In this document: piece by piece, positions 1 to 64,000 of the stretch
How positions within the stretch are numbered: position 1 is the first letter of the stretch
How the letters are laid out: every line of letters begins with the position of its first letter
Virus record (IMG/VR): IMGVR_UViG_3300036831_000148
Span: 62,001-126,000 of that record
Reading direction: 5' to 3' (one strand)
Source: a virus
DNA: 64,000 bases
Notes under the pieces: generated by a model
Told to the model about the DNA's origin: nothing
The model's database searches: none
What the model saw: only the letters and a program-made list of their open reading frames with translations
Made by a program: the position numbers and the translations under genes

Positions 1-664
1 TGCGCCGGTGGTCCCAGTGGTGCAGCGCCACCGCGCCCGGCAGGGCGTCCAGGTCCCAGTAGGCGTCCGCGGTCTCGCCGGGCGGGATCGCCGACCAGTG
101 CACCGGGTTGAACACCTCGGCGCCGAACACCGTGAGGCTCTCCGGCAGGCGCTGGTACATCCCGGTGAGCAGCAGCGGGCCGGTCATGTGGTTCATGTGC
201 AGGTCGCCGGCGTCGCGCAGCGCGAAGTAGCGCACCGGCAGCTCGGCCACCACCGCCAGCCAGAACGGGTGCCAGGGCGGCCCGCCGAAGACGGCGTTGA
301 CCACGTGGTGCCGCTCGGCCTCCTCCCAGCTCGCCCACGCCCGCCCGTCGGTCATCTCCGGGCGCAGCGGGCGGACCGGCTGCAGGTCGCAGTTGGCGTA
401 GATCCCGCCGAACTTGGCCACCAGGTCGTAGCCGATGACGTCGGCCAGCGCGGTGGGCAGCTCCACCGAGTTCCCGTTGGTGCACCGCGCGCGCAGGTCG
501 TCCAGCACGGGCTCGTTGGCCAGGTCGGCGGGCAGGTCCTGCCACGACCAGTCGTGCACGACCCAGCCGGGGTTCAGCTCCCGCCACCGCTGGCCGTACT
601 CGCGGAACCGCTGCGGCATCGGGCGCGGCCCCAGCCACAGCCGGTGAATGATCTCCGGAATCAC
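1..664 (-). CDS. GT32-like glycosyltransferase, 3' end outside window
   Basis: About 221 residues are visible before the window edge. The N-terminus (IPEIIHRLWLG) and a GGIYANCDLQPVRPL segment near residues 95-110 match the Och1/GT32 sugar-transferase fold, in which a D-x-D motif binds the nucleotide sugar; here the motif reads N-C-D-L. The GTG start overlaps the TGA stop of the epimerase gene, so the two are probably co-translated. With that neighbour, a role in adding sugar to the host surface, to phage protein or to DNA is likely. The acceptor cannot be told from sequence. Confidence 0.75.
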   Translation of the reverse strand, partial: MIPEIIHRLWLGPRPMPQRFREYGQRWRELNPGWVVHDWSWQDLPADLANEPVLDDLRARCTNGNSVELPTALADVIGYDLVAKFGGIYANCDLQPVRPLRPEMTDGRAWASWEEAERHHVVNAVFGGPPWHPFWLAVVAELPVRYFALRDAGDLHMNHMTGPLLLTGMYQRLPESLTVFGAEVFNPVHWSAIPPGETADAYWDLDALPGAVALHHWDHRR

Positions 665-1551
665 GCGAACATCCTCCGGTAGTGGGCCGCGGCCTCGGCC
701 ATGCCGTCCTCCAACTGGACGAACGAGAGCGGGTCCAGGCCCAGGCCGCGCACCTTGTCCGGGTCGGCGAGCACCTCCGAGCCCGGCGTCTCGCCTGGCC
801 GCATCGGCAGGTGCTCGATGCCCGCCTGGATGCCCGCCTGCTCGCGGAGCACGGCCTGCGCGCACCGCGCGACCTCCAGGATGGTGGTGCGCCGCCCGGT
901 GCCGGCCTCGTAGATCAGCCCCGGCTTGCCCTGCTCCAGCGCCTGCACCAGGCAGCGGGCCACGTCGGTGACGTAGATCATGTCCATCACCTGGCTGCCG
1001 TCGCCGTACACCTGGATGGTCTCGCCGTGCAGCGCCCGGGAGAGGAACGACGGCACCACCTTGCGCACCCGGCTGGTGCCGTACGGCTGGGCGACAGACT
1101 GGCCGGGGCCGTAGGCGTTGAACGCGCGGACGCTGCACGCGTGCAGGCCCCGGTGCCGGGCGTACATGACGGTGAACCGGTCAACGGTGGTCTTGGAGAT
1201 CGAGTAGGTGGAGAACTCGAACCAGTTGCCGACCGCGATGTTCACCAGCGGCGCCCCGTACTGGGCGCAGGCCTGCAGCACGTTGAGCCCGCCCAGGATG
1301 TTGGTCTCCGCGGCCGGGAGCGGGTTGGCGATCGTCTCCTGGGTGCCGAGCACGCCGGCCAGGTGAATCACGGCGTCCGCGTGGGCGACCGCCTCGGTGA
1401 CCGCGGTGGCGTCCCGGATGTCGCCGAGGATCAGGTTGCCGCTCACCTGCCGCTTGCGGTCAAAGATGACCGGCTCGTGGCCGCGCTGCCGCAGCTCCTG
1501 GCAGGTGGCCCGCCCGATGAAGCCGTCCCCGCCGGTGACCAGGACCTTCAC
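661..1551 (-). CDS. NAD-dependent sugar epimerase/dehydratase (extended SDR)
   Basis: 296 residues. The Rossmann motif GGDGFIG is at residues 7-13 and the catalytic Y-x-x-x-K (YSISK) lies near residue 137, as in UDP-glucose 4-epimerase and dTDP-glucose dehydratase relatives. Length fits the family. The product probably converts a nucleotide sugar for the glycosyltransferase encoded directly downstream (GTGA overlap). The start ATG overlaps the stop of the upstream small gene. The substrate is not determinable. Confidence 0.9.
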   Translation of the reverse strand: MKVLVTGGDGFIGRATCQELRQRGHEPVIFDRKRQVSGNLILGDIRDATAVTEAVAHADAVIHLAGVLGTQETIANPLPAAETNILGGLNVLQACAQYGAPLVNIAVGNWFEFSTYSISKTTVDRFTVMYARHRGLHACSVRAFNAYGPGQSVAQPYGTSRVRKVVPSFLSRALHGETIQVYGDGSQVMDMIYVTDVARCLVQALEQGKPGLIYEAGTGRRTTILEVARCAQAVLREQAGIQAGIEHLPMRPGETPGSEVLADPDKVRGLGLDPLSFVQLEDGMAEAAAHYRRMFA

Positions 1552-1790
1552 AGTTGCTCGCCCTGGTCGGCGATGGCCTGGCGGACCGCGGCGTCCTTGG
1601 CGTCCACCAGGTGCCGCAGGGCGACGGTGAGCTCAGGGCCGTCGCCGACCAGTTCCAGCAGCTTGTCCCGGGTGTCGCGCATCACGGCGGCAACACTAGC
1701 GGGCGGGCCCTCCGGAAGGCGGGGGTTCGGGGTAAGCCACCGGGCGACCTGCTGGACAGACGGGTGGCGGTCGGCGAGGTTGACGGTCAT
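1548..1790 (-). CDS. Small helical protein, possible Acb2/Tad1-type hairpin
   Basis: 80 residues. The C-terminal half (about residues 36-76) reads as two amphipathic helices around a G-D-G-P-E-L turn, followed by an A-L-R-x-L-x-x-A-K-D-A-A-V-R pattern. This resembles the helical hairpin of small phage proteins such as Acb2 and Tad1, which sequester cyclic nucleotide immune signals. The similarity is by eye only and the N-terminal 35 residues differ. The gene follows dnaX directly (TAA then ATG) and overlaps the epimerase by 4 nt. If not a sponge, it is an unknown small protein. Confidence 0.6.
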   Translation of the reverse strand: MTVNLADRHPSVQQVARWLTPNPRLPEGPPASVAAVMRDTRDKLLELVGDGPELTVALRHLVDAKDAAVRQAIADQGEQL

Positions 1791-2942
1791 TTATCTCCCC
1801 AGTGCGGTCCTCATGAAGTCCAGGGAGGCAGGCTGCCCTCCCCCCGCTGCGATCGGCGCGGGCACCGCAGGCGGCGGGCACAGCGCCTTGCCCACCTGCG
1901 ACAGGGCTAGCTGCAGGCAGGCCCGGCGGTCCTCAATCCGGACCCGGGCGTGCAGGTCCCACAGCACCGTCATGGCCCCCAGCACCCGGGCCGGGCCCAG
2001 CCGGGCGGCGAGCGCCTTGCGGGCCTCCAGTGCCTCTCCCTGGGCGGTCACCGGCCCGCCGCAGCACAGCACCTGCAGGTCGGCCAGGCAGCGGACCAGC
2101 TCCCGGGTGACGTGCCCGGGGTCCCCGTAGGCGGCGAGCGCGGCGTCCATCGCGGCGTACATGGCGGCGGCGTCGCCGTCGGCGGTGGCCAGCAGCAGGC
2201 CGGGGGCGAAGTCGGTCTCCCCGGTCAGCTCCTGCCACGCCTCCAGGCTGTGCACGTCCACGGACGCCACCTGGTCCAGTCGCACCACCGCGTCGCGCAT
2301 CGCCCCCTGCGCGGCCTCGGCGATAGCGGCGACCAGGGCCGGCTCGGTGGCCAGTCCCTCCAGCCGGCAGATCTCCGCCAGCCGGCCGGCTACCTGCTCA
2401 GTGGTGAGCGGGTCGAACTTGAACGGGCTGGACCGGCTCTGGATGGTGGCCGGGACCGACTTCACCTGAGTGGTGATGAGGATGAACACCGTGCCCGGCG
2501 GCGGCTCCTCCAGGATCTTGAGCAGCGCCTCGAACGCGGCAGCGGACAGGCCGTGCGCCTCGTCGATGATGTACACCCGGTAACTGCCGGCGAGGGTGCC
2601 GTACTGGGCGCTCTCCCGCACCCGGCGGATCTGCTCCACGTTGCCGTTGCTAGCCGCGTCGATCTCGGTCACGTCCGGGCTGGCGTCGGCGTCGATCGCC
2701 CGGCAGGAGGCGCACTGGCCGCACGGCCAGGACCCGGCCGGGCCGGGCGGCGCGGCGCAGTTGAGCGCCTTCGCGACGATCCGCGCCATGGTGGTCTTGC
2801 CGCTGCCGTGCTTGCCGTGCAGCAGCAGGCAGCCGGGCACCGTGCCACGGCGGCACATCCGGAACAGCACCGCCACCGACGGCCGCTGCCCCACCACGTC
2901 ACCGAACGTGCGCGGCCGGTACTTCAGGGCAAGGTTGCTCAC
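1791..2942 (-). CDS. dnaX: DNA polymerase III gamma/tau-type clamp-loader ATPase
   Basis: 383 residues. The typical N-terminus L-x-x-K-Y-R-P-x-x-F is followed by Walker A (GKHGSGKTT, about 44-52), a Cys cluster including CGQCASC (zinc module of bacterial DnaX), Walker B with IIDEAH, and a L-E-E-P-P-P sensor segment before the SRSSPFKF arginine-finger region. It would hydrolyse ATP to load the sliding clamp encoded at 7.6-8.8 kb. It is shorter than bacterial tau and lacks a long tail, so it is gamma-like. Delta and delta-prime candidates lie at 24 and 26 kb. Confidence 0.93.
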   Translation of the reverse strand: MSNLALKYRPRTFGDVVGQRPSVAVLFRMCRRGTVPGCLLLHGKHGSGKTTMARIVAKALNCAAPPGPAGSWPCGQCASCRAIDADASPDVTEIDAASNGNVEQIRRVRESAQYGTLAGSYRVYIIDEAHGLSAAAFEALLKILEEPPPGTVFILITTQVKSVPATIQSRSSPFKFDPLTTEQVAGRLAEICRLEGLATEPALVAAIAEAAQGAMRDAVVRLDQVASVDVHSLEAWQELTGETDFAPGLLLATADGDAAAMYAAMDAALAAYGDPGHVTRELVRCLADLQVLCCGGPVTAQGEALEARKALAARLGPARVLGAMTVLWDLHARVRIEDRRACLQLALSQVGKALCPPPAVPAPIAAGGGQPASLDFMRTALGR

Positions 2943-3187
2943 TCGGGCCTCCTGGCGATGGTCGCCCCCAGGAACACCGGGCCGGGACCGGCGCGGGCCT
3001 GAGCGTCAATTGGCAGGCCGGCGGCACACGCCGGCCCTGACTGGCTTATACGGCGGTAGCCGAACTCGCTGCCGCAGTTCGGGCACGCGAGGTAGACCGT
3101 CAGGCCGTCCTGCTCGGGCTCGGCGGGAGCGCCGCACTGCGGGCAGGGGGCGCCCTCGGCGAACTGCGGCTCAGGCAGCTGCGTCAA
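2939..3187 (-). CDS. Zinc-ribbon protein
   Basis: 82 residues. Two C-x-x-C knuckles (CPQC and CPNC, about residues 15-40) are separated by a short beta-rich stretch (LTVYLA), a one-ribbon zinc fold. The rest is uncharged and poorly ordered. It overlaps the radical-SAM gene end by 17 nt upstream and the dnaX start by 4 nt downstream, so it is in the same operon. The function is unknown; nucleic-acid or protein binding is typical of such ribbons. Confidence 0.7.
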   Translation of the reverse strand: MTQLPEPQFAEGAPCPQCGAPAEPEQDGLTVYLACPNCGSEFGYRRISQSGPACAAGLPIDAQARAGPGPVFLGATIARRPE

Positions 3188-6100
3188 CGGGCTGCGCCTG
3201 GTCTAGCGTGTCCGGGCTCGGGTGCCGGGGGAAGCCGGGGCCCGCCCAGTCCTCGTCCTCTTCGGCGGGCTGGCTCGCGGCGGCGCCGAAGGTGTCCCCG
3301 TACCGGTGCGTCATCTTGAAGCCGGGGCTGTCCACAGGCTCTCTCCCCAGGTGTGGGTAACTCGTACCCGGTAATACGCCGGCGGCGCGCAGCCCTGCTG
3401 TTACCAGCCCGGTGGCCTGGTCCGCGCACCGCGGGCACAGGCTGTCCGACCAGGGCACGTCCACCAGGCTGGCGGGCACCGGCCGGCCGCAGCCCTCGCA
3501 GGGCTGCGCGCCTCCGTGGAAGAACTCCTCGCGCAGCGCGGTGTAGCGGGCCGCGTCGATCCACGAGGCCCGCCCGGTGAGCGCCGCGTACGCCTGGTAC
3601 GGGCCGAGCCTGCCGTTGAGGATCATCTTCAGCAGCACCCGGTGCCCGTCGCGGGTCACCCAGAAGTCAGCGACGTGCTCCTTGGCGTCGCCGCGCACGG
3701 CGGTCGCCCCGGTGTAGAAGCTGTCCGCCCGGATCTGAACCGGCACCTCCGCTGCCGCGTCCCACCAGGCGAGGCGGCGGCCCAGCGCCCCCGGGTCGTC
3801 GGCGACCTCCAGTTCCCACAGGCTGGAGGGGCGCGACGGCAGCTTCGCCGAGGGCAGCAGCACCCGGTACAGGCCGGTCCAGCTCAGGTGCGGCTGCAGT
3901 ATCTCCCCCAGCTTCGCCAGGTAGGGGCCGACCGCCTCACTGCCCCGGGTGAGGCCGAACTCCACGTAGTCCCGCCCGGCGCTGCGCTCGCGGTAGCCGG
4001 TGCTGCCGGACGCCAGCCGCACCGCGCGGCTGGCCAGGTCGGGGAAGCCCGGAAAGGACTCCTGCGCCTGGTAGGCGGCCCGGCGGAAGACGTACACCAG
4101 CGACTCGTTGGTGACGAACCGGAGCCCCGGCGGGCGGTCCACCTGCAGACGGACTTTCAGCGCCACGGTGGAGTGGTCAACCGGGCGAACCGGCCGGGCC
4201 TGCAGGTCGCGGTCGGCCGCCTGCACCCGGGCCCGGCGCAGCTCCAGGTCCTCCCGCGTGCACACCCCGCAGGCGTTCCCGCTGCACTGCTGGTCGCAGC
4301 GCGGCACCCACTCCTGGCCGTGGTAGCCGTCGGGGACCTGGCTGTCGTAGGTCTCGGCGCTGGTGCCCTCCAGGAACTCCACCATGTCCCGGTAGGCCCG
4401 CCACATCAGGTCGCGGGACACGCCGGTGTGAATGAACTCCCAGCCGAGCAGGTCGCCGTAGAACCGCTCACCGAAGATGTCGTCGGTGCCGTTGCGGAAG
4501 CCGCGGCGGCGCAGCGCCTCGTCCAGCCGGGCGGGCATGTCCTTGGGGAACCCGCCCCAGGAGGCGGTCCCGTAGTGCTCGATCACGTCGGCGACCGCCT
4601 CGCCCACGTCCCGGCTCGCGCGCTGGCAGACCTGGAAGAACGCCATCTTCTCGGCAGTCGCCTTGGACCCGATCTTCACCCAGATCCGGTGGTTGTCCAT
4701 CAGCTCCCGGAACGCCTCCGACAGCATGTAGTCGGGCGGGGTGACCGCGAACCACTGCAGCGGGGTCTGCGCCTCGATCAGCAGCGGCGTCCAGGAGAAG
4801 ATGATCTGCACCCCGGCGGCGGCCGGGCCGAGCGAGTCGCGGATGTCCGCCAGCCGGCGGCCCAGTTCCACCACCCGCATCACGTCAGCGCGGGACTCGC
4901 CCGGCCAGTTGCTGATGAAGTACAGCTTCACCTTCCGCACCCCGGCCCGGATCGCCCGGGTGACCGCCGCGGCCACGTCGTCGTCGGAGGTGCCCTTGCC
5001 GGCCAGGTCGCGGATCCGCTGGGCGCCGCCTTCCAGCCCGAGCGTGATGGAATCAGTGCCGGACACCTGCAGCAGCAGCGAGAAGTCGCCGTCGCTGAGG
5101 TAGTCGTCGATCCGCATGGACGAGGCGTCCACCCGGTCGGTGACATTCTCCAGCAGCGCCCCAATCAGTTCCTTCTTCCGCCGGTGCATCGGCGGGTCAG
5201 GGGCCACCAGGCTGATCTCGGTGGCGCCCATGTTGCGCCGCCAGGCGGCCGCCCGCTCCACCGTGCGCTCCACCGGCTCCTCCCGCGGCGGCTTAGACAC
5301 CCAGGACAGCCGGCAGAACACGCACCAGCAGTCGCAGCCGCGCATGGCCTCCACGTCCCCCGAGCCCATGCCGGGGTCGGAGAACAGCACCGGCGCGCTG
5401 GTCATCAGGTCCGCGTCCGCCAGGCTGGCGACCCGGCGCGAGCGGCGCTCCAGGGGCATCCCGTCCAGCAGGGGACGGTAGCCGGCGACCGTCTTCGTCT
5501 GCTCGGGCAGCCCGCGGTCCTCGTAGCGGTAGTCCACGGCGGTGAACCGGGGGAAGTACAGGAACCGGAACTCCAGGGCCAGCCGCTGATAGCACCACAC
5601 GCGCCGGGACTGCCAGTCACCGGACTCCCTGAGCTCGCGGACGCGCGCGCAGACGGCGGCGATGCCGGGGTTGCCGGGCTCGTCCTCCGCCTCGCCCAGC
5701 CAGACGCAGTCCACCACCGGAGCCATGAACTCGGGGGCGCACCAGGCCTGCCCGCCGGCCAGGATCATCGGGTAGTCCTCCGGCACCCGGTCCCGCCAGC
5801 GCAGCGGCACCCCGCTCATGGTCAGGTACCGGCAGAAGTTCATGAACAGCACCGTGTAGGAGATGCTGGTGCCGACGATGTCAAAGTCCCGCAGCTGGTG
5901 GCGGGACTCAATCCCGAACACCGGCACCTGCCCTTTAACCAGCAGGTCCAGGTCGCGCATGGTGGCTGGCAGGTACCAGCGATCCGCCAGGGTGTAGGCC
6001 CCGGCCTTGTGAACCGCGTCGTACAGCGCCGGGATGGCCATGTTCCCGGCCGCCTGGCTGTAGTCCCAGGACGCGGCGAGCAGCAGGCGCACCGAGGCCC

Positions 6101-6218
6101 CGTCCCAGGGGCGGCGCGCCGAGTTGGGCTCGGTGCCCAGGTACTGCTGCGGCCCGTCAAAGCGGTGGAGGTTCCCCTCCAGCCACCCGGCGACCGATTC
6201 GGGGCTGCGTCCCGGCAA
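3171..6218 (-). CDS. Large B12-binding/radical SAM enzyme with DUF2344-like tail
   Basis: 1015 residues. The N-terminal 200 residues look like a cobalamin-binding Rossmann segment. The radical SAM cluster C-x-x-x-C-x-x-C is in RGCDCWCVFCRL near residue 300, and a TIM-barrel-like stretch follows. After a second Cys cluster (CDQQCSGNACGVC, near 650), the VALKVRLQV region resembles the DUF2344 domain that is fused or linked to radical SAM proteins in bacteria. A third Cys pair set (CEGC, CPRC) lies near the C-terminus. In bacteria such genes sit beside RNase E/G and ribosomal genes; their reaction is unproven. An RNA or protein modification role is inference. Confidence 0.85.
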   Translation of the reverse strand: MPGRSPESVAGWLEGNLHRFDGPQQYLGTEPNSARRPWDGASVRLLLAASWDYSQAAGNMAIPALYDAVHKAGAYTLADRWYLPATMRDLDLLVKGQVPVFGIESRHQLRDFDIVGTSISYTVLFMNFCRYLTMSGVPLRWRDRVPEDYPMILAGGQAWCAPEFMAPVVDCVWLGEAEDEPGNPGIAAVCARVRELRESGDWQSRRVWCYQRLALEFRFLYFPRFTAVDYRYEDRGLPEQTKTVAGYRPLLDGMPLERRSRRVASLADADLMTSAPVLFSDPGMGSGDVEAMRGCDCWCVFCRLSWVSKPPREEPVERTVERAAAWRRNMGATEISLVAPDPPMHRRKKELIGALLENVTDRVDASSMRIDDYLSDGDFSLLLQVSGTDSITLGLEGGAQRIRDLAGKGTSDDDVAAAVTRAIRAGVRKVKLYFISNWPGESRADVMRVVELGRRLADIRDSLGPAAAGVQIIFSWTPLLIEAQTPLQWFAVTPPDYMLSEAFRELMDNHRIWVKIGSKATAEKMAFFQVCQRASRDVGEAVADVIEHYGTASWGGFPKDMPARLDEALRRRGFRNGTDDIFGERFYGDLLGWEFIHTGVSRDLMWRAYRDMVEFLEGTSAETYDSQVPDGYHGQEWVPRCDQQCSGNACGVCTREDLELRRARVQAADRDLQARPVRPVDHSTVALKVRLQVDRPPGLRFVTNESLVYVFRRAAYQAQESFPGFPDLASRAVRLASGSTGYRERSAGRDYVEFGLTRGSEAVGPYLAKLGEILQPHLSWTGLYRVLLPSAKLPSRPSSLWELEVADDPGALGRRLAWWDAAAEVPVQIRADSFYTGATAVRGDAKEHVADFWVTRDGHRVLLKMILNGRLGPYQAYAALTGRASWIDAARYTALREEFFHGGAQPCEGCGRPVPASLVDVPWSDSLCPRCADQATGLVTAGLRAAGVLPGTSYPHLGREPVDSPGFKMTHRYGDTFGAAASQPAEEDEDWAGPGFPRHPSPDTLDQAQPVDAAA

Positions 6219-6881
6219 CTACTCCGCCTCCCCCTCGAACACCTGCGTGCGGCCGTCCGGACCGCGCGCCAGGCGCACCGTCACGTCGGCGAACTGAACC
6301 AGCGACTTATCGTGGGTAATCATAAACACCTGCACCCCCATCCGGTCGGCCACCTCGCGCAGGAAGGCGCCCAGCCGGTCAATGAAGCTCTCGCTGACGA
6401 ACCGGAACGACTCGTCCAGGAACAGCACCTGGCGGGCCCCCGGGGTCAGCTTCACCATCACCAGCCGCAGCACGAAGCCGACCACCACCACCATGCCGCC
6501 GCCGCGGGCGTCCACCACCGCCGTCTCAAGGACCCGGTCCCCGTAGGGAGACCGGATGACCGGCTCCAGGGTGGCCTGCCCGCCGACCTCGCCGGGCAGC
6601 AGGTGAAACGACAGTTCCTCGCCGAAGATCACCTGCAGGGCGCGCGTCGCCAGGTCCTCGAACATCGCCCTGGCGGCCTCCTGGCGCTCCTCGCCCATGC
6701 TGGTCAGCAGCGCGGCCACCTTCGCGTGCAGGTCAACCGCTGCCTCAAGCCGCTCGATTTCCGCGGCGGCGGCCTTGCCCGCCCTCGCCAGCGCGACCGC
6801 GCGGCCGGCCTCCCGGTCCAGGCGGCGCTGTACCGCCAGGGCCCGGGAGGCCAGGGCGTCAAGGTCTACGGGGCCGCCCAC
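6219..6881 (-). CDS. SbcC/Rad50-like C-terminal ATPase lobe
   Basis: 220 residues. A coiled-coil of roughly 80 residues leads into a head with a degenerate signature (DARGGG), Walker B with catalytic Glu (VLFLDES) and an H-loop (MITHD). There is no Walker A in this protein. The missing half (Walker A, coil and CxxC hook) is encoded separately at 12885-13826, and an SbcD-like nuclease lies between at 10843-11838. The simplest reading is a Rad50-type ATPase made from two polypeptides. It overlaps the upstream 50-codon gene by 16 nt. Confidence 0.75.
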   Translation of the reverse strand: MGGPVDLDALASRALAVQRRLDREAGRAVALARAGKAAAAEIERLEAAVDLHAKVAALLTSMGEERQEAARAMFEDLATRALQVIFGEELSFHLLPGEVGGQATLEPVIRSPYGDRVLETAVVDARGGGMVVVVGFVLRLVMVKLTPGARQVLFLDESFRFVSESFIDRLGAFLREVADRMGVQVFMITHDKSLVQFADVTVRLARGPDGRTQVFEGEAE

Positions 6882-7018
6882 TGCCAGCCAGCCAGGTCAA
6901 GGTCCGGGCGCTCCTCCAGCCAGTCCAGGAAGTCGGACGGCGTATCGAACGTCACCTTGGCCTTGCCGTCGGTAACGGCGCCCTGCAGCCCGGTTTCGAA
7001 CCTTCCGACAGAGATCAT
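6866..7018 (-). CDS. Small acidic protein, 50 residues
   Basis: A 50-codon frame starts with ATG in a TGATG junction with the upstream MazG stop and ends with TAG inside the next gene start. The sequence contains FDTPSDFLDWLEERPDLDL, an acidic, Trp-containing helix-like segment. Tight coupling on both sides and normal codon composition support a real gene. No family was recognised. Confidence 0.6.
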   Translation of the reverse strand: MISVGRFETGLQGAVTDGKAKVTFDTPSDFLDWLEERPDLDLAGWQWAAP

Positions 7019-7608
7019 CAGGCGCGCTTGCCGCCGTGGCGGCGAGGCCGGGTCCGGTTGTAGGCCATCTTGCGGGTGTACTCGGCCTGCAGGTCAATGC
7101 CGTACAGCCCGCAGAGCTGCCGGAGGAACATGATGACCCCGGCCAGTTCCCGGGCCGGGTCCTCGTAGCAGGTCTCCCGGGCGAGCGACACGCGCGCGAT
7201 GGCGCAGTGCAGTGCGTTCATGTTCTCCAGGAAGCCGTCGTCCAGGGCGAATACCCCCTGGTCAGCCTCCACGTAGTCAGTCGTCGGCAAGCCGAACCGG
7301 TCGCTGTCGTCCAGCGCCCGGATGAGGATGTCAGCGAACTCGCTGCCGACGCCCTCCGGCTTGGGGTTCTGAAAGCAGCCGGGGCACCCCTCTACGGTGC
7401 CGTCATCCTCGTGCATGTGCTCCAGGTAGCGCGTGGCGTCAGCCAGGCCGTGCACGCGCCAGGCGTCGCTCGCCTCGGCGACCTCGCTGTGCAGCAGGGC
7501 GAGCGCTGCGGGGAACGTCACCGGGCTATCGTTCCAGCCCATCAACTCGCAGTAGGCGGCCACCTCGGCCTGCATCTCGGCCAGGGGGAGCACTTCCGTT
7601 GTCGTCAT
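7018..7608 (-). CDS. MazG-like NTP pyrophosphohydrolase
   Basis: 196 residues from the ATG in a TGATG junction with dnaN. An E-x-x-E segment (LLHSEVAEASDAWR) and a later E-x-x-D segment (EFADILIRALD) are the metal-binding helices of the all-alpha MazG/dUTPase-like family. Such enzymes split nucleoside triphosphates to monophosphate and pyrophosphate. Phage versions are thought to influence nucleotide pools or (p)ppGpp signalling; the substrate here is not known. A longer in-frame start exists inside dnaN but would add 69 Arg/Gly-rich residues that look like shadow sequence. Confidence 0.8.
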   Translation of the reverse strand: MTTTEVLPLAEMQAEVAAYCELMGWNDSPVTFPAALALLHSEVAEASDAWRVHGLADATRYLEHMHEDDGTVEGCPGCFQNPKPEGVGSEFADILIRALDDSDRFGLPTTDYVEADQGVFALDDGFLENMNALHCAIARVSLARETCYEDPARELAGVIMFLRQLCGLYGIDLQAEYTRKMAYNRTRPRRHGGKRA

Positions 7609-8804
7609 CACTTGTCTCCGTATCCGACCAGGGCGGGCGGCATCTGGGGGATGATCGCGGTGACCCTGGCCTCGTTGTCCTCCAGCAGAAGCGGGGGGTA
7701 GCTCTTGCCCCGCGGGATGCCCACCCGGAACTCGCAGTAGGCGGACGGGTGCGCAGCCAGCGCCGCGTCCAGGTGGCCGGCGTTGACCGCGAGCAGCAGC
7801 CGCTCGCCCTCCCACTTGGCCTGCAGCACCTGCTCGGCGCCGTTGCCGTCGCTGTCGCGCGACAGCACCGTCAGGCGGCCGGGCTCGGCGACCAGGGCGA
7901 CCGCCGAGGTGCTGGCGTCGGCGTTGACCCGCACCCGGTGCAGCGCCCTGGTCAGGTCGGCCTTGTCCACGCCGAGTACCAGCTTGTTGACCGACGCCGG
8001 GCGCAGGAACAGCGCCTCCACGCCGGGGAAGGGGGCACTCGGCTTGGCGGCCGCCAGCGTGACGGTGCCCGCCCGGAACACCGCGTACGAGCCGAAGTCG
8101 GCGACCTCCACGTTCTCCACAGGCACCTTCTCCAGCACCTTCACCAGGTCGGCAAGGGCGAAGCCGGGCACCGACAGCGGCACCGGGAAGCCGGGGACGG
8201 GGGCGCGGGAGAACTGGCTGCTGTCCACCGCGCAGGCGAACATCATGCGGCCCTCGTGGTCAGTGCCCTCGTCGACCACGGCGCTCTCCACCCGGACCTG
8301 CGTGAACGCCGGGCGGCCGGGGTCCTTGCCGACCGCGTGGCGGACGGTCATCAGGCCGGCGAGCAGCGACTCGCGGGGGACCGGCGCAAACCCGGCGCCG
8401 TCCAGGTCGGGCAGGCCGGGCCAGCGCGCCGGGCTAGGGGCGCGCAGCGTCCAGGACGCGCCGCCGGCCAGCACGGTGACCTCGTTGCCGGACACCCGGA
8501 CGGTGACGTCGCCGTCGGGGGCCTCGGCGAGCAGCGCCTTCAGCTTCCGGCCGGAGACGTAGAACCGGCCCTCGCCCTCGGCGCGCACCCCGGGGGTGCT
8601 GGCGAAGACGCTCAGGTGCTGGTCGGTGCCCGCCAGGGTCAGCCCGGCGGGCGTCACGTCCACCTGGAAGCACCCGTGGATGGGCAGCGTGGTGGTGCCG
8701 GGCACGGCCGCCATCGCCCACTCGGCCAGTTGCGCGAACGGCGCCTTCCTGACCGTGAAGCTGCAGGAGCCGTAACCCTGCCATGTTCCTTCGATCTCGC
8801 TCAC
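7608..8804 (-). CDS. dnaN: DNA polymerase sliding clamp (beta subunit)
   Basis: 398 residues, close to bacterial beta clamps (about 370-400). Three repeated beta-alpha-beta clamp folds are apparent, with typical features such as F-Y-V-S-G-R-K-L-K-A-L-L and a C-terminal P-x-x-P region. It would tether the family A polymerase at 21-23.5 kb to DNA after loading by the DnaX, delta and delta-prime proteins. It overlaps the upstream coiled-coil gene by 4 nt and the downstream MazG gene by 1 nt. Confidence 0.9.
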   Translation of the reverse strand: MSEIEGTWQGYGSCSFTVRKAPFAQLAEWAMAAVPGTTTLPIHGCFQVDVTPAGLTLAGTDQHLSVFASTPGVRAEGEGRFYVSGRKLKALLAEAPDGDVTVRVSGNEVTVLAGGASWTLRAPSPARWPGLPDLDGAGFAPVPRESLLAGLMTVRHAVGKDPGRPAFTQVRVESAVVDEGTDHEGRMMFACAVDSSQFSRAPVPGFPVPLSVPGFALADLVKVLEKVPVENVEVADFGSYAVFRAGTVTLAAAKPSAPFPGVEALFLRPASVNKLVLGVDKADLTRALHRVRVNADASTSAVALVAEPGRLTVLSRDSDGNGAEQVLQAKWEGERLLLAVNAGHLDAALAAHPSAYCEFRVGIPRGKSYPPLLLEDNEARVTAIIPQMPPALVGYGDK

Positions 8805-9052
8805 TGACTGCCTTCCGCTAGGTCAAGCTGGCGGCGGGCCTCTGCCGCCGCCTCCGCTACTTGGTTATCCAGGCTGGCCAGCAGGTCGCGGGCCTCCTCA
8901 GCGGTTCTTACGCCGAACTCCTCAAGCAGGTCGGCGGCGACGGCATCGGCCCTGGCCTGGTCCTGCTGCACCCCCGCAACGGCCTGCGCGTGGCGCGCGC
9001 GGGCGCCCGCCGCGTCCCTGCGCAGTTGCGCGATGACCTCCTCGGCGCTCAC
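8801..9052 (-). CDS. Small coiled-coil protein
   Basis: 83 residues from a GTG start, rich in Ala, Arg, Glu and Gln. It has two long helices (RRDAAGARARHAQAVAGVQQ and a LLASLDNQVAEAAAEARRQL stretch) that suggest a coiled-coil hairpin. It is directly downstream of the NADAR gene (1 nt apart) and overlaps dnaN by 4 nt. No family recognised. Confidence 0.65.
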   Translation of the reverse strand: MSAEEVIAQLRRDAAGARARHAQAVAGVQQDQARADAVAADLLEEFGVRTAEEARDLLASLDNQVAEAAAEARRQLDLAEGSQ

Positions 9053-9496
9053 CTAGTCCGCCCGGACTACTTCGCGCACGCCCATCAGGGCCAGGCCGAG
9101 GTAGTTGAGCCCCTCCGCCTGCGCGCACTGCGAGCACGTGCAGTTGCCCCAGAAGTTGTCGTGCCAGTGGTTGCCCTCCACCAGGAGCTCGCCCCCGGTC
9201 TGGGCCAGGCGCCTCCCCAGGTCCGGGTTCTGGGTGAATTTCATCAGCACGGTCACGAGCATGACCGGCTTCCTCGCCCGGTCCCAGTCGCCGCGCAGTT
9301 CCACGCTCCGGCCGAGCCTCTTGGCCTCGGCCGGGGTCGCCAGGGCCGTGAACCGGGCGCGGACCGCGAGGTCCCGGGTCTTGTACGCCTGGTAGGCGTG
9401 CTCGGCCGACGGGTAGATGACGCCGCCGAGGGTCACCGGGCACAGCCAGAAGTTGGACAGGAACCGGTACTCGCCGTCAAAGCTCTCGATAGCCAT
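9053..9496 (-). CDS. NADAR (YbiA-like) family protein
   Basis: 147 residues covering a whole NADAR domain. Family landmarks are visible: YRFLSNF, PSAEHAYQAYKT, DWDRARKPVML, KFTQNPDL, EGNHWHDNFWG-C-C and NYLGLALM. NADAR proteins act on NAD or ADP-ribose linked molecules; some hydrolyse early riboflavin intermediates and some remove ADP-ribose from guanine in DNA, opposing DarT-type toxins. A phage copy could counter ADP-ribosylating or NAD-based defence; that is inference. It starts with ATG after a CGTATCACGGGT leader in a short junction. Confidence 0.85.
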   Translation of the reverse strand: MAIESFDGEYRFLSNFWLCPVTLGGVIYPSAEHAYQAYKTRDLAVRARFTALATPAEAKRLGRSVELRGDWDRARKPVMLVTVLMKFTQNPDLGRRLAQTGGELLVEGNHWHDNFWGNCTCSQCAQAEGLNYLGLALMGVREVVRAD

Positions 9497-9509
9497 ACCC
9501 GTGATACGC

Positions 9510-10349
9510 CTACTGCGCCGCGCCGACGCGGCCCGGCCGGCTGCCCATCTTGAAGGCCGGGCAGGCGTGCAGCACCGGGCAGCCCCACTGCCCGGTGCAG
9601 TCGCTGCGGTCCTGCTTGGGGGCCAGCTTCCCGGCCCAGATGTCGCGGGCGGTCTTCTCGATCCGGCCGGCCATCTGCCGCACCGCGGCGGCGTCCACCG
9701 TCACCGGGAGCACCCGCTGGGTGCACATCGGCTGGATCAGCCCGGTACGGGCGGGCATCCGGCCGTGCATGCCCATTACCGCCAGGGCGTAGAAGGCGAG
9801 CTGCCCGAGCACCTTGCGGTAGTAGTCCTCGTTACGGGTAGCCTTCAGGTCCCAGACCGCGTAGTCGCCGTTGCCGTCACGGACCAGCAGGTCCATCTCG
9901 CCGATGATGGAAATCATCCGGGGCAGGCCGTCCGGCCCGGTGACCTCCACCGGCACCTCGAACCGGACCGCGGGCTGCCACTCGAACGGCAGGCAGTACA
10001 CCTTCAGGATCTCCTCCAGGCGCACCACCAGCTCCCGGCACATGTCCAGGGTCTCGGCCCGGTCGGTGACCGTCTTCCAGTGCACGAACCCCTCGTCGGA
10101 GTGCTCGGTGCACTCCTTGAAGATGGCGTCGATCTGGGCCCGCATCCAGCCGGCCTCCGGGTCCTCCTGCAGCAGCCAGCGGCGCATCGCGATGTCCACT
10201 GCGGTTCCGTGCACGTACGAGCGGATGTTCTGCGCGGACGGCTTATGACGGCGCATCAGGTCGCCCTTGGCCGGGCACTCGTCGTGCAGTTTCAGCCTTG
10301 ACCAGCTCAGCCTCAGCAGTTCCGGGGGGACCTCCAGCGTGCTGGTCAC
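9510..10349 (-). CDS. PD-(D/E)XK nuclease, Cas4/RecB-like
   Basis: 279 residues. The core reads S-W-S-R-L-x-x-x-x-x-C-P near residue 15, HGTAVD near 48, GEMDLL-(x)n-WDLKAT (Asp and Asp-x-Lys of the active site, about 150-172) and QLAFYAL. A C-terminal Cys group (CTGQWGC-x4-C) together with the early Cys could hold a 4Fe-4S cluster, as in Cas4 and AddB. It probably trims DNA ends in recombination, with SbcCD and RecA. It starts at GTG overlapping the HAD gene stop. Confidence 0.85.
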   Translation of the reverse strand: MTSTLEVPPELLRLSWSRLKLHDECPAKGDLMRRHKPSAQNIRSYVHGTAVDIAMRRWLLQEDPEAGWMRAQIDAIFKECTEHSDEGFVHWKTVTDRAETLDMCRELVVRLEEILKVYCLPFEWQPAVRFEVPVEVTGPDGLPRMISIIGEMDLLVRDGNGDYAVWDLKATRNEDYYRKVLGQLAFYALAVMGMHGRMPARTGLIQPMCTQRVLPVTVDAAAVRQMAGRIEKTARDIWAGKLAPKQDRSDCTGQWGCPVLHACPAFKMGSRPGRVGAAQ

Positions 10350-10861
10350 AGCCCTCCGCCCATGCCGTCGGCCGCGCCCCGGCGGAACCGCTCCTCGTCC
10401 TCGGGGTAGCGCGGGTTCACCACGAGGACCGGCACCTCGGCCAGCATCTCGATCTGCCCGGCGGCCTGCGGGTGGTCCTCGTAGTAGAGCAGCATCTCGA
10501 TCCCCCGCTCGCGCAGCTCGCAGATGAAGCGGGCCTTCAGCCGCCCGTTGGGGGCGTTGTCGCCGGGCGGGCGCTGCCGGATGTCGTCAAACGGGATCCG
10601 GTGCAGGTCCAGCCACTGGCGGGTGACCGCCGCAGACGACTCCTCGCTGCCCGAGAAGACGTACACCCGGTGGTGCGGGTAGTGCAGCCGGGCGGCGGCG
10701 ACCGCGCCGGGGAAGGGCGTGTCGCCCATCCGGGCGGCGCAGTACCTGCCCCAGTCCGACGACGGGTCAGACATCGGCGACAGGCCCCAGCGGTGCCGGG
10801 TGTCCGCCAGCGTCGAGTCAAGGTCAAAGCCGACCGCCGTGGTCAGCGCTCCGCGGTCCAT
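10346..10861 (-). CDS. HAD-superfamily phosphatase
   Basis: 171 residues. The catalytic D-x-D-x-T motif is at FDLDSTLADT (about residues 12-21), a V-F-S-G-S motif II follows, and YYEDHP gives the acidic motif IV. This fits polynucleotide 3'-phosphatases or 5'(3')-nucleotidases. An excellent ribosome site, AGGAGGATT, precedes the ATG, so I chose this start over upstream ones. The gene overlaps the SbcD end by 19 nt, hinting at DNA-end healing or nucleotide salvage. Confidence 0.8.
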   Translation of the reverse strand: MDRGALTTAVGFDLDSTLADTRHRWGLSPMSDPSSDWGRYCAARMGDTPFPGAVAAARLHYPHHRVYVFSGSEESSAAVTRQWLDLHRIPFDDIRQRPPGDNAPNGRLKARFICELRERGIEMLLYYEDHPQAAGQIEMLAEVPVLVVNPRYPEDEERFRRGAADGMGGGL

Positions 10862-11838
10862 AATCCTCCTAGCTGGGCCATCAGGTACTCCTCGGCGAGG
10901 GCGGTCACGGCTTCCCCGTGGCCTCCGGCCCGGATGGCGGCGAGCACGCTCTCTACGTTTAGTACGCCCAGCGCCGCGCCGTTCACCCCCGCCAGGAAGG
11001 CGTCCAGGCTGCGCCGGGCGGTGACCTCCCGGGCGTGCTCCCGCAGCCGGAACACCTCGGACGCCGGCTTCGCCTTCAGCGGGATGAACTCGAACGACGA
11101 GGGCGACCCCAGCTCCCACAGCGCGCAGCCGACCTGCCGCTCCAGGTTGTACTCGTCCAGCGAGCCGCGCGACAGCGCCCCGAAGTTGCAGAACCGCAGC
11201 GCCGAGTCGTCGGCGGCGTAGACCCCGTGCGGCTCGTGGATGTGCCCGTACAGCAGGCCGTGGCTGAACGGGCCGTCGTCTATGCCCTGCGCCCACCACC
11301 GCGCCGGGGTGCACTCGGCGCCCGGGTAGCGCGGCTCCCGGCCCGGCGGGTAGACGGGCGCGTGGGTGACCACCAGGGACTGCCCGAACACGCCCTCGCG
11401 GAAGTCCGCGAGGCAGGCGCGCACGCGCTCCTCGCTCCACTCCTGCTGCCAGGGCACCCCGTACAGCGGCAGGTTGTCCTCGGTCCAGCCCTCCAGGCGC
11501 CGCGCGCCCGCCAGGTAGAGCACCCCGAGCGGCTGCCCGGCCTCGATCGACGCGAGGCGGTCGTGGAGGATGTCGTGGTTGCCCGGCACGATGTACAACG
11601 GGCAGGGATAGCCGTGCACCACCCTGATCAGGTCCTGCATCACCCCGTGGTCGGTGCGCGACGGGGCCTTGTGGTGCAGCACGTCGCCCGCCCAGACCAC
11701 GGCGCTCACCTCGCGGGCGGATGCGACCTCGGTCGTCTGCCAGAGCAGGTCCAGCAGGTCAGGCCAGTAAGTCTCGGTGCACGACGACGGCGGCCGACGG
11801 CTGGCGTGGATGTCGCTGACTCCCAGGATCCTCGTCAC
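10843..11838 (-). CDS. SbcD/Mre11-like metallophosphoesterase
   Basis: 331 residues. All calcineurin-like motifs are visible: D-I-H (VSDIHAS), GDVLHH, GNHD, THAP and YGHIH. In SbcD and Mre11 these bind two Mn ions and cut hairpins and blocked DNA ends, under control of an SbcC/Rad50 ATPase. Candidate SbcC halves flank this gene at 6.2 and 12.9 kb. The GTG start follows a CGTAGTAACAGGC leader that recurs at other junctions here. Confidence 0.85.
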   Translation of the reverse strand: MTRILGVSDIHASRRPPSSCTETYWPDLLDLLWQTTEVASAREVSAVVWAGDVLHHKAPSRTDHGVMQDLIRVVHGYPCPLYIVPGNHDILHDRLASIEAGQPLGVLYLAGARRLEGWTEDNLPLYGVPWQQEWSEERVRACLADFREGVFGQSLVVTHAPVYPPGREPRYPGAECTPARWWAQGIDDGPFSHGLLYGHIHEPHGVYAADDSALRFCNFGALSRGSLDEYNLERQVGCALWELGSPSSFEFIPLKAKPASEVFRLREHAREVTARRSLDAFLAGVNGAALGVLNVESVLAAIRAGGHGEAVTALAEEYLMAQLGGLWTAER

Positions 11839-11859
11839 GCCTGTTACTACGGCGGGCGG

Positions 11860-12867
11860 TCAGGTGGTGCTGAACGTCGCCGTCGCCCAGTCCCCGGCGT
11901 GGTGGCCGTCGGCCGCCAGCGCGCGCACCCCGGCGGTGTACTGCGCCTTCCGCGCCAGCGAGCCGCCCTGCCACGTTTCCGGGTTAGCGTCCCTGGCCAC
12001 GTAGCGCGGGTAGGACGTGATGTCCGGCCCGGCCAGGCTCGGGCCGGCCGCGACGGCGATCTCGTACTCCGCCACGGCGGGCATCGGCGCGTAGCCCGGC
12101 CGCTCAGGGGGGGAGCCCCACTCCAGTTTCACGCTGGTGTCGCCGCCCGCGGCGGTCAGCTTCTGCACCGGCAGGTAGGTCCAGTCAGCCGGCAGGGGCT
12201 TAGGGGCCGGGCTCGCCCAGGCTCGCAGCGCCGCCTCGTCGCCGTTGAAGTAGTCCGTGTCCCCGCCGCCCGCCGCGACGTGGCCGTTCTGCCAGAACGT
12301 CCACGACCGCCACGGCGCGGGCGCGATGGGGGCGGACTCGTAGTAGGCGATGAACAGCGGGTAGGCGGCGCACGCGCCGAGCAGCGCCTGCGCCATGAAC
12401 AGGTCGGTGTACAGCACCACCTGGCAGCCCGGCCCGGCGAGGGCCTTCACCTCGTTGAGGAACTCCAGGGCAGCCGGGCCGACCGACTCGGCGGACAGCC
12501 CCGGCACCCAGGCGGGGTGCAGGCCGGTGTGCGAGCGGGCGGAGGACCGGGCGGTGCCGTGCGACTCCATCCCGTCGTCGCCGATGGTGATCTCCACGTC
12601 CGCCACCAGGATGTCCCCGGCCTGCAGGCCGTGCGCCCGTACCGTCTGCATGAAGTGCTGGGCCTGGCCGACCGCCGGCAGGGCCGGGTGGAAGAAGTGG
12701 TAGGCGCCGCGGACCTTGCCGGCGGCCTTCAGGTTCGACCAGTTGGACGCGAACGTCAGGTCGGACCAGGTGGTGCCCTCGGTCGCCTTGGCGAACCCGA
12801 AGGTGTCCCCGCCCCACCCGCCGATCGCCTGGAAGCTGCTGCGGTCCTCGCCGGTGACATTGGTCAT
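11860..12867 (-). CDS. GH25 muramidase (lysin) with Fn3-like tail
   Basis: 335 residues. The GH25 fold is clear: FAKATEGTTWSD, RGAYHFFHP, GDILVADVE (catalytic D-x-E) and a DTDYFNGD ending near residue 220. These enzymes cut the beta-1,4 MurNAc-GlcNAc bond of peptidoglycan. The last 110 residues (VKLEWGSPP to the YTAGVRALAADG strand pattern) look like one fibronectin type III domain, perhaps for wall or protein binding. No signal peptide is seen. Its place between sbcD and an sbcC half, away from any visible holin pair, is unusual. Confidence 0.85.
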   Translation of the reverse strand: MTNVTGEDRSSFQAIGGWGGDTFGFAKATEGTTWSDLTFASNWSNLKAAGKVRGAYHFFHPALPAVGQAQHFMQTVRAHGLQAGDILVADVEITIGDDGMESHGTARSSARSHTGLHPAWVPGLSAESVGPAALEFLNEVKALAGPGCQVVLYTDLFMAQALLGACAAYPLFIAYYESAPIAPAPWRSWTFWQNGHVAAGGGDTDYFNGDEAALRAWASPAPKPLPADWTYLPVQKLTAAGGDTSVKLEWGSPPERPGYAPMPAVAEYEIAVAAGPSLAGPDITSYPRYVARDANPETWQGGSLARKAQYTAGVRALAADGHHAGDWATATFSTT

Positions 12868-12884
12868 GAACCCCTAATCGGGGC

Positions 12885-13826
12885 CTAGGCGACCTCGCGC
12901 CCGCAGGTAGGGCACTGGCCTGCGTCGTCAAGGGCCTGGTGCACCCCGGCCAGCGCGGCCCGCTCGTCTGCGGCGGCCCGCTCAGCGGCGGCGGCGTGGC
13001 GGGCGGCACCCGCGCGGGCCTCCTCCAGGGCGCCCGCCAGGCTGCGGAGCCGGGCCGCGCGGCCGGCGAGCAGCTCCAGGTCCTCCAGGGACGGCGGCTC
13101 CCGGCGGGCGGCCTCGGCCCGCGCGGCGGCTGCAGCGGCCTGCGCCGCCTCCAGGCGGGCCCCCAGGGCGCGCAGCCGTGAGGCGGCGGCACTTGCCTCC
13201 TGCGCCCGTGCCAGGGCGCGTGCGGCCCGCTCCGCCGCCTCACGGCGCCCGCCCAGGCCCGCGAACTCCTGGACCTCCGCCAGCAGCGCGTCGTGGCGCT
13301 CGCGGGCGGCAGCCAGGTCGCGGGCCAGTTGCTTGCGGGCCCGGTTCACCTCTGCGGCGGCACCGTAAACCAGCGAGACGTTCGTCAAATCACCGAGCTT
13401 CCGCGCAATCACCGTGCCCGGCTCGGACAGCAGGAACGGCGGGTCGTGCTGTCCGGCGAAGTTCAGGTCCGACAGCGCCAGCAGGCTGGCCACCGGGCCG
13501 GGAACCTTCTTGTCCAGCTTGGTGTACCGCTCCCGGGACCACTGCCCGTCCTCGCCCAGCACGGCGGTGACGTACTCGTTCCGGCCCCGGGACGGCGAGC
13601 GGGTGACCTGGCACGCCCACGCGTCGTTGCCGGTCGCGACCGAGCAGGACGACTCCCCGGCGGTGACGTAGGACGTGCCGCGGGCATTGAACGCCAGCAG
13701 CCGCAGCGCGCGGAACAGTCCGCTCTTGCCGGCCCCGGTGGGCCCGGTAACGACGGTGAGCCTGCCCAGGGGGACGACCGCCCTGGGCAGGCTCTGGAAG
13801 TTGGTAACTTCTACCCGGCTTAGCAC
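12885..13826 (-). CDS. SbcC/Rad50-like N-terminal lobe with zinc-hook end
   Basis: 313 residues. The N-terminus V-E-V-T-N-F-Q-S-L and Walker A (GPTGAGKSG, about 30-38) are those of SbcC/RecF/Rad50 ATPases. A long Ala/Arg/Glu coiled coil (about 160-300) ends in CPTCGREVA, a CxxC zinc hook, exactly at the stop codon. Walker B and the return coil are absent here but present in 6219-6881. The protein is therefore one half of a split Rad50. The GTG start follows CGTATAACCGGGT. Confidence 0.8.
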   Translation of the reverse strand: MLSRVEVTNFQSLPRAVVPLGRLTVVTGPTGAGKSGLFRALRLLAFNARGTSYVTAGESSCSVATGNDAWACQVTRSPSRGRNEYVTAVLGEDGQWSRERYTKLDKKVPGPVASLLALSDLNFAGQHDPPFLLSEPGTVIARKLGDLTNVSLVYGAAAEVNRARKQLARDLAAARERHDALLAEVQEFAGLGGRREAAERAARALARAQEASAAASRLRALGARLEAAQAAAAAARAEAARREPPSLEDLELLAGRAARLRSLAGALEEARAGAARHAAAAERAAADERAALAGVHQALDDAGQCPTCGREVA

Positions 13827-13842
13827 ACCCGGTTATACGGCC

Positions 13843-14181
13843 TCAGCCGTCACCGCTGACGTGCACCGAGTGGCCCTCGCCGTCGCCCCCGTCGTCACCG
13901 CCGAAGAAGCCGTGCGAGGCGTGCGGGTCATCATCTACAGACTTGTAGACGGTGCGCGCGCCCTCGTCGTAGTACCCGCCCACGTGCGCGGTGTGCCACA
14001 CCGAGTAGGGCACCACCTGCGGCTGCGCCTGCCCGGCGGTGCAGAGCTCGTACTTGACGGCGCCGGCCGGGCCGGCCTGCCGCACGCAGGTGATGTTGTC
14101 CTTGGCCACCGACCGGTCGCTGAGCCAGTTGAGGCCGAACAGCAGGCCGATGGCGACAAGGGCCGCGATGAGCTTGGCCAC
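13843..14181 (-). CDS. Small membrane-anchored protein
   Basis: 112 residues. An N-terminal hydrophobic segment (LIAALVAIGLLFGLNWL, residues 4-20) would anchor it, or act as an uncleaved signal. The remainder is exported-like with two Cys and an acidic, His/Gly/Asp-rich tail (residues 85-112). It sits just downstream of a polytopic membrane gene and a lipoprotein gene, which suggests an envelope function. No family recognised. Confidence 0.65.
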   Translation of the reverse strand: MAKLIAALVAIGLLFGLNWLSDRSVAKDNITCVRQAGPAGAVKYELCTAGQAQPQVVPYSVWHTAHVGGYYDEGARTVYKSVDDDPHASHGFFGGDDGGDGEGHSVHVSGDG

Positions 14182-14182
14182 G

Positions 14183-15142
14183 TCAGACTCCAGCGGCCGG
14201 GCCGGCCAGGGTCAGCCAGGCCCCGTAGCCCGCGAGGATGAAGACCAGGAACGCCCCCAGCGCGAGCACCACGACGATGCCGGTGCTGTGCACCTCGGTC
14301 ACGATCCCGTTGTCCACCAGGTACCGGACCCGGCGGCGGTACCCGGGCGGCCCGATGACGATCGAGTCCTTGAGGTTGCCCAGGGCCGACAGCGCGCCGG
14401 TGCGCTCACGCAGGATCATGTTGGCCTTGCGCGCGGCGTACAGCCACTGGATCTCGTCCGCCGGCCCCTTGCTCGCGTACTTGGCGAACAACTGGGAGCC
14501 GAGCAGGCCGAGCACGACCAGGGCCAGCTTGCCCGAGCCCGACCACTGGCCGATCTCGTGGCCGAGCATGCCCCACGAGGCTGGCGGGTTGATGCCGCCG
14601 GTCTGCAGGGCGGGGATCTTCCAGATGGCCAGTGCCCCGACGGCGATGCCGGGCAGGGCCGCGGCGAACGCCAGCAGCGGGGTGGCCGCGATGCGGTACC
14701 AGGTGTAGTCCTTGCGCACCTTGGGCGGCCTGGAGGTCAGGAAGGCGACCACCACGCCCGTCGCTACGCCGATGTAGACGTAGCGGATGTCGTGCCGGTC
14801 GGTGACCCACCACAGCGGGGCTGCCTGCCCGTTGTTGACGAAGCCGAAGAAGTTCCAGTGCAGGAGGTTGGCCAGGTGGACCGGCAGCCGGTCCCACCAG
14901 TCGCCCGGCTGGTACGACCCGTAGACCGCCACCGGCTGCCCGTGCTTGGCCTCAGTGAACAACGTGGTCTGGGTGCCGATGTAGTAGCCGGCGTCTGAAG
15001 CCCAGTGGACGATGTGGCCGAGGATGAAGCCCCACACCACGGTCTCCAGGGTGAGCCAGACGGCTTCCCCGCCCTTGGGCCGCCAGGAAACCTGCTCCGG
15101 GGCGAACTCGGCGCCGAGCTCGCGCTCAGAGGTCCCGGTCAC
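14183..15142 (-). CDS. Polytopic membrane protein
   Basis: 319 residues with about five hydrophobic segments: near residues 32-48, 122-138, 152-175, 208-224 and 290-314. A basic region (residues 260-285) lies between the last two. It overlaps the lipoprotein gene by 4 nt and the next membrane gene follows after 1 nt, so the three form an envelope cluster. No family recognised. A role in superinfection control, lysis or DNA transfer are all possible. Confidence 0.7.
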   Translation of the reverse strand: MTGTSERELGAEFAPEQVSWRPKGGEAVWLTLETVVWGFILGHIVHWASDAGYYIGTQTTLFTEAKHGQPVAVYGSYQPGDWWDRLPVHLANLLHWNFFGFVNNGQAAPLWWVTDRHDIRYVYIGVATGVVVAFLTSRPPKVRKDYTWYRIAATPLLAFAAALPGIAVGALAIWKIPALQTGGINPPASWGMLGHEIGQWSGSGKLALVVLGLLGSQLFAKYASKGPADEIQWLYAARKANMILRERTGALSALGNLKDSIVIGPPGYRRRVRYLVDNGIVTEVHSTGIVVVLALGAFLVFILAGYGAWLTLAGPAAGV

Positions 15143-15561
15143 GCCTGCGCCGCCAGGATGATGCCCGGCATGGTGACGGTGAAGTACTTCACCCGGGCGG
15201 GGTGACCGCCGGACACCAGGTGGCCCTTCTCCGCCGCGCCCAGCAGTTGCGCCTCAACCTGTGGCCGCCTGGAGGCGGGGACGCCGCACTTGGCCATCAG
15301 TGCCTGCCGGCCCGCGTGCGAGCCGATGGCCTTAACAGCGGCGATCTGCCCGGCCGCCGTGACGGTCCCGCACTTGACCGAGACGCGCAGCAGGTCCTTC
15401 TTGGCCTGCTGGGCTGCTGTCGACGTGGCCTCGGCCGACACCCGGGCCGCAGCTGACGCCGCGGGCACGGTGCTCCCGTGCGGGCCGCAGGCGGCAAGCG
15501 CAGCGGCCACGGCGAGCGCCGCGAGCACCAGCCCGAAGGCTCTCCCGATTCGTGATGCCAT
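15139..15561 (-). CDS. Lipoprotein
   Basis: 140 residues with a clear lipoprotein signal: basic start, hydrophobic run (residues 9-23) and lipobox LAAC at about 22-25. The mature part is Ala-rich with two more Cys. Surface lipoproteins of phages often block superinfection, but nothing here proves that. It is the upstream member of the three-gene envelope cluster. Confidence 0.75.
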   Translation of the reverse strand: MASRIGRAFGLVLAALAVAAALAACGPHGSTVPAASAAARVSAEATSTAAQQAKKDLLRVSVKCGTVTAAGQIAAVKAIGSHAGRQALMAKCGVPASRRPQVEAQLLGAAEKGHLVSGGHPARVKYFTVTMPGIILAAQA

Positions 15562-15575
15562 TCTTTTCTCCCGTC

Positions 15576-15815
15576 CTAATCACAGAATGGTCCTGCACTT
15601 GCTACGCCTAACCCCGCCTCCGTGCGGAAGCTGTAGCCGGGCCACTGCGCCGTGAACGTGCACCCGCACTCCGGGCACAGTTGCAGCGCCTCTTCCGGGC
15701 CCTCGTCCTCCGGGTCCTCCGGCTCCAGCCAGGTGCCCTCGAACTCGGTGCCGCACCGCCAGCCCGGGCGACCTGGGCAGGCGATGACAGCGGCGAGGAT
15801 TTTGCGCTCGTGCAC
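15576..15815 (-). CDS. Small Cys-rich zinc protein, leaderless start
   Basis: 79 residues from a GTG. It contains an N-terminal CPG-x-x-x-W-R-C group and a C-terminal CPEC group, likely one zinc site. The -10 box of the promoter just upstream ends 6 nt before the GTG, so RNA should start at or beside the start codon. This is the first gene of the 1-15.8 kb transcription unit. No family recognised. Confidence 0.6.
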   Translation of the reverse strand: MHERKILAAVIACPGRPGWRCGTEFEGTWLEPEDPEDEGPEEALQLCPECGCTFTAQWPGYSFRTEAGLGVASAGPFCD

Positions 15816-15821
15816 AGGATC

Positions 15822-15851
15822 ACCTTAGCGATTCTCTTTACTAGAGTCAAG
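15822..15851 (-). promoter_or_regulatory. Promoter with palindromic operator
   Basis: On the minus strand TTGACT (-35) is followed after 17 bp by TAAGGT (-10). The -35 lies in CTTTACTAGAGTCAAG (15836-15851, plus strand), one base off the recurring palindrome CTTGACTNNAGTCAAG. It drives the gene starting at 15815 and probably the whole leftward operon. Confidence 0.65.
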
Positions 15852-15860
15852 ACATGGATC

Positions 15861-15897
15861 GGCGGCCCCCCGGTCGCCATCGCGTCAGGGGGCCGCC
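15861..15897 (-). terminator. Hairpin terminator after the DUF932 gene
   Basis: A perfect 10-bp stem, GGCGGCCCCC (15861-15870) with GGGGGCCGCC (15888-15897), loop 17 nt. It lies between the DUF932 stop and the next promoter. It lacks a strong U tract, as is common in actinobacteria. Confidence 0.6.
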
Positions 15898-15911
15898 GCG
15901 TCTTTCAGGGG

Positions 15912-17105
15912 TCAGGACTCGCCGGCCGGCGGCGTCCAGTCCTCGGGCAGCAGCCGGCGGCAGCCGGCGGGCAGGCTGCCGTCGCACATGCCGCCGCCCT
16001 GGTGGACGATGCCGCCGGCCAGGTCCAGCAGGCTGCGCACGGCGCGCCAGTTGGTGCCGTTCAGGTTGGCGGTCACCGAGGCGGCGTGCGCCACGTCGTA
16101 CATGGACAGGCGGCCAGGAGTGTCCTCCAGGGCCGACAGGATGCGGAACTTCAGGTCCTTGGCCACCGGGTAGTCCCGGAACAACTGGGCCAGCACCGTG
16201 TTGTAGTCCGCGTCCACCCCGGTCCGGGTGAGCACCTGCAGGCCGTTGAACGCCGCCTCCATGCCGTCCAGGCAGTAGTCGGCCGCCTCGGCCGCCCAGC
16301 CGAACACCGCCTCCGGCGTGGAGCCGCGCCGGTTGAAGCCGCCGAGGCTGCGCTCGACGTCGGTCACCCCGGCGGTGGTGGCCAGCCGGAACATGTAGCC
16401 GGACACCACCGTCTGCTTGGCCCCGATCAGCGAGTTGGACACCTCGATGCCGAAGCACCAGGCGTCGTCGTCCTCGCCGGTCCCGGCGATGACCTGCTGC
16501 GCGGCCGGGAACACCACCCGGAAGCTGGTGTGCTCCAGGTCGTGGAAGATCTTGGGGTCCACCTCCGCGCTGTCGGCGACCGCGTGCCCCAGCTTGGCGC
16601 GCACCGCCAGCAGCACCGTGTCCAGCAGGCGCACGTCGCTGAACGGGGTGATGGTGGCCCGGCACTGGGCGACCGCCAGCGGGCACTCGGTGCCGTCGGA
16701 CTCCCCGGCGGGCGCCGGGCCGCGGCCCGGCGTGCCCGACAGCAGCAGCTTCAGCTCCCGCTCGTCCAGGCCCTCCTGCAGCGCGAAGTTGACGCAGGAG
16801 GTGAGCAGGGCGGGCGGGAGGAACTCCTGGTACTTCTTGTTGAGCTTCGCCGTGGAGGCGAGCATCTGGGCGGCCTGTCGGGTGAGCTGGTAGACCTCGC
16901 CCTCCGGGGTGGTCACCCAGGCGGCGCACGGGTCGGTGAGCGATCCGTAGTCCCAGCCCTTGCCGTACTCGGCGGCCAGGCCCGGGTCCCCGGTCCAGAA
17001 CGTCGCGCAGTCCAGCGGGGCCGCGACCTCCAGTTGCCCCCGCGCCTCTTCCACGGTGAGCAGGCCGGCGGCCTTGGCGTCGAACGGAACGTCGGAGTAG
17101 TCCAT
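15912..17105 (-). CDS. DUF932-like phage/plasmid protein
   Basis: 397 residues. The central WCFGIEVSNSLIGAKQTV and YMFRLATTAGV segments match the DUF932 family carried by phages and plasmids, whose function is unknown. The length fits. It follows recA after 8 nt, with recA ending in two stops, TAG TAG. Its place beside recA and rusA suggests a role in DNA metabolism. Confidence 0.7.
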   Translation of the reverse strand: MDYSDVPFDAKAAGLLTVEEARGQLEVAAPLDCATFWTGDPGLAAEYGKGWDYGSLTDPCAAWVTTPEGEVYQLTRQAAQMLASTAKLNKKYQEFLPPALLTSCVNFALQEGLDERELKLLLSGTPGRGPAPAGESDGTECPLAVAQCRATITPFSDVRLLDTVLLAVRAKLGHAVADSAEVDPKIFHDLEHTSFRVVFPAAQQVIAGTGEDDDAWCFGIEVSNSLIGAKQTVVSGYMFRLATTAGVTDVERSLGGFNRRGSTPEAVFGWAAEAADYCLDGMEAAFNGLQVLTRTGVDADYNTVLAQLFRDYPVAKDLKFRILSALEDTPGRLSMYDVAHAASVTANLNGTNWRAVRSLLDLAGGIVHQGGGMCDGSLPAGCRRLLPEDWTPPAGES

Positions 17106-17113
17106 GGCAGCTA

Positions 17114-18136
17114 CTACGGCTCAGCCGGCGCGGGCGGTTCGGGCGCGGGGACCAGCTTGCGCTCCAGGGCCAGCGCGGTCGCCTCGTTCTCGCGCAGGAA
17201 CGTGACCGCGTTCACCTTGCCCTGGCCGATCTGGTCGCCGTCGTAGGTGTACCAGGCCCCCGACTTGCGGACCAGCCCGGCGTCCACCGCCAGGTCCAGC
17301 AGCTCCCCCTCGCGGGAGATGCCCCGGCCGTACAGCAGGTCGAACTCGGCGGTCTTGAAAGGCGGGCTCAGCTTGTTCTTCACCACCTTCACCCGCGTGC
17401 GGTTGCCGATCGCGTCGGTGCCGTCCTTCAGCGTCTCGATCCGGCGGATGTCCAGCCGGACGGAGGCGTAGAACTTCAGCGCCTTGCCGCCGGTGGTGGT
17501 CTCCGGCGAGCCGAACATCACGCCGACCTTCTCGCGGAGCTGGTTGATGAACACCAGCGTGGTCTTCGTGTCATGGGCGGCGCCGGTGATCTTGCGCAGC
17601 GCCTGGGACATCAGCCGGGCCTGCAGGCCGACGTGGCTGTCGCCCATCTCGCCTTCGATCTCCGCCCTGGGCACCAGGGCGGCCACCGAGTCGATGATGA
17701 TCATCGTCACGTCGCCCGACTTGACCAGCGTGTCAGCGATCTCCAGGGCCTGCTCGCCGGTGTCCGGCTGGGACACCAGCAGGTCGTCGGTGACCACCCC
17801 GAGCGTCGCGGCCCAGTCCGGGTCCAGGGCGTGCTCGGCGTCGATCATCGCGACCGTCCCGCCGGCCCGCTGGGCGCGCCCGGCGGCGGTGAGGGCGATG
17901 GTGGTCTTGCCGGACGACTCCGGCCCGTAGATCTCCACGACCCGGCCGCGCGGCAGGCCCCCGACGCCGAGCGCGAGGTTGACTCCGATGGAGCCGGAGT
18001 CAATGACCTCGATCGGCACCCGCGCCTCGTCGCCCAGGCGCATGATGGCGCCCTTGCCGTACTGCCGCTCGATCTGCGCGAGCGCGGCGTCCAGGCCCTT
18101 CGGCCCCGCCGAAGGCGGTGACCCTACCCTTGGCAC
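17114..18136 (-). CDS. recA: RecA recombinase
   Basis: 340 residues, near full bacterial length. Visible motifs are [16 protein letters not shown], Walker [20 protein letters not shown], Walker [12 protein letters not shown], the L1/L2 DNA-binding region around [18 protein letters not shown] and [16 protein letters not shown]. It forms filaments on ssDNA and catalyses strand exchange. It overlaps the rusA end by 13 nt. The C-terminal tail is short and Pro-rich, unlike the acidic tail of E. coli RecA. Confidence 0.97.
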
Positions 18137-18708
18137 CAGTTACCTCCCGGGATGTGCTCCGGCCCGCAGCCGACCTCGGCCAGTTGCTTGCGGATGTCCT
18201 CGAACTCGGTCAGGTGGGCGAGGCGGATGACCGCGCCCGGGGTGTTCAGCAGGTCCCCCGGCCCGAAGCACGGCCAGAGCGACAGCATGTAGTCCGCTGG
18301 CTTGTCCGGGTCAGGCGGGACGTAGTCATCCCCGGTCACCGGGTAGCCCTTCAGGGCCATCACCCGGACTACGCGGGCGTCGTCGGCGTAGGCCCCGCCG
18401 TCCTTGAGGCCGTCACCGACCGCCCGGACCAGCTTGTCCAGGTCCGGCTTGGTGAACGGCCAGTGCGGGCGGCGCTTGGGCGCCGACAGGGGCTTCAGGC
18501 GGGTAAAGGTGACGGCCAGGACGACCGGGCCCTCCATAGGGTCCCGGCCGCCCATGACCGACACGGTCGCCGCGCGGACGTTGGCGCGCCAGTCGTTCTG
18601 GGAGCGCTCGTTGTCCTTCTTCAGCATGGGCCGGCCTGTGCTCTTGCTGATGACGGCCTTGGCGCTGCCCTGGGTGGCGGCGTTCCCGTAAACGACGACC
18701 GTGAGCAC
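18124..18708 (-). CDS. RusA-type Holliday junction resolvase
   Basis: 194 residues. KPDLDKL-(x)n-DDARVV (about residues 87-112) carries the conserved Asp residues of RusA, a dimeric enzyme that cuts four-way junctions using Mg. An N-terminal [11 protein letters not shown] segment is also typical. It is about 70 residues longer than E. coli RusA, with an uncharacterised C-terminal extension. It lies between the possible ssDNA-binding protein and recA. Confidence 0.85.
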
Positions 18709-18713
18709 GGCGG

Positions 18714-19901
18714 TTAGCTGGCCTCGTCGATGATCTGCTCGAACGTCTTGGCCCCCGGCCTGGGGCCAGCAGCAGCCGGGACAGGCTCCCGGGCCCCGCC
18801 GAACGGGTCGTCCGGCATCTCCGGCGCTCCGGCGCCAGCGGCACTCGCCGGCTGCGCGGGGGCGCCCCCGGCGAACGGGTCGTCCGCGGGGGCGGCAGGC
18901 GGGGCTGCGGCAGGCGCTGCCGCTGGAGCGGCGAACGGGTCGCCCGCGGCATCTGCCGCCTTCTCAGCGCGCTGCGCGGGCGACATGAACTCCTCGCTGC
19001 CTCCCGGGTGCTCGGCCAGCATTTCATCCAGGGTCTTGTCCAGGTCCGGCGCCGCGCCGGACACCGGGCCGGACCCGGTCGGGTCCTGCCGGGCGGTGCC
19101 CCACGTCTCAGCCTGGCGCCAGCGCCGCTCGGCGTCGCTCACGTCGCGGGTCATGTACTCGCGGTCGCCGGGGCCGAACCGGCCGCAGGCGGACTTCATC
19201 TGGTTGTCAGTCGGCCGGTTCGCCTCGTTGGCCCACAGGGCCCCGATCAGGGCGAATACCTGCTGGTCACGGTAGGCGGGGCGCATCGGGGGCTTGAAAG
19301 TCAGCCGCTGGAAGCCGCCGTCCTCGCAGTACAGCACCAAGTCGGCCTGCTTGAGGGAGATCTCGGCGTCCGGCCCGAGGTCAAGCAGCTCCCGGATGGC
19401 GCCCTTGTTCTCCATCAGCGCGTTGTACATCTTCTGGGTGAGCTTGAGGATGAACAGCGCCGCGCCGGGCGGGTCCTGGATCTCGGTGCCCGACCGGCGC
19501 CGGGGGGTGTACTTGATGACCGGCACCGCGAACCGGCGGGACGGCAGCATGTCCCGCGTGCCGCGGGCGGCGGACGCGCAGGCCGGGCAGCGGTCAGGGT
19601 CCAGGCCCTTGCCCGTGCCCTCAATGACGGCGTAGTCGCCGAGGCAGATGCGCTGGCCGACGAAAGTCAGCGCGAAGTCCTGGCCCCAGACAGTGCCGTC
19701 CTTGCGCTTCTTGTCCTCGATGACCGGCGAGCCGTCCTCGTTGATGACGGGAGCACGGATGCTGTGCACGTACTCCCACCAGATCTCGTCCTCGTTGGGG
19801 ATGGTGAACCGGGCGTACTCGCCGGTCTCCAGCTTCATCGCCGGGAACTGCTCCTCGTTGGCGGTGTCCTTGTAGTCGTCGCTCAGCCGCGCCTTTGGCA
19901 T
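18714..19901 (-). CDS. Possible ssDNA-binding protein
   Basis: 395 residues. An ordered N-terminal 250 residues include a CPAC pair and a strand-rich region (FALTFVGQRICLGDYAVIEG). A long Ala/Pro linker with repeated D-D-P-F-G-G units follows, then an acidic tip FEQIIDEAS. That layout (OB-type core, flexible linker, acidic tip) is typical of ssDNA-binding proteins such as SSB and T4 gp32. The assignment also rests on its place upstream of rusA and recA. Fold not verified. Confidence 0.55.
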   Translation of the reverse strand: MPKARLSDDYKDTANEEQFPAMKLETGEYARFTIPNEDEIWWEYVHSIRAPVINEDGSPVIEDKKRKDGTVWGQDFALTFVGQRICLGDYAVIEGTGKGLDPDRCPACASAARGTRDMLPSRRFAVPVIKYTPRRRSGTEIQDPPGAALFILKLTQKMYNALMENKGAIRELLDLGPDAEISLKQADLVLYCEDGGFQRLTFKPPMRPAYRDQQVFALIGALWANEANRPTDNQMKSACGRFGPGDREYMTRDVSDAERRWRQAETWGTARQDPTGSGPVSGAAPDLDKTLDEMLAEHPGGSEEFMSPAQRAEKAADAAGDPFAAPAAAPAAAPPAAPADDPFAGGAPAQPASAAGAGAPEMPDDPFGGAREPVPAAAGPRPGAKTFEQIIDEAS

Positions 19902-19963
19902 CTGGTCTCCTGTTCAGGCTCCGAACTTCCCTGCCTCCTACTACGTCCGGGGCCGCCGCGCCC

Positions 19964-20125
19964 TCAGTGGTCGGAGACGAAGCGGTACGACTGGGTCTCG
20001 GTGTCGAACTCCACCCGGTCCACGTCGTACCACCAGCGCTCTACCGGGTCAGGGAGCTGCACCTTCCCGCGCCCGAACTCGTGCTGCAGGCGCTCCAGCT
20101 CCTCCAGGAGATCGTCGGAGTACAA
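19964..20125 (-). CDS. Small acidic protein, 53 residues, TTG start
   Basis: A 53-codon frame (for example ELERLQHEFGRGK and PVERWWYDVDRVEFDTE) runs from a TTG preceded by GAAGGGA at ribosome-site distance to TGA. It fills the gap between the helical protein and the possible ssDNA-binding gene. Charged, with a Trp pair. No family recognised. Confidence 0.6.
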   Translation of the reverse strand: MYSDDLLEELERLQHEFGRGKVQLPDPVERWWYDVDRVEFDTETQSYRFVSDH

Positions 20126-20166
20126 GGCCGTTCCCTTCGCCAGCGGATTTGGCGGAGCGATCGGCG

Positions 20167-20679
20167 TCAGCGCTCCAGGTTCGTCTCCCAGGGCAGGTAG
20201 CGCAGCCGGGCGAGCAGTTCCTCGCGGACGTTGAGCAGGCCGAAGTAGGCGAGGTTCACCAGTTCCTCGGCCTCCTTGACGACCGCCAGGGCGGCCTCGG
20301 CCTGGCGGGCCGCCCGGCGGGCGGGGCTGCCCTGGGTGCGCGCCACCACCTCGCGGTCCCGGACGCTCTCGTACTCCCGGCGCATCGCCTGGCCCGACGT
20401 CTTCACCAGGGCCGCGTCGTAGGCGTCGTCGGCCTCCTCGCCGCGCCTGGCGGCTACCCGGGCAGCCATGCGGCGCCGGCGGATCATCTCAGCCCGCAGC
20501 GGCTCGGCCAGGTCCAGCCGGGCGCGCACGTCCAGCAAGGCCGCGTGCACCGCCGTGGGGTCGGCGTCGGCGGGGGGCAGGCCGACCGCGCGCAGCATGC
20601 CGATCTTCTCCACCAGCTCTCCGCACGAGGCGGCAACCGCCTCCTCGTGGCTGGTCAGGCCGTCGTCCCCGGCAGTCAC
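20167..20679 (-). CDS. Helical protein of unknown function
   Basis: 170 residues, almost entirely helix-forming and Ala/Arg/Glu-rich, with two or three predicted long helices (about 40-160). It overlaps the upstream 104-residue gene by 4 nt. It is in the polymerase-recA stretch, so a recombination or replication accessory role is possible, but no motif shows it. Confidence 0.65.
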   Translation of the reverse strand: MTAGDDGLTSHEEAVAASCGELVEKIGMLRAVGLPPADADPTAVHAALLDVRARLDLAEPLRAEMIRRRRMAARVAARRGEEADDAYDAALVKTSGQAMRREYESVRDREVVARTQGSPARRAARQAEAALAVVKEAEELVNLAYFGLLNVREELLARLRYLPWETNLER

Positions 20680-20990
20680 TCCGGCGCCGGGGGCGGCGCG
20701 TACTTGGCGAGCACGAGGTCCCGCTCGGCGCGGTGCTCGCGGACCTTGATCATGTGGCCCTGGCGGGCCGCGCTGTCCTCCGGCTCGCGCATTCCCCGGG
20801 AATGGTGCACGAAGGCCATTCCGTCGTTGTCCAGGGCCTTGTAGACATCCTGGGTGGTCATCCGGCTCGCTACTGCCACCGGGTCTTCCACCCCGCGCTC
20901 CGCCAGCATGCGCAGCAGGTCAACCTCCTGCGCCGTGACGTCAAAGCGCACCTTGCCGTAGTCCTCAGACCAGCCGTTGTTAACTTCCAT
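20676..20990 (-). CDS. Hypothetical protein, 104 residues
   Basis: Begins with MEVNNGWSEDYGKVRF and contains a helix-turn-helix-like stretch (VDLLRMLAERGVEDPVAVAS, about 24-43), ending in a Pro tail. The ATG follows the polymerase stop through the junction TAG TAA CGGGC, which recurs elsewhere. Possibly DNA-binding; not recognised. Confidence 0.65.
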   Translation of the reverse strand: MEVNNGWSEDYGKVRFDVTAQEVDLLRMLAERGVEDPVAVASRMTTQDVYKALDNDGMAFVHHSRGMREPEDSAARQGHMIKVREHRAERDLVLAKYAPPPAPE

Positions 20991-20998
20991 GCCCGTTA

Positions 20999-23497
20999 CT
21001 ACACCGCAAGCCCGTCAAGCAGGCGCGCGGCGCCCTCCGCGTCCTGGTCCCAGCGGACCCGGGCCGGCATCCCGGCTGCCAGGGACGCCTGTCCCTCGTC
21101 CTGCGGGGTGAGCCCGCAGGTGAACCCGGCCTCGATCGAGCTGCCGTCCGGCATCCGGATCTCCACCGGGTTCTCGCCTGGCAGCGACTTCAGGAACCCG
21201 GCGAGCTGCAGCACCTGCTCGCGCGCCGGCGAGGCAGGGAGGAAGATCACCACGCGGCGCGGCGGGCCTGCGTCCCACTTGCGGGCCGGGGGCTCCAGGA
21301 CGGGCGGGGCAGGCTCCTGCAGCGGCGGCTCGGCCGGCTTCGGCTCAGGCTCGGGGAGGTCGGAGGTGAGGCAGATTTCCCCGTCTTCGAGCACCGTAAT
21401 CTCCTTGACGCTCCCCCACGACCGGCCGATGTGCCAGTCCGCCACCATCGGGGGCCAGGGAACGCCCGGCCCCTTCACCTCGTAGACCACGGCAGGCGCC
21501 AGCGCGGCGATGACCTCCTGGGGCGTCACGTCGCCCCGCACCTCGAATTCAAGCGCGTCGTGCACGTTCATAATCAGCCGGACCCGGTCCGACAGCCCGG
21601 CCCTATCCAGCGCGCGCAGCGCCCGGACCATGGCCATCTTCACGTACTCGCCGGTAGCCGGGCCCTGGATTACCGCGTTGCCCGCTGTCCGCTCACCAGC
21701 TGCCTGCACCCGGCGGGACGGGTTGTCAAACTCCCAGATCCGCACCTTGCGGCCGAACTTGGTAATGACGTACCCGTCGCGGCGGGCCTGGCGGATGACC
21801 GAGCGGGAGTACGGCTTCAGTTGCGGGTAGGCGGCGTGGTAGGCGGTGAACAGCGCCTCCGCCGCCTCCACGGGGATGCCCAGTTGCTGGGCCATGCCGC
21901 CGGCGGTCTGGCCGTAAACGGTGGCGAAGTTCATCCGCTTTCCGGTGTCCTTGCGCTGCGCCTTCGTCACCTGGGACATCGCGATGCCGAGCATCAGCGA
22001 CGCGGTCAGCTTGTGCACGTCCTCGCCGCGGGCGAACGCCTCCACCAGCGCGGTCACGCCAGCCTCGGCGGCGGTCACCCTCAGTTCGATCTGGCTGTAG
22101 TCGAACCCGAGGATGTAGTACCCGTGCTGGTCAGGCTCCAGCGGGCCGGCGTACCCGGCTTCCTGCAGCACCAGCGCCCACCACGGGAGGGTGCCCGGCC
22201 CGGTGGCCACCAGGGCGTCACGGAAGTTGAAGTCAAACCGCTCGCCGCTGCGCAGCTCGTAGTGGTACTCGCCGGGGGACTGCTGGTAGTTGGGGGCCTC
22301 GCAGGAGAACCGGCCCGCGATGGTGCCGTGCTGCAGCAGGGACGGGTGCGCGCGGCCATCGGCTGCCCAGGAGTACTTGCCCTCGTAGATGTCCAGGAAC
22401 TTCAGCCGCAGGTCGTGCAGCCGCTTCCAGGACAGGTACTTCTTGACCTCCGGGTACTTGGCGGCCAACTGGGGCAGCGCCCGCTTGGCGTCCACGCTGG
22501 GAGCGCCGGACTCGGTATGGTGCATCACCGGCATACCGCACTGGACGTAGAGCAGGTCAGCCAGTTGCTTGGAGGAGTTGAAGTTGAAACCGGACGCCAG
22601 CCGCGCCCCGGCGAGGGCCTCGAAGTCCTCGATCACCTCGGCGAGCAGCTTCTCGGCGAACTCGCGGATCTCCGCCGACTTGGCCCGCAGCAGGTTCCAG
22701 TCGTAGCAGATGCCGGTGTCCGCCATCTCGCACACGATGGGCAGGACCTGCATCTCCAGCTTGTAGATGAACGTGTTCCGCACTTTCGGCCAGCGGTACA
22801 GGTGGTGCCGCAGCGCCTCCACCGCGTCCTCGCACATGTAGGCGCAGACCTCGGGGTCAGCCGGGTCGAACACGTTGAACCGGACGGAGTTCATCTCCTT
22901 CTCCGTCGGCGGGCGGCCGATGACGACCGTCAGCAGGTCAGCGAGCGAGCGCATCTGGTAGCCGAAATTCGCCAGCGTCGCCGCCTTCAGGCCGTGGCTC
23001 TTGTTCTCGCCCTCGGCGAACGACTCCAGCAGCGTGCAGGACCGCACCGGGAAGTAGCCGCGGGCGGCCACCACCGCTGCCCCGAGCAGCGGGTGGTCGT
23101 GCAGGTTGCGCAGGAAGAACCGCGACAGCCAGCGGAGCTCGGCGACCGCGCCGTGCGCCACTCCCAGCGGCAGCCCGTCGTCGTCAGTAGCGTGCAGCAT
23201 CTGCCAGAACAAGGCGGCTGCCGCCTTGTTGTCCACGTTGGGGGCCGAGTCAAAGGCCAGCGGCACCGCGCGCGCCCAGTTGAGGCTGTTGGTGAACTGG
23301 AAACTGACCACCATGTTGGCCTCGGCCCGCAGCGACATGCCCTCGCGGGATTCCCCGTGGTAGCCGGTTTCCACGTCAAAGCCGAAGGGCTTCCTCTCGG
23401 CGATGACCGCCTTAACCCGGTCCTCAAGCTCGGCCAGGTCGGTGAGCAGCGCGCTGCTCGGCATCACCCGGGCCGGAGACTCCGCCACGGCGGTCAC
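20999..23497 (-). CDS. polA: DNA polymerase I (family A) with 3'-5' exonuclease
   Basis: 832 residues from a GTG overlapping the zinc-protein stop. Exo motif I is FDVE (about residue 38) and exo III is Y-M-C-E-D; exo II has Glu where Asp is usual. Motif A is DYSQIELR, the O-helix is R-x3-K-x3-F-x3-Y-G (Phe at the ddNTP-discriminating site), and motif C is VHDAL, with Ala in place of the usual Glu. There is no 5'-3' exonuclease domain. A C-terminal extension of about 140 residues begins with a Pro/Glu-rich linker and may bind the clamp. A longer start would run antisense-like through the zinc gene and is rejected. Confidence 0.93.
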   Translation of the reverse strand: MTAVAESPARVMPSSALLTDLAELEDRVKAVIAERKPFGFDVETGYHGESREGMSLRAEANMVVSFQFTNSLNWARAVPLAFDSAPNVDNKAAAALFWQMLHATDDDGLPLGVAHGAVAELRWLSRFFLRNLHDHPLLGAAVVAARGYFPVRSCTLLESFAEGENKSHGLKAATLANFGYQMRSLADLLTVVIGRPPTEKEMNSVRFNVFDPADPEVCAYMCEDAVEALRHHLYRWPKVRNTFIYKLEMQVLPIVCEMADTGICYDWNLLRAKSAEIREFAEKLLAEVIEDFEALAGARLASGFNFNSSKQLADLLYVQCGMPVMHHTESGAPSVDAKRALPQLAAKYPEVKKYLSWKRLHDLRLKFLDIYEGKYSWAADGRAHPSLLQHGTIAGRFSCEAPNYQQSPGEYHYELRSGERFDFNFRDALVATGPGTLPWWALVLQEAGYAGPLEPDQHGYYILGFDYSQIELRVTAAEAGVTALVEAFARGEDVHKLTASLMLGIAMSQVTKAQRKDTGKRMNFATVYGQTAGGMAQQLGIPVEAAEALFTAYHAAYPQLKPYSRSVIRQARRDGYVITKFGRKVRIWEFDNPSRRVQAAGERTAGNAVIQGPATGEYVKMAMVRALRALDRAGLSDRVRLIMNVHDALEFEVRGDVTPQEVIAALAPAVVYEVKGPGVPWPPMVADWHIGRSWGSVKEITVLEDGEICLTSDLPEPEPKPAEPPLQEPAPPVLEPPARKWDAGPPRRVVIFLPASPAREQVLQLAGFLKSLPGENPVEIRMPDGSSIEAGFTCGLTPQDEGQASLAAGMPARVRWDQDAEGAARLLDGLAV

Positions 23498-23718
23498 AGC
23501 CCGGCCTCGCACAGCCTGCAGGTGGTCGCTGTCGCCATCTTCTCCTCCTCGAAAAGGCACCCGCACAACTGGCACCACCAGGTACTGGCCCGGCGGGCCC
23601 GCTCCGCGCACTCGCGCCCGTACAGCAGGCCGCCTACCTCCGTGCACGCCGACCGGCGGCGCAGGTGGCGGCAGCCGAAGCAGCGGACCCAGACCGGCGG
23701 CAGCGCTCGCATCGTCAT
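23494..23718 (-). CDS. Small zinc-finger protein
   Basis: 74 residues with four Cys pairs or singles (CFGC, C, CQLC-G-C, CRLC), sufficient for two zinc sites. Its TGA stop overlaps the polymerase GTG start, so translation is coupled. Function unknown. Confidence 0.65.
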   Translation of the reverse strand: MTMRALPPVWVRCFGCRHLRRRSACTEVGGLLYGRECAERARRASTWWCQLCGCLFEEEKMATATTCRLCEAGL

Positions 23719-23722
23719 ACGG

Positions 23723-23911
23723 TCACTCCGGAAGGGCGATGTCCCGGTCGGCCAGGCGGCGGCGCACCTGGCCGAACTGCACAGGCGTGACTACGTCTAG
23801 CAGCGCGGCGACCACCTCCAGGAGGCCGTCCCGCTCGCGGGTCGCCTCGTCCAGTTCCATCTGGACGCTTCGCGCGTGCACCCGGATCGCCTCGCATTCC
23901 TCGCAGTCCAT
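23723..23911 (-). CDS. Small coiled-coil protein with CEEC
   Basis: 62 residues: MDCEECEAIR, then a leucine/valine-rich helical region (residues 12-45). It sits 4 nt upstream of the zinc-protein gene, in the polymerase operon. Not recognised. Confidence 0.55.
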   Translation of the reverse strand: MDCEECEAIRVHARSVQMELDEATRERDGLLEVVAALLDVVTPVQFGQVRRRLADRDIALPE

Positions 23912-23943
23912 GTCCCCAGGGGTTCCCGTATCCTGTTACGCCG

Positions 23944-24882
23944 CTACCACAGCGCCGCCAGGCTTTCGGCCACCCCGGCGGACGCCCCGGCCCGCCAGGC
24001 GGCGTCCGCGGCGGCGAGCAGGGCACGGCAGCGGCGCACCCGGTCGGGCCCGTAACGGGCCAGGTGCGGGATAACCCGGTTGGCGGCGAACCGCTCCGCC
24101 TTCAGCCAGGAGGCCGCCTCTCTGGGGGTCAGCCCCTGGCGCGTGCCGTCGGCGACCAGTTCGACCGCGGCCAGCCGGGACGACAGCAGGCCGATGACCA
24201 TCCCCAGGTCGCCGCGAGCAAGCGCGCGGGCGGCAGCGGCGGCGCCCGCGCGGTCCCCGGCCATCAGCCGGTCGGTGAAGTCACCGCCCGGATCAGGCGG
24301 GCAGACGACCGCCAGCGAGGCGGGCTGCGGGTCCAGGCCGGCGAGGCGGGCCTGCTCGCACGCCAGCCAGGCCCCGCTCAGCCCGCCGCCGCGCGTCAGC
24401 ACCTCGTAGGCGAGGTTCAGCGAGACCCCCGGCCACCAGGAGGCCACCAGGGCAGTCTGGTCCTCCAGGGACGACGGCGCGCAGCACCGGACAAGCTGCC
24501 CGGACCGCGACGACTGCAGCGCCGCCAGGTGCGGGGCAAGCTGCCCGTCGTCGCGCGCGAAGTCGTCGTCGCCGGAGACGAACGTCACGTAGGCGGTGTC
24601 CAGCTCTCCGGCCGTGGCGAGCAGCGTGACGTTCCCGGTGGCCTTCAGCCGCTCGGCCCCGTACACCGTCACCCGGCGCCCGCCCGGCGGCGGGACCGAC
24701 AGCAGCAGGTTCCACACGTCCCGCTCGGGCACCTCTCCGGCGAACAAGGCCGAGCACTGGTCCGGCGGCGCGCCCGCCCGGTGCTCGGCCACCACCTCGC
24801 GGGCCAGGACGTGCTCGGCACCGCAGACCCACGTGAGCGGCCGGACAGTCTTCTTGCGGGACCACTGCAGGTAAGTTGCCAA
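23944..24882 (-). CDS. holA: Clamp-loader delta (HolA)-like subunit
   Basis: 312 residues from a TTG. The early LTWVCGAEHVLAREVV resembles the start of the delta AAA-like domain (no Walker motifs, as expected for delta), followed by a VTVYGAERLK segment and a helical C-terminal collar (residues 200-310). Delta opens the sliding clamp. No good ribosome site precedes the TTG, and the upstream reading frame stays open across the start, so its translation may depend on coupling or frameshifting from the upstream gene. Confidence 0.75.
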   Translation of the reverse strand: MATYLQWSRKKTVRPLTWVCGAEHVLAREVVAEHRAGAPPDQCSALFAGEVPERDVWNLLLSVPPPGGRRVTVYGAERLKATGNVTLLATAGELDTAYVTFVSGDDDFARDDGQLAPHLAALQSSRSGQLVRCCAPSSLEDQTALVASWWPGVSLNLAYEVLTRGGGLSGAWLACEQARLAGLDPQPASLAVVCPPDPGGDFTDRLMAGDRAGAAAAARALARGDLGMVIGLLSSRLAAVELVADGTRQGLTPREAASWLKAERFAANRVIPHLARYGPDRVRRCRALLAAADAAWRAGASAGVAESLAALW

Positions 24883-25117
24883 GACGGGCCAGCCATTCCG
24901 CCACAGCCTCCACCAGGTCCGACGACGGGGGGACGGAGCCGCAGTCGCTCCACTTGACGAACCCCAGCCGGATCCTGGCTACCTGGGCGGTGCCGTTCAG
25001 CTTCACCACGGCCCAGCCGTTGTGCTCGCCGGCCTCCGTCCAGGCGGCTTCTTCCTCTGCCTCGGTAGCTCGTTCGTAAGAGACCGTCAGGCCGAGGGGG
25101 ATGGTCGCGTTGTCCAT
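24293..25117 (-). CDS. Hypothetical protein whose frame runs into the delta gene
   Basis: The first about 80 codons (MDNATIPLGLTVSYERATEA to EAVAEWLARLGN) look like a genuine acidic, globular protein from ATG 25117. The frame then meets no stop for another 590 nt inside the delta gene, where it turns Arg/Gly-rich and shadow-like, ending at 24293. Delta lies in the +1 frame. Either a normal stop has been lost, or the ribosome shifts +1 near 24883 to make a fused product. The biological C-terminus is uncertain. Confidence 0.45.
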   Translation of the reverse strand: MDNATIPLGLTVSYERATEAEEEAAWTEAGEHNGWAVVKLNGTAQVARIRLGFVKWSDCGSVPPSSDLVEAVAEWLARLGNLPAVVPQEDCPAAHVGLRCRARPGPRGGGRAPGGRAAGPVLGLVRRRGARAGRVEPAAVGPAAGRAPGDGVRGRAAEGHRERHAARHGRRAGHRLRDVRLRRRRLRARRRAACPAPGGAAVVAVRAACPVLRAVVPGGPDCPGGLLVAGGLAEPRLRGADARRRAERGLAGVRAGPPRRPGPAARLAGGRLPA

Positions 25118-25122
25118 GCCCT

Positions 25123-25599
25123 CTACTGCGTCCGGCGGATCGTTCCCGTCTGCCGGGCGAGGTCGCGGATCATCGCCGGGGTGTACCGGCCGCCCTCGGC
25201 GAGCTGCATCAGCCGGGTCGCCGGGCCCGCCTGCGCGAGCTCGGCGGCGATCAGCCGCTCGAACCCCAGCCGGGTCATCACCGCCCACCGGGGCCCGTTC
25301 GGGCCGGTCGCCTGCGCGATGGCGTCAATCAGGTGGTTGATCCTGGAGTGCACCAGGTAGAACGGGTCGGGCGAGGCCCCCTGCGCGGCAAGCTCGGCGA
25401 ACTTGGCCTGGTTCGCGGCCACCAAGTCCTCGAACTGCTGCCCGAGCACCTCCAGGGAGGGAGCCACCGCAGGCGGGGCCGAAGGACCCCGGCTAGGGGG
25501 CGGCGGCACGGCCTGGCGGGGACCCGGCGCAGGGGGCAGAGGGCCGTCGCCGTTGTGGACGCGGTGCGTCTTGCGGTGGTCGCCGTTTTCCTGGCTCAC
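25123..25599 (-). CDS. Hypothetical protein with Pro-rich N-terminus
   Basis: 158 residues from a GTG preceded by GAGGAG. Residues 1-45 are Pro/Gly-rich and disordered; residues 48-158 look helical (LEVLGQQFEDLVAANQAKF and a final DLARQTGTIRRTQ). It is between the two clamp-loader subunit genes, so a replisome link is possible. Not recognised. Confidence 0.65.
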   Translation of the reverse strand: MSQENGDHRKTHRVHNGDGPLPPAPGPRQAVPPPPSRGPSAPPAVAPSLEVLGQQFEDLVAANQAKFAELAAQGASPDPFYLVHSRINHLIDAIAQATGPNGPRWAVMTRLGFERLIAAELAQAGPATRLMQLAEGGRYTPAMIRDLARQTGTIRRTQ

Positions 25600-25675
25600 G
25601 AGGGCTCCTCACGTTCGGGAAGTTGCCCTCCTCCAATCGCCAGCCCGGATAATCTCCCCCCGGCAGCGCAATCAC
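25493..25675 (-). CDS. Possible small overlapping gene
   Basis: A 60-codon frame starts at a GTG that overlaps the delta-prime TGA stop. Its first 30 residues (VIALPGGDYPGWRLEEG) look protein-like, but the last 107 nt overlap the next gene start and turn Pro/Arg-rich. It fills an otherwise empty 72-nt gap. Weak support. Confidence 0.3.
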   Translation of the reverse strand: MIALPGGDYPGWRLEEGNFPNVRSPREPGKRRPPQDAPRPQRRRPSAPCAGSPPGRAAAP

Positions 25676-26331
25676 CCCGCAGGGAAGGCCCGCTCCAGCG
25701 CCACCACCGGTGCCAGTTTCGCGCCCGGCCAGCGGCTCAGCCCCTCAAGCACGCGCAGGGCCTGCTCGGGGGTGACACCGGGCGCGAACCCGGGGGAGAA
25801 GTCCTCCCAGCGCCCGGAGGCTGCCTCCGCAGCCCAGGCGGTCAGCACCGTAACCTGGGCCGGGGTCCAGCCGCGGACCGCCTGCACGAGCAGCGCGGCG
25901 CTGCCCGACTGGGCAGCCTTCAGCGCGGTGGCCACGGCGGTCTTGTCCGCCGCGCCGGCGATCTCCGCCTCCTGGGCGGCGCCCAGTACCAGCAGGCGGC
26001 ACCGGGACATGACGGTCGGCAACAGCGCCCGCTCGGCGGCGAGCACGAACCGGCAGCCCGGCGGAGGCTCCTCCAGGGTCTTCAGCAGCGTGTTCTGCAC
26101 CTGCGCGCCCGCCTTAGCCATGTTCAGCGCGTAAACCCGCACCTGCCCGCCGGGAACCGTCCAGGCGCCGTCCCGGATCTCCCGGGCGGCTGCCGCGTTC
26201 AGTTCGTACCGGTACGTCCAGTTCAGGTCACCGCAGGCTTCCAGCAGAACGACGCCCGCTCCCCGGCCGAGCAGCAGCAGGGTGGGGGGCAGTTCGCGCG
26301 CGAGCGCCTCGCGCGCCTGCTCAGGCGTCAT
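25672..26331 (-). CDS. holB: Clamp-loader delta-prime (HolB)-like subunit
   Basis: 219 residues. The segment QNTLLKTLEEPPPGCRFVL-(x)n-TVMSRC (about 78-112) is the sensor/SRC region shared by delta-prime and DnaX, while Walker A is absent, as expected for delta-prime. The protein is shorter than bacterial HolB (about 330), missing part of the N-terminal and collar regions. With dnaX, delta and dnaN it completes a bacterial-type clamp-loading set. Confidence 0.75.
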   Translation of the reverse strand: MTPEQAREALARELPPTLLLLGRGAGVVLLEACGDLNWTYRYELNAAAAREIRDGAWTVPGGQVRVYALNMAKAGAQVQNTLLKTLEEPPPGCRFVLAAERALLPTVMSRCRLLVLGAAQEAEIAGAADKTAVATALKAAQSGSAALLVQAVRGWTPAQVTVLTAWAAEAASGRWEDFSPGFAPGVTPEQALRVLEGLSRWPGAKLAPVVALERAFPAG

Positions 26332-26521
26332 CCTTCATCTCCTCGTCACGCACCGGCCAGAACTTCCAGTACCCGCCGCGCGTGCGCCCGGAGTGCCAGT
26401 CAGCGGCCGGGGTATCCCGCTTCCAGTGACCAGCATTGTCCTCGCACCGGGCAGTTGACCGCAGCGACGGCTGCGCGCCGCACCTCGGCTGAGAGGGGCT
26501 GTTGTCCACGGCAAGTTTCAC
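26321..26521 (-). CDS. Hypothetical protein, 66 residues
   Basis: Starts at a GTG overlapping the TGA of the sigma-like gene and overlaps the delta-prime start by 11 nt. Contains two Cys (RCG, RCE) and an aromatic, basic segment (GHWKRDTPAADWHSGRTRG). A longer frame upstream would read Gly/Arg-rich shadow sequence. Not recognised. Confidence 0.55.
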   Translation of the reverse strand: MKLAVDNSPSQPRCGAQPSLRSTARCEDNAGHWKRDTPAADWHSGRTRGGYWKFWPVRDEEMKDDA

Positions 26522-27603
26522 GGAGCCACCAGCAGGAACGCCGCCTCGCGGACCGCCTCCAGGTCGGCGGGGCTGACCCCGGGTAGTTTCGCCAGGCCAC
26601 CCAGGGCCTCCTCGAACGCGCGCCACGGGCCGGTCTCCGTCAGGTCCGGCGGGGAGATGGGCTCGGCCTCCAGGCCGTCCAGCAACCGCTCCAGGCCGAA
26701 GATCAGGGCCGCCTTCACCTTGCCGAAGTGCCCGCCCTCGTAGTGGCCGCCCTTGGCCGCGCGGGTCTTCGGGTAGTCACGCATTACCTGCGCGGCGAAG
26801 TCCAGGTACCACTGCCTGCCCGCGGCGGCAAGCGGGTGCCCGGTGTCGGCGAAGGCGGGCAGTACCCGGTTGCCGCGCGAGTCGCGCAGTGCCTTCACCG
26901 CCTCGCGCACCTGCAGGGCGGTAAGCAGCATGCCGCCCAGCTCGAAGCACGCCGGGGGCGGCGCGGGCAGCGGCCTCGGAGCGGTTACCGCGCCGAGCAG
27001 GCCGCGGAGTTCCGCCATCCAGGCCTCGGCCGCTTCCGGGGTGACCTTGAACCTGGCCCGGACCGCCGCCGCGGTCACCGGCTTGCCGGCGCCGTAGCGG
27101 TCGGCGAGCGCGTCAAACAGCGGGAGCACCGGCGCGCGGCCGGGCGGCTCCGGCAGCCGGCGGGAGATCGCGGCGCGCAGCCGCTCCAGGGCCTCGTCGT
27201 CGGCCAGCGACGGATACTGGTCGCTGACGGACGTCATCGCGTCAATAGCCGGGCTCAGGCCGTCCTGGCCCGCCCCCGCGTCAAGCAGCAGCGGCTCGCG
27301 CGCGCTCCGGGCGGCTACCTCGCGCAGCCCCCGGCAGTAGACCGGGACCTGGCCGAGGATGAACGCCTTGAACGAGACCGGCGCGCGCGTGTAGTCGCTG
27401 ACGTGAGCCGGGTTGTACAGGGCGATGACGTCGCGCTTGATGAACTGGCCCAGGATGTACTGGACCCCGTCCTCCACGTCCTGGGGCCTGGCCCCGGGCC
27501 CTAGCCCGCGCCACACCACCCTCTTGATGTCCGGGTAGTAAACCCGGGCAAGCTCGTCGTAGTCGGCAGGGACAGCAGAGACAGCTGAACTCGGAGACGC
27601 CAC
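26518..27603 (-). CDS. Sigma-70-like regulatory protein with C-terminal extension
   Basis: 361 residues from a GTG. The N-terminal part (YDELARVYYPDIKRVVW, DVEDGVQ, then SFKAFILGQV) resembles sigma region 2, including the acidic D-V-E-D helix. A second helical region (ALERLRAAISRRLP to VTAAAVRARFKVTPEAAEAW) could be region 4 with a helix-turn-helix. The last 150 residues are unrelated and unrecognised. It is the first gene of a leftward unit beginning at the promoter at 27639-27668. Could direct polymerase to phage promoters. Confidence 0.5.
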   Translation of the reverse strand: MASPSSAVSAVPADYDELARVYYPDIKRVVWRGLGPGARPQDVEDGVQYILGQFIKRDVIALYNPAHVSDYTRAPVSFKAFILGQVPVYCRGLREVAARSAREPLLLDAGAGQDGLSPAIDAMTSVSDQYPSLADDEALERLRAAISRRLPEPPGRAPVLPLFDALADRYGAGKPVTAAAVRARFKVTPEAAEAWMAELRGLLGAVTAPRPLPAPPPACFELGGMLLTALQVREAVKALRDSRGNRVLPAFADTGHPLAAAGRQWYLDFAAQVMRDYPKTRAAKGGHYEGGHFGKVKAALIFGLERLLDGLEAEPISPPDLTETGPWRAFEEALGGLAKLPGVSPADLEAVREAAFLLVAP

Positions 27604-27638
27604 ACAGAACTCCCCAACAGAACCTCACCAGTAGGTTG

Positions 27639-27668
27639 AGGTTAGCCCTGTGCTTTACTCCCGTCAAG
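27639..27668 (-). promoter_or_regulatory. Promoter with variant palindromic operator
   Basis: TTGACG, 17 bp, TAACCT on the minus strand. The -35 lies in CTTTACTCCCGTCAAG (27653-27668), a variant of the 16-bp palindrome. An AACCTC/GAGGTT inverted repeat follows at 27621-27643, similar to one at 39906-39923. GGGGAG acts as ribosome site before GTG 27603. Confidence 0.6.
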
Positions 27669-27685
27669 TTAACCGGGAGTAAGGC

Positions 27686-28006
27686 CTACCAGACAGCCTG
27701 GTACTCGCGCCGGGCCCGCTCCACGGCCGGCTCGCCGACCGCGATGCGCGAGCCGGGGACATCCAGGGCGCCGTCCGCGCTGGTCTCCACCAGCACGACG
27801 CCGCGCCGGCCCAGGTTGGTGGACAGCAGCGACTTGTAGGCGCACCCGGCAGGCAGCTCGAACGCGCCGCGGGTGAACGTGACGACGGCGGGCACCACCT
27901 CGCCGCCCCTGAGACCGTCGGCGGCGGCGGTGCCGGTCAGTTCCTCGGCCACCCGCCACTTCCGCCCGCCGCCGAACAACTCGTCCCACGCGCGGGTGGT
28001 CGCCAT
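27686..28006 (-). CDS. Hypothetical protein, 106 residues
   Basis: A mixed alpha/beta sequence with beta-rich centre (VVPAVVTFTRGAFELPAG) and a C-terminal helix. Its start overlaps the end of the upstream gene by 1 nt. It ends 18 nt before the palindromic operator. Not recognised. Confidence 0.6.
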   Translation of the reverse strand: MATTRAWDELFGGGRKWRVAEELTGTAAADGLRGGEVVPAVVTFTRGAFELPAGCAYKSLLSTNLGRRGVVLVETSADGALDVPGSRIAVGEPAVERARREYQAVW

Positions 28007-28275
28007 CAGTCCTCCAGGGGGTCGCGCACCGTGAAGCGGTCCTCCGATGCCTGCCTGCGGAACTGGGTATCGGCGACCCGGCGCGCCAGGTCCTGCTGCC
28101 GCTCAGCCGGGCGCTCCTGCTCGCGCCAGCGCTCGTACTCGGCGGCGGCGTCCAGCGCGGAACCCGGGTCGGACCGGTACAGCGCGGCCCACTTCTCGCA
28201 GGCCAGCAAGTGAATGACCATGGCCGCCAGCTCGCCGGACTCCTGGCACCCGGCGCAGCGGCCCTGCGCCCTCAC
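28006..28275 (-). CDS. Hypothetical protein with CAGC motif
   Basis: 89 residues from GTG 28275. It opens with RCAGCQESGELAAMVIHLLACEKW, a possible zinc site, and continues as a charged helix (EYERWREQERPAERQQDLA). Upstream in-frame sequence is Ser/Arg-rich and overlaps the SWIM gene, so I prefer the internal GTG. Start is uncertain. Confidence 0.5.
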   Translation of the reverse strand: MRAQGRCAGCQESGELAAMVIHLLACEKWAALYRSDPGSALDAAAEYERWREQERPAERQQDLARRVADTQFRRQASEDRFTVRDPLED

Positions 28276-28324
28276 GGGGCCTGGCCCGCGCGACAGTGCC
28301 CGCTGCTCTTGCTCACGTCTTTTC

Positions 28325-28576
28325 CTACGCCCGGCTGAGCAGCTCCGAGAGGAGCGCGGGCACTGACCGGCGGACCTTCTCCCGGTCGACGTGCTTGCAC
28401 AGCCCGTCTGCACGTGCAGCGTGACGGCAGCCGGGGCAGGTGCACGACCAGCTCCCGTCCGGGTACCGGGAGACCCGGTACTCCAGGCCCGGCTCGCTGT
28501 CGGAGGGGACCATGACCTCGGCCACCATGCCGGAGACACGGCGGCCGGGGGGCTCGGCGGAAACGGAAACCCTCAC
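28325..28576 (-). CDS. SWIM zinc-finger protein
   Basis: 83 residues from a GTG overlapping the upstream TGA. The sequence YPDGSWSCTCPGCRHA followed by LCKHV gives C-x-C-(n)-C-x-H, the SWIM signature found in proteins that bind DNA or other proteins. Residues 60-83 form a helix. A second SWIM protein is at 62229-62678. Confidence 0.65.
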   Translation of the reverse strand: MRVSVSAEPPGRRVSGMVAEVMVPSDSEPGLEYRVSRYPDGSWSCTCPGCRHAARADGLCKHVDREKVRRSVPALLSELLSRA

Positions 28577-28860
28577 GTGACGGGATCCGGCGCGGCCGGA
28601 AACGCCCCGGTCAGCATCGGGGACGGGCCAGTCGAGTAAGCCACCGGGCCGCCCGGCGTCCCGCTGAGGTGGCCGGGGACGCCGGGCATGACCACGGTGA
28701 CGGAGGTCGGCCGGGCGGCCCGCTGCTCGGCGACCGCGTGCACCGCGTCCCGGGTCAGCCCGGCCATCTCCTGGTCCGGCCAGTGCTTGATCATCGCGGT
28801 AAACATCGGCGCGCGCGGGTCCAGGGGCCACGGCACGCTCTTGTCCAGGGGATCCACCAT
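28573..28860 (-). CDS. Hypothetical protein, 95 residues
   Basis: Starts MVDPLDKSVPWPLDP and has a helix at residues 20-50 followed by a Gly/Pro-rich tail. The GTGA overlap couples it to the SWIM gene. Not recognised. Confidence 0.55.
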   Translation of the reverse strand: MVDPLDKSVPWPLDPRAPMFTAMIKHWPDQEMAGLTRDAVHAVAEQRAARPTSVTVVMPGVPGHLSGTPGGPVAYSTGPSPMLTGAFPAAPDPVT

Positions 28861-28875
28861 GGAATCACCCTACGG

Positions 28876-29262
28876 TCAGGCCTCGGCAGCCGGCGCGGGC
28901 TCCGCTTCCCGGGCCTCAGCCTCCTGCCGCTCCAGGTCCGCCATCAGGGCGGCCGTCTGGCCCTGGGGGATGTCCAGGCCGGTGTGCTCGCAGTACAGCA
29001 AGACCGACGGGCTCGCGCCGGCCGCGTCCGCTGCCTGGCGGCACTCCTCGCACTGCAGACGGCGCATCCGGGCCACCTCGATGTTCTGCACCACGTAGGC
29101 TGCGGGGCGCACACCCGACCCGGGGATCATGTGGATGCTAGCGAACTTCCACTCCTCCAGGGCCATCTGGAAGATGCGCTGCCGCGACACGCGCAGCAGC
29201 ACCCCCGCCCGCGGCAGGCTGGACCATCCGAGCAGGACGGGAATCTGTTCCTTGGTCTTCAC
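28876..29262 (-). CDS. HTH DNA-binding protein with Cys pair
   Basis: 128 residues from GTG preceded by AAGGAG. Residues 10-55 (GVLLRVSRQRIFQMALEEW, then AYVVQNIEVAR) resemble the MerR/excisionase-type winged helix used in small phage regulators. A CEEC pair and a later Cys suggest an added zinc site, then an acidic helix. It has its own operator-bearing upstream region, so it is a candidate regulator of the palindrome network. Confidence 0.55.
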   Translation of the reverse strand: MKTKEQIPVLLGWSSLPRAGVLLRVSRQRIFQMALEEWKFASIHMIPGSGVRPAAYVVQNIEVARMRRLQCEECRQAADAAGASPSVLLYCEHTGLDIPQGQTAALMADLERQEAEAREAEPAPAAEA

Positions 29263-29310
29263 GGTCTTCTCCTTATCCCGCCAGGGCGGGCCGTTTCCTG
29301 TTTCCCTCCT

Positions 29311-29331
29311 ATAAGCTTAACCCGAGTCAAG
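29311..29331 (-). promoter_or_regulatory. Operator copy upstream of the HTH gene
   Basis: CTTAACCCGAGTCAAG (29316-29331) matches the recurring palindrome at 13 of 14 arm positions on one side and is degenerate on the other. On the minus strand TTGACT is present; TATAGG follows at only 11 bp, so the -10 is unclear. A small CCCGCC/GGCGGG hairpin lies downstream. Confidence 0.45.
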
Positions 29332-29346
29332 TTTATTCCGCTAGTG

Positions 29347-29868
29347 TCAGAACGCCCGGCTCATGATCTTCTTGCACTTCTCCAGCCACAGGGTGCACTG
29401 CTCCTCCGTGCGTACCAGGCGCAGCAGGCCAAGCAGGAACGCCAGCCGGCGGGAAACCTGGTCGTCGTACTGCCGGGTAGCCCAGTCCGGGCAGTTGGCC
29501 GCGCACCAGGTGCGCAGCGCGGCGGCCAGGTCGTCAAGCGCGGGCTCGGGCTCGCGGGCCGCCTGGTCCCACAGGTGGGCATAGCCCGGCGGCGCGTAGC
29601 CGACTTTCTTCAGCGCCCGGATGGCGGCCGACTCGCGGTCCATGTCCCAGACCTCGGCCAGCAGGGTGACGGCGCTGAACCGCCTCCGCTCGGCGTAGCA
29701 GTACGCGTGCCCGTCGTAGACGCGCATCGCCCCGCCCTCGCCGCAGGCCGGGCACCGGGCACGCAGCCCGCGGTCGCGCGAGTCAGCGCCCAGCCCGGCC
29801 CACTGCGCGGCCCGGGAGAAGGGCACCCGCTCGTTGGCGATGGCGGCCAGTGGCCGCGGGCCGCCCAC
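29347..29868 (-). CDS. Primase-type zinc-binding domain protein
   Basis: 173 residues. RCPACGEGGAMRVYDG and a following H-x-Y-C-Y segment (about 38-58) resemble the CHC2 zinc domain of bacterial DnaG and T7 primase, followed by the S-A-V-T-L-L-A-E-V-W-D helix typical of that domain. There is no TOPRIM catalytic domain. It is translated just after DnaB. It may guide a primase supplied elsewhere in the genome or by the host. Confidence 0.65.
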   Translation of the reverse strand: MGGPRPLAAIANERVPFSRAAQWAGLGADSRDRGLRARCPACGEGGAMRVYDGHAYCYAERRRFSAVTLLAEVWDMDRESAAIRALKKVGYAPPGYAHLWDQAAREPEPALDDLAAALRTWCAANCPDWATRQYDDQVSRRLAFLLGLLRLVRTEEQCTLWLEKCKKIMSRAF

Positions 29869-29869
29869 G

Positions 29870-31315
29870 CTATCCGTCCAGGCCGAGGTAGTCCCCGCCC
29901 GCCTCGTCCCGGTCAGTGAAGCAACTGGTGGCGAAGTCGGCGGTCAGCGGGAACCGCTTGCCGCGCGGCCCGTCGCGGTTCTTCAGCACCGTCACCTCCA
30001 GGGGGGTGCGGCGCCCGAAAGAGCGGTCCTCGTCGGCATTGGACAGCGCCAGCACCACGCCCGGCGTCCGGCTGGCCTCGTCGGTGGCCGACAGGTCGTC
30101 CAGGGAGAAGCCGCCGCTCACCTTCATCTGCTTGCGTCCCTCCCGGCTGGACTGCCACGGGGTGATGAGGGGGACGCCGCGCCCGTCCATGAACGTCTGC
30201 GCCCAGCGGTGGGCCGCCTTGATGATCCCGGCGAGCGTCTCGTACTCGCGCGCGTCGCGCCCGGCCCGCTCCGGGCTGAACAACTGCAGGTAATCGACGA
30301 CGACCAGGTCCGGCGGCACCGACCGGGCGATGGCGGCGGCGCGCGCGGCCATCACCGACACCGTGCACCGCTGCGGCATCTGCACCACGTTGAGCTGCCC
30401 GTAAGGGCCGTTCTTCAGGTCGGCGAGCACGGCGACCAGGGCGCTCTCCTCGCCCTCGGTGAGCCGCCCGCCGCGGATGGCGGCGCTGTTGATGCCCTCG
30501 GGCAGGCCGAACTTCGGCAGCCTGGAGTGCCGGGCGGCGATCTTCACGCGCAGCGCGGAGCGGAGCTGCTCGGTGGTGAACACCAGGACGTTGCGGCCTT
30601 CCATCACCGCGTTATGCCAGGCGGTCTGCACGCACAGGGACGACTTGCCCGCCGTGGTGCCGGCCATGACCACGGCCATCTCCCCGTCGCCCAGCCCGCC
30701 GTCCAGGTAGTCGTCCAGGGACTTGAGGCCGAACTGGATGCCGGGGACCTTGCCGGACACCCGCAGTTGCTTAGCCGCCACGTAGGCGGCCAGGATGTCG
30801 TCGCCCTCGCCGGTGACGTTGCCGCCGGGGCTGTCGGAGGCGCCGCCGGCCCGCTCGGCGTCGGCGAAGGACGCCAGCACGTACTCGCGCGCGTCGGCGT
30901 GCCCGGACAGCACCCGGCCGTCGTCCAGCCGGACCTCGTCGCGCATGATCTGCATCCCGGTAGCCAGCGCGTCCCCGGTCGCCCGGTCGGCGGCCAGGTC
31001 GCGGAGCTGGTCAACCGAGTGCCTGAACTCGTGCGGCTCAGGAGCCAGCGCGGCCATGGCGTCGTACGCCTCCCCGTACATCAGGGAGGTCCCCGGCCGC
31101 TTGCCGCGCAGCAGGTCGCTGAGCGCCTTGCGGCTCATGATCCCGCCGTACTGGTCCATGTACCAGACAAGCAGCAGGAACAGCTTGCGCTGCACCGGGT
31201 CGGTGAAGTGCTCCTCCTCCAGGCGGGCTGACGCGTACTCCAGGGCCTTCACCGACCCGGTGCCCGCCACCACGGCGGACAGGACGGTCCTCGCGTGCGC
31301 TACCGCGTCGGCCAT
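29870..31315 (-). CDS. dnaB: Replicative DNA helicase, DnaB family
   Basis: 481 residues from the ATG in a TGATG junction. The N-terminal domain (about 5-110) has the DnaB helical pattern. The RecA-like motor carries Walker A GTTAGKSSL (about 232-240), Walker B VVVDYLQL, and an R-G-K-R-F-P-L-T arginine-finger region near the end. It unwinds DNA at the fork. Residues added by a longer upstream frame are Pro/Arg-rich and overlap the methyltransferase, so they are rejected. Confidence 0.93.
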   Translation of the reverse strand: MADAVAHARTVLSAVVAGTGSVKALEYASARLEEEHFTDPVQRKLFLLLVWYMDQYGGIMSRKALSDLLRGKRPGTSLMYGEAYDAMAALAPEPHEFRHSVDQLRDLAADRATGDALATGMQIMRDEVRLDDGRVLSGHADAREYVLASFADAERAGGASDSPGGNVTGEGDDILAAYVAAKQLRVSGKVPGIQFGLKSLDDYLDGGLGDGEMAVVMAGTTAGKSSLCVQTAWHNAVMEGRNVLVFTTEQLRSALRVKIAARHSRLPKFGLPEGINSAAIRGGRLTEGEESALVAVLADLKNGPYGQLNVVQMPQRCTVSVMAARAAAIARSVPPDLVVVDYLQLFSPERAGRDAREYETLAGIIKAAHRWAQTFMDGRGVPLITPWQSSREGRKQMKVSGGFSLDDLSATDEASRTPGVVLALSNADEDRSFGRRTPLEVTVLKNRDGPRGKRFPLTADFATSCFTDRDEAGGDYLGLDG

Positions 31316-32820
31316 CAGGCAGCCTCGTCCCGCTCGGCTGCCAGGCGGCTGAGGATGACGTGCATGCCGTAGAGCGCCTGCTGAGGGACCACCCCGTTGC
31401 CGAGCAGCTTCAGCTTCGCGCTGCGCGACAGGCGGGGCACGCCGGTGACGTGCCCCTCGGGCAGGCCCATCATCCACTCCACGAACACCGGGGACAGGGT
31501 GCGGTTCCCGCTGCGGCCGACGGCCAGCGGGTACGGGGCCGCGCGGCCGAACACCCGCTGCCAGCGCCGCACCGCCGCCGCGTACTTCCCCCAGTCAACC
31601 TCCGGCTCGGCGGCGACCGAGATCGCCAGGCCGGGCAGCAGGAGCTCGCCGCCGCGCTCGCCGCCCCGGCTGTGGTGCCCGCCGACGCCGTCGGAGGCTG
31701 AGGGCGAGGGCAGCAGGTCGTCCACCACCCCGTCCAGCAGCGGCCCGGTCAGGCTCTCCCTGCGCCGGTGGGTGGCGTTCGGGGTGGGCAGCAGGTCTTC
31801 TTCCGGCAGGTTCTCCACCTCGTCGGCCAGGGTCGGCCCGTGCCCGCCGGCCCGGCGCTTGTCCGGGTGCTGGCTGCCGCCGTTCACCGCCAACTGGGCG
31901 GTGGGCGTCTTCAGCAGGGAGATCGCCTCCACCAGGGTCCCGCCTTCGCGGCCCTTGGCGTCAGTGACCAGCCCGGCGTTACTGCCGAGGGTGGCCGACG
32001 GGGTGGGCAGCAGGCCAGCGACCGCGGCGGGCAGGTCATTGTCGCCCTCGGTGCGCTCGCGGCCGGACGGGCGCGGCTCCCGGTCCCCGGGGTTCCCGTC
32101 GCCCTTGAAGTCGGTGGCGCCCGGAGTGGGCAGCAGCGCGCCCAGCAGGGTCGGGTTGCCGCGCACGTACACGGTGCTGGCCCGGTCCCCGTCGGCGGCC
32201 ACCGGCGTCGGCAGCAGGCCGGCGACCGCCGGGCCCAGGTCGTCGCCGTGCCTGCCGTTCAGGGTGGACGGCGACGGGGCCGTGGTAGAGCTGCCGCCGC
32301 TCACCCGCGGGGTGGGCAGCAGTTCACGGGGAACCTGGCCGCTGGCGAGCTCCAGCGCCTGCTCCAGGCCGAGGCCGCTAGCCGCGCCGCGGGGGGTGCG
32401 TCCGTAGCGCTCGGCGTTGGCCCCGGTCAGCGCGGCGCGCGAGTTCCGGTTGCCGCCTCCGACCCGCGGCGTGGGCAGCAGCCCGTCTTCAGCGTCCTGC
32501 AGTGTCTGCGCGACCACGGCGAGACTGGAGATGGTGTAGCGCGGCCCGCCCGGCAGGGCGGCGCGCATCGCCAGGTGCCCTTCCGGGCTCTTGCCGTCGT
32601 CATGCGCGCACGGCGTGGGCGGCAACTGGCCAGGCGAGGATGAAGACCCGCTCCCGCCGGTGGCACCCGCCGATGTCGGCTGCGGAAACAACTTGCCACT
32701 CCGCATCGAACCCGAGGTCGGAAAGGTCGCCGAGAACGGCACCAAGTGCCCGCAGAGGCCGAGCTGTGGAGTCTCCCACACACACCTCGCAGGGTTCCAC
32801 ACCGCTATGAGCCCTAGCAC
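31315..32820 (-). CDS. C5-methyltransferase second half with LLPTP repeats
   Basis: 501 residues from GTG 32820 (GAGGGG upstream). The C-terminal SAKLKLLGNGVVPQQA region is motif IX-X of cytosine-5 methyltransferases. The middle carries about eight LLPTP-x-A-x-D/G units spaced 25-60 residues, in the place of the target-recognition domain. The first 73 codons overlap the first-half gene in another frame, yet read like the P-F-S-x-T-x-P-x-S-G-x-M-R-S-G lead known from such proteins. Likely works with the 191-residue partner as a split enzyme. Confidence 0.7.
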   Translation of the reverse strand: MLGLIAVWNPARCVWETPQLGLCGHLVPFSATFPTSGSMRSGKLFPQPTSAGATGGSGSSSSPGQLPPTPCAHDDGKSPEGHLAMRAALPGGPRYTISSLAVVAQTLQDAEDGLLPTPRVGGGNRNSRAALTGANAERYGRTPRGAASGLGLEQALELASGQVPRELLPTPRVSGGSSTTAPSPSTLNGRHGDDLGPAVAGLLPTPVAADGDRASTVYVRGNPTLLGALLPTPGATDFKGDGNPGDREPRPSGRERTEGDNDLPAAVAGLLPTPSATLGSNAGLVTDAKGREGGTLVEAISLLKTPTAQLAVNGGSQHPDKRRAGGHGPTLADEVENLPEEDLLPTPNATHRRRESLTGPLLDGVVDDLLPSPSASDGVGGHHSRGGERGGELLLPGLAISVAAEPEVDWGKYAAAVRRWQRVFGRAAPYPLAVGRSGNRTLSPVFVEWMMGLPEGHVTGVPRLSRSAKLKLLGNGVVPQQALYGMHVILSRLAAERDEAA

Positions 32821-33175
32821 TGAACAGACCCCTCACGTTCTCGATCACGACCAGGTCAGGATGCAGGATGCCGATCGCCCTGGCCATGTGGTACCAGGCG
32901 CCGCTGCGGTTGCCCGGAAGCAGCCCGCCGCGCATCCCGGACACTGATACGTCCTGGCAGGGAAACCCGCCCGCCAGGATGCTGACCGGCGGGACCTGCG
33001 TCCAGTCCACCTTGCCGATGTCTCCCAGGTTGGGCACGCCCGGGTAGCGGGCGGCGAGCACGGCGGAGGCGTCCGGGTCGTTGTCGGCGACCCAGGCGAC
33101 CTCGGCGCCGAACATCGCGCAGACCGCCGCGTCCAGGCCGCCGTAGCCGCTGCAGACGCTGCCAACGGTGGTCAC
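32600..33175 (-). CDS. Cytosine-5 DNA methyltransferase, catalytic first half
   Basis: 191 residues. Motif I (CSGYGGLD), motif IV with the catalytic Cys (GGFPCQDVS), motif VI (VIENVRG) and motif VIII (RRERVFI) are all present. The protein stops right after motif VIII; motifs IX-X are in the overlapping gene 31315-32820. M.AquI and M.EcoHK31I are known split methyltransferases of this kind encoded by overlapping frames. Methylation of phage DNA against restriction is the likely purpose. Confidence 0.85.
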   Translation of the reverse strand: MTTVGSVCSGYGGLDAAVCAMFGAEVAWVADNDPDASAVLAARYPGVPNLGDIGKVDWTQVPPVSILAGGFPCQDVSVSGMRGGLLPGNRSGAWYHMARAIGILHPDLVVIENVRGLFSARAHSGVEPCEVCVGDSTARPLRALGAVLGDLSDLGFDAEWQVVSAADIGGCHRRERVFILAWPVAAHAVRA

Positions 33176-33178
33176 CGG

Positions 33179-33715
33179 CTACTCCGGCAGGCGGAAGGCC
33201 CGGACGCGCGAGCCGGGGGAAAACGGGACCTGGTTGCCGGCCACGCCGGTAAGGATGACTCTCATGCCCGTTGCTACGTCCGGGACGCCGGCGACCGCCT
33301 CGCGGGCGGTCACCGTCTCCGGGGGGCAGGCCACCCGGCCGACGTCCACCACCATGTCGCCCGGCCTCACGGCCTCTACCGGGCAGGTGGTCCAGGACCG
33401 CCCGTGGTGATCGATCGAGATGCGCGGGCGGCGGAACGGCGGCGGAATCACCCTGCGCGTGGCGGGCATGCTCGGCAGGCTGTCTCCGCTGAACGTGGTC
33501 CGCCGGGCCGCCTCCGCCTTGCTGATGGGCACCAGGTCCTCGGCGTGCAGCGGCTGCGCGGCAACTGCGGTCTGCCGGTCCACCTGCTCCAGGGCCGCGT
33601 CCGACATGAACGCCTCCACCGGGGGCACGTCTTTCAGCTTCCCCTCCCGGTAGGCGTCTACGTCACGCCCGAGGCTGTCGGGTATCTCCAGCATGTGCGC
33701 CGGCCTGTCCGCCAT
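33179..33715 (-). CDS. Hypothetical protein, 178 residues
   Basis: The ATG is preceded by a strong GGAGGG, which decides the start over an upstream GTG. A disordered N-terminal half precedes a beta-rich C-terminal half (SIDHHGRSWTTCPVEAVRPG, VRVILTGVAGN). Ends 3 nt before the methyltransferase start. Not recognised. Confidence 0.6.
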   Translation of the reverse strand: MADRPAHMLEIPDSLGRDVDAYREGKLKDVPPVEAFMSDAALEQVDRQTAVAAQPLHAEDLVPISKAEAARRTTFSGDSLPSMPATRRVIPPPFRRPRISIDHHGRSWTTCPVEAVRPGDMVVDVGRVACPPETVTAREAVAGVPDVATGMRVILTGVAGNQVPFSPGSRVRAFRLPE

Positions 33716-34079
33716 GAACCCTCCCGTGGTCGGGTCCACGATCGGTGGCGACGACGCAGCGGCCCCGCGCGGTGCGGACGACCAGCCCGCACCCGGAGCA
33801 CACCCCTTTCTTCCAAATCCATGCGAACTGGCCGGCCGGCGAGACGAACTTACCGCCGGACGCCGGCTCCACGCGGACCTCCGGGCTGGGCTCGTACACC
33901 TCGCGCAGCGAGATCCCTACCGAGGCCCCGCCCGCGGCCCGGCACTCGTGCCGGACCACCCGCCAGAACGGCAGCGCCAGCATGCCGGGCGGGTCCTGCT
34001 CGTTGAGCGCGTCCAGCGCCGCCTGCCGGGCGCCGCGGTACTGGCGCCCGGCCTGCCGCTCAGCAGGAGACAGCGGCAT
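33663..34079 (-). CDS. Hypothetical protein, 138 residues
   Basis: Contains a GVCSGCGLVV zinc-like pair near residue 93. Residues 1-100 look ordered; the last 35 overlap the next gene start by 53 nt and are Arg/Gly-rich. ATG overlaps the upstream stop by 1 nt. Not recognised. Confidence 0.5.
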   Translation of the reverse strand: MPLSPAERQAGRQYRGARQAALDALNEQDPPGMLALPFWRVVRHECRAAGGASVGISLREVYEPSPEVRVEPASGGKFVSPAGQFAWIWKKGVCSGCGLVVRTARGRCVVATDRGPDHGRVHGGQAGAHAGDTRQPRA

Positions 34080-34369
34080 CAGTTGAGGTAATCCCCGCTG
34101 CGCGGCTGCGGCCAGGTTGCGGCAAGCTGGTCAAACGGCCCCTCGTCCTCGCTGTCCGTCTCCCCGGACAGCACCACCACCTGGGCGTCCGCGCCGGCCC
34201 CGTCCTCACAGTGCGGAGCGATCTCGGCCGCGACGTACTCCTCAGCCCCCGCCCGGTCCAGCCAGACCAGCGGCGAGCCGGGCCCGCCCTCGCTGTACCG
34301 GGTGGCCAGTTCGTACTTCAGCGGGCTAGCGTCAACCAGCACCTCTACCGCGTACAGGGTGTACCTCAT
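34079..34369 (-). CDS. Hypothetical acidic protein, 96 residues
   Basis: Begins with a beta-rich MRYTLYAVEVLVDASPLKYE segment and continues as an acidic alpha/beta sequence. It overlaps the sigma-factor stop by 4 nt (ATGA). Not recognised. Confidence 0.6.
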   Translation of the reverse strand: MRYTLYAVEVLVDASPLKYELATRYSEGGPGSPLVWLDRAGAEEYVAAEIAPHCEDGAGADAQVVVLSGETDSEDEGPFDQLAATWPQPRSGDYLN

Positions 34370-35058
34370 GCGACCGCCTTCATCATCGCGCCGTGAATCT
34401 CCAGGATCGCCTCCCGGTGCAGCCGGGAGGCCTCGTCCTCTGTTACGCCCGCGAGGGCCGCCGCCTCCGGAAAGGGCAGGCCGTGGTAATAGCGGAGCGC
34501 CAGGATCACCCGGGACCGCTCCGGCAGCCGGGTCACCGTGCCCGACAGGGCCAGCAGCACCTCGCCGACCACCGCCTGGCCCTCCACGTCGTCCTCGCCC
34601 GCCACGTCGTGCGGCTCGGCGTCAATCGACACCGGCCGCGCGGCCACCGCCGCGTTGGTCTCGCGCACCTCGGCCAGCGTCATCCCGGTCGCCCTCGCCA
34701 GCTCGGCGTCAGACAGGCCGCGGTCCTGGCCGGCGTCCCGCAGCGCCTTCGCCCGGGTCCGGGCGCTGCGGGTTACCCAGTCCTGGGCGCGCAGGTGGTC
34801 CAGCATCGCGCCGCGCATCCGGCGCAGCGCGTACGCCCGGAAGTACTCGAACCGGGCCGGGTCGTGCCCTTTCTGCGCGCAGTACACCGGCCAGCGCGCG
34901 GCGGCGGCCGCCAGGCCGGACAGCGCCAGCGACTCCAGCTCGTCTATCTCCAGGGCGTGCGGCGCGCGCTGCCACACCCGGTACGCCTCCGGGCGGGCGG
35001 ACGGCACGATCTCGGCGGTGAGCTCGGCGACCCGCGCCCGGACAGCAGCGTCATCCAT
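34366..35058 (-). CDS. Sigma-70 family RNA polymerase factor
   Basis: 230 residues from ATG 35058. Region 2 is visible as FEYFRAYALRRMRGAMLDHLRAQDW, region 3 near DAELARATGMTLAEV, and region 4 as LPERSRVILALRYYHG with a following helix-turn-helix (FPEAAALAGVTEDEASRLH). This layout matches the SigB/SigF/FliA group. It would direct host polymerase to phage promoters. Longer upstream starts overlap the HTH gene in shadow sequence. Confidence 0.88.
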   Translation of the reverse strand: MDDAAVRARVAELTAEIVPSARPEAYRVWQRAPHALEIDELESLALSGLAAAAARWPVYCAQKGHDPARFEYFRAYALRRMRGAMLDHLRAQDWVTRSARTRAKALRDAGQDRGLSDAELARATGMTLAEVRETNAAVAARPVSIDAEPHDVAGEDDVEGQAVVGEVLLALSGTVTRLPERSRVILALRYYHGLPFPEAAALAGVTEDEASRLHREAILEIHGAMMKAVA

Positions 35059-35272
35059 TGTCCTGCTCGACTTCCCGCCGGGCGGGGGCGATGACGGTGC
35101 CGATTTCGGCGCGGGGGATGCCGCAGTGGTCGGCGAGCTGCTCGTCTGTCCAGTCCCGGTGAACCCGGAGCGCCTTCTTGGCAGCCAGGAACCACTCAAC
35201 TCGTGTAGAGGCCATGCCGCGCGAATCGTCACGCACCACCAGACGCGGTAACAGCCCGGCGGTGACGGTCAC
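35051..35272 (-). CDS. Small HTH DNA-binding protein
   Basis: 73 residues from GTG 35272, or 54 from ATG 35215. Residues 26-66 (FLAAKKALRVHRDWTDEQLADHCGIPRAEIG) have helix-turn-helix spacing. Overlaps the sigma gene by 8 nt. A CCCTC-ACGC-GAGGG hairpin lies 20-30 nt upstream, so expression may be controlled there. A candidate repressor. Confidence 0.55.
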   Translation of the reverse strand: MTVTAGLLPRLVVRDDSRGMASTRVEWFLAAKKALRVHRDWTDEQLADHCGIPRAEIGTVIAPARREVEQDNG

Positions 35273-35331
35273 AATCAGGGAACGGCCAGGCTATCCCTCA
35301 CGCGAGGGAAAGACCGTCTCAGGCGCTACGG

Positions 35332-36075
35332 TCAGGCCCAGTACGTGTAGAGCACCGGGCGGAGCTGGCGCCACACCCCGGCGTGCGTGAACAGGCCCAG
35401 GTACTCGGCCACGTCACGGACCTCCAGGGGTACCCGCTGCACGACGCGGGCCTGCGCCTCGGCGTACGTCTTGTACGGGGTGAACAGGGGCGCGGCCTTG
35501 GTCAGCACCCGCTCGGCTTCCTCCGGGTCCGCCCCCTGGTCGGCCAGGCCGTTGCGCAGCCGGGCCCACTGCACCGCCTGGTGCGGCAGGTTTTCCCCGG
35601 TCTCGGCGTCCATGTACACGCCGTTGTACGGGTGGATGCCGTTGCGCAGCGGCAGCACCCAGGCCCTGTCGCCCATCAAGGTACCGGTCATGTTGGTCTC
35701 GGCCGCGTAGTCGATGGAGTCGTCCGTGCGCGACCAGTCGGGCAGGGTGAACGGCCGGATGACCAGCACCGTGGGCAGTCCGCCCTCGGTGTCGTAGGTC
35801 ACCGACTCCCAGACTCCCTTGCCGCCGAGCCGGCCCAGGGTCGCGGGGTCGCGCAGCATCGCGTGGTCCAGCGAGAACCACTGCTCAAGGCCGGGCAGGC
35901 GCCGGTCGGCGACCCTCTTGGCCAGCCAGGGCAGGTACTCGCGGCCGGTGCGCCCGTCGTGCCCGAACGGCTCGGCCTCCCAGTTGACGCGCGGGTCCGC
36001 GTGCCCCCAGCCGTCCTTGCCGGGCAGCAGGTCGGTGAGCGCCCAGCCAATTACCTTGTGCAGTCGGAGTCCCAT
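35332..36075 (-). CDS. Hypothetical protein, 247 residues, leaderless
   Basis: Mixed alpha/beta sequence with many Trp and aromatic residues (VIGWALTDLLPGKDGWGHAD, LRNGIHPYNGVYMDAETG). No motif recognised. The ATG begins 6 nt after a -10 box, so the mRNA is probably leaderless. It heads the leftward unit that includes the sigma factor, methyltransferase and dnaB. Confidence 0.65.
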   Translation of the reverse strand: MGLRLHKVIGWALTDLLPGKDGWGHADPRVNWEAEPFGHDGRTGREYLPWLAKRVADRRLPGLEQWFSLDHAMLRDPATLGRLGGKGVWESVTYDTEGGLPTVLVIRPFTLPDWSRTDDSIDYAAETNMTGTLMGDRAWVLPLRNGIHPYNGVYMDAETGENLPHQAVQWARLRNGLADQGADPEEAERVLTKAAPLFTPYKTYAEAQARVVQRVPLEVRDVAEYLGLFTHAGVWRQLRPVLYTYWA

Positions 36076-36081
36076 GAGGGC

Positions 36082-36110
36082 ATCCTAGCATCCTCTTGAC
36101 CAGAGTCAAG
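36082..36110 (-). promoter_or_regulatory. Promoter with palindromic operator
   Basis: TTGACT, 16 bp, TAGGAT on the minus strand; the ATG at 36075 lies 6 nt past the -10. The -35 is inside CTTGACCAGAGTCAAG (36095-36110), which also overlaps the last codons of the helicase gene. Confidence 0.7.
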
Positions 36111-37806
36111 CGGCGATGCGCCCGTACGCCAGCATCCGCACCTGCTGCGCCGGGGACACCCCGGCGGTGAACAGCGCCTGCTCCTCGTCCCACACCGCCG
36201 CCGAGATCCCGGCCTCGCGGCGCAGCAGCGGCAGGTAGGCGTCCTCCTGGGTGCCGCGGGCCAGCGCGTGCAGGATGTAGACGGTCGGGAACGGGCTGCC
36301 CTGGCGGGCGACCCGGCCGATGAGCTGCTCCATCCGGGCCGGGTTCAAGATGGTGTCCACCGCCAGCAGGTAGCGCGCCGCCTGCAGGTTGAGCGAGGCC
36401 TCGATCGTGGTGGTGCCCACCAGCACCCGGCAACTGGGGTCGTAGCGGAACCGGTCCAGCCGGCGCGCCCGCTCTTTCTTGTCGGTCTCCGCCGACCACA
36501 TGAGCGTGCCGCCGATGCCCGCCGCCTTCAGCCGGGCCGCCAGGGCGGCCACGTTCGGCTTGAAGTAGACGAAGATGACCGCCTTCTCACCGGACAGGTC
36601 GCCGGTGAGCAGGTTCATCACCCAGTCCAGCTTCACCGACACGTCCGCGCCCGGTCCCTCGTCCACCGCCGCCAGGCCCGAGCAGATCTGCGAGCCGAGG
36701 GTGAACGCGGCGCCCGCCGCGGCCCGGCCGACCTCCTCGCCCTGCTTGAGCAGCCGGCGCACGGTGCCTGCCCGCAGCTCGTCGTACCGCTTGCGCTGGG
36801 CGGGCAGCAGGTCCATGAACACCGGGCTGTACTGGATGGCAGGCATGGTCACGTCGCCGCCCAGGTCCTCCGCCCGGCGGCGCAGCACCAGCGGCCGGAT
36901 GGCGTCGCGGAACTCCCTCAGCAGCCGCGGGTCGGAGGTGATGCCGGAGTCCACCTGGACGACCTTGGACACCCGGGTCCGGCCGGTCTTGTCCCAGGGC
37001 GCGGCGGCGACGATCTCCTTGCGCGTCTGGGTGACGTAGCGCGAGCGAACCCGCTCCAGGGAGCCGAGCCGGTCCCGGCCGCCGACCGGCTGCAGGAAGC
37101 CCCAGAGCTCAGTCAGCCGCTTCTGGACCGGGGTGGCGTGCAGCCCGATCACCCGCGAGCACTGGCCGGCGAGCCGGTTGACCGCGTAGGAGGCCTCGGT
37201 CTCCGGGTTGCGCAGCGGGTCGATGTCGTCGTACACCAGGATGCCGACCGGGAACTGCAGCAGTTCCTCCACGTCGCCCTCGCGCCGCCTCTTGCCCTTG
37301 CCCGCGCCGGACAGGGTGCGGTCGGAGATGACCGCGACCTCCCAGTTGCTCATGTAGCCGCGGGTGCGCTGGGCGGGCGTGCCGTCGGCCACGTAGACGT
37401 TCACCCCGCGCAGCAGGCGGCGCAGCTCGCCCGCCCACGGGTCGTGCACCGCCGGGGCCCGGCAGACGATCACCGCCCGGTTGCCCAGGCCGAGCTCCCC
37501 GTGCTCCTTGCACATGGCCAGCACCGAGATCACCTGGGCGGTCTTGCCCGAGCCGGTCGCGTCCGACAGCAGGCCGGGCGGTCCCATGTACATCCACGCG
37601 GCGCCCACCCGCTGGTGGCGGCGCAGCACGATGCCGCAGTCGCGGCACAGCACCGGGCTCACCAGGTCCGGCGCGTGCCGCCGGCAGGGGCCGGAGTTGA
37701 AGTACTTCAGGTCCGGCCAGTCCAGGATGTCGGGCAGGGCGCGGATCTGGTCAGCCACCCGGCGTCGGGCGGCACGGCTCATGAGGGCAGCATCGGGAAG
37801 GGCCAC
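36106..37806 (-). CDS. SNF2-type helicase/ATPase
   Basis: 566 residues. Walker A is ATGSGKTAQ (about 75-83), motif II reads VYDDID instead of the usual DE-x-H, motif III region HATPVQKR, and motifs V-VI are GTTTIEASLNLQAA and QLIGRVARQG. A CRRH/CRDCG cluster near the start may bind zinc. SNF2 enzymes move along double-stranded DNA; phage members help displace proteins or restart replication. The GTG start follows TAG TAA CGGGG. Confidence 0.85.
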   Translation of the reverse strand: MALPDAALMSRAARRRVADQIRALPDILDWPDLKYFNSGPCRRHAPDLVSPVLCRDCGIVLRRHQRVGAAWMYMGPPGLLSDATGSGKTAQVISVLAMCKEHGELGLGNRAVIVCRAPAVHDPWAGELRRLLRGVNVYVADGTPAQRTRGYMSNWEVAVISDRTLSGAGKGKRRREGDVEELLQFPVGILVYDDIDPLRNPETEASYAVNRLAGQCSRVIGLHATPVQKRLTELWGFLQPVGGRDRLGSLERVRSRYVTQTRKEIVAAAPWDKTGRTRVSKVVQVDSGITSDPRLLREFRDAIRPLVLRRRAEDLGGDVTMPAIQYSPVFMDLLPAQRKRYDELRAGTVRRLLKQGEEVGRAAAGAAFTLGSQICSGLAAVDEGPGADVSVKLDWVMNLLTGDLSGEKAVIFVYFKPNVAALAARLKAAGIGGTLMWSAETDKKERARRLDRFRYDPSCRVLVGTTTIEASLNLQAARYLLAVDTILNPARMEQLIGRVARQGSPFPTVYILHALARGTQEDAYLPLLRREAGISAAVWDEEQALFTAGVSPAQQVRMLAYGRIAA

Positions 37807-37814
37807 CCCCGTTA

Positions 37815-38132
37815 CTACGCCCGCCCGCGCGCCATGAACTCCCGGTGCAGCCGCTCGATCAGGTCCCGGTGCGGGCGCGCCCCGCGCAGGTCAGGGTGGT
37901 GGTGCCGGCACAGCCTGAACGTGCCCCCGGCTGCCGGGTAGCGGCCGTAGCGCAGGCAGCGCCACGAGTCATGGCAGGTGTGGGCCGCGTACCAGGCCAG
38001 GGCGGCCGCCAGGGCGGCCGACAGGAACGAGCCGGAAACCCCGCTCCAGAAGTCGTAGGGCACCCACCTGCCGTACGGGGCGCCGTAGTCGGCCCCAAAG
38101 AAGTGCACCAGCCAGTGCCAGAGGATCAACAC
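37815..38132 (-). CDS. Small membrane protein with basic tail
   Basis: 105 residues. One hydrophobic helix at about 34-52 (SFLSAALAAALAWYAAH), then a Cys/His/Arg-rich cytosolic tail (CHDSWRCLRYG, CRHHHPD). Ends in tandem stops TAG TAA. Not recognised. Confidence 0.6.
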   Translation of the reverse strand: MLILWHWLVHFFGADYGAPYGRWVPYDFWSGVSGSFLSAALAAALAWYAAHTCHDSWRCLRYGRYPAAGGTFRLCRHHHPDLRGARPHRDLIERLHREFMARGRA

Positions 38133-38145
38133 GCCCGTGCGATCG

Positions 38146-38574
38146 TCACCCGGTGAGGAGGCCGGCGCCGATGCACAGCCCGGCCGCGGCGACGGTGATG
38201 CCGTAGGACAGCGCCCAGGCCTGCCAGCCGGGCGTCTCCCTTATCACAGCAACGACAGAGCACAGGGCGAGGGTGGCCAGGCCACTCGCAAGGAGAGCAG
38301 CGCGTCCTGACGCAACTGCGAACGGAAGCGCCACAAGGACTGATCCCGCGGTGGTGGCGAGTCCGCAAACCGCGGCCCCGCTGACACCGTCGCCAGGATC
38401 GGACTGGTAGCGGCCCGAAGCCATGCCCGGAAACGCGGCCAGGCCCCCGGACAGCCCCGCCAGCCACACGGCCAGGTGAGGCTGGTGCGCGATGTACAGG
38501 GCCAGGGAAAGGCCGATGCCGGTGGTGGTGCCGTCGGCGAGGCCCATGATGGCAGCTGCACGCGGAATCCTCAC
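38146..38574 (-). CDS. VIT1/CCC1-like membrane protein
   Basis: 142 residues with four or five hydrophobic segments. GLADGTTTGIGLSLAL and GGLAAFPGMASGRYQSD match the two hallmark motifs of vacuolar iron transporter (VIT/CCC1) proteins, in which the D-G and A-G-x-x-S-M-A-x-G-x-Y-x-S elements line the metal path. The protein is shorter than the family (about 230) and lacks the cytosolic metal-binding loop. Possible divalent-metal transport; inference. Confidence 0.55.
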   Translation of the reverse strand: MRIPRAAAIMGLADGTTTGIGLSLALYIAHQPHLAVWLAGLSGGLAAFPGMASGRYQSDPGDGVSGAAVCGLATTAGSVLVALPFAVASGRAALLASGLATLALCSVVAVIRETPGWQAWALSYGITVAAAGLCIGAGLLTG

Positions 38575-38849
38575 ACCGAGGTCTTGAACTTGCCCTCTAC
38601 CCAGGCCAGCAGCTTGGCCAGCTCGGCGTCCACGTCGGCGACCACCTCCGGGCCGTACTTCTCCGCCAGGGCGGCCATCTCGGCGCGGTAGTTCCCCAGC
38701 GTGGTCACCAGGGCGGACTCGGCTACCTTGGCGTCGGCGAGCAGCTTGCGGGCCTCGGCGAGGGCCGCGGCGTCAAGCTCGCCCGCCCTGGCCTCCGCCT
38801 CGCGGAAGACCTTCTCAGCTGCCTGCTCCAGGTCGTTGATCAGGGACAT
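38571..38849 (-). CDS. Small coiled-coil protein
   Basis: 92 residues, nearly all helix, with heptad-like Leu/Ala spacing (LEQAAEKVFREAEARAGELD and onward). Overlaps the VIT-like gene by 4 nt. It could assemble with that membrane protein. Not recognised. Confidence 0.6.
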   Translation of the reverse strand: MSLINDLEQAAEKVFREAEARAGELDAAALAEARKLLADAKVAESALVTTLGNYRAEMAALAEKYGPEVVADVDAELAKLLAWVEGKFKTSV

Positions 38850-38882
38850 GACGCCGCCTCCTCAGTTCAGGTGGGATATCGG

Positions 38883-39605
38883 CTAGGCGGCGTCGCTGTC
38901 CCATACCTGGACGCCGGCGCCCCAGTCGCCGGCGGCGGCCACCTCGGCGGCGGCGCCGGCGTCGGTGAAGCCCTCCCCGGCCCGCACGTGGTTGACCGGG
39001 CGGGTGAACCGCCCCGCGGCGGCGGGCGCCGACACCGCGCGGAGGCCGGGCGCGGCGAACCGGCACGCGCCGGTTCCGCACGCGGTCCGGGCCGAGCACG
39101 TGAACATGCCCTGCGCGGCCCCGCAGGCGGCCACCGCGCGCCCCACGGCGGCGCGGACGGACGACCGGACCCCGGCGGCGTACGCCCGCTCACGCAGGCT
39201 CACCGCGTCCCGGGCGATGGCGGCGGCGTACCTCTCGTCCTCGCCGAACGCGCCGAGGGCGTCCTCCAGGTCCTGCGCCCGGGCGACCGCAAGCGCGAGG
39301 GCGACCGCGTGCAGGAACGCGTCCTTGGTGAGGTGCCGCCCGGCGGCGCCGGCCCGGCCGGTCTTGGGCATGGCCCTGGCGGCCGCCATGTACGGCGCGG
39401 CGGCGGCGAAGTAATCACACCCGGCCAGGGGATTACCCGCGGCGCGCAGCACCGGCATGATGGCCGACGTCCGGCTGGCCGCCAGCACCTGGGCGGCGCG
39501 CAGCGCCTCGGCGTAGGCGACCGCCAGCCCGCCGACGGTGACCGGGCGGGACGCGAGGGAGGGCCAGGGCCTGGCCAGATTGGCAAGGAGGTGATCGTAA
39601 GGCAC
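38883..39605 (-). CDS. Ala-rich protein of unknown function
   Basis: 240 residues from a GTG with no ribosome site. Mostly helical to residue 160, then a short Cys group (TCSARTACGTGAC) and a Gly/Ala tail. No family recognised. It lies downstream of a leader that contains a long hairpin (39665-39723), so expression may be attenuated. Confidence 0.55.
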   Translation of the reverse strand: MPYDHLLANLARPWPSLASRPVTVGGLAVAYAEALRAAQVLAASRTSAIMPVLRAAGNPLAGCDYFAAAAPYMAAARAMPKTGRAGAAGRHLTKDAFLHAVALALAVARAQDLEDALGAFGEDERYAAAIARDAVSLRERAYAAGVRSSVRAAVGRAVAACGAAQGMFTCSARTACGTGACRFAAPGLRAVSAPAAAGRFTRPVNHVRAGEGFTDAGAAAEVAAAGDWGAGVQVWDSDAA

Positions 39606-39813
39606 ACTGGACTCGCATGCAGTAAACGGCGCGCCGGGTGCGGTGGCGCTTGCGCTGACATGATAGGGACCCTGCCCGTTCCCCGGCCAGCCTCACCAGT
39701 CGGCCACGCCGGGCAGGGTCCCTTTCCGTCTCACCCGGGCCCCGGTCCGGCGCGGCGGGAAAACGCCGCGAGGCCAGCCTGCGCCCGGCGTGAACGGGGA
39801 CGGCTGACCTCAC
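39433..39813 (-). CDS. Doubtful gene with a strong ribosome site
   Basis: A GTG at 39813 is preceded by AGGAGGCACAC, almost identical to the leader of the gene starting at 43252. The 126-codon frame is Arg-rich, contains the 39665-39723 hairpin and overlaps the next gene by 173 nt. It may be a remnant or a leader peptide rather than a full gene. Confidence 0.25.
   Translation of the reverse strand: MRSAVPVHAGRRLASRRFPAAPDRGPGETERDPARRGRLVRLAGERAGSLSCQRKRHRTRRAVYCMRVQCALRSPPCQSGQALALPRVPPGHRRRAGGRLRRGAARRPGAGGQPDVGHHAGAARRG
39665..39723. terminator. Long 14-bp hairpin, terminator or attenuator
   Basis: AGGGACCCTGCCCG (39665-39678) pairs perfectly with CGGGCAGGGTCCCT (39710-39723). On the plus strand it is followed by TTCCGTCT; on the minus strand by AT-rich ATCATG. 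It sits between a minus-strand promoter at 39907 and the gene at 39605, where it could attenuate transcription. Confidence 0.55.
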
Positions 39814-39905
39814 GTGTGCCTCCTCAGTGAGAGGCACGGGCCGAGGGGCCTGTCCCTCCCGCCGGCGTGCCGGGTGCGGAACTGGGGCCTCTCGGGCTCT
39901 GCCGT

Positions 39906-39942
39906 GAGGTTAGGCCCAACCTCTGGTGATCGTCAATATCAC
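39906..39942 (-). promoter_or_regulatory. Promoter with two inverted repeats
   Basis: TTGACG (-35), 18 bp, TAACCT (-10) on the minus strand. The -35 is framed by GTGAT-n7-ATCAC (39926-39942) and the -10 by GAGGTT-n6-AACCTC (39906-39923). This is a different operator type from the main palindrome. The remaining 39606-39905 stretch holds the hairpin and the doubtful gene listed separately. Confidence 0.5.
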
Positions 39943-39947
39943 TGCGG

Positions 39948-40550
39948 TCACGCGGCGCGGCGGCGCGCCCGGCTGCGGCCCGGGCGGGCGGCGCGGCGGC
40001 GCGCCCGGCTGCGGGCGCTCCTGGGGTGCTCGAACCGCCCGCGGGCGCGCGGCGGCACAGGGGAGCGGCCAGGTGCGCGGTCACGCTGCGGCCCGGACGG
40101 GCGCTCGCGGCTCGCCCGGCGCGGGCGCGGCAACCGCTCCCAGCCGCCGCGCGACCGGCTCCACGTCCACCGGCCGGCGGCCCGGCCGATGCCGCGCGCC
40201 ACCGCGATGTTCCGGCTGCGCCGCGCGTGCAGCCTTACCCGGTGCAGCACGTGGGCGCGGAGCTCGCGGGCGAGCTGCCGCTGCACGTGCAGGGACCTGG
40301 CCTCGCGCAGCCGGCGCAGCAGGTCCATGCCCTCCGGCCCGAGCCGCACCCGCTGCCCGAGCGTGGCCCGGCTGCGGTCGGGGTGCTCGTGGCCGGGGAA
40401 CAGCGCCGCGTGCAGCGTGTCCACCTGCGCCAGCAGCACCGAGGCCCGGTGGTAGCTGGGCCGGCGGTGCAGCATGGTGCGCACCACGTGCCGGGCCTCG
40501 CGCGGCAGCCGCCCGTAGGCGGGAAGGCCGTCCCTCCCGAAGGTCGCCAT
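39948..40550 (-). CDS. Arg-rich basic protein
   Basis: 200 residues from ATG. The first 110 residues look like an ordered helical domain (YHRASVLLAQVDTLHAALF, EGMDLLRRLREARSLHVQ); the last 80 are extremely Arg-rich and end in a duplicated 12-residue unit RSRARRRAARPG. It precedes no clear family. The adjacent VirD4-like gene upstream suggests a DNA-binding partner in DNA transfer; inference. Confidence 0.55.
   Translation of the reverse strand: MATFGRDGLPAYGRLPREARHVVRTMLHRRPSYHRASVLLAQVDTLHAALFPGHEHPDRSRATLGQRVRLGPEGMDLLRRLREARSLHVQRQLARELRAHVLHRVRLHARRSRNIAVARGIGRAAGRWTWSRSRGGWERLPRPRRASRERPSGPQRDRAPGRSPVPPRARGRFEHPRSARSRARRRAARPGRSRARRRAA
39953..40014. repeat. Tandem direct repeat, 36-bp period
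   Basis: A 26-bp GC-rich unit at 39953-39978 is repeated exactly at 39989-40014. The period is 12 codons and encodes the duplicated basic tail of the Arg-rich protein. Confidence 0.75.
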
Positions 40551-40565
40551 GTTTCTCTCCTCTGC

Positions 40566-42266
40566 TCAGCTTTCCCGGGCCGCGATGACGACCGGGCTGT
40601 AGTCGGCGCGGTTCCAGACCATGCGGGTGACGACCTCGACCGACTTGCGGTTGCGCTGCACCAGCAGCACGTGCCCGTCGGGCAGCATCCGGATGCGGTC
40701 GGTGGAGAAGGTCTTCTCCGGCGCCCACACCTTGCGGGAGCCCTCGCGCCGCCAGGACTCGTACTCGCCGCACATCCTGGAGAACCGCTCCAGGTCGGCG
40801 TCCTCGGTGAACCCGCCGCCGATGACCTTGGTGGTGAACATGGTGAGGATCACCGGCGCGGCCTTCTCGCCCCAGCAGTCGGGCACCTGCGCGGCCGACT
40901 GCAAGCCCACCATGGCGGTTATGTTGTACCCGGCGGTAACCGCCAGCCAGCGCTTCAGGTTGATCCGGGCGGTGGTGGCCGCCTCGTCCAGGGCCAGGGT
41001 CATCGGGATGCGCAGCCGCCCGCCGCTGACCTCGGCGAGGTGCCGGGCCTGCTCCAGGTACTCCTCGGCGAACGCGGAGAAGTACGGGGTGAGCGAGCCG
41101 TGCGGGCGCTCGGACCCGATCAGGTACACGGTGCCGGTGCCGGCCCGCAGGAAGTCCGCGATGTCCAGGCCGTGCTCGCCCCGGTCCGGGTCCGGGCAGG
41201 CGACCGCCGCCAGGTCGGGGTCGTCCAGCCAGGCGAGGGCCGACTCGGCGGAGGTGACCGCCGACATGACCGACTCCTCGTCCTGGGTGAGCAGGTCCTC
41301 CAGGGCCGCCGCCCAGTCGGGGGCCGCGCGGGCGCGGCGCAGGCCCTTGGCGAACTGCTCGTCGTCCGGGCGGCGGCACCAGGCGCGCACGTCCAGGACG
41401 TTGCCGTCCTGCAGGGCGGCGGCGTGCAGCGCCTTCGCCAGCAGTTGCATGCCGCGCTGCTCGTGCCAGGCGTCCTTGCCGCTCTCGTCGCGCGGCGCGG
41501 CGTGCATCAGCGCGCCCGCCCGGCGCAGGGCGATCCTGGGGCTCTCGCAGTCCGCCACCGGGTCCCAGCGGAAGTTAGTGCCCGGCCCGTAGCCGTCGGC
41601 GTCCAGCACCAGCACCTCGCCCAGCTTCTCGCGGGCGGAGGCCGTGTGCCGGTACTGGTCAGCGCGGGAGCTGGTGGCCAGCGCGGCCCCCGGCGCGTCC
41701 TGCAGCCAGGAGGAGATCAGGCCGGTCTTCACCGTCTGCGGTGGGGCGAAGACGCAGACGGTCTCGCCGCGCCCCACCGCCACCGCCTGGCGCGGCCGGT
41801 GCGCGGTGACGCCGACCTGGACGTACGCCTGCGCGGGCGGCAGGTCGGGGGCGAGCCGGCGCATCTTCTTCTGCGCGGCCTGCGGCGACAGGGTGACCCG
41901 CACCTCCCACGGGGTGGCCTCGCCCTGGTACTTGCGGCGCCTGCGGCGCGCGGCGGCGCCGCCCCGGAAGTGCCACGTCCAGCCCTCGGCGACCCGGCTG
42001 GCACCGTGCATCGCGCACGCGCCCGCCGGGAACAGCAGCAGGGACTGCGGCAGGCCCAGCGCCAGCAGGGCGAGGGCGAGCACCGCCAGCACCGCGCCGT
42101 ACGCGCCCCCGCAGCGCACGGCGGCGGCGCTGAAGTCGGCCAGCCAGTTCTGCAGGGCCGGGTTGCGGACGGCGGGCTGCCGCCGGGCCGGCCCCTGCTC
42201 CGCCAGGTCGCCGTCGTCCTCCAGGCCGGAGACCGCGGTCATCCGGCGGACCAGGCTGCCGCTCAC
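40566..42266 (-). CDS. VirD4/TraG-type coupling ATPase
   Basis: 566 residues from GTG 42266, which overlaps the stop of the small upstream gene. Two membrane helices lie near residues 60-95. The soluble part has a degenerate Walker A (APPQTVKTG, Val in place of Gly), Walker B LALDEAAT, and a late TVYLIGSERP / GHVLLVQRNRKSVE region typical of type IV coupling proteins that pump DNA during conjugation. Such a gene is unusual for a lytic phage and hints at a phage-plasmid or a recruited transfer motor. Confidence 0.75.
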   Translation of the reverse strand: MSGSLVRRMTAVSGLEDDGDLAEQGPARRQPAVRNPALQNWLADFSAAAVRCGGAYGAVLAVLALALLALGLPQSLLLFPAGACAMHGASRVAEGWTWHFRGGAAARRRRRKYQGEATPWEVRVTLSPQAAQKKMRRLAPDLPPAQAYVQVGVTAHRPRQAVAVGRGETVCVFAPPQTVKTGLISSWLQDAPGAALATSSRADQYRHTASAREKLGEVLVLDADGYGPGTNFRWDPVADCESPRIALRRAGALMHAAPRDESGKDAWHEQRGMQLLAKALHAAALQDGNVLDVRAWCRRPDDEQFAKGLRRARAAPDWAAALEDLLTQDEESVMSAVTSAESALAWLDDPDLAAVACPDPDRGEHGLDIADFLRAGTGTVYLIGSERPHGSLTPYFSAFAEEYLEQARHLAEVSGGRLRIPMTLALDEAATTARINLKRWLAVTAGYNITAMVGLQSAAQVPDCWGEKAAPVILTMFTTKVIGGGFTEDADLERFSRMCGEYESWRREGSRKVWAPEKTFSTDRIRMLPDGHVLLVQRNRKSVEVVTRMVWNRADYSPVVIAARES

Positions 42267-42418
42267 CGGGCCCTGCCCGCCCGGGACCGGCGGTGCCGCT
42301 GGTCCCCGTCCCACCGCTCGGCGCGGGCGCGGCGGCGCTGGCGCAGGAGCCGCTGCTGGCGGTCCCTGTCGCCGGCGGCGCGCTGCTGCCCGTCGCGGTT
42401 GCCTGCCCGGTTGTCCAT
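42263..42418 (-). CDS. Small Arg/Gln-rich protein, 51 residues
   Basis: A 51-codon frame from ATG 42418 (GAGGGGC upstream) to a TGA that overlaps the coupling-ATPase start. Strongly basic and hydrophilic (for example QQRLLRQRRRARAERWDGDQ). It is the first gene after a two-operator promoter. Possibly DNA-binding; not recognised. Confidence 0.6.
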   Translation of the reverse strand: MDNRAGNRDGQQRAAGDRDRQQRLLRQRRRARAERWDGDQRHRRSRAGRAR

Positions 42419-42448
42419 GACTGCGCCCCTCTGCTGACTCGGTTGCCT

Positions 42449-42488
42449 CTTAACCCGAGTCTAGAGAGGTTGCTTGACTCTTGTCAAG
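42449..42488 (-). promoter_or_regulatory. Promoter with two operator copies
   Basis: TTGACA, 18 bp, TAGACT on the minus strand. CTTGACTCTTGTCAAG (42473-42488) covers the -35 and CTTAACCCGAGTCTAG (42449-42464) covers the -10. It drives the small basic gene and the coupling ATPase. Confidence 0.7.
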
Positions 42489-42930
42489 TCGTGGCGAGCG
42501 AGGTTACCTCACGACCGAACACGGCCCACCATGACTCCATCTCCGCCTGCTGCGGGTGGCCGGGCACCGCCGGGTACAGGCGCGCCCACTCCAGGGCCCC
42601 GTCGCACTCCCCGGCGACCAGCAGGGCGTGCTCACCGCCGGGAGAGGACTCCGGGTGGTACTCGGCCAGGCCCACCGGGTCGCCGTACTGCCGGCGGAGC
42701 CGCCGCCACAAGCCGGGGGCGCCGGCGGTCGCCCAGTCCGGGCCACCTCGCCGGGTGACGGCGGCGAAGAACCCGTCCTCCGCCGCCCAGGCCCGCAGCC
42801 GTACCTCGCCGGACTCGCACCCGGGGGCGGTCACCGGGCGGTCGCAGTGGTCCAGCACCAGGTCGCCGAGCGCGGGCAGCCACAGCCGCCGGCCCAGCGG
42901 CGCGCGGCGCGGCAGGGGATCACCGGTCAC
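42484..42930 (-). CDS. Hypothetical protein, 148 residues
   Basis: Trp- and Gly-rich alpha/beta sequence (RLWLPALGDLVLDHCDRPV, AEYHPESSPGGEHALLV). Its stop overlaps the next operator. Start overlaps the upstream gene by 11 nt. Not recognised. Confidence 0.6.
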   Translation of the reverse strand: MTGDPLPRRAPLGRRLWLPALGDLVLDHCDRPVTAPGCESGEVRLRAWAAEDGFFAAVTRRGGPDWATAGAPGLWRRLRRQYGDPVGLAEYHPESSPGGEHALLVAGECDGALEWARLYPAVPGHPQQAEMESWWAVFGREVTSLATT

Positions 42931-43252
42931 GGGCGGCGCCCCGGCGCAGCTCGTAGTGGTACACCTTGCCGTTCTCCGCCCACTGCCCGTACTGGGCGTA
43001 GGCGTCGGCGGCGCAGTAGTGCCAGTCCACCACCCGGGAGATCCCGCGCCGGACGCGGACCGTCGCCGGCTCCCCGCAGGCCTTCATCGCCTGGGCGGCG
43101 CGCAGCCGGCAGGTGCGCGGCTCGGCGCCCGGCTCCGGGTCAGGTACCACGCTCCACTGGGAGTCGCTCTCCACTGCCGCCCAGTGCTGGCCAGCAGGGG
43201 CCTCTCCCGCTGGCGCCGGCCGGGTGAACGTGCCCGCGGCCTCGTTGCTCAC
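42920..43252 (-). CDS. Small Cys protein, 110 residues
   Basis: From a GTG with a strong AGGAGG. Cys residues at CRLRAAQAMKACGEPA and HYCAAD could bind zinc, a pattern frequent in small actinophage proteins. Preceded by its own promoter. Not recognised. Confidence 0.6.
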   Translation of the reverse strand: MSNEAAGTFTRPAPAGEAPAGQHWAAVESDSQWSVVPDPEPGAEPRTCRLRAAQAMKACGEPATVRVRRGISRVVDWHYCAADAYAQYGQWAENGKVYHYELRRGAARDR

Positions 43253-43267
43253 ATGTGCCTCCTGTTG

Positions 43268-43307
43268 CTTAACTGAAGTCTAGGAACAGCGGCTACCCTG
43301 CGTCAAG
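43268..43307 (-). promoter_or_regulatory. Promoter with operator only over the -10
   Basis: TTGACG, 18 bp, TAGACT on the minus strand. The -35 site has lost its palindromic partner, while CTTAACTGAAGTCTAG (43268-43283) covers the -10. AGGAGG follows before GTG 43252. Confidence 0.6.
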
Positions 43308-43629
43308 CCGCGCGGTGCCGCTCCACCTCCGCCAGTTTCACCCGGTCCAGCGGCTTCTCGCACCGCGGGCAGCGCAGCGCCCCCCGGGAGTCGTCCCACC
43401 ACAGCCCGCACGTCCCGCAGTGCAGCAGGACGTAGACGACCCGGGCCGCCTCGCGGCGGCGGACCGCCTCGGCCTCGGCGCAGAGGTAGGCGGCGCGGGT
43501 CACGGCATGGCTGTGGGCGCAGGCCCAGGTGACCGCGCCCTTCTCGCTCTTGCGCAGCACCCCGGCGAACGCGGCCGTGCCCGGCTTCAGGCGCCGGTAG
43601 CCGACGTAGTACTCCCCGACAGCGGCCAT
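43303..43629 (-). CDS. Zinc-ribbon protein, 108 residues
   Basis: The C-terminal HCGTCGLWWDD-(n)-LRCPRCEK is a classic two-knuckle zinc ribbon; the N-terminal half is alpha/beta. Overlaps the upstream gene by 1 nt. Function unknown. Confidence 0.65.
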   Translation of the reverse strand: MAAVGEYYVGYRRLKPGTAAFAGVLRKSEKGAVTWACAHSHAVTRAAYLCAEAEAVRRREAARVVYVLLHCGTCGLWWDDSRGALRCPRCEKPLDRVKLAEVERHRAA

Positions 43630-43958
43630 CAGTTCATCCTTGCCGGGTCCACCGCAGCCTGGAAGCCGCGGTCAGCCGGCGTCAACCCGGTCATCCTGGC
43701 CTGCCGGCTGACCACGCCACCACGCGCCCAGAAGCCGTCGCGGTCGCTGCCCTGCCGGTCGCCGCCGGTATGGTCAACACGAACCAGCATGGTCCCCGGG
43801 CCGGGCAGCGCCGAGCCCTCCGGCCAGGTGACCGGCACCCGCCGCCACTCGTACAGGCCCTGGAAGTCGCTGTAGGCGTACTCGCCGGCAGGCAAGCGAG
43901 CGTACACCTTGCCGGTTCCGCAGGGGTCCTCGAACCGCAGGAACATGCCGTCAGGCAC
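43629..43958 (-). CDS. Hypothetical protein, 109 residues
   Basis: Beta-rich N-terminal half (GMFLRFEDPCGTGKVYARLP) with aromatic residues, Asp/Gly-rich loops later. Overlaps the upstream gene by 8 nt. Not recognised. Confidence 0.6.
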   Translation of the reverse strand: MPDGMFLRFEDPCGTGKVYARLPAGEYAYSDFQGLYEWRRVPVTWPEGSALPGPGTMLVRVDHTGGDRQGSDRDGFWARGGVVSRQARMTGLTPADRGFQAAVDPARMN

Positions 43959-44274
43959 GGCCGCCGCCCTCCAGGAACGCCGCGAACTGCTCGCGCAACC
44001 CGGGCTCCAGGTCCAGTACGTCTTCCAGCAGGCTCTTGCCGCCGGCTCCCGGCAGCTTCACCGACATCATCAGGCCCAGCCACGCCGACCAGGCCCTGGC
44101 CAGGGACTTGCGGCTCTCCAGCGAAGCCTCCTGGCGGCCCAGCCGGTGCGCCTCCGCCGCCAGTTCCCTCGCGCGGGCGGCAGCGCGGTCGCGCGAGGGG
44201 CCGGCCGGGGCGCCGGCGATGACCAGGCGCTCCAGGTCCCCGGCCACCGACGCCAGGGTGCGCGGCGCGGTCAC
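43951..44274 (-). CDS. Helical protein, 107 residues
   Basis: Ala/Arg/Leu-rich helices through residues 8-70, then a short acidic helix. Overlaps the zinc membrane-anchored gene by 4 nt. Not recognised. Confidence 0.6.
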   Translation of the reverse strand: MTAPRTLASVAGDLERLVIAGAPAGPSRDRAAARARELAAEAHRLGRQEASLESRKSLARAWSAWLGLMMSVKLPGAGGKSLLEDVLDLEPGLREQFAAFLEGGGRA

Positions 44275-44897
44275 CGGCGGTTCAGCCGGTAAGCCCGGCC
44301 GGGCAGGTTCAGCCGGGCCCCGGCGGTGTCGCTGGCGAGCAGCACCTTGTCCTGCCGCGCCACCTTGCGGGCGGCGGCCGCGGCGAGGTCACAGGCCGGG
44401 CACCAGCCCAGGTCCGCCGTGCCCTTCTCGTACCACGTCCCGCAGCGCGCGCAGGGCACGAAGGCCGACCCCGGGATCCGCGCCCGGATCTCCTGCGAGC
44501 GCGCGGCGAGCAGGCAGGGCCCGCACGCGCACCGCCCGCCGGGGCCGGTGACAAGGACGTGCACCGCGTGCCCGGACTGCGGGTCCAGTTCCTCCGTCAG
44601 GTGAGGGGCGGGGAGCGTGACGGGCGGGGCCAGGGGCACGCGGCCGACCCGTCCGGACACCCGGAACTCGAAACTGACAGCGCCGCGCGGCGCCCTCACG
44701 GCGCGCTCCGCCCGCCGGGCCGCCGTCACCTGCTCCTGGCGGCGCCGGAGCACCCCGAGCAGGTGACGGCGCTGGCCTGCGGACAGGAACGGCAGCAGCA
44801 CGAGCAGGTGAGCCTCGCGCAGCCGGGCGCGGAACACCCAGGGCGGGCACAGCCAGAGCAGGACGAACACGGCGACCAGCCAGAGCAGCGCCAGCAC
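44271..44897 (-). CDS. Membrane-anchored zinc-finger protein
   Basis: 208 residues. The first 20 residues form a hydrophobic anchor (MLALLWLVAVFVLLWLCPPW). The tail holds CACGPC and CARC-(n)-CPAC, likely two zinc sites (about 126-170). An uncommon join of membrane anchor and zinc fingers. Not recognised. Confidence 0.6.
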   Translation of the reverse strand: MLALLWLVAVFVLLWLCPPWVFRARLREAHLLVLLPFLSAGQRRHLLGVLRRRQEQVTAARRAERAVRAPRGAVSFEFRVSGRVGRVPLAPPVTLPAPHLTEELDPQSGHAVHVLVTGPGGRCACGPCLLAARSQEIRARIPGSAFVPCARCGTWYEKGTADLGWCPACDLAAAAARKVARQDKVLLASDTAGARLNLPGRAYRLNRR

Positions 44898-44899
44898 GG

Positions 44900-45169
44900 C
44901 TACCAGTCCTCCAGGCCGGCGAGCAGCGCGATGACCCGCTCCAGGGCCTCGGCGTCCTCGTGCCCCCGGTCGGTGCCGTCTTCCTTGAGGCTGACCAGGA
45001 AGTCCCGGGCCGCCTCGGCCGGGGACCGCGCGGGCGGCGCCGCGCCAGGCGGGCCGTTCAGCAGGTCACCGATCGTCTTCGCCGTGAATCCCCGGCGCGG
45101 CCGGAAGTCCGGGTCGCCGTAGCGCCGCTCCGGCTGGCGCCGGCCCTTCGGCCCCATGTGGTCCATCAT
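44900..45169 (-). CDS. Hypothetical protein, 89 residues
   Basis: Chosen ATG 45169 follows GAGAGGCAGGCAC, the leader shared by many genes here. Basic N-terminus (MGPKGRRQPERRYGDPDF) and helical C-terminus. Not recognised. Confidence 0.6.
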   Translation of the reverse strand: MMDHMGPKGRRQPERRYGDPDFRPRRGFTAKTIGDLLNGPPGAAPPARSPAEAARDFLVSLKEDGTDRGHEDAEALERVIALLAGLEDW

Positions 45170-45226
45170 CGTGCCTGCCTCTCGCAAAGACTCCCGGGGA
45201 AAAGCTACTGCCCCGCTCCTGCCTCC

Positions 45227-45256
45227 AGGGTAGCGGGGTAGTTGACTTGAGTCAAG
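45227..45256 (-). promoter_or_regulatory. Promoter with palindromic operator
   Basis: TTGACT, 17 bp, TACCCT on the minus strand; GTTGACTTGAGTCAAG at 45241-45256. Confidence 0.65.
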
Positions 45257-45263
45257 TAAAGGA

Positions 45264-45500
45264 TCAGGAAGGCGCGGGGGCGCACGCCTGGTAGGCGGCG
45301 GCGGTCACCAGGTCGGGGTCGCCCCCGGCGGCCCGCAGCTCCTCCGCCAGCCGAGCGGCGAGGGCGACCGCCCCGGCGAAGGAGAAGCCGGGCATCTCCG
45401 CGCCCATCGCCAGCACCTCGTCGTCAAGGCCGCCGCGGTAGGCGGTCAGCCCGGCCAGGGCGGCCAGCAGCCCGTCGGCCGGGGTGGGGGGTGGCGTCAC
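45264..45500 (-). CDS. Ala-rich hypothetical protein, 78 residues
   Basis: Starts at GTG with GGCAGGAGGG upstream. Almost entirely helical (DGLLAALAGLTAYRGGLDDE and a second helix). Ends just before the next operator. Not recognised. Confidence 0.55.
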   Translation of the reverse strand: MTPPPTPADGLLAALAGLTAYRGGLDDEVLAMGAEMPGFSFAGAVALAARLAEELRAAGGDPDLVTAAAYQACAPAPS

Positions 45501-45610
45501 GTGGTCCCTCCTGCCGTCTCCCCGCCCGGATTCACTTTACCGAAGTAGCCGGGAGTCCCTGACGTGCGGTTTCCCGGAGATTCACCCCTGCGCAAAGACA
45601 AGCACTTCAT
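45497..45610 (-). CDS. Possible 37-residue gene
   Basis: A 37-codon frame whose TGA overlaps the next GTG start; that junction style is typical here. It lacks a clear ribosome site, and its sequence is Gly/Arg/Thr-rich. Weak. Otherwise 45501-45642 holds only a GGTCTAGACC palindrome. Confidence 0.25.
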   Translation of the reverse strand: MKCLSLRRGESPGNRTSGTPGYFGKVNPGGETAGGTT

Positions 45611-45642
45611 ACGCCTGAGCCAGAATTGGTCTAGACCGGGCC

Positions 45643-45924
45643 TCACGCGGGCCCCTCCCCTCGCAGGATCTGGTCCCACGCGGTGCCGGGCACCTCGCTG
45701 CCGGGGACCAGCACGAAGCCCGCGTCGATCTTGGCAAGGGTGCCCATGAGCTGGCGGACGACCGCCTCACGGCCCGCTGAACTGGGGGAACCCCCGGAGG
45801 AGAGCTTCTCGGCGACCGCCTCGCGCAGCCACTCGGCCATGGAGAGGCCCGCCGACTCGGCTGCCTTGCGCACCTCGTCGCGCACTCCCGGCCCCAGCCT
45901 CAGCAGGACCTCGCTCCCCTCCAT
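45643..45924 (-). CDS. Ribbon-helix-helix (Arc-like) repressor
   Basis: 93 residues. The start VLLRLGPGVRDEVRKAAESA then LSMAEWLREAVAEKL gives the beta-strand, helix, helix order of MetJ/Arc DNA-binding proteins. The first ATG lies 6 nt past a -10 box. A cluster of AT-rich palindromes covers that promoter, so the protein probably represses itself. Its C-terminal 45 residues are of unknown role. Confidence 0.65.
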   Translation of the reverse strand: MEGSEVLLRLGPGVRDEVRKAAESAGLSMAEWLREAVAEKLSSGGSPSSAGREAVVRQLMGTLAKIDAGFVLVPGSEVPGTAWDQILRGEGPA

Positions 45925-45930
45925 GAGGGG

Positions 45931-45988
45931 ATGATAGCACTAATGATAGCTATCACAAGTGATATCTGATATCGCCAAACGATATCAC
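45931..45988 (-). promoter_or_regulatory. AT-rich operator cluster and leaderless promoter
   Basis: TATCAT (-10) ends 6 nt before the ATG; TTGTGA lies 16 bp upstream. Palindromes are TGATAGCTATCA (45944-45955), GTGATATC (45959-45966) inverted to GATATCAC (45981-45988), and a GATATC at 45968-45973. The likely operators of the ribbon-helix-helix protein. Confidence 0.65.
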
Positions 45989-46110
45989 TATAGCTCTGTG
46001 TCACCGGGCGACCACGAAGCGGGGTCAGTCCAGGGCCACCAGGACCCGTCAGCGTCCCCTCCGGGCTCCAGGCCGGCGAGCAGCCCTCCCGGGTCCTGCG
46101 GCGTAATCAC
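45988..46110 (-). CDS. Small Trp-rich protein, 40 residues
   Basis: A 40-codon frame from a GTG overlapping the upstream TGA to a TAG that lies in the operator cluster. Acidic with four Trp in 10 residues (DGSWWPWTDPASW). Tight coupling supports it. Not recognised. Confidence 0.5.
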   Translation of the reverse strand: MITPQDPGGLLAGLEPGGDADGSWWPWTDPASWSPGDTEL

Positions 46111-46532
46111 CCCTCCCCCGGTCCTGAGCCGGGCTCCGGGGGCAGGCCGACGATCCCGTAAAGCTCCCGGAACCAGGCCTCCACGGCCGAAGGGTCAAGA
46201 TCCGCGCCCGACCGCGCGATTCCCGCGAGCGCCTCGTAATCAGCCTGGCCGTACGGCCCGGCGCCGGCAGGGGCACCGTGATGCGGGTAGGACGGGGTCA
46301 TCACCGCCGGCTCGTGCCCGGTCGCGCACGCGAACGGCCCCCGGCGGGCCGGAGAGGGGCTGTAGAGCGACCCGCAGGCCGGGCACTGGTAAGTGACCGG
46401 CTCGTTCCGGGTGAAGTCGCGGCAGGCCCCGCAGTACCCGTCCAGCGCGTCGTCCGGGTGGTGCGAGGTGCGCCCGCAGCGCGGGCAGGTGAAGTACGGG
46501 GCGGCGAACTCGGCGGGCCCGGGGATTCTCAC
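46107..46532 (-). CDS. Zinc-finger protein, 141 residues
   Basis: N-terminal TCPRCGRTS-(n)-YCGAC and QCPACGSLY form two zinc knuckle sets. The rest is Gly/Pro-rich with a helical end. GTG start lies 6 nt past a TAGCCT -10 candidate, so the mRNA may be leaderless. Not recognised. Confidence 0.6.
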   Translation of the reverse strand: MRIPGPAEFAAPYFTCPRCGRTSHHPDDALDGYCGACRDFTRNEPVTYQCPACGSLYSPSPARRGPFACATGHEPAVMTPSYPHHGAPAGAGPYGQADYEALAGIARSGADLDPSAVEAWFRELYGIVGLPPEPGSGPGEG

Positions 46533-46544
46533 GGCTCAAGGCTA

Positions 46545-46660
46545 GGCGCCGGCCTGGCGGGCGTTCGCGGGCTGCCAGGCCGGCGCCCCCTACCCTGTCC
46601 GGCTGGCCGCCCGCGGCAAGGGAGGCGTAGCGCCGCCTCCCCCGGCAGGCGGCCAGCCGG
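46545..46660. repeat. Cluster of strong hairpins in a gene-free stretch
   Basis: Three perfect stems lie in this 186-nt gap (46533-46718). A 14-bp stem GGCGCCGGCCTGGC pairs 46545-46558 with 46574-46587. A 13-bp stem pairs 46599-46611 with 46648-46660. Inside its loop, GGGAGGCG (46620-46627) pairs with 46634-46641. They could be terminators, or a structured RNA or DNA site. No coding seen. Confidence 0.6.
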
Positions 46661-46718
46661 GCGCTCCCGGGCGGGCGCCACTGCGAGATGCCACCCGCCC
46701 GGTCACTGCGGCACGAGG

Positions 46719-47093
46719 CTAGCCGGCCTCCGGGCGGGACCGCAGGTACTCGGCCGCACCGGGCGGGGGAAGCGCCCGGATCCGGTAGTAGCGCAGCCCC
46801 TCCGCCGAGGTGGCCGCCTCGTACCTGACCCCGGAGGCGTCCGCCGAGAAAAAGCCGGCCTCGTCGTAGAGCACCGGGAACGCCGGGCCGGGCAGTTCCG
46901 CGCCGTCGCGGCACGGGGCGCAGCGGAAGTCCTCGCCGTCCGCCTGGCGCAGGCAGGGCACCCCGCCGCAGCGGCACTGGCAGGCGAGCCGGGGGTCCGT
47001 CGCGAAGGTCCCGCCGCAGGCCGGGTCCGAGTGAGTGAAGCAGCACACCCGCCATATTCTGCCCGCCCGGGCGGGAAAACGGGCGTTTTTCAC
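46719..47093 (-). CDS. Cys-rich protein, 124 residues
   Basis: Cys pattern CCF, CGG, C-x-C-x-C-G-G, C, C-A-P-C in the first 62 residues suggests two or three zinc sites; the second half is alpha/beta. A GTG at 47093 is used; an internal GTG at about residue 16 is also possible. Not recognised. Confidence 0.55.
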   Translation of the reverse strand: MKNARFPARAGRIWRVCCFTHSDPACGGTFATDPRLACQCRCGGVPCLRQADGEDFRCAPCRDGAELPGPAFPVLYDEAGFFSADASGVRYEAATSAEGLRYYRIRALPPPGAAEYLRSRPEAG

Positions 47094-47131
47094 GGAGAGT
47101 AGCTGTGCTGGTTTACCCGGCGGGTGGCGAG

Positions 47132-47542
47132 TTATACAGAGAGTCGCGAATAGGGCCAGTGCGGGCCCTTACGCCGGTTGCAGCGCCAGCAGGCCGGCCG
47201 CTGGTTTGACGGCCAGTTAGCGCCTCCGCGCGCCAGCGGCTTCACGTGATCAAACAAATTAGCAGCTCCGCTGCACATCCAGCACCGGCCGCCGTAGTAC
47301 GCCCAGCGCGCAGCCAGTTGCGACGCCGTGGCACTGCCTGCCGCCCTGGCTACCTTCTCGCGCCGGTTCCGGTCCAGTTCTTTCCACGTCAGCCGCGTTC
47401 GGGGAACCTTAGCAGGAGGCAGACGGCACGCAGGGCACAGTTTCCGGAGCGAGAGGGGCAACGCTGTGCCGCACTCCCAGCACAGCCCGCTGGCGATGCG
47501 CCCGGCCAGGACGTCGACCGGCACGTGGCTGAATGTCCGCAT
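47132..47542 (-). CDS. HNH endonuclease
   Basis: 136 residues from ATG 47542. CWECG and CPAC flank one zinc site; CWMC-(n)-LFDHVKPLARGG-(n)-NQRPACWRCNRRKG is the HNH motif with its D-H, N and Cys pair. A free-standing nuclease, possibly homing or defence-related. A longer start would include the TATAAC promoter region, so I prefer this one. Confidence 0.8.
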   Translation of the reverse strand: MRTFSHVPVDVLAGRIASGLCWECGTALPLSLRKLCPACRLPPAKVPRTRLTWKELDRNRREKVARAAGSATASQLAARWAYYGGRCWMCSGAANLFDHVKPLARGGANWPSNQRPACWRCNRRKGPHWPYSRLSV

Positions 47543-47708
47543 ACTCCTGCTACGCCCGAGGAACGGGACTCCGAAGTTATATTCTGCCTGGGCAGTGACG
47601 GGACCCGGGATATATTTTTCCGGCAACGGGGCGGGCACGCACTAAGCCGGCGCGGAGGCGAGCCTCTGAGCTACCCGGATGGGACCCGGACGACGCAACC
47701 CCCTTCGA

Positions 47709-47736
47709 CCCGAAACGGACAGCATGTCCTTTCGGG
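47709..47736 (-). terminator. Hairpin terminator
   Basis: CCCGAAA/TTTCGGG and GGACA/TGTCC form a nearly perfect stem around GCA. It follows the small membrane gene. Confidence 0.5.
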
Positions 47737-47750
47737 CCTTGGGGCTTCTC

Positions 47751-47876
47751 TCAGTCTTCCTCGGACTCGCTCGCGCCGAACACGGCGGGCAGCACGCAGG
47801 ACAGCAGGGTGACAGTCCCGAACGCCCATGCCGGCCACCACAGTCGCGCGGCCTCAATTACGTATGCGAAGAACAT
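47751..47876 (-). CDS. Small membrane protein, 41 residues
   Basis: From ATG 47876 after the shared GAGAGGCAGGCAG leader. The sequence has one hydrophobic helix (WAFGTVTLLSCVLPAVFG) and an acidic tail. The 112-nt stretch beyond its end holds only a hairpin. Not recognised; phage microproteins of this sort often alter the host membrane. Confidence 0.65.
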   Translation of the reverse strand: MFFAYVIEAARLWWPAWAFGTVTLLSCVLPAVFGASESEED

Positions 47877-47909
47877 CTCTGCCTGCCTCTCGGTTGGTTG
47901 CCTAGGGCA

Positions 47910-47955
47910 AGCCTACTGGCATGGCTTGACCAGAGTCAAGCACTAACCGTAGACT
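47910..47955. promoter_or_regulatory. Bidirectional promoter on one palindrome
   Basis: CTTGACCAGAGTCAAG at 47925-47940 gives a -35 on both strands. Minus: TTGACT, 18 bp, TAGGCT (47910-47915). Plus: TTGACC, 18 bp, TAGACT (47950-47955). One operator thus controls both genes. Confidence 0.7.
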
Positions 47956-47961
47956 GGCCTT

Positions 47962-48216
47962 ATGGCAACCATGAGTGCAGGGCGCAAGCGGGCACTAGCC
48001 GCGCGGTCCTACCGGCTGACCGACTCGCAAGCAGACTAGATAGCGGACATCCTGCGGCTAGCCGCTGACCCTGAGAGCGGCGTCATTGACACCACGTCTG
48101 GCGGGGGGTGGCGCGGCGAGGCCGCTGCCGAACTGCGCGCGTTCCTCCGCCGGACCGCAGGCTCAGTTACCGCGCAACGTGAGGGCGGCCCGGCCGTGCT
48201 GGCCGAAGGGCCCTAG
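47962..48216 (+). pseudogene. Plus-strand gene with an in-frame amber codon
   Basis: ATG 47962 lies 6 nt past the -10 box, so the mRNA is leaderless. The frame codes 25 residues (ending LTDSQAD), then TAG at 48037-48039, and continues without a stop for 58 codons (for example IADILRLAADPESGVIDTT, AAAELRAFLRRTAG) to a TAG at 48214-48216. Both parts look like one small helical protein of 84 codons. Nonsense mutation or readthrough both fit. Function unknown. Confidence 0.55.
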
Positions 48217-48228
48217 CCGCAGCTGCCC

Positions 48229-48284
48229 GCCAGCTCTTGCCAGAGCTGGCAATAGCCCGCCAGGTCGCGACCTGGCGGGCTATT
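48229..48284. terminator. Double bidirectional hairpin terminator
   Basis: GCCAGCTCT/AGAGCTGGC (48229-48250) is followed by a perfect 34-nt palindrome with arms AATAGCCCGCCAGGTCG (48251-48284). It separates the converging plus and minus genes. Confidence 0.7.
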
Positions 48285-48293
48285 GGTGCTGGC

Positions 48294-48557
48294 CTAGCGC
48301 GAGCTCCTGCCGCGGCGAGGCCTCGCCGCGCGCTGGGGTGCCACGTAGGGGCGCTCACGGCGCCGCTGGGCGACCGTGGGACGCGACGCCATGGCGTCAA
48401 GCATCTGCGCCGTGCGGGCCTCGCTACGGCCGCCGTTCAGCCGTGAGCGGTGCCATACAGCCTCGCGCCGCATCTCGTCCGGGGTCATGCGCAAAGCCGT
48501 GCCGTACGCCACTGCGGCGCGCCGGCCCGCGTCCCTCTGCTGCCTGGTGAGTGCCAT
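48294..48557 (-). CDS. Small basic protein, 87 residues
   Basis: ATG 48557 after the shared GAGAGGCAGGCACC leader. Arg-rich (RQQRDAGRRAAVAYG, RPRRGRSSR end), with a central helix. Likely binds nucleic acid. Not recognised. Confidence 0.6.
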   Translation of the reverse strand: MALTRQQRDAGRRAAVAYGTALRMTPDEMRREAVWHRSRLNGGRSEARTAQMLDAMASRPTVAQRRRERPYVAPQRAARPRRGRSSR

Positions 48558-48577
48558 GGGTGCCTGCCTCTCGTTTG

Positions 48578-48617
48578 CTTGACTCCAGTCTAGCTCATTG
48601 GCTTGACCACAGACAAG
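48578..48617 (-). promoter_or_regulatory. Promoter with two operator copies
   Basis: TTGTCT, 18 bp, TAGACT. CTTGACCACAGACAAG (48602-48617) covers the -35 and CTTGACTCCAGTCTAG (48578-48593) the -10. Confidence 0.65.
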
Positions 48618-48620
48618 CAA

Positions 48621-48649
48621 CTAGCCCGGAACCTTGGGTTCCGGGCTAG
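48621..48649 (-). terminator. Hairpin terminator
   Basis: CTAGCCCGGAACC and GGTTCCGGGCTAG, 13-bp perfect stem with loop TTG, between two cassettes. Confidence 0.65.
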
Positions 48650-48661
48650 CGGGGGAGAGGC

Positions 48662-49087
48662 CTAGCGGCCGGTGAACCCCTCCGCGATGCGCTTGTCCGT
48701 CAGGACAAAGCGCACGATGTCAGCATGAGGGCCGAACATGCGGGCAAGCGTGCCGCAGTCCCCCTGCTCGTCAATGACCTCCCAGAGAACTTGCTGGGTC
48801 TTGACACGGTCAGCCTCGCTGAACTCGCGGGTGTCCGGCGCGCGCCCGGTAGCAGCTTCAAGATCGGCGCTCTCGCGCATGGGGTCTACCTCGTAAGCCG
48901 AGATCTTAAGGTCTGCGGCCGCAATGAGGCCCAGAGGGTTAATGATGCCCTCCGCCACGCGCGCCGCGCTTTCCTTGCTGAGAATGCCCTGGACACGGGA
49001 GTCTAGGTAAAAGGTGGGGACACTGCGGCTACCGTCAAAACCGCCATCGTGCGTAATGACCTGAGTGTGAATCGCGTACGTGGTCAC
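48662..49087 (-). CDS. Hypothetical protein, 141 residues
   Basis: Beta-rich start (MTTYAIHTQVITHDGGFDG) and an alpha-helical, acidic rest. A single-gene cassette with its own promoter, shared leader and terminator. Not recognised. Confidence 0.65.
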   Translation of the reverse strand: MTTYAIHTQVITHDGGFDGSRSVPTFYLDSRVQGILSKESAARVAEGIINPLGLIAAADLKISAYEVDPMRESADLEAATGRAPDTREFSEADRVKTQQVLWEVIDEQGDCGTLARMFGPHADIVRFVLTDKRIAEGFTGR

Positions 49088-49121
49088 TGAGTGCCTGCCT
49101 CTCGGTTGGTTGCCTGGGGCA

Positions 49122-49152
49122 AGCTTACCCGTAAGGCTTGACTAGAGTCAAG
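49122..49152 (-). promoter_or_regulatory. Promoter with palindromic operator
   Basis: TTGACT, 18 bp, TAAGCT; operator CTTGACTAGAGTCAAG at 49137-49152. Confidence 0.75.
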
Positions 49153-49156
49153 ACTA

Positions 49157-49191
49157 CTAGCCCGGGAACCTTCCTGCCGTTCCCGGGCTAG
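49157..49191 (-). terminator. Hairpin terminator
   Basis: CTAGCCCGGGAAC and GTTCCCGGGCTAG, 13-bp stem, 9-nt loop. Confidence 0.65.
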
Positions 49192-49206
49192 CGCGCGAGG
49201 CCGCGC

Positions 49207-49704
49207 CTAGTAGCGGCGTCCCCTGTTTTTCAGGTTAAGCAGCACCGTGAGCGCACCGCGCAGAGAGTGAGTCTCAGCGTAGATACCGCCGGTCAGCCGG
49301 TAAACCTCATACGGCTTGGCGTCCTCGTCTTCCGGCATGACATCGGAGGCCGGCCTGTTGTCGGCGCGCGCGTCGGTCACGTAGCCGAGAGGCTTGCGCG
49401 CGCGGGGGGTAGACAGCGTGTCCTCCCGGGTAACCGGGTAGACAGACCAGTCTGCCATAGCGGGCATTGAGACCTCCCCGTACGGGACTGCCTCAGCGTA
49501 GTCGCCGCGCGCGCCGCCGTAGACAGTGGTCACGAGGTAGCCGGCGGGCCGCCAGTAGACACGTGCCCTGGGCGCGGTCACCATGCCCTCTTGAACGGCT
49601 CTCTCCAGCCATTCAGCGGCAGCGTTCACCGTGTAAGAGTGCTGGCCTGTCAGCAGTTCCATAGCGCCGCCCCGGTCAAGCAGCGGCGTAGCGGTGGGAG
49701 TCAT
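49207..49704 (-). CDS. Hypothetical protein, 165 residues
   Basis: Mixed alpha/beta with many Tyr (SYTVNAAAEWLERAVQ, YWRPAGYLVTTVYG) and a basic C-terminus. The second gene after promoter 49911; the shared-type leader AAAGGCAGGCACCCG precedes the ATG. Not recognised. Confidence 0.65.
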   Translation of the reverse strand: MTPTATPLLDRGGAMELLTGQHSYTVNAAAEWLERAVQEGMVTAPRARVYWRPAGYLVTTVYGGARGDYAEAVPYGEVSMPAMADWSVYPVTREDTLSTPRARKPLGYVTDARADNRPASDVMPEDEDAKPYEVYRLTGGIYAETHSLRGALTVLLNLKNRGRRY

Positions 49705-49719
49705 CGGGTGCCTGCCTTT

Positions 49720-49890
49720 TCAGAAGTTGTCGGTGGCGAGGAACAAGCCGGATCCCGCGTCCCACCAGATCAGGCACACGGTGCCGTCCCGGTCGGTGGC
49801 TTGCATGCTGTCCGCGTCGCCGGCGCGCATCTCGTCAAGGTCAGCCTGCGCAAGCCCGGGGAACGCTTCCCGCATCTCGTCTGAGGTCAT
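49720..49890 (-). CDS. Small acidic protein, 56 residues, leaderless
   Basis: A 56-codon frame from ATG 49890 to TGA. Acidic N-terminal helix (MTSDEMREAFPGLAQADLDE), then a short beta region (TVCLIWWDAGSG). The -10 of its promoter ends 6 nt before the ATG. Not recognised. Confidence 0.65.
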   Translation of the reverse strand: MTSDEMREAFPGLAQADLDEMRAGDADSMQATDRDGTVCLIWWDAGSGLFLATDNF

Positions 49891-49896
49891 GCCCTC

Positions 49897-49941
49897 ACTG
49901 TACAGATGTACTTGACTAGAGTCAAGGCTAGAGATTATCCT
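49897..49941. promoter_or_regulatory. Bidirectional promoter on one palindrome
   Basis: CTTGACTAGAGTCAAG at 49911-49926. Minus: TTGACT, 17 bp, TACAGT (49897-49902), leaderless. Plus: TTGACT, 18 bp, TATCCT (49936-49941), for the gene at 49977. Confidence 0.75.
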
Positions 49942-49976
49942 GCAGGTACATCAAACCGGAAGGCAGGCAAGCCAGG

Positions 49977-50366
49977 ATGAACAAGCCGCTGGTCAGGACT
50001 AACGGGGCATACGCGCGGGTCACCCGCGCCGGCGCAGTACAGCTAAACCCCCCTAACGCCTACTGGGAGCCGGGCAGTGAGAGCCTGCTCGCTGAGTCGC
50101 ACGGCGCGGCCTCCGTTATTACCCACCTCGTCATGGCGGGCCGCCTCACCGTGAACGAGCTAGCCGGCGAGTTCCTGCGGCTAGTGGAGGCTGACGTTGC
50201 GGCCGGCTACGTGGGGTGGGACATGCCTGACCTGCAGTACCTGTGCGACAACACCGACGCCAACAGTTACGGGCTGGAGATACTCGGCTGTGACATGTCG
50301 GACGAGGGCATGGAACTTTGGAACAACGTTTACGAGCGTGTTGACGAGCTCCTGACAGGCCGCTAG
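49977..50366 (+). CDS. Plus-strand hypothetical protein, 129 residues
   Basis: One of two plus-strand genes in the window. Acidic, mixed fold (GSESLLAESHGAASVITHLV, YGLEILGCDMSDEGMEL). Ribosome site GGAAGGCAGG lies 8-15 nt upstream. It ends just before a 22-bp hairpin. Similar in setting to the amber-containing gene. Not recognised. Confidence 0.7.
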   Translation: MNKPLVRTNGAYARVTRAGAVQLNPPNAYWEPGSESLLAESHGAASVITHLVMAGRLTVNELAGEFLRLVEADVAAGYVGWDMPDLQYLCDNTDANSYGLEILGCDMSDEGMELWNNVYERVDELLTGR

Positions 50367-50378
50367 CTCGCGTTTCCG

Positions 50379-50426
50379 CACGCCTGCTAGCCCGCCAGGT
50401 CTCGACCTGGCGGGCTAGCAGGCGTG
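50379..50426. terminator. Very long hairpin terminator
   Basis: A perfect 22-bp stem (50379-50400 with 50405-50426) and a CTCG tetraloop. Its core TAGCCCGCCAGGTC is shared with the terminator at 48251. It lies at the end of a plus-strand gene. Confidence 0.75.
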
Positions 50427-50546
50427 CCGCGGCAGCCCTCGCGGGAGAGCTGGCGGCCAGCTGAGGGAGAGTTCCCAGTACGGATCTTCCCGGCCTGGGG
50501 CATCACCGGGCAGGCTCATTACCGCTACCGGCGCTTACGCGCGCTG
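50427..50546. other. Gene-free stretch
   Basis: About 120 nt between two terminators. A small AGCTGG-CGG-CCAGCT hairpin is present; no promoter or convincing coding frame is seen on either strand. Confidence 0.4.
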
Positions 50547-50575
50547 GCCCCCCTGGAGGCTGCCTCCAGGGGGGC
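50547..50575 (-). terminator. Hairpin terminator
   Basis: GCCCCCCTGGAGG and CCTCCAGGGGGGC, 13-bp stem with 3-nt loop, after the gene ending at 50595. Confidence 0.65.
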
Positions 50576-50594
50576 GCAGTGCCGGCGAGGCCGG

Positions 50595-50927
50595 CTAGCT
50601 CGCGTAAACCCACCTGACCACTAGGTCAGAGTCACGGTCCGCCGCGTACGCGTCATCGGCGATCTTCTGGGCGGGGGCGCTGCGGGTGAACAGGTGAAGG
50701 GCCTTGCCCGCCGCGTAGTCGCTGGCCTTAGCCTGCGGGACGTAGCGGAACACGCCGTACAGGCCGGTTTCCGTGTAGAACGTCCCTCCGCAGTAGGCGC
50801 AGCGCTTGCGCTTCGGCCGGCCCTCGCCGCTGGTGTGGCTTCCGCTGACGCTGAGGCTTGACGCGCAGTAGTACCGCGTCGCGCGGCCGGCGGGGACCTT
50901 AGCCGGGCTGGTCTGCTGACTGGTCAT
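50595..50927 (-). CDS. Hypothetical protein with zinc-like pair
   Basis: 110 residues. RCAYCGGTFYTETGLYG near residue 42 is a single Cys pair. Ser-rich N-terminus and charged C-terminus. Follows the 196-residue gene after 9 nt. Not recognised. Confidence 0.6.
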   Translation of the reverse strand: MTSQQTSPAKVPAGRATRYYCASSLSVSGSHTSGEGRPKRKRCAYCGGTFYTETGLYGVFRYVPQAKASDYAAGKALHLFTRSAPAQKIADDAYAADRDSDLVVRWVYAS

Positions 50928-50936
50928 GGGGTGCCC

Positions 50937-51527
50937 TCACATCCTGGTAACGGTGAAGCCGGGGACCATGGTCACGTCCGCCGGCTTGCGGGTGTAGGTA
51001 CCCGGGACGCGGTAAGAGCGGCCGGCGGCGGGCATCTCGCGCAGGCACCCGACAGGCCGCGCGCTGGCCGCGCTGGTGTACAGGTAGAACAGTTCGGCGC
51101 CGGCGCCGCACACGGAACGCGTGACCGCAACGGCCGTGATGTCATGGGCGGGCACGGCCTCGCGCGGCGCGCTGCACTCGGATTCGCTGCAGCCCGCGTG
51201 CGGGTGCCAGTCTCCCGGGCCGGCGCCGCACGGGTCATCGCGCGTGCTGCGGCAGTAGTAGTAGCCGACGCGGGCCTGGGAGCAGTGGTTGGCGCGGACG
51301 CGGTCCCTCTCGGCCTCGCTGCGGTCATTCAGTTCAGTGAAACGGACGCCGGCCTCCGCGCAGCGCTCGCGGTAGGCGTAGGCCTCAGCCTCGCTGAGCA
51401 CGCGCTCAGCCTCGCGGCGGTAAGCGCTGGTCTCCCGCCATGCGGCCCCGTGCCGGTCACGGTCAAGCGCCGCGCGGCCGGCCGCCATCATCTCAGGGTC
51501 AAACTCGGGATAGTAAGCGTCAGTCAC
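50937..51527 (-). CDS. Cys-containing hypothetical protein, 196 residues
   Basis: A charged helical first half (YRREAERVLSEAEAYAYRER) and a Cys-rich centre (YYCRSTRDDPCGAG, GCSESECSA). May bind zinc. Second of a three-gene cassette from promoter 51787. Not recognised. Confidence 0.6.
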   Translation of the reverse strand: MTDAYYPEFDPEMMAAGRAALDRDRHGAAWRETSAYRREAERVLSEAEAYAYRERCAEAGVRFTELNDRSEAERDRVRANHCSQARVGYYYCRSTRDDPCGAGPGDWHPHAGCSESECSAPREAVPAHDITAVAVTRSVCGAGAELFYLYTSAASARPVGCLREMPAAGRSYRVPGTYTRKPADVTMVPGFTVTRM

Positions 51528-51538
51528 GGCCGGGCCTC

Positions 51539-51754
51539 TCAGAATCCCATGAGCGCGTCAAGTACCGCGCTGTCCAGGGCAGGGGCCTCGATACCGCCGC
51601 GCGCGTAGGCTGCCGCGGCAGCCCGCACGTGCGGGAAGCGGTCCAGCATGTGGGCCGCCATCTGCGCCGTCTCGTCGTAGCCGAATTCGGCAGGGTCCCC
51701 CTTGACGCGGTCTATGGCGTCTGCCGTGTGCGCTAGCTGTATCGAGTCGTACAT
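51539..51754 (-). CDS. Helical protein, 71 residues
   Basis: ATG after the shared leader. Three short helices (IQLAHTADAIDRVKG, AQMAAHMLDRF). First gene of the cassette. Not recognised. Confidence 0.6.
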   Translation of the reverse strand: MYDSIQLAHTADAIDRVKGDPAEFGYDETAQMAAHMLDRFPHVRAAAAAYARGGIEAPALDSAVLDALMGF

Positions 51755-51786
51755 GGTGCCTGCCCCTCTCGGTTGCCTGTGGCCCT

Positions 51787-51817
51787 ACTGTACAGGGTCA
51801 GCTTGACTAGAGTCAAG
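51787..51817 (-). promoter_or_regulatory. Promoter with palindromic operator
   Basis: TTGACT, 18 bp, TACAGT; operator CTTGACTAGAGTCAAG at 51802-51817. About 60 bp here recur nearly unchanged at 52741-52801. Confidence 0.75.
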
Positions 51818-51844
51818 AGGCTAGGCAGGAGAGGGGACAGAAAA

Positions 51845-51880
51845 ACCGGGCGCGTTCATCTTTCATCAAACGCGCCCGGT
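51845..51880 (-). terminator. Hairpin terminator
   Basis: ACCGGGCGCGTT and AACGCGCCCGGT, 12-bp stem, AT-rich 12-nt loop. Confidence 0.65.
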
Positions 51881-51908
51881 CTCCCGGTATCCAGTTGTCA
51901 CAGCATAG

Positions 51909-52133
51909 CTAGGCAGGGGGCAGGCCGGCCAGGGCCTCGCTCACCTGCCACGCGGGCAAGCGCAGGCCGCCAGCGTCGGCGAGCGCCGTAGCCGTCTCGC
52001 GGTCGGGCGCGTACACGGCCGCCGTGTCAAACAGCCAGCACCGCAGCCCGGCCGCGCCGCCGTAGCCGGGCAGGCAGCCCGGCGCGCGGAAGCGGAACAC
52101 GGCGCGGCCGGGCTCGCGAAAGTCCACGTCCAC
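51909..52133 (-). CDS. Hypothetical protein, 74 residues
   Basis: Beta-rich N-terminus (DVDFREPGRAVFRFRAPG) then a helix. Overlaps the upstream gene by 1 nt. Not recognised. Confidence 0.6.
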   Translation of the reverse strand: MDVDFREPGRAVFRFRAPGCLPGYGGAAGLRCWLFDTAAVYAPDRETATALADAGGLRLPAWQVSEALAGLPPA

Positions 52134-52735
52134 TAGAACCCCAGGGCGGTACCGTAAGCGCGGTCAGCCTCGCTGACCAGGCGTGCCGCGTGGTCAATGG
52201 CGCGGGCAAGGCCCCGCGCCGCTAGCCGCAGGTCGGTACGGACCGTGTAGAAGTCCACCAGCCTGCGCGGGTACTGCTCAGGCTCAGCAGTGAAGGGGAG
52301 GCCGCTGCCGCCGGGAACGTCCATGCCGGCCGCGCGCAGCCGCGCGTAAAAGTTCTTTGACTCGTCATGCGTGCGGGTCACGTAGTGGATTTCGTGCCCC
52401 ATGATGACGTGCCCGGTCGCAATGCGGTCAAGCAGCATGGACACGCCGGCCGGGCAGCCCTCGCCGCGCGCCATCTCCCGCAGCGTCTCGCGGGTCCCGT
52501 AGGGAACGAACTGGGCGGGCTGGTCACTGTGGGGAACCGCCCACTTGCACGCTTCGGTAATGCACTGGTGGCCGGCGCCACGGTGCCCCATGAGGCAAAG
52601 GTGGTAGCCCTCTTCGCACACGTAGACCTCATGGCCGGCGTAGGTGACGCCGGCCAGCTCCCACGGCGCGCCGCACGGGTCAAGCTGGGGGGTGACCGCG
52701 GCGCTGGTCCGCTGGTCAAGGATGATGATCGTCAC
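52133..52735 (-). CDS. Hypothetical protein, 200 residues
   Basis: Central Cys/His-containing part (VYVCEEGYHLCLMGHRGAGH, then C, C, H) hints at a metal site, with HVIMGHEIHYV resembling an H-x-x-x-H arrangement. Helical C-terminus. Not recognised; a metal enzyme is possible. Confidence 0.6.
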   Translation of the reverse strand: MTIIILDQRTSAAVTPQLDPCGAPWELAGVTYAGHEVYVCEEGYHLCLMGHRGAGHQCITEACKWAVPHSDQPAQFVPYGTRETLREMARGEGCPAGVSMLLDRIATGHVIMGHEIHYVTRTHDESKNFYARLRAAGMDVPGGSGLPFTAEPEQYPRRLVDFYTVRTDLRLAARGLARAIDHAARLVSEADRAYGTALGF

Positions 52736-52767
52736 TTGCTGCCTGCCTCTCGGTTGCCTGTGGCCCT

Positions 52768-52798
52768 ACTGTACAGGGTCAGCTTGACTAGAGTCAAG
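52768..52798 (-). promoter_or_regulatory. Promoter with palindromic operator
   Basis: TTGACT, 18 bp, TACAGT; operator CTTGACTAGAGTCAAG at 52783-52798. Confidence 0.75.
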
Positions 52799-52801
52799 AG
52801 A

Positions 52802-53053
52802 CTAGCAGGCGCTCGCGTGCTCGCACCGCGTGCCGCCGTGCCCCAGGTCAGCCGCGTACCAGCGGACCAGCGGCCAGCCCTCCGGGTGTACCAGCACGTC
52901 CGTCCGGTAAGTCGCGAACGAGAAACCCTGCTCGCGCGCGGCGGCATCCAGCCTGTCCGCGTAACCGGGTACCTCGGTGTCCGGAATGGTGAGCTCTGCC
53001 TGCTCTATGGCGCCAGGGCTCTCTGTCGTCCATGCGTACGTCCGGAGTTTCAC
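52802..53053 (-). CDS. Hypothetical protein, 83 residues
   Basis: Beta-strand-rich (MKLRTYAWTTESPGAIEQAE, VLVHPEGWPLVRWY) ending in a Cys-containing tail. Single-gene cassette. Not recognised. Confidence 0.6.
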   Translation of the reverse strand: MKLRTYAWTTESPGAIEQAELTIPDTEVPGYADRLDAAAREQGFSFATYRTDVLVHPEGWPLVRWYAADLGHGGTRCEHASAC

Positions 53054-53087
53054 GGGGTGCCTGCCTCTCGCTCGGTTGCCTGCCCCT

Positions 53088-53118
53088 ACAGTACAGGGTC
53101 AGCTTGACTAGAGTCAAG
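53088..53118 (-). promoter_or_regulatory. Promoter with palindromic operator
   Basis: TTGACT, 18 bp, TACTGT; operator CTTGACTAGAGTCAAG at 53103-53118. Confidence 0.75.
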
Positions 53119-53122
53119 AGTA

Positions 53123-53166
53123 CAGCGCCGCTCGCGCCGGCGGGGAGGCTAGCGCGAGCGGCGCTG
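53123..53166 (-). terminator. Hairpin terminator
   Basis: CAGCGCCGCTCGCG and CGCGAGCGGCGCTG, 14-bp stem, 16-nt loop, after the RepA-like gene. Confidence 0.65.
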
Positions 53167-53171
53167 CATTA

Positions 53172-54509
53172 TCACACGCGCGGTACTCCGAGCCTGGCGA
53201 GGTAATCCGGTACGGGAACAGGGTCGCCAGGAACGCCGGCCCGTACCCCGGCGGGAGCCGGGGCAGGATCCGGGGCACTCGGGCGCGCGGTGCCCGGCCT
53301 GACCCCGTAAACCCGGTCTGAGCCGTCAGGGTGGGCGTAGCGGGCTACGTGCACGGCTTCCCGGTCGGGAAGGGCTCGCCAGGTCAGCACCGCGCCGGCG
53401 TCCGCTGCGGCAGCGGCGCGTGCATCCTCGCGCGTGGCGAACTCCCCGGGAAGGTAGATGTTCGCGTCCGGGCAGCGGTCACGGCGTACCAGGCAGAGAA
53501 CCGCGAACGGCCCGGGGTCGCTGTCGGCCGGCGGGGCGGCCGTGCCCGCGGTCAGGGCGAGCACGGGCCGCGAGCGCTGCAGTTCCGCCGTGCCGGCGAG
53601 CTCAGCGGCCGCAATGCGGGCGCTGCGGGCGCTGGCCGAAGCCACGAACTCAGCGTGGGCAGCCACCCCCAGGCCCGTTATGACGTACCGCTGAGGTTCC
53701 GCGCCGCTGCCGTTGGCCTTTTCCTGCAGGATGACCCGTACCCGCTCGTCTTCCGGGCTGAGGTCAACGCGCAGCACCACGCGCAGCGAGTCAAGCACCG
53801 CCGGCGAGCCGGCCACCTTCCCGTCCTTGGTGAAGTGGTGCAAGATCACGAACGCGATGTCAGCGGCTCGCGCGAACTCGGCCAGCTCGACCATGACGCG
53901 CCTGGCCCGCTGCCGGTAGTCAATCGAGTAGCCGTCAGACAGCAGCGCGGACAGCGAGTCAGCTACCACCATGCCGACGCGCGGGGTTCCCTGCTCGTCG
54001 GCCTCGCGGTTCATCATGCTGACAACCTGGGCGATGCGCGGGCAGTCAGCTGGGATGGTGACCAGCCCGCCGTCTAGCCAGCGCGAGAGGTTATGGACGA
54101 GGTGAATAGCGCCGTCCGGGCCTTCGCCAGCCAGCTCAGGCTCTAGGCCGAACTCGGCTACCGCGCGCGCGATGGCGGCGCGCAGCCGCGGCGCCAGGTC
54201 CTCGTAGGCGTCATCCTCGCCAGGGCCGGTGATCCACAGCACGCGGACGGGCTCGCGCCGCTCCTCCTGGTCGTCGCCGGGGAACGGGAGGCCGAGAACC
54301 AGCCGCGCGGCCACGGCCGCCGTGAGGAAGCCCTTGCCCGTGCCGCCTTTCGCGGCGATGACAACGGGTGACCCTACCGGGATGTAGCCGCGCCACCACC
54401 AGCGCCGCTCAATAACCGGGTAGCTCCCGAAACCAGGGGCGACGCGCCCGGATCCGGGAACTGGGCTAGGTGCGGGCTGCACCTCAGCCAGCACGTCAGT
54501 TAGCGACAT
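53172..54509 (-). CDS. RepA/AAA_25-like hexameric ATPase
   Basis: 445 residues from ATG 54509 with AAAGGCAGGCGC upstream. RWWWRGYIPVGSPVVIAAKG leads into a GGTGKGF P-loop (Gly in place of Ser/Thr, as in some AAA_25 proteins). VVADSLSALLSDG is Walker B, and ILHHFTKDGKVAGSPAVLDS matches RepA-like helicases. A disordered Ala/Pro tail follows residue 410. It stands alone in a cassette under the palindrome operator. Possible plasmid-type replication or recombination role. Confidence 0.75.
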   Translation of the reverse strand: MSLTDVLAEVQPAPSPVPGSGRVAPGFGSYPVIERRWWWRGYIPVGSPVVIAAKGGTGKGFLTAAVAARLVLGLPFPGDDQEERREPVRVLWITGPGEDDAYEDLAPRLRAAIARAVAEFGLEPELAGEGPDGAIHLVHNLSRWLDGGLVTIPADCPRIAQVVSMMNREADEQGTPRVGMVVADSLSALLSDGYSIDYRQRARRVMVELAEFARAADIAFVILHHFTKDGKVAGSPAVLDSLRVVLRVDLSPEDERVRVILQEKANGSGAEPQRYVITGLGVAAHAEFVASASARSARIAAAELAGTAELQRSRPVLALTAGTAAPPADSDPGPFAVLCLVRRDRCPDANIYLPGEFATREDARAAAAADAGAVLTWRALPDREAVHVARYAHPDGSDRVYGVRPGTARPSAPDPAPAPAGVRAGVPGDPVPVPDYLARLGVPRV

Positions 54510-54543
54510 AAGCGCCTGCCTTTCATCGGTTGCTCTACCTGCG

Positions 54544-54573
54544 ATGATATAGCAGGGCTTGACTTGAGTCAAG
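54544..54573 (-). promoter_or_regulatory. Promoter with palindromic operator
   Basis: TTGACT, 17 bp, TATCAT; operator CTTGACTTGAGTCAAG at 54558-54573. Confidence 0.75.
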
Positions 54574-54581
54574 ACAAGCAG

Positions 54582-54617
54582 CAGCCCGCCAGGCCACCCG
54601 GGGGGCCTGGCGGGCTG
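54582..54617 (-). terminator. Hairpin terminator
   Basis: CAGCCCGCCAGGCC and GGCCTGGCGGGCTG, 14-bp stem; core related to the terminators at 48251 and 50379. Confidence 0.65.
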
Positions 54618-54626
54618 GTCAGGGGG

Positions 54627-55094
54627 TTAGCGGGGCTGAGCCTCGCGCATGCGCCAGTAGTCGAATACCACGCGGTCGCGGACGTTCGGGTTAAGCGTGT
54701 GCACCGTGCGAACGCCGTACGCGCCGTCCTGGGTGACCAGCGCCAGCGTGTACTGAGCGTTACTCATGGCCGCGGTCATCAGGACCGGCTGCAGCGCGTA
54801 GAACCCGCCCGGCCCCATCCCGTCGCGCGGGTCACCGCTCAGGAACTCGCCGTGCGACTCGGCGGCGTACCCGTACAGGACCCGCGTCGTACCCCACGTG
54901 CCCGCGTCCGGAAGGTCGTTCTCCAGGGTCAGGCCGCGCTCCGTCATCCAGCGGTCAAGGCCGGCCCGCGTCTCGAACGCGGTGTGGGACATTGACCCGT
55001 TGCTGACTATGAACCAGTAAGGGCCGTGCCGCTCGTGCTGCTCGGCCGTCAGCGAGGTAACTTGCAGCTTGTCAAAAACCTGCCGGTAAACCAT
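54627..55094 (-). CDS. Hypothetical protein, 155 residues
   Basis: Mixed fold with aromatic clusters (RHGPYWFIVSNGSMSHTAFE, GFYALQPVLMTAAM). Single-gene cassette with the shared leader. Not recognised. Confidence 0.65.
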   Translation of the reverse strand: MVYRQVFDKLQVTSLTAEQHERHGPYWFIVSNGSMSHTAFETRAGLDRWMTERGLTLENDLPDAGTWGTTRVLYGYAAESHGEFLSGDPRDGMGPGGFYALQPVLMTAAMSNAQYTLALVTQDGAYGVRTVHTLNPNVRDRVVFDYWRMREAQPR

Positions 55095-55127
55095 GGGTGC
55101 CTGCCCTTCGGTTGGTTGCCTGGGGCC

Positions 55128-55158
55128 AGTTTACCGGCAGATCTTGACTAGAGTCAAG
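55128..55158 (-). promoter_or_regulatory. Promoter with palindromic operator
   Basis: TTGACT, 18 bp, TAAACT; operator CTTGACTAGAGTCAAG at 55143-55158. Confidence 0.75.
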
Positions 55159-55161
55159 AGA

Positions 55162-55506
55162 TTACCTGGCGGGCCTGGTGAACTCCCCGCAGGTCTGGCA
55201 CCACCCGGCCTGGTACTTGGCGCACAACTCACAGGCCGCGCTGCCGCACCCGTCCGAGCTGTGGTAAACGTGCGAGTCGAACGTCTCGGTTACCGGGTCA
55301 AAGTCGCCGAATGTAGAAGTGCTGAGGATGTTGAAGCACACCGGGCAGGAGGTTTCCGCCATGCGCTGGCAGTCACCGCACCCGGGGAACCGGGCGAAGT
55401 TCTCCGCGCAGTGCATCACGTTGACCGTTGCCGAGTGCCGGCCGTCCGCTGTCGGCTTGTCCGCAGCGCGCGGGAGCCGGTAGGCGTAGCTCCTGGGCCC
55501 GCTCAT
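55162..55506 (-). CDS. Cys-rich protein, 114 residues
   Basis: Cys groups CGDC, CPVC, CGSAAC-E-L-C and CQTC suggest two or more zinc sites, like a treble-clef array. Overlaps the upstream gene by 4 nt. Not recognised. Confidence 0.65.
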   Translation of the reverse strand: MSGPRSYAYRLPRAADKPTADGRHSATVNVMHCAENFARFPGCGDCQRMAETSCPVCFNILSTSTFGDFDPVTETFDSHVYHSSDGCGSAACELCAKYQAGWCQTCGEFTRPAR

Positions 55507-55736
55507 GCCCCCGCCGCCTGCCCGGCCGCAACCGCCTCGTAACGCTCGGTATCGTGGTCAAAGGTCAGCAGGTGACCGGGCGCGGCCAGGTCCGGCCCCT
55601 TGGTCATGTGCACCGCGCCGACGTCACGAGCCCAGCTCATGAGCCTGCGCGCGCGGGTGTTGGAGACCAGCGTGCCCGCGGGCGACTGGCCGGAGGTGAG
55701 CCAGCTAAACGCCTGGTCGTGAGTCATCGGGTCCAT
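55503..55736 (-). CDS. Hypothetical protein, 77 residues
   Basis: Helical start (MTHDQAFSWLTSGQSPAGT) and a short beta end. First gene of a two-gene cassette. Not recognised. Confidence 0.6.
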   Translation of the reverse strand: MDPMTHDQAFSWLTSGQSPAGTLVSNTRARRLMSWARDVGAVHMTKGPDLAAPGHLLTFDHDTERYEAVAAGQAAGA

Positions 55737-55766
55737 GTGCCTGCCCCTCGTTGGTTGCCTGCGCCC

Positions 55767-55797
55767 ATCTTACCGGCAAGGCTTGACTAGAGTCAAG
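55767..55797 (-). promoter_or_regulatory. Promoter with palindromic operator
   Basis: TTGACT, 18 bp, TAAGAT; operator CTTGACTAGAGTCAAG at 55782-55797. Confidence 0.75.
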
Positions 55798-55806
55798 GTA
55801 CAGGCT

Positions 55807-56082
55807 CTAGCGCACCGCCACAGACAGCCGGGGGAGGCCACTAATCCAGTTCTCTAGCGCCTGGTCGCGGCGCCGCTGCTGCGCTGCCGTCAGCCTGGAG
55901 GCCGGGTCGTACCAGATGCCGCGCCCGGCCGTGTAGCGCGTCTCCAGGCTGCTCGCGGCGAGGGTGACGGTACCGTCGTCGTTTACCGCCACGTCGGCCC
56001 ACAGGGGCACGAACCTGCGCCACCACTCAGCGGGGCGCGGGAAGGCGGGCGCGTCGATCTTGCCCTGGTCAATGACGATCAT
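55807..56082 (-). CDS. Hypothetical protein, 91 residues
   Basis: ATG overlaps the upstream TGA by 4 nt, which sets the start. Trp-rich (PAEWWRRFVPLWADVAVNDD). Not recognised. Confidence 0.6.
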   Translation of the reverse strand: MIVIDQGKIDAPAFPRPAEWWRRFVPLWADVAVNDDGTVTLAASSLETRYTAGRGIWYDPASRLTAAQQRRRDQALENWISGLPRLSVAVR

Positions 56083-56354
56083 GATTCCTCGCTGCCGGTA
56101 AACCGGAAGTCCACGCCGGCGCACAGGCCGGACGCCGCGCTGTTGTCGGCGAAGGTGACGGAGTAGCGGGTCCACGGATTCGAGCCGTGCGACTCGACTC
56201 TGGTCACGACGCCTTTAAGGCCCGCAGGGATCGGGAGAAGGTACCTGGCGTAGTCAGGATCCCCCCAGCCGGGGAAGTCAGCGGACCGGCGGCGGTGCCG
56301 CGCGCCGAGCGCAGACACCGGCCGCCCCTTGTCGCCGTCGTGAACGTTGCTCAC
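56079..56354 (-). CDS. Hypothetical protein, 91 residues
   Basis: Basic N-terminus, beta-rich C-terminus (LKGVVTRVESHGSNPWTRYS). Middle gene of a three-gene cassette. Not recognised. Confidence 0.6.
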   Translation of the reverse strand: MSNVHDGDKGRPVSALGARHRRRSADFPGWGDPDYARYLLPIPAGLKGVVTRVESHGSNPWTRYSVTFADNSAASGLCAGVDFRFTGSEES

Positions 56355-56833
56355 GCGGTAGCCTCGCCGCGCTCGTGGTCAGGCCAGATCCAGTTATAGC
56401 CGCCGCTGCCGAACTCCGGGCCACCGAACGGCGTGCCGTTGCGGTCAAGCCGGGGAGGCAGGTAGCGGCGCGTGCCGCCCGCCAGGGCGAACAGCCAGCC
56501 GGACATGTCGTACGGGTAGCTGTCCACCACGCCGACGCGCGCGGCTATGGCCGCGGTCAGGTGCGGCTCGGGGCAGTGGCACCCGTTGATGACGTGGCAG
56601 AAACTCGCGTGGCTGCCGGTGATGCTGGCCGCCGCCTGCTCGCGCGAGGTGAAGCCGCTGCCCCACTCGCCGCACAGCAGGCACTCGGCGCAGTACGCCA
56701 TGTCAGGGTGCCTGCTGTGCCAGGTGCGGTAGCGCGCGGTGCGCTGCTCGCGGAGGGCCCTGTCAAACTTCACGAACCCGGGCACGTACGCCAGGCGCAC
56801 GGGCCGGGCCGCGGCGGTCGGGGTGATGGTCAT
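56351..56833 (-). CDS. Cys-containing protein, 160 residues
   Basis: CAECLLC and FCHVINGCHCPEPH suggest zinc binding; aromatic C-terminus (SGGYNWIWPDHERG). First gene of the cassette, with the GGCAGGCAGCC leader. Not recognised. Confidence 0.6.
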   Translation of the reverse strand: MTITPTAAARPVRLAYVPGFVKFDRALREQRTARYRTWHSRHPDMAYCAECLLCGEWGSGFTSREQAAASITGSHASFCHVINGCHCPEPHLTAAIAARVGVVDSYPYDMSGWLFALAGGTRRYLPPRLDRNGTPFGGPEFGSGGYNWIWPDHERGEATA

Positions 56834-56889
56834 GGCTGCCTGCCTTTCGCGGTCAGGCGGGGGGCCTTACGGCCACCCCGCGTGACTCC

Positions 56890-56919
56890 ACTATAAGGCT
56901 TGTCTTGACTTGAGTCAAG
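56890..56919 (-). promoter_or_regulatory. Promoter with palindromic operator
   Basis: TTGACT, 17 bp, TATAGT; operator CTTGACTTGAGTCAAG at 56904-56919. Confidence 0.75.
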
Positions 56920-57172
56920 ATGATGACGACAGCACTTCCCGGCCCGCTCCGGTCAGCTCAAGCGCGTACGGCCCGGCAACAGTCCCCGGGCTCACCAGCC
57001 CGGCCGCGATGGCACGGTCAACCGAACGGTAACCGAACTGCAGGCCGCACTGCAGGCCTGTCTCCGGGTGCGGCGCCACGTGGCGGGCCGGCCCGATCTT
57101 CGCGCACCCCGGGTTAGCCGCCACGTAGGCGAGCACCTCGCGCATCCGGGGGCCGACGCGGGGCGCTCTCAT
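56915..57172 (-). CDS. Hypothetical protein with HTH-like region
   Basis: 85 residues. MREVLAYVAANPG and SVDRAIAAGLVSPG resemble the helices of a small winged-helix protein. Its stop overlaps the next operator. Could be DNA-binding; uncertain. Confidence 0.55.
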   Translation of the reverse strand: MRAPRVGPRMREVLAYVAANPGCAKIGPARHVAPHPETGLQCGLQFGYRSVDRAIAAGLVSPGTVAGPYALELTGAGREVLSSSS

Positions 57173-57672
57173 GACACAGCCTGAAGGGTAGCCGCGAGCT
57201 CGACCCAGCGCAGTTGGTAGCCCGTGCGCCAGTGCCGCGAGCGGCGCCGGGAGATCATGTCATCGCTGGTGGTCAGTTCGCCGGCCACCCAGTCCGCATC
57301 GCACTGCGCGATGCCGGCGGCGGCCTGCTCGGCCTCGGCCTGCGTGCCCGGGGTACGGCGGCCGAGGTTGAACGTAGGCGTGCTGAACGGCGCGAGGGCG
57401 GGCCGGAAGCTGCCGCAGCCGGCGCAGCCGGGCGCGAGGCAGGTACCGCCCTCGCCGTGGTCCACGCCGCGGTGCGCGCACGCGCACAGCATCCGCAGCC
57501 GGATCACCGCGAAGCGGATGCGCCCGAACTCCTCCGGGCGAGCCGGGCGGACGCACCCGCCGAGCAGTTCGGCCAGGTTCTCGTCTGTCGGCTGCTGGCC
57601 GTCGCGCGCGTCCACGATGAACTTAACCCCGTAGCGCTCCCAGCGCCGGGCGAGTGCTTTCTCTGATGCCAC
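57169..57672 (-). CDS. Cys-rich hypothetical protein, 167 residues
   Basis: A run of Cys (LCACAHRGVDHGEGGTCLAP, GCAGCG) may hold a metal site; the rest is helical. First gene of a two-gene cassette. Not recognised. Confidence 0.6.
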   Translation of the reverse strand: MASEKALARRWERYGVKFIVDARDGQQPTDENLAELLGGCVRPARPEEFGRIRFAVIRLRMLCACAHRGVDHGEGGTCLAPGCAGCGSFRPALAPFSTPTFNLGRRTPGTQAEAEQAAAGIAQCDADWVAGELTTSDDMISRRRSRHWRTGYQLRWVELAATLQAVS

Positions 57673-57707
57673 GGTGTCCTGCCTTCCGGTCGGCTGCCTG
57701 TCCCCTG

Positions 57708-57737
57708 ATCATATGCTCTGACTTGACTAGAGTCAAG
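57708..57737 (-). promoter_or_regulatory. Promoter with palindromic operator
   Basis: TTGACT, 17 bp, TATGAT; operator CTTGACTAGAGTCAAG at 57722-57737. Confidence 0.75.
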
Positions 57738-57746
57738 ATAAACGCC

Positions 57747-57775
57747 AAGGCCCCCGGGGTGACCCCGGGGGCCTT
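57747..57775 (-). terminator. Hairpin terminator
   Basis: AAGGCCCCCGGGG and CCCCGGGGGCCTT, 13-bp stem, TGA loop. Confidence 0.7.
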
Positions 57776-57784
57776 GCGCTGCGG

Positions 57785-57964
57785 CTAGAACGCGTAGGCA
57801 CGCAGGCCCTGGCGGCTGCCACGGCGCTCGCGGCGGGTGTAGCTCACCTTGACCAGGCCGCGCCGTCCGTGGTTCCAGCGGTGCGCCCTGTGGAGCCGGC
57901 TGAACGCCTCTACCTCGGTGGCGGTCTTGCAGGGGCGGTTGTGCATCTTCTCAACATCGTTCAC
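57785..57964 (-). CDS. Small basic protein, 59 residues
   Basis: From GTG 57964 after AGGGCAGGCAACCC to TAG. Arg/His-rich (LHRAHRWNHGRRGLVKV, TRRERRGSRQ), so likely nucleic-acid binding. Single-gene cassette. Not recognised. Confidence 0.65.
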   Translation of the reverse strand: MNDVEKMHNRPCKTATEVEAFSRLHRAHRWNHGRRGLVKVSYTRRERRGSRQGLRAYAF

Positions 57965-57999
57965 GGGTTGCCTGCCCTTCGCTGTGGTGTTGTACCTTC

Positions 58000-58029
58000 A
58001 TCGTAGTGCAGAGCTTGACTGGAGTCAAG
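58000..58029 (-). promoter_or_regulatory. Promoter with palindromic operator
   Basis: TTGACT, 17 bp, TACGAT; operator CTTGACTGGAGTCAAG at 58014-58029. Confidence 0.75.
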
Positions 58030-58034
58030 ACATA

Positions 58035-58068
58035 GGACAGCCCCCGGAAGATCTTCCGGGGGCTGTCC
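58035..58068 (-). terminator. Perfect palindrome terminator
   Basis: A 34-nt perfect palindrome with arms GGACAGCCCCCGGAAGA between cassettes. Confidence 0.7.
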
Positions 58069-58078
58069 TGCCGGGGGG

Positions 58079-58486
58079 TCAGAGGCCGGCTACGAGGTAC
58101 TCGGCGAGGTCGGCCAGGGTGACCGGCTCAAGGTTCCGCCGGACGATCCGCCAGTAGCGCCCTTCGTCCCCGCCCAAGTCAGCGGCGTTGACCTTGTCGC
58201 CCTTGTCCGCGAGCACGACCAGGATCTTGCCGGCCATCCTGCCGACCTTGGGGCGGACGAACTCACCGGGGGAGTAGTAGCGGTACGTCTCCGGCGCGGG
58301 CTGGGCCTGCGCGGTGCCCCCGCCAGCCTCGCCGGTGACCGGGAGCACGAACTCCTTGGCCGCCTTCAGTTGCCGCCCGTTCTGCTCCAGGCCGTAAGAG
58401 ACCCTGTTGACCTTGGCCACGGTCCACGTGCCCGGCCATTTGTCGCTGTCCACCCGGACCTTGTCGCCTACCTTGAACTCTTCCAT
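58079..58486 (-). CDS. Hypothetical protein, possible KOW/SH3-like start
   Basis: 135 residues from ATG 58486 (GAGAGGCAGGAAG). FKVGDKVRVDSDKWPGTWTV at residue 4 is like a small SH3/KOW barrel; a linker of Gly/Ala/Gln and a second beta region follow. Not recognised beyond that. Confidence 0.6.
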   Translation of the reverse strand: MEEFKVGDKVRVDSDKWPGTWTVAKVNRVSYGLEQNGRQLKAAKEFVLPVTGEAGGGTAQAQPAPETYRYYSPGEFVRPKVGRMAGKILVVLADKGDKVNAADLGGDEGRYWRIVRRNLEPVTLADLAEYLVAGL

Positions 58487-58519
58487 CTTCCTGCCTCTCG
58501 CTTGACTGCCTGTAGCCCT

Positions 58520-58549
58520 ACTGTAGTGCAAGGCTTGACTAGAGTCAAG
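58520..58549 (-). promoter_or_regulatory. Promoter with palindromic operator
   Basis: TTGACT, 17 bp, TACAGT; operator CTTGACTAGAGTCAAG at 58534-58549. Confidence 0.75.
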
Positions 58550-58553
58550 ACAC

Positions 58554-58585
58554 GAAACGGGCCACCTGCGCAGGTGGCCCGTTTC
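58554..58585 (-). terminator. Perfect palindrome terminator
   Basis: A 32-nt perfect palindrome with arms GAAACGGGCCACCTGC. Confidence 0.7.
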
Positions 58586-58591
58586 TGGCGG

Positions 58592-59170
58592 CTAGCTGGT
58601 GCGCCTGAGCATCTCAGCGGTAAGCGCGTCCTGCATGTGCTGCAGGTCCGCCGTCGCGCGCTCGTTCCCCTGCGCCCCCGCCAGGCGAAGCTGCTGGTCG
58701 GCCAGGTCCTGACGGCGCCGGATCTCGGCCGTGCTCAGCGTCTTGAACAGTTCGGCTGCCTCGCGGCCTGTCTCGCCTGTCCAGTGCTGCCCGCCGACGA
58801 ACGCGGACCCGTCGCGGATGACCTTGAACCGCTCGGTAAGGACGCGCTCCAGTTGCGCGAACCCGCGGGCCACGTCAGTGGCCTTGTGGCCGTGGAACTC
58901 GTTAACCCGGCCGAACACGCCGGGGTCCAGGCGCGTGCCGTCCTCAACCCCGTGCCAGCTCAGCAGGTAGGTGTCCGGCGCGACCAGGCCAGCGTCGAAT
59001 TTCACGGTCAGCTTCAGCCCGTGCGGGCCAGCCAGGTCAACCGACGTGCACCGGGTACCCGGCTCCTCCAGTTTGTGCGAGGCGGTCAGCCCGTACCAGG
59101 TAGCCAGGGCGGCCACCCGGGCGGCCATGGCCGCCCGGTCAGCCTTGCGCCGCGCGCTCAGCTCAGGCAT
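58592..59170 (-). CDS. Hypothetical protein, 192 residues
   Basis: Beta-rich middle (RCTSVDLAGPHGLKLTVKFD) and a long helical C-terminus (TAEIRRRQDLADQQLRLAGA). Overlaps the upstream gene by 8 nt. Not recognised. Confidence 0.6.
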   Translation of the reverse strand: MPELSARRKADRAAMAARVAALATWYGLTASHKLEEPGTRCTSVDLAGPHGLKLTVKFDAGLVAPDTYLLSWHGVEDGTRLDPGVFGRVNEFHGHKATDVARGFAQLERVLTERFKVIRDGSAFVGGQHWTGETGREAAELFKTLSTAEIRRRQDLADQQLRLAGAQGNERATADLQHMQDALTAEMLRRTS

Positions 59171-59831
59171 CCCCGTAGCTCCGGGCCGTCACGAGGCCGA
59201 GCAGGTAGGGCCCGGCCGGCTCCTCGACCGGCTCGACCCACTTGCCGGATGCCCCCGGCTCGTAATGCCCCTTCTCCAGCACCTTGACCACCTCGGCCTG
59301 AATGGTGGCAGTCACGTGGCCGGTAGCCGCGCTCCGGCGGAACAGCACCCGGACGGAGCCGAAGCGGTGGCCCTCCGGCAGCCGCTCGCCGGCCAAGTCT
59401 GACAGCCATTCGAGTTCTTCCGCCTTGATGCCGGCGTGCCCGCCGTCAGCCAGGGCGAACATGGCCCACAACTGGCCGTTGTCGTCACGGTCGAACATCG
59501 GGCACCCGGCGACCCGCGCCCGGATGCCGAGGTCCCCGCCGGCCTGGCGGGCCATGAAGTCCGCGAGGTTGGGGATAACCGGCTCGCCGTTGTTGTCCCC
59601 CCTGGCGCGGCGGACGCCGGCGTTGTCCGCCTCGTACGCGCCGGGCTCGTCGGCCGGGAGGTTGTAGGAGGCCAGCAGGGCCGCCACGCGGCTCGCGCGG
59701 ACCGCCCAGTAGCGGTTCGTCGCCCACCACTCGCCCTCGAACTTGTTGACGGCGAGCGGCGCGGGGCCGTGCTTGAGGGAGAACCGGCCGGTAACCATCT
59801 TCCTGGCCGCGGTCGCGGGGTTGGGTGCCAT
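59163..59831 (-). CDS. Hypothetical protein, 222 residues
   Basis: ATG 59831 follows AGGGCAGGCACCCAG. Alternating helices and strands (VRASRVAALLASYNLPADEP, GQLWAMFALADGGHAG). First gene of a two-gene cassette. Not recognised. Confidence 0.65.
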   Translation of the reverse strand: MAPNPATAARKMVTGRFSLKHGPAPLAVNKFEGEWWATNRYWAVRASRVAALLASYNLPADEPGAYEADNAGVRRARGDNNGEPVIPNLADFMARQAGGDLGIRARVAGCPMFDRDDNGQLWAMFALADGGHAGIKAEELEWLSDLAGERLPEGHRFGSVRVLFRRSAATGHVTATIQAEVVKVLEKGHYEPGASGKWVEPVEEPAGPYLLGLVTARSYGDA

Positions 59832-59869
59832 CTGGGTGCCTGCCCTTCGGTTGACTGCTTGCAAGCCCT

Positions 59870-59899
59870 ACTCTAATGCAGAGCTTGACTAGAGTCAAG
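59870..59899 (-). promoter_or_regulatory. Promoter with palindromic operator
   Basis: TTGACT, 17 bp, TAGAGT; operator CTTGACTAGAGTCAAG at 59884-59899. Confidence 0.75.
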
Positions 59900-60146
59900 C
59901 GCGAGGGCGGGACGGCTGCATGTTCAGCACCGTGTCCGCCGTCTGGTGACCAGCTGCGCCGAGCAACTGCAGGGACACGTTCAGCACGGCCGCCAGGCAG
60001 GTACGGCAGATGTTGCGGACCCGCATCGACCCGTCCGGGGTGAACAGCGGGACCGGCAGCGAGGGGGCGTCCCCGTCGCCGCACAGCGCGCACGCGGTCT
60101 CCACCAGCGGGAGAACCTGCGTGTCGCCGCCCCTGCTCACGGCCAT
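59895..60146 (-). CDS. Small zinc protein, 83 residues
   Basis: CALCGDGD and NICRTCLAAV give a two-knuckle zinc site joined by a beta loop. Its stop overlaps the next operator. Not recognised. Confidence 0.6.
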   Translation of the reverse strand: MAVSRGGDTQVLPLVETACALCGDGDAPSLPVPLFTPDGSMRVRNICRTCLAAVLNVSLQLLGAAGHQTADTVLNMQPSRPRA

Positions 60147-60448
60147 CCCCCCCAGCTAGTCTCGATGCCGAGCGCCGCAGCGCCCGCCAGCAGGATGTCA
60201 GACCTGGCGCGGCTGCGCGCGGGAAGGTCCAGGTAGGCGAACAGGCGGCCGATCGCCGCCAGCAGGCGCACCAGGCCGGACAAGTGCACCGCGTCGCGCT
60301 CGGGCTGGTCGGACATCACCCAGTCGGCCACGCTGGTACGCGACGCGCGGCGCAGCAGCACGGCGAACGCTATCCGGTCCTCAGTCTGCCGGTAATGCTC
60401 GGGCCGCGCGCGCCGCAGCTCGCCGAGCAGGTCATCGTTGGCTGTCAC
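60137..60448 (-). CDS. Helical protein, 103 residues
   Basis: From GTG 60448 with AAGGATC upstream. Helical throughout (LLGELRRARPEHYRQTED, LVRLLAAIGRLFAYLDLP). It lies after a terminator, so it may depend on read-through or an unseen promoter. Not recognised. Confidence 0.6.
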   Translation of the reverse strand: MTANDDLLGELRRARPEHYRQTEDRIAFAVLLRRASRTSVADWVMSDQPERDAVHLSGLVRLLAAIGRLFAYLDLPARSRARSDILLAGAAALGIETSWGGWP

Positions 60449-60476
60449 GATCCTTGTCTCCCGCTTTGAAACCGGT

Positions 60477-60509
60477 AAAGAGCGGGGGCAGTTACTGCCC
60501 CCGCTCTTT
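60477..60509 (-). terminator. Hairpin terminator
   Basis: AAAGAGCGGGGGCAG and CTGCCCCCGCTCTTT, 15-bp perfect stem, TTA loop, after the 359-residue gene. Confidence 0.75.
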
Positions 60510-60549
60510 ACTACTACGTCCGGCGGTCACCGCACAGGCGCTCCGGCCA

Positions 60550-61629
60550 TCACCCCGCATCATCCTGAGCAGGGACAACCCAGTGGCCGGCGCTGTAGGT
60601 CACGCCAGCCTCCGCCGGGCCGCCGTCGTGCACCCGCTTGACGATGTTCGCCGCGCGCATGCGGCTGTAGCCACGGGCTGCAAGCCATTCCACGGCCTCG
60701 CGCCGGTCAAGCTGGCCGCGCGCGCGGCGGGCCTCGGCCGGGTGACGGCGCGCGTCGCGGTCGGCTTCGGCCTCAGCCTCGGCCGCGACGCGGTGCGCGG
60801 TGGCCAGTTCCTCGGCCAGTCCGGGCGCGCTGACCGCGACGCGCGCCGTCACCCGGCCGTGGAACGTGGTGAGCTCAAGCACCACGGTCAGCGAGGCGTC
60901 CACCGCGACCCAGAGCCTGGGGCCGACCTGACAGCGGTAGACATCGGCTGCGATGCGCTCCGACAAGTCAGGCTCCGTAGCCTCCGGGCCGGCGCCCAGC
61001 GCGTCGCCCAGCGCGGTCAGGGCCTCCGCTACCTTCAGGTCGCCGGCGGCGCGCGGGTACCTGAGAGCAAGGCGCTCGCGCGCCTGCCGGAGGCAGAGCC
61101 GGGCCTGTCCGCTGGCGAGCCCGGCCTCGCGCCGGTCAAGCTCAGCCTGCGCGCAGGCTGTAGCGGACTGCGGCCCGGGGTGCGCGTGCGAGCAGGACCA
61201 GGAGAATTTCTGGCCGCCCGCGAACCGGTACCAGGCGGGCTCGTCGGAGATGATCCCGATGTAACTGCAGTCCCCGGAGGGGGACAGTGCCCATGTCGCG
61301 TGCCCGGTTACCGGGCCCGCCTGCGTCGTGTCCTCGGTCACCGGGTCCGGGGTTACCTCGGTCACCAGGGACGCGGGCCCGGCTGCGCCGGCTACCAGTT
61401 CCTCGCCGGCGCCGAGGAACTGGTAGCCGGTAAAGATCCGGTTCGGGTAACTGTCCAGCCGGATGTACCAGCCGTCAGCGTGCTCCTCAGTGTAGAGAAT
61501 GACGCCAGTGTGCTCCGCTGTCAGCTCGCGCTCGCCTGTCGTGGGCGCGATGTAGCGCCGCACCGTCACCCGGTCCCCGGGGCGGGGCACGTAGGCCCCG
61601 CTCCCGGCCTGCTCCTGCGTACTGGTCAC
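60550..61629 (-). CDS. Hypothetical multidomain protein, 359 residues
   Basis: Starts with a beta region (VPRPGDRVTVRRYIAP), then Cys/Trp part (KFSWSCSHAHPG), a long Ala/Arg helical middle (residues 165-330), and a winged-helix-like end (WLAARGYSRMRAANIVKRVH). Overlaps the upstream gene by 4 nt. No family recognised. Confidence 0.65.
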   Translation of the reverse strand: MTSTQEQAGSGAYVPRPGDRVTVRRYIAPTTGERELTAEHTGVILYTEEHADGWYIRLDSYPNRIFTGYQFLGAGEELVAGAAGPASLVTEVTPDPVTEDTTQAGPVTGHATWALSPSGDCSYIGIISDEPAWYRFAGGQKFSWSCSHAHPGPQSATACAQAELDRREAGLASGQARLCLRQARERLALRYPRAAGDLKVAEALTALGDALGAGPEATEPDLSERIAADVYRCQVGPRLWVAVDASLTVVLELTTFHGRVTARVAVSAPGLAEELATAHRVAAEAEAEADRDARRHPAEARRARGQLDRREAVEWLAARGYSRMRAANIVKRVHDGGPAEAGVTYSAGHWVVPAQDDAG

Positions 61630-61862
61630 CGCTTTGCCTGCACCTTCGCCAGGATGTCCTCGGCCAGCATCTCGGCCGTGGCCAAGTCAAAGGTAATGCG
61701 CTCGTTCGGCCACTTGGTGGCATCGACCACCAGGGTCAGTTCGTTGTCGTAGTCGTTCTCCACGCCGACCTTGAGGCCGGTCTGCCCGTCCTCGCCCAGG
61801 AAGTCCGCCATGTCTGACAGGCGGGTGCCGCCCTCGGTGGTCATGCTCTCGGTTACCCGCAT
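61626..61862 (-). CDS. Acidic protein, 78 residues
   Basis: Acidic alpha/beta sequence (LKVGVENDYDNELTLVVDAT, AEMLAEDILAKVQAKR). First gene of the cassette with the shared leader. Not recognised. Confidence 0.6.
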   Translation of the reverse strand: MRVTESMTTEGGTRLSDMADFLGEDGQTGLKVGVENDYDNELTLVVDATKWPNERITFDLATAEMLAEDILAKVQAKR

Positions 61863-61899
61863 CGGGTGCCTGCCCTTCGCTCGGCTGCTTTATACTGCC

Positions 61900-61929
61900 A
61901 GCGTAGTGTATGGCTTGACTCAAGTCAAG
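61900..61929 (-). promoter_or_regulatory. Promoter with palindromic operator
   Basis: TTGACT, 17 bp, TACGCT; operator CTTGACTCAAGTCAAG at 61914-61929. Confidence 0.75.
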
Positions 61930-62114
61930 GTAAGAACCGGCCTCTTCCACAGGACTACGTCTACCGGCCAGAGGGCGACGTGGAACCAGCAGAGGTCGTT
62001 GTTGAAGTTGGCGCACCACCAGTACCCGAATGGCCGGTGCCGGTCGATCGAGAACGCGAACTGCCCAACCTCAACCTCAACCGCGAACACCGCCCCCATC
62101 CACTTAAACCTCAT
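61920..62114 (-). CDS. Small Trp-rich protein, 64 residues
   Basis: ATG 62114 after GAAGGGCAGGCAC. Aromatic beta-rich (MRFKWMGAVFAVEVEVGQFA, FGYWWCANFNNDLCWFHV). Its stop lies inside the next operator. Not recognised. Confidence 0.6.
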   Translation of the reverse strand: MRFKWMGAVFAVEVEVGQFAFSIDRHRPFGYWWCANFNNDLCWFHVALWPVDVVLWKRPVLTLT

Positions 62115-62147
62115 GTGCCTGCCCTTCGCTCGGTTGCTGATAGCTCT

Positions 62148-62177
62148 ACTGTAGTGCATGGCTTGACTAGAGTCAAG
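62148..62177 (-). promoter_or_regulatory. Promoter with palindromic operator
   Basis: TTGACT, 17 bp, TACAGT; operator CTTGACTAGAGTCAAG at 62162-62177. Confidence 0.75.
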
Positions 62178-62185
62178 ACATACGG

Positions 62186-62218
62186 CAGCCCCGCGCCGGG
62201 GAATCGGGCGCGGGGCTG
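62186..62218 (-). terminator. Hairpin terminator
   Basis: CAGCCCCGCGCC and GGCGCGGGGCTG, 12-bp stem, after the SWIM gene. Confidence 0.65.
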
Positions 62219-62228
62219 GCTGAGGGGG

Positions 62229-62678
62229 CTAGGCGAACGTGACGGTCATCGTGTAGCGGCCGGCGGCCCGGTCGTAGCGGACCACGCCGGTGATGCCGTG
62301 GAGGGCCTCGAACTCGGCGAACTCGCTGCTCCCGAACTGGGCGAGCACCGCGTTGGACTCCCGGGGGGTCATCCCGACGCGCGGACCCCGCAGGAAGGAG
62401 AGAACGTCAATGCGGGTGAGGTCGGGGAAAGTCTCCTCAGCCGGGGACGGGCGGTTCCAGCCGCCGACGCGCTCCATGAACTCGGCGATGTGCTTGCAGA
62501 TGGTGACAGCGGGGACGCCGTCGACCGTGATCACCCAGCCCTTGCGGTTGATGAAGTCGGGGCATTCGCAGGACGGGAGCGTGACCTGGTAGGCGCGCGC
62601 GCCGTCCCTGGCGCTGCGCACCAGGCCCGCGGTCGGGTAGACGGTCATGTCGTAGGTCTTGGCGGTGCTGGAAGGCAT
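62229..62678 (-). CDS. SWIM zinc-finger protein
   Basis: 149 residues. YQVTLPSCECPDFINRKG then TICKHIAEFM gives C-x-C-(n)-C-x-H near residues 36-64. The last 60 residues are alpha/beta. Second SWIM protein in this window; SWIM domains bind DNA or partner proteins. Single-gene cassette. Confidence 0.7.
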   Translation of the reverse strand: MPSSTAKTYDMTVYPTAGLVRSARDGARAYQVTLPSCECPDFINRKGWVITVDGVPAVTICKHIAEFMERVGGWNRPSPAEETFPDLTRIDVLSFLRGPRVGMTPRESNAVLAQFGSSEFAEFEALHGITGVVRYDRAAGRYTMTVTFA

Positions 62679-62710
62679 GTGCCTGCCTCTCGGTTGGCTG
62701 CTGTACCTCC

Positions 62711-62740
62711 ATTGTAGTGCACTGCTTGACTACAGTCAAG
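62711..62740 (-). promoter_or_regulatory. Promoter with palindromic operator
   Basis: TTGACT, 17 bp, TACAAT; operator CTTGACTACAGTCAAG at 62725-62740. Confidence 0.75.
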
Positions 62741-62760
62741 ACATCTGCCCAGGGAAAGAA

Positions 62761-62797
62761 CAAGGGACCGGAGCACGGGGGCTACTCCGGTCCCTTG
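62761..62797 (-). terminator. Hairpin terminator
   Basis: CAAGGGACCGGAG and CTCCGGTCCCTTG, 13-bp stem, 11-nt loop. Confidence 0.65.
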
Positions 62798-62865
62798 AGG
62801 GGGATGACCAGCCGGCGATCTTGGGGAGGTCACGTCGGCGCTTCACGTCTATTATCACACCGCTG

Positions 62866-63183
62866 TCAAGCGGGCGGCCCCGGGCCAGAGCTCCCGCCGG
62901 GCGGGGCGGACGGCCCGGCGTCATCCCTGACGCGGTGGCGGCCCGCCGGGCGGCCGCTCGCCCGGGGGGGCTCCCCGTGCACCGGCACCTCGTTCACCCG
63001 GACCGCGACCTTCACCGCCTCAGCGGGGTCTACCACGACCACCAGCACGTCGCCGTAGGTGTAGACGTACACCCGGGAGCCGCCCAGCTCCACGTACGGG
63101 TGCGGCTCGCCGTCGGCGGGGTGGAACACCGCTGACCGGGACGCCGTGCGGTCATCCTCGCTGAGCTGCTCTAGAACCGGCAT
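62866..63183 (-). CDS. Hypothetical protein, 105 residues
   Basis: ATG 63183 after AAGGGCGCGC. Beta-rich core (ELGGSRVYVYTYGDVLVVVV) then a Pro/Gly-rich tail. A longer upstream frame is shadow sequence. Not recognised. Confidence 0.6.
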   Translation of the reverse strand: MPVLEQLSEDDRTASRSAVFHPADGEPHPYVELGGSRVYVYTYGDVLVVVVDPAEAVKVAVRVNEVPVHGEPPRASGRPAGRHRVRDDAGPSAPPGGSSGPGPPA

Positions 63184-63237
63184 GCGCGCGCCCTTCGCTC
63201 TGGGTCTGACGGAACTTGTTCGGACTTGTTGCCGAAC

Positions 63238-63268
63238 ACCATAGTGAAGCGTCTTGACGCTAGTCAAG
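63238..63268 (-). promoter_or_regulatory. Promoter with palindromic operator
   Basis: TTGACT, 18 bp, TATGGT; operator CTTGACGCTAGTCAAG at 63253-63268. Confidence 0.7.
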
Positions 63269-63271
63269 ATC

Positions 63272-63734
63272 CTAGTACTGGCCGAAGAGGTAGGTCTCTC
63301 CCCGGACCGTACCGTCCGGCCGCGTGCGGTTCGCGTTGGCGATGATGTGCCCGTGCTCGGCCCACCAGGCGGCCAGCCGCACGTGCTCCTGCACGTCCCA
63401 CGCGCGCATCGAGGCGACAGCCCGCCGGACATCGGCCGGGAGCCGGTCCGGGGCCGGCGGGACCTGCTCGCGCTTCCACTGCCGGATCCGGGCCGCGCCC
63501 ACCACGAGCGGCTCGCCGCGGTGATGAACGATGCTGCGGGAACCGGTGTAGGAGGGCGCGCCGGGGGCAGCGCCGACCCCACTCCACCCGGTCCGCCAGG
63601 TAGGTGCACGGCGCGCCCCTGGCTGCCTGGCAGCGCGGGCACCTGACCTCCCGCGCGTCGGCGCCGGAGACCGGGCCGCTTGCGCGGTCGTATGTCAGCG
63701 GTGGCCCGACCGGGCCGGTCCTGGTCACCCTCAC
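63272..63734 (-). pseudogene. Zinc-ribbon/HTH gene broken by a frameshift
   Basis: Frame 1 starts at GTG 63734 (GTGA overlap) and codes VRCPRCQAARGAPCTYLADR, a small phage zinc-ribbon motif, up to VEWG. Sensible coding then continues in the +1 frame (GAPSYTGSRSIVHHRGEPLV, then GAARIRQWKREQ) to 63272. The switch is at a GGGG run near 63580. Either an indel has broken one gene, or two genes meet here (the second from GTG 63505, 77 residues). Confidence 0.55.
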
Positions 63735-64000
63735 CGCGTCTCCAGCCAGCAGGCAGGCCACCAGCTCTCGTAGCCGTCGTCCAGCAGCACGTGCACGCTC
63801 GCGCCGTCGGTGCTGATGAACCAGGGCACCAGGTCGCCGTCCGGCAACCAGCACGCGTGGCGCTCCGGCACGCCCGGCGTGACGATGCCGTGCTGGCCGA
63901 GCCGCCAGTGAACCGGCGTGCCGAGCCACACCGGCGCGCCGGGCGGGAACTTCGCCTCCAGGCCCGGCAGCAGGTCGCGGGTGAACGCGTCATCGATGCC
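63731..64000 (-). CDS. Hypothetical protein, 5' end outside window
   Basis: At least 89 residues, continuous to the window edge (IDDAFTRDLLPGLEAKFPPG to a Trp-rich end SWWPACWLETR). Beta-rich with several Trp and His. Its stop overlaps the next GTG start. Not recognised. Confidence 0.6.
   Translation of the reverse strand, partial: GIDDAFTRDLLPGLEAKFPPGAPVWLGTPVHWRLGQHGIVTPGVPERHACWLPDGDLVPWFISTDGASVHVLLDDGYESWWPACWLETR

Follow-up and report, generated by a model that had tools for sequence, protein, structure and literature searches.

A +1 reading frame overprinted on phage C5-methyltransferase genes, selected in split and unsplit relatives

The window, that is, the whole stretch of 64,000 nucleotides analysed here (positions 62,001 to 126,000 of the virus record IMGVR_UViG_3300036831_000148), contains a C5-methyltransferase whose motifs are divided between two overlapping frames of the minus strand, to which all the coordinates below refer. 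Such an arrangement raises the question of whether the second frame is a by-product of the first, a remnant of a broken gene, or a protein part of its own. The catalytic half of the enzyme (191 aa, frame 0, motifs I–VIII) occupies positions 32600–33175 and opens with a GTG codon. It covers positions 3–160 of the 324 of the Pfam profile PF00145 (E 6.8e-27), its translation holds the PCQD and ENV motifs of C5-methyltransferases (PCQ is taken here to be motif IV and ENV motif VI), and its PDB matches are M.HhaI (best E 1e-9) and M.HaeIII. The second open frame (501 aa, 31315–32820), also with a GTG start, is +1 relative to the first. It has no Pfam match at 0.001, motifs IX–X included, and it matches PHROG 1008, ‘DNA methyltransferase’, with an E of 6e-62 and up to residue 498.

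PHROG 1008 models the +1 protein together with its lead, and the 501-aa protein fits this LPTP-lead type with all of its parts. The first is the lead (residues 1–65, 32626–32820), overprinted on the frame-0 motifs VI–VIII. The second is a series of nine LPTP-type units of 26–53 aa each (residues 66–405, 31606–32625), a candidate target-recognition region. The IX tail follows, with motifs IX and X at about residues 438–485 (31366–31509). Both motifs are found by PHROG 1008 and by pattern, and the region has invariant and near-invariant columns in an alignment of 45 split proteins. Part of one LPTP unit (31814–31919) shares 80% DNA identity with a unit from the Arthrobacter phage KBurrousTX; when a 24-kb stretch was compared with phage records at megablast sensitivity, this was the sole match. 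The coordinates and both profiles agree with the division into a frame with motifs I–VIII and a frame with IX–X proposed in an earlier note; the strings quoted there are present in the translations, and the reported 221-nt overlap (32600–32820) is indeed read in two frames. The third-position GC of the methylase frame falls from 0.92 ahead of this dual-coding overlap to 0.67 within it, and reaches 0.94 in the phase of the second frame where that frame is read alone.

The lead is present in 367 of 376 loci, always as the +1 reading of motifs VI–VIII, with the methylase in the −1 frame beneath it in 287 of 287 loci of one set and 80 of 80 of another. No detached lead, free of an underlying methylase, was found among the 367 lead-bearing loci. 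Matches in Microcystis and Bacteroides phages, in which the lead seemed detached, both overlap a methylase, and seven further named phage loci, read by eye, have the same overlap. These observations bear out the suggested kinship of the lead to those of LPTP proteins in other methylases, as well as its proposed origin by overprinting. Most of the 376 loci were retrieved through the lead itself. Such a search bias was considered and rejected as the source of the pattern: a lead-independent scan with motifs I–VIII gave the lead in 74 of 80 loci, and the result for the array, given below, was repeated in it. The +1 lead over a methylase is, on this comparison of loci, no local accident of the window.

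Three arrangements of the two frames can be distinguished. In the nested type, motif IX is in +1 and X in frame 0; in the split type, to which the window belongs, both are in +1; in the apparently intact type, frame 0 has IX and X, and +1 has the lead and the array. Among the 77 complete nested loci, X is in frame 0 in 74 and in +1 in none, and IX, by a strict pattern, is in +1 in 45 and in frame 0 in none; past the lead, pN/pS is 0.28 in +1, 0.62 in frame 0 and 2.12 in the third frame. By pattern, a layout like that of M.EcoHK31I occurs in 72 of the 367 lead-bearing loci, and the window is not among these. Against a complete classification, 75 of the 367 loci lie outside the named types (39 with X but no recognisable IX, 36 fitting no class), and nine are cut off.

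The earlier note pointed out that a generic methylase motif, translated in +1, gives a string similar to part of the lead. The recoding of frame 0 with synonymous codons indicates that a generic motif VII–VIII does not yield the lead by itself. In 119 of 119 test loci (one locus of unclear class left out), the real +1 lead, scored with a profile from other loci, stood above all 200 synonymous recodings. In the intact and the other split loci the recodings average 11–19 bits and the real sequences 61–65, and the lead is therefore kept by selection and not as a by-product. The lead of the window itself, scored with a profile trained on 26 low-GC split relatives only, reaches 53.3 bits, and the maxima over two series of synonymous recodings, 100 in each, are 22.3 and 36.1. 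A by-product of GC-rich third positions was also rejected, because 26 nr split loci at 41–54% GC retain the lead and recoding destroys it.

The frame tests started from the 287 lead-bearing loci, of which 199 passed the length and stop filters and 146 were left after the removal of near copies. The ratio of frame-0 synonymous differences to expectation in 103 intact nr loci is 0.86–1.18 up to motif VI, 0.26–0.67 over the lead, and again 0.95–1.12 at motif VIII; in 39 split nr loci it is 0.38–0.61 over the same lead windows. Such suppression of synonymous sites in both classes indicates that the lead is under selection in split and unsplit relatives alike. What counts against a strict constraint is that the lead tolerates amino-acid change (+1 pN/pS 0.58–0.90), and that in the intact loci obtained via motifs I–VIII its pN/pS of 0.90 differs by a small gap from the 1.28 of the third frame.

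The GTG start of the +1 frame (32818–32820) lies inside the frame-0 ‘FSA’ (TTC AGT GCT), at the commonest start site of the family, and is preceded by GAGGGG (32829–32834), which, as read from the sequence, is a possible ribosome-binding sequence inside the frame-0 ‘VRG’. At this position the start codon is GTG in 67 of 134 nr loci and ATG in 2, and AGGA, GAGG or GGAGG stands upstream of at least 44 of these 69 starts. Of 102 intact nr loci, 68 have AGT as the serine codon overlying the GTG; among 680 other upstream serine codons its share is 2.5%. On the other side, GTG is not universal, and an alternative candidate start six codons into the lead occurs in 43 of the 134 loci. The start site bears on a very improbable alternative, in which programmed +1 frameshifting near the end of motif VIII produces one full-length protein in the window. 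Such a shift would join motifs I–VIII to the LPTP units, IX and X, and frame 0 does terminate inside the shared part; however, selection on +1 sets in right past motif VI, before a shift would be of use, the same place favours a start codon, and in the intact loci the shift would enter a +1 frame that lacks IX–X.

The array of the intact relatives evolves as a protein read in +1. In the intact loci, the region past motif VIII where both frames are open has a pN/pS of 0.09 in +1 against 5.76 in frame 0; the +1-only region of the split loci gives 0.07 and 6.62. The same contrast is present in the array of intact loci obtained via motifs I–VIII (0.13 and 2.57) and of those in bacterial genomes (0.18 and 2.09). 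Among the 97 intact nr loci in which 30 or more codons are open in both frames, frame 0 is uninterrupted in 96, where recoding of +1 predicts 16 or 41, and these loci hold 1.36 LPTP motifs each in +1, as opposed to 0.10 after frame-0 recoding. One result counts against the pattern: in the short both-open stretch of the split loci (23 sequences, 47 HSPs) the differences at frame-0 positions 1, 2 and 3 are 0.239, 0.103 and 0.344, a position-3 excess that opposes the +1 pattern, although split or unassigned loci of the motif I–VIII scan do follow that pattern (0.18 vs 1.08).

The +1 signature of the intact loci might be inherited from split ancestors, with its translation since lost. The IX–X tail repeatedly changes frame, so a recent conversion is possible, but intact loci at 93–99.9% identity still differ mainly at the +1 wobble position (184, 40 and 34 differences at frame-0 positions 1, 2 and 3 in 35 HSPs), with a pN/pS of 0.10 in +1 and 2.49 in frame 0, and a frame-0 value of 0.08 in the stretch beyond the +1 stop. 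This inheritance is accordingly very improbable. As judged by how the sequences evolve, both frames are coding and selected, and selection on +1 has also been retained by the relatives with IX–X in the methylase frame, taken as a group. The arrangement described in the earlier note is real in the window and is not special to split genes.

In the tree, the frame of the IX–X tail changed at least eight times. In the wider family, broken and unbroken methylase frames alike come with a conserved lead and array in +1, and it is the tail that moves. The tree holds a single nested-type row, owing to the length filter, and its bootstrap is not settled; the window sits on a long branch without a settled position. 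The branching bears on the idea of a decayed methylase, in which the lead is a meaningless open frame left behind after a frameshift mutation in an intact gene. The split of Ovechkin seems recent, since a single frame change separates it from intact relatives, as decay would have it. Set against this are a clade of 27 split loci with good support, the pN/pS of 0.07 that marks the split +1 proteins as under purifying selection, and the eight frame-0 stops that the window has between the lead and IX–X beside an intact, codon-biased +1 frame, which make decay scarcely credible. Eight stops are also not explicable by one sequencing error, and such an error or a simple pseudogene is ruled out by the stops, the pN/pS and the third-position GC together.

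Structure predictions gave uneven confidence along the second protein. The lead has a pLDDT of 81–84 at residues 1–20 and 82 at 41–50, with lower values between, the LPTP array is mostly under 50, and the IX–X region reaches 94–95 up to residue 470 and about 75 at 471–490. Fold comparison of the window's second protein with the PDB gave no match at E ≤ 0.001; the same search had 45 matches at E ≤ 10 (best E 0.54), the first 31 of which are eukaryotic-type DNA methyltransferase chains. Neither profile, when searched by sequence against the PDB, had a hit at E ≤ 10, and the model of a nested-type protein is weak (pLDDT 58.8).

The locus very probably encodes a two-protein C5-methyltransferase, composed of a catalytic subunit and an overprinted target-recognition subunit. 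Frame 0 would provide the SAM-binding and catalytic part with motifs I–VIII. The second gene would start in +1 just past motif VI (ENV), in the window presumably at the GTG at 32820, and its product would carry the lead over VI–VIII, then the LPTP array, then motifs IX and X. The array occupies the place of the target-recognition region of such enzymes and may determine specificity. Both products would assemble into one enzyme methylating phage DNA, most likely for protection from host restriction. For the two-protein enzyme, we infer both the complex formation and the specificity.

Known enzymes offer partial parallels. The small gene of M.EcoHK31I lies inside the large gene in another frame. 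This natural two-polypeptide C5-methyltransferase has motifs I–VIII and X and the predicted target-recognition domain in its large subunit, and its small subunit supplies motif IX (PMC3404938). The comparison with the window concerns the motif layout: in the window X belongs to the second protein, the overlap is partial, and the selected sequence of the recognition region is in the second frame. M.AquI has I–VIII in one subunit and IX–X in the other, with the variable region divided between them (PMC3404938). This is the partition of the window, which in addition has an overprinted conserved lead and an LPTP array, neither of them described for M.AquI in that part of the source. Another example of a hidden frame is the ShiLan element, an out-of-frame HNH endonuclease in phage methylases (PMC11855218). 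Like the +1 frame, it is concealed in an actinophage methylase gene whose own frame is left open; it is a homing element that was inserted and is read in the third frame, whereas the hidden frame here is part of the methylase.

In phage annotations, the pairs Kampy 78/77, Winget 6/5 and Lymara 76/77 are entered as separate genes that overlap by a short or a long stretch, and their feature tables do not record the selected dual coding. In MilanaBonita and Girafales, of the intact type, the +1 gene is missing from the table. The second frame is conserved in a large number of relatives that pass for ordinary single genes, so the probable target-recognition partner has in many cases escaped annotation. 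The multispecific phage C5-methyltransferases of the Bacillus phage type also have several tandem recognition units between VIII and IX, and are single polypeptides in one frame. The tandem arrangement is common to the two systems, the LPTP units being candidates for DNA binding.

On balance, a large class of phage and prophage C5-methyltransferases, a good part of them entered as ordinary single genes, may be two-subunit enzymes with a +1-overprinted specificity subunit, whose exchangeable LPTP recognition cassettes are usable in either frame; the evidence leans somewhat towards this view. If it is true, specificity could be reshuffled by recombination with the catalytic part untouched, which resembles HsdS in type I enzymes. 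The findings make M.AquI and M.EcoHK31I, known as textbook oddities, appear as members of a broad group. The locus is also a clear example of a protein segment that arose by overprinting, and selection has been measured here in each of the two frames. Database entries for phage methylases may be annotated with one half of the enzyme missing, so that single-gene cloning may fail, and the exchange of cassettes offers a testable route for target change in orphan phage methylases.

The C5-cytosine methyltransferase of the window is encoded by two overlapping minus-strand frames, as the earlier note had claimed, with 221 nt common to both. The front of the enzyme (32600-33175, minus strand; 191 aa, motifs I-VIII) lies in frame 0 and matches PF00145 positions 3-160 of 324. 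The second frame is +1, and its translation (31315-32820, minus strand) is a 501-aa protein composed of a lead overprinted on frame-0 motifs VI-VIII, an array of nine LPTP-type units and a tail bearing motifs IX-X. No Pfam match was found for this second frame, which matches PHROG 1008. Third-position GC in the window, which spans 62001-126000 of a 146,268-base virus record, follows frame 0 ahead of the overlap (0.92) and the +1 frame past it (0.94), and the methylase frame carries eight stops from lead to tail. A DnaB-type helicase frame (29870-31477, minus strand) comes next; the GTG listed as its start, at 31477, probably lies too far upstream, because an ATG at 31315 overlaps the +1 methylase stop (TGATGG). 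Upstream of the methylase lie a sigma-70-like factor (34366-35232, minus strand) and an SNF2-type helicase (36106-37806, minus strand).

Relatives were collected by three lead-profile scans of viral contigs (the best 80 loci or fewer from each), a lead-profile scan of bacterial genomes (48 loci) and a scan by motifs I-VIII without the lead (80 loci among the matches listed). Adding the window and eight phage loci brings the sample to 376 loci, some contigs being present in more than one scan. The lead was present by profile in 367 of them. The earlier idea that homologues of the lead lie over the methylase holds throughout: the methylase occupies the -1 frame beneath the lead in 367/367 loci (287/287 from a set of 296, and 80/80), and a detached lead was found in none of the 367. 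Nine loci of the 296-locus set fall below the lead threshold: three had been fetched by the lead scans and six came from the scan by motifs I-VIII. By motif patterns, IX and X are both in frame 0 in 139 of the 367 loci (intact) and both in +1 in 72, including the window (split); in a further 72 the +1 frame has IX and frame 0 has X (nested), 39 have X in frame 0 without a recognisable IX, 36 fit none of these arrangements and 9 are cut off. The nested form is common in the collection scanned, since at least 566 relatives were confirmed among the 600 stretches listed by the nested-type scan.

The lead is not a by-product of the methylase sequence. With 26 low-GC split loci as its training set, a lead profile scored the real +1 lead at a mean of 64.6 bits in 103 intact nr loci and 60.6 in 13 other split nr loci, and 200 synonymous recodings per locus averaged 11-19 bits in these groups; the real score was reached by 0/200 recodings in 119/119 loci. 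Up to motif VI, synonymous differences in frame 0 lie close to expectation. Over the lead they drop to 0.26-0.67 of expectation in intact loci (4210 pairs) and to 0.38-0.61 in split ones (544 pairs); at motif VIII the values are 0.95-1.12 and 0.72-0.91, respectively. The pN/pS of the lead is 0.58-0.90 in +1 and 1.28-2.62 in the third frame, and the part before the lead gives 1.39-7.89 in +1. Judged from such ratios, the constraint on the lead as a protein is only moderate.

Past motif VIII the +1 signal is stronger. In the region of intact loci where both frames are open, differences at frame-0 positions 1, 2 and 3 are 0.397, 0.183 and 0.139, with the peak at the +1 wobble position; where frame 0 alone is open they are 0.193, 0.172 and 0.422, peaking at position 3. 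Split loci with only +1 open give 0.45, 0.177 and 0.106, but their short both-open stretch (23 sequences, 47 HSPs) runs contrary to the +1 pattern (0.239, 0.103, 0.344). The pN/pS in +1 and frame 0 is 0.09 and 5.76 in the intact both-open region and 0.07 and 6.62 in the split +1-only region. Intact loci from the scan by motifs I-VIII give 0.13 and 2.57, and those from bacterial genomes 0.18 and 2.09. Values above 1 in the opposite frame are the expected mirror of the wobble position and no sign of positive selection. Since the difference persists among intact loci 93-99.9% identical (0.10 vs 2.49), the substitution pattern indicates that constraint on their +1 frame is current. Codon constraint in both frames across relatives, raised earlier as a check, is found as suppressed frame-0 synonymous sites over the lead and as +1 pN/pS of 0.07-0.18 past motif VIII.

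Of 97 intact nr loci whose both-open region spans 30 codons or more, 96 keep frame 0 open across it, against 16.3 or 40.6 expected from random +1 recoding, although defining the intact class by IX-X in frame 0 favours openness somewhat. Therefore, intact loci seem to retain a long frame-0 protein, with a poorly constrained stretch where +1 is constrained. At least one LPTP motif occurs in +1 in 64 of these 97 loci, and frame-0 recoding yields 0.10 motifs per locus vs 1.36 in the real sequences.

A putative start codon of the +1 frame is conserved in half of the nr loci. In 67/134 nr loci a GTG lies inside frame-0 'LLSA' (AGT GCN), 13 codons ahead of a conserved VWET, and two more have ATG at the same place; AGGA, GAGG or GGAGG precedes this start in at least 44 loci. 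The window start at 32820 is this GTG. The serine at the start site is AGT in 68/102 intact nr loci vs 2.5% of 680 other upstream serines, in 16/39 split loci vs 11.7% of 274, and in 15/19 nr loci from the scan by motifs I-VIII vs 2.5% of 122. An ATG or GTG six codons inside the lead is present in 43/134 nr loci.

A tree built from 88 frame-0 parts, whose bootstrap had not settled and on which the position of the window is unsure, places at least 8 changes between the split and intact types on well-supported branches. The 774 LPTP units taken from intact-type and split loci include 32 families of at least four members, and 13 of these are represented in both frames. One family, including a window unit, covers 131 loci, such sizes being upper bounds given single-linkage grouping and repeated contigs. 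An LPTP unit is also the sole phage-record match of a 24-kb window stretch (megablast). The nested-type +1 proteins (36 aligned) make up a clear family, with pN/pS past the lead of 0.28 in +1, 0.62 in frame 0 and 2.12 in the third frame. The model of the window +1 protein has pLDDT of 81-84 at residues 1-20 and 82 at 41-50 in the lead, low confidence across the array, and 94-95 at 411-470 and about 75 at 471-490 in the tail. Foldseek gave no significant PDB match (top rows DNA methyltransferases, E 0.5 and above); three hits below 0.001 were obtained among predicted viral structures, headed by a DNA methylase of phage Dorothy.

The first part matches 1336 and the second 568 of 50,697 phage records (tblastn, 1e-5), and their annotation varies. 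The pair is annotated as two genes in Lymara (76/77), Kampy (78/77) and Winget (6/5), MilanaBonita and Girafales have one annotated gene and a second frame without annotation, and Geodirt carries the methylase label on the second frame alone. In Babsiella the hidden frame has left a mark in the annotation: a short nested +1 gene, 55 (2681-2989 of its locus, L003), is labelled 'DNA methylase domain protein'. The split of Mycobacterium phage Ovechkin (loci L004 and L010) appears to have arisen, relative to Babsiella and Girafales, through a single recent frame change within the array, which makes it a natural example of a IX-X tail switching frame. Two loci (L017, L020) each hold two methylase N-parts of the family at most 1.5 kb apart, both with their own +1 lead. 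In five others (L026, L029, L041, L042, L044) an unmatched stretch interrupts the motif I-VIII part, with the same frame on both sides; by analogy these may be homing inserts like those known in phage methylases. The methylase frame shifts upstream of the lead in L025 and in Polka14 (L007), where two methylase pieces are annotated as separate genes.

Enzymes of two polypeptides are known, namely M.AquI and M.EcoHK31I (PMC3404938, PMC3439449). Searches of open-access literature turned up no description of a conserved +1 subunit for recognition in LPTP-lead methylases. The nearest in print are a hidden HNH frame within a phage methylase (PMC11855218) and recombination within a phage methylase family (PMC9957025), and the accessible text of both makes no mention of such a subunit. 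The most likely reading is an enzyme of two subunits, in which the frame-0 product would be catalytic and the +1 product would serve recognition. The +1 parts present in every arrangement are the lead and the array. The lead would join the +1 protein to the catalytic subunit, and the array, because it is placed between motifs VIII and IX, would read the target. By analogy with orphan phage methylases in general, such an enzyme may act against restriction.
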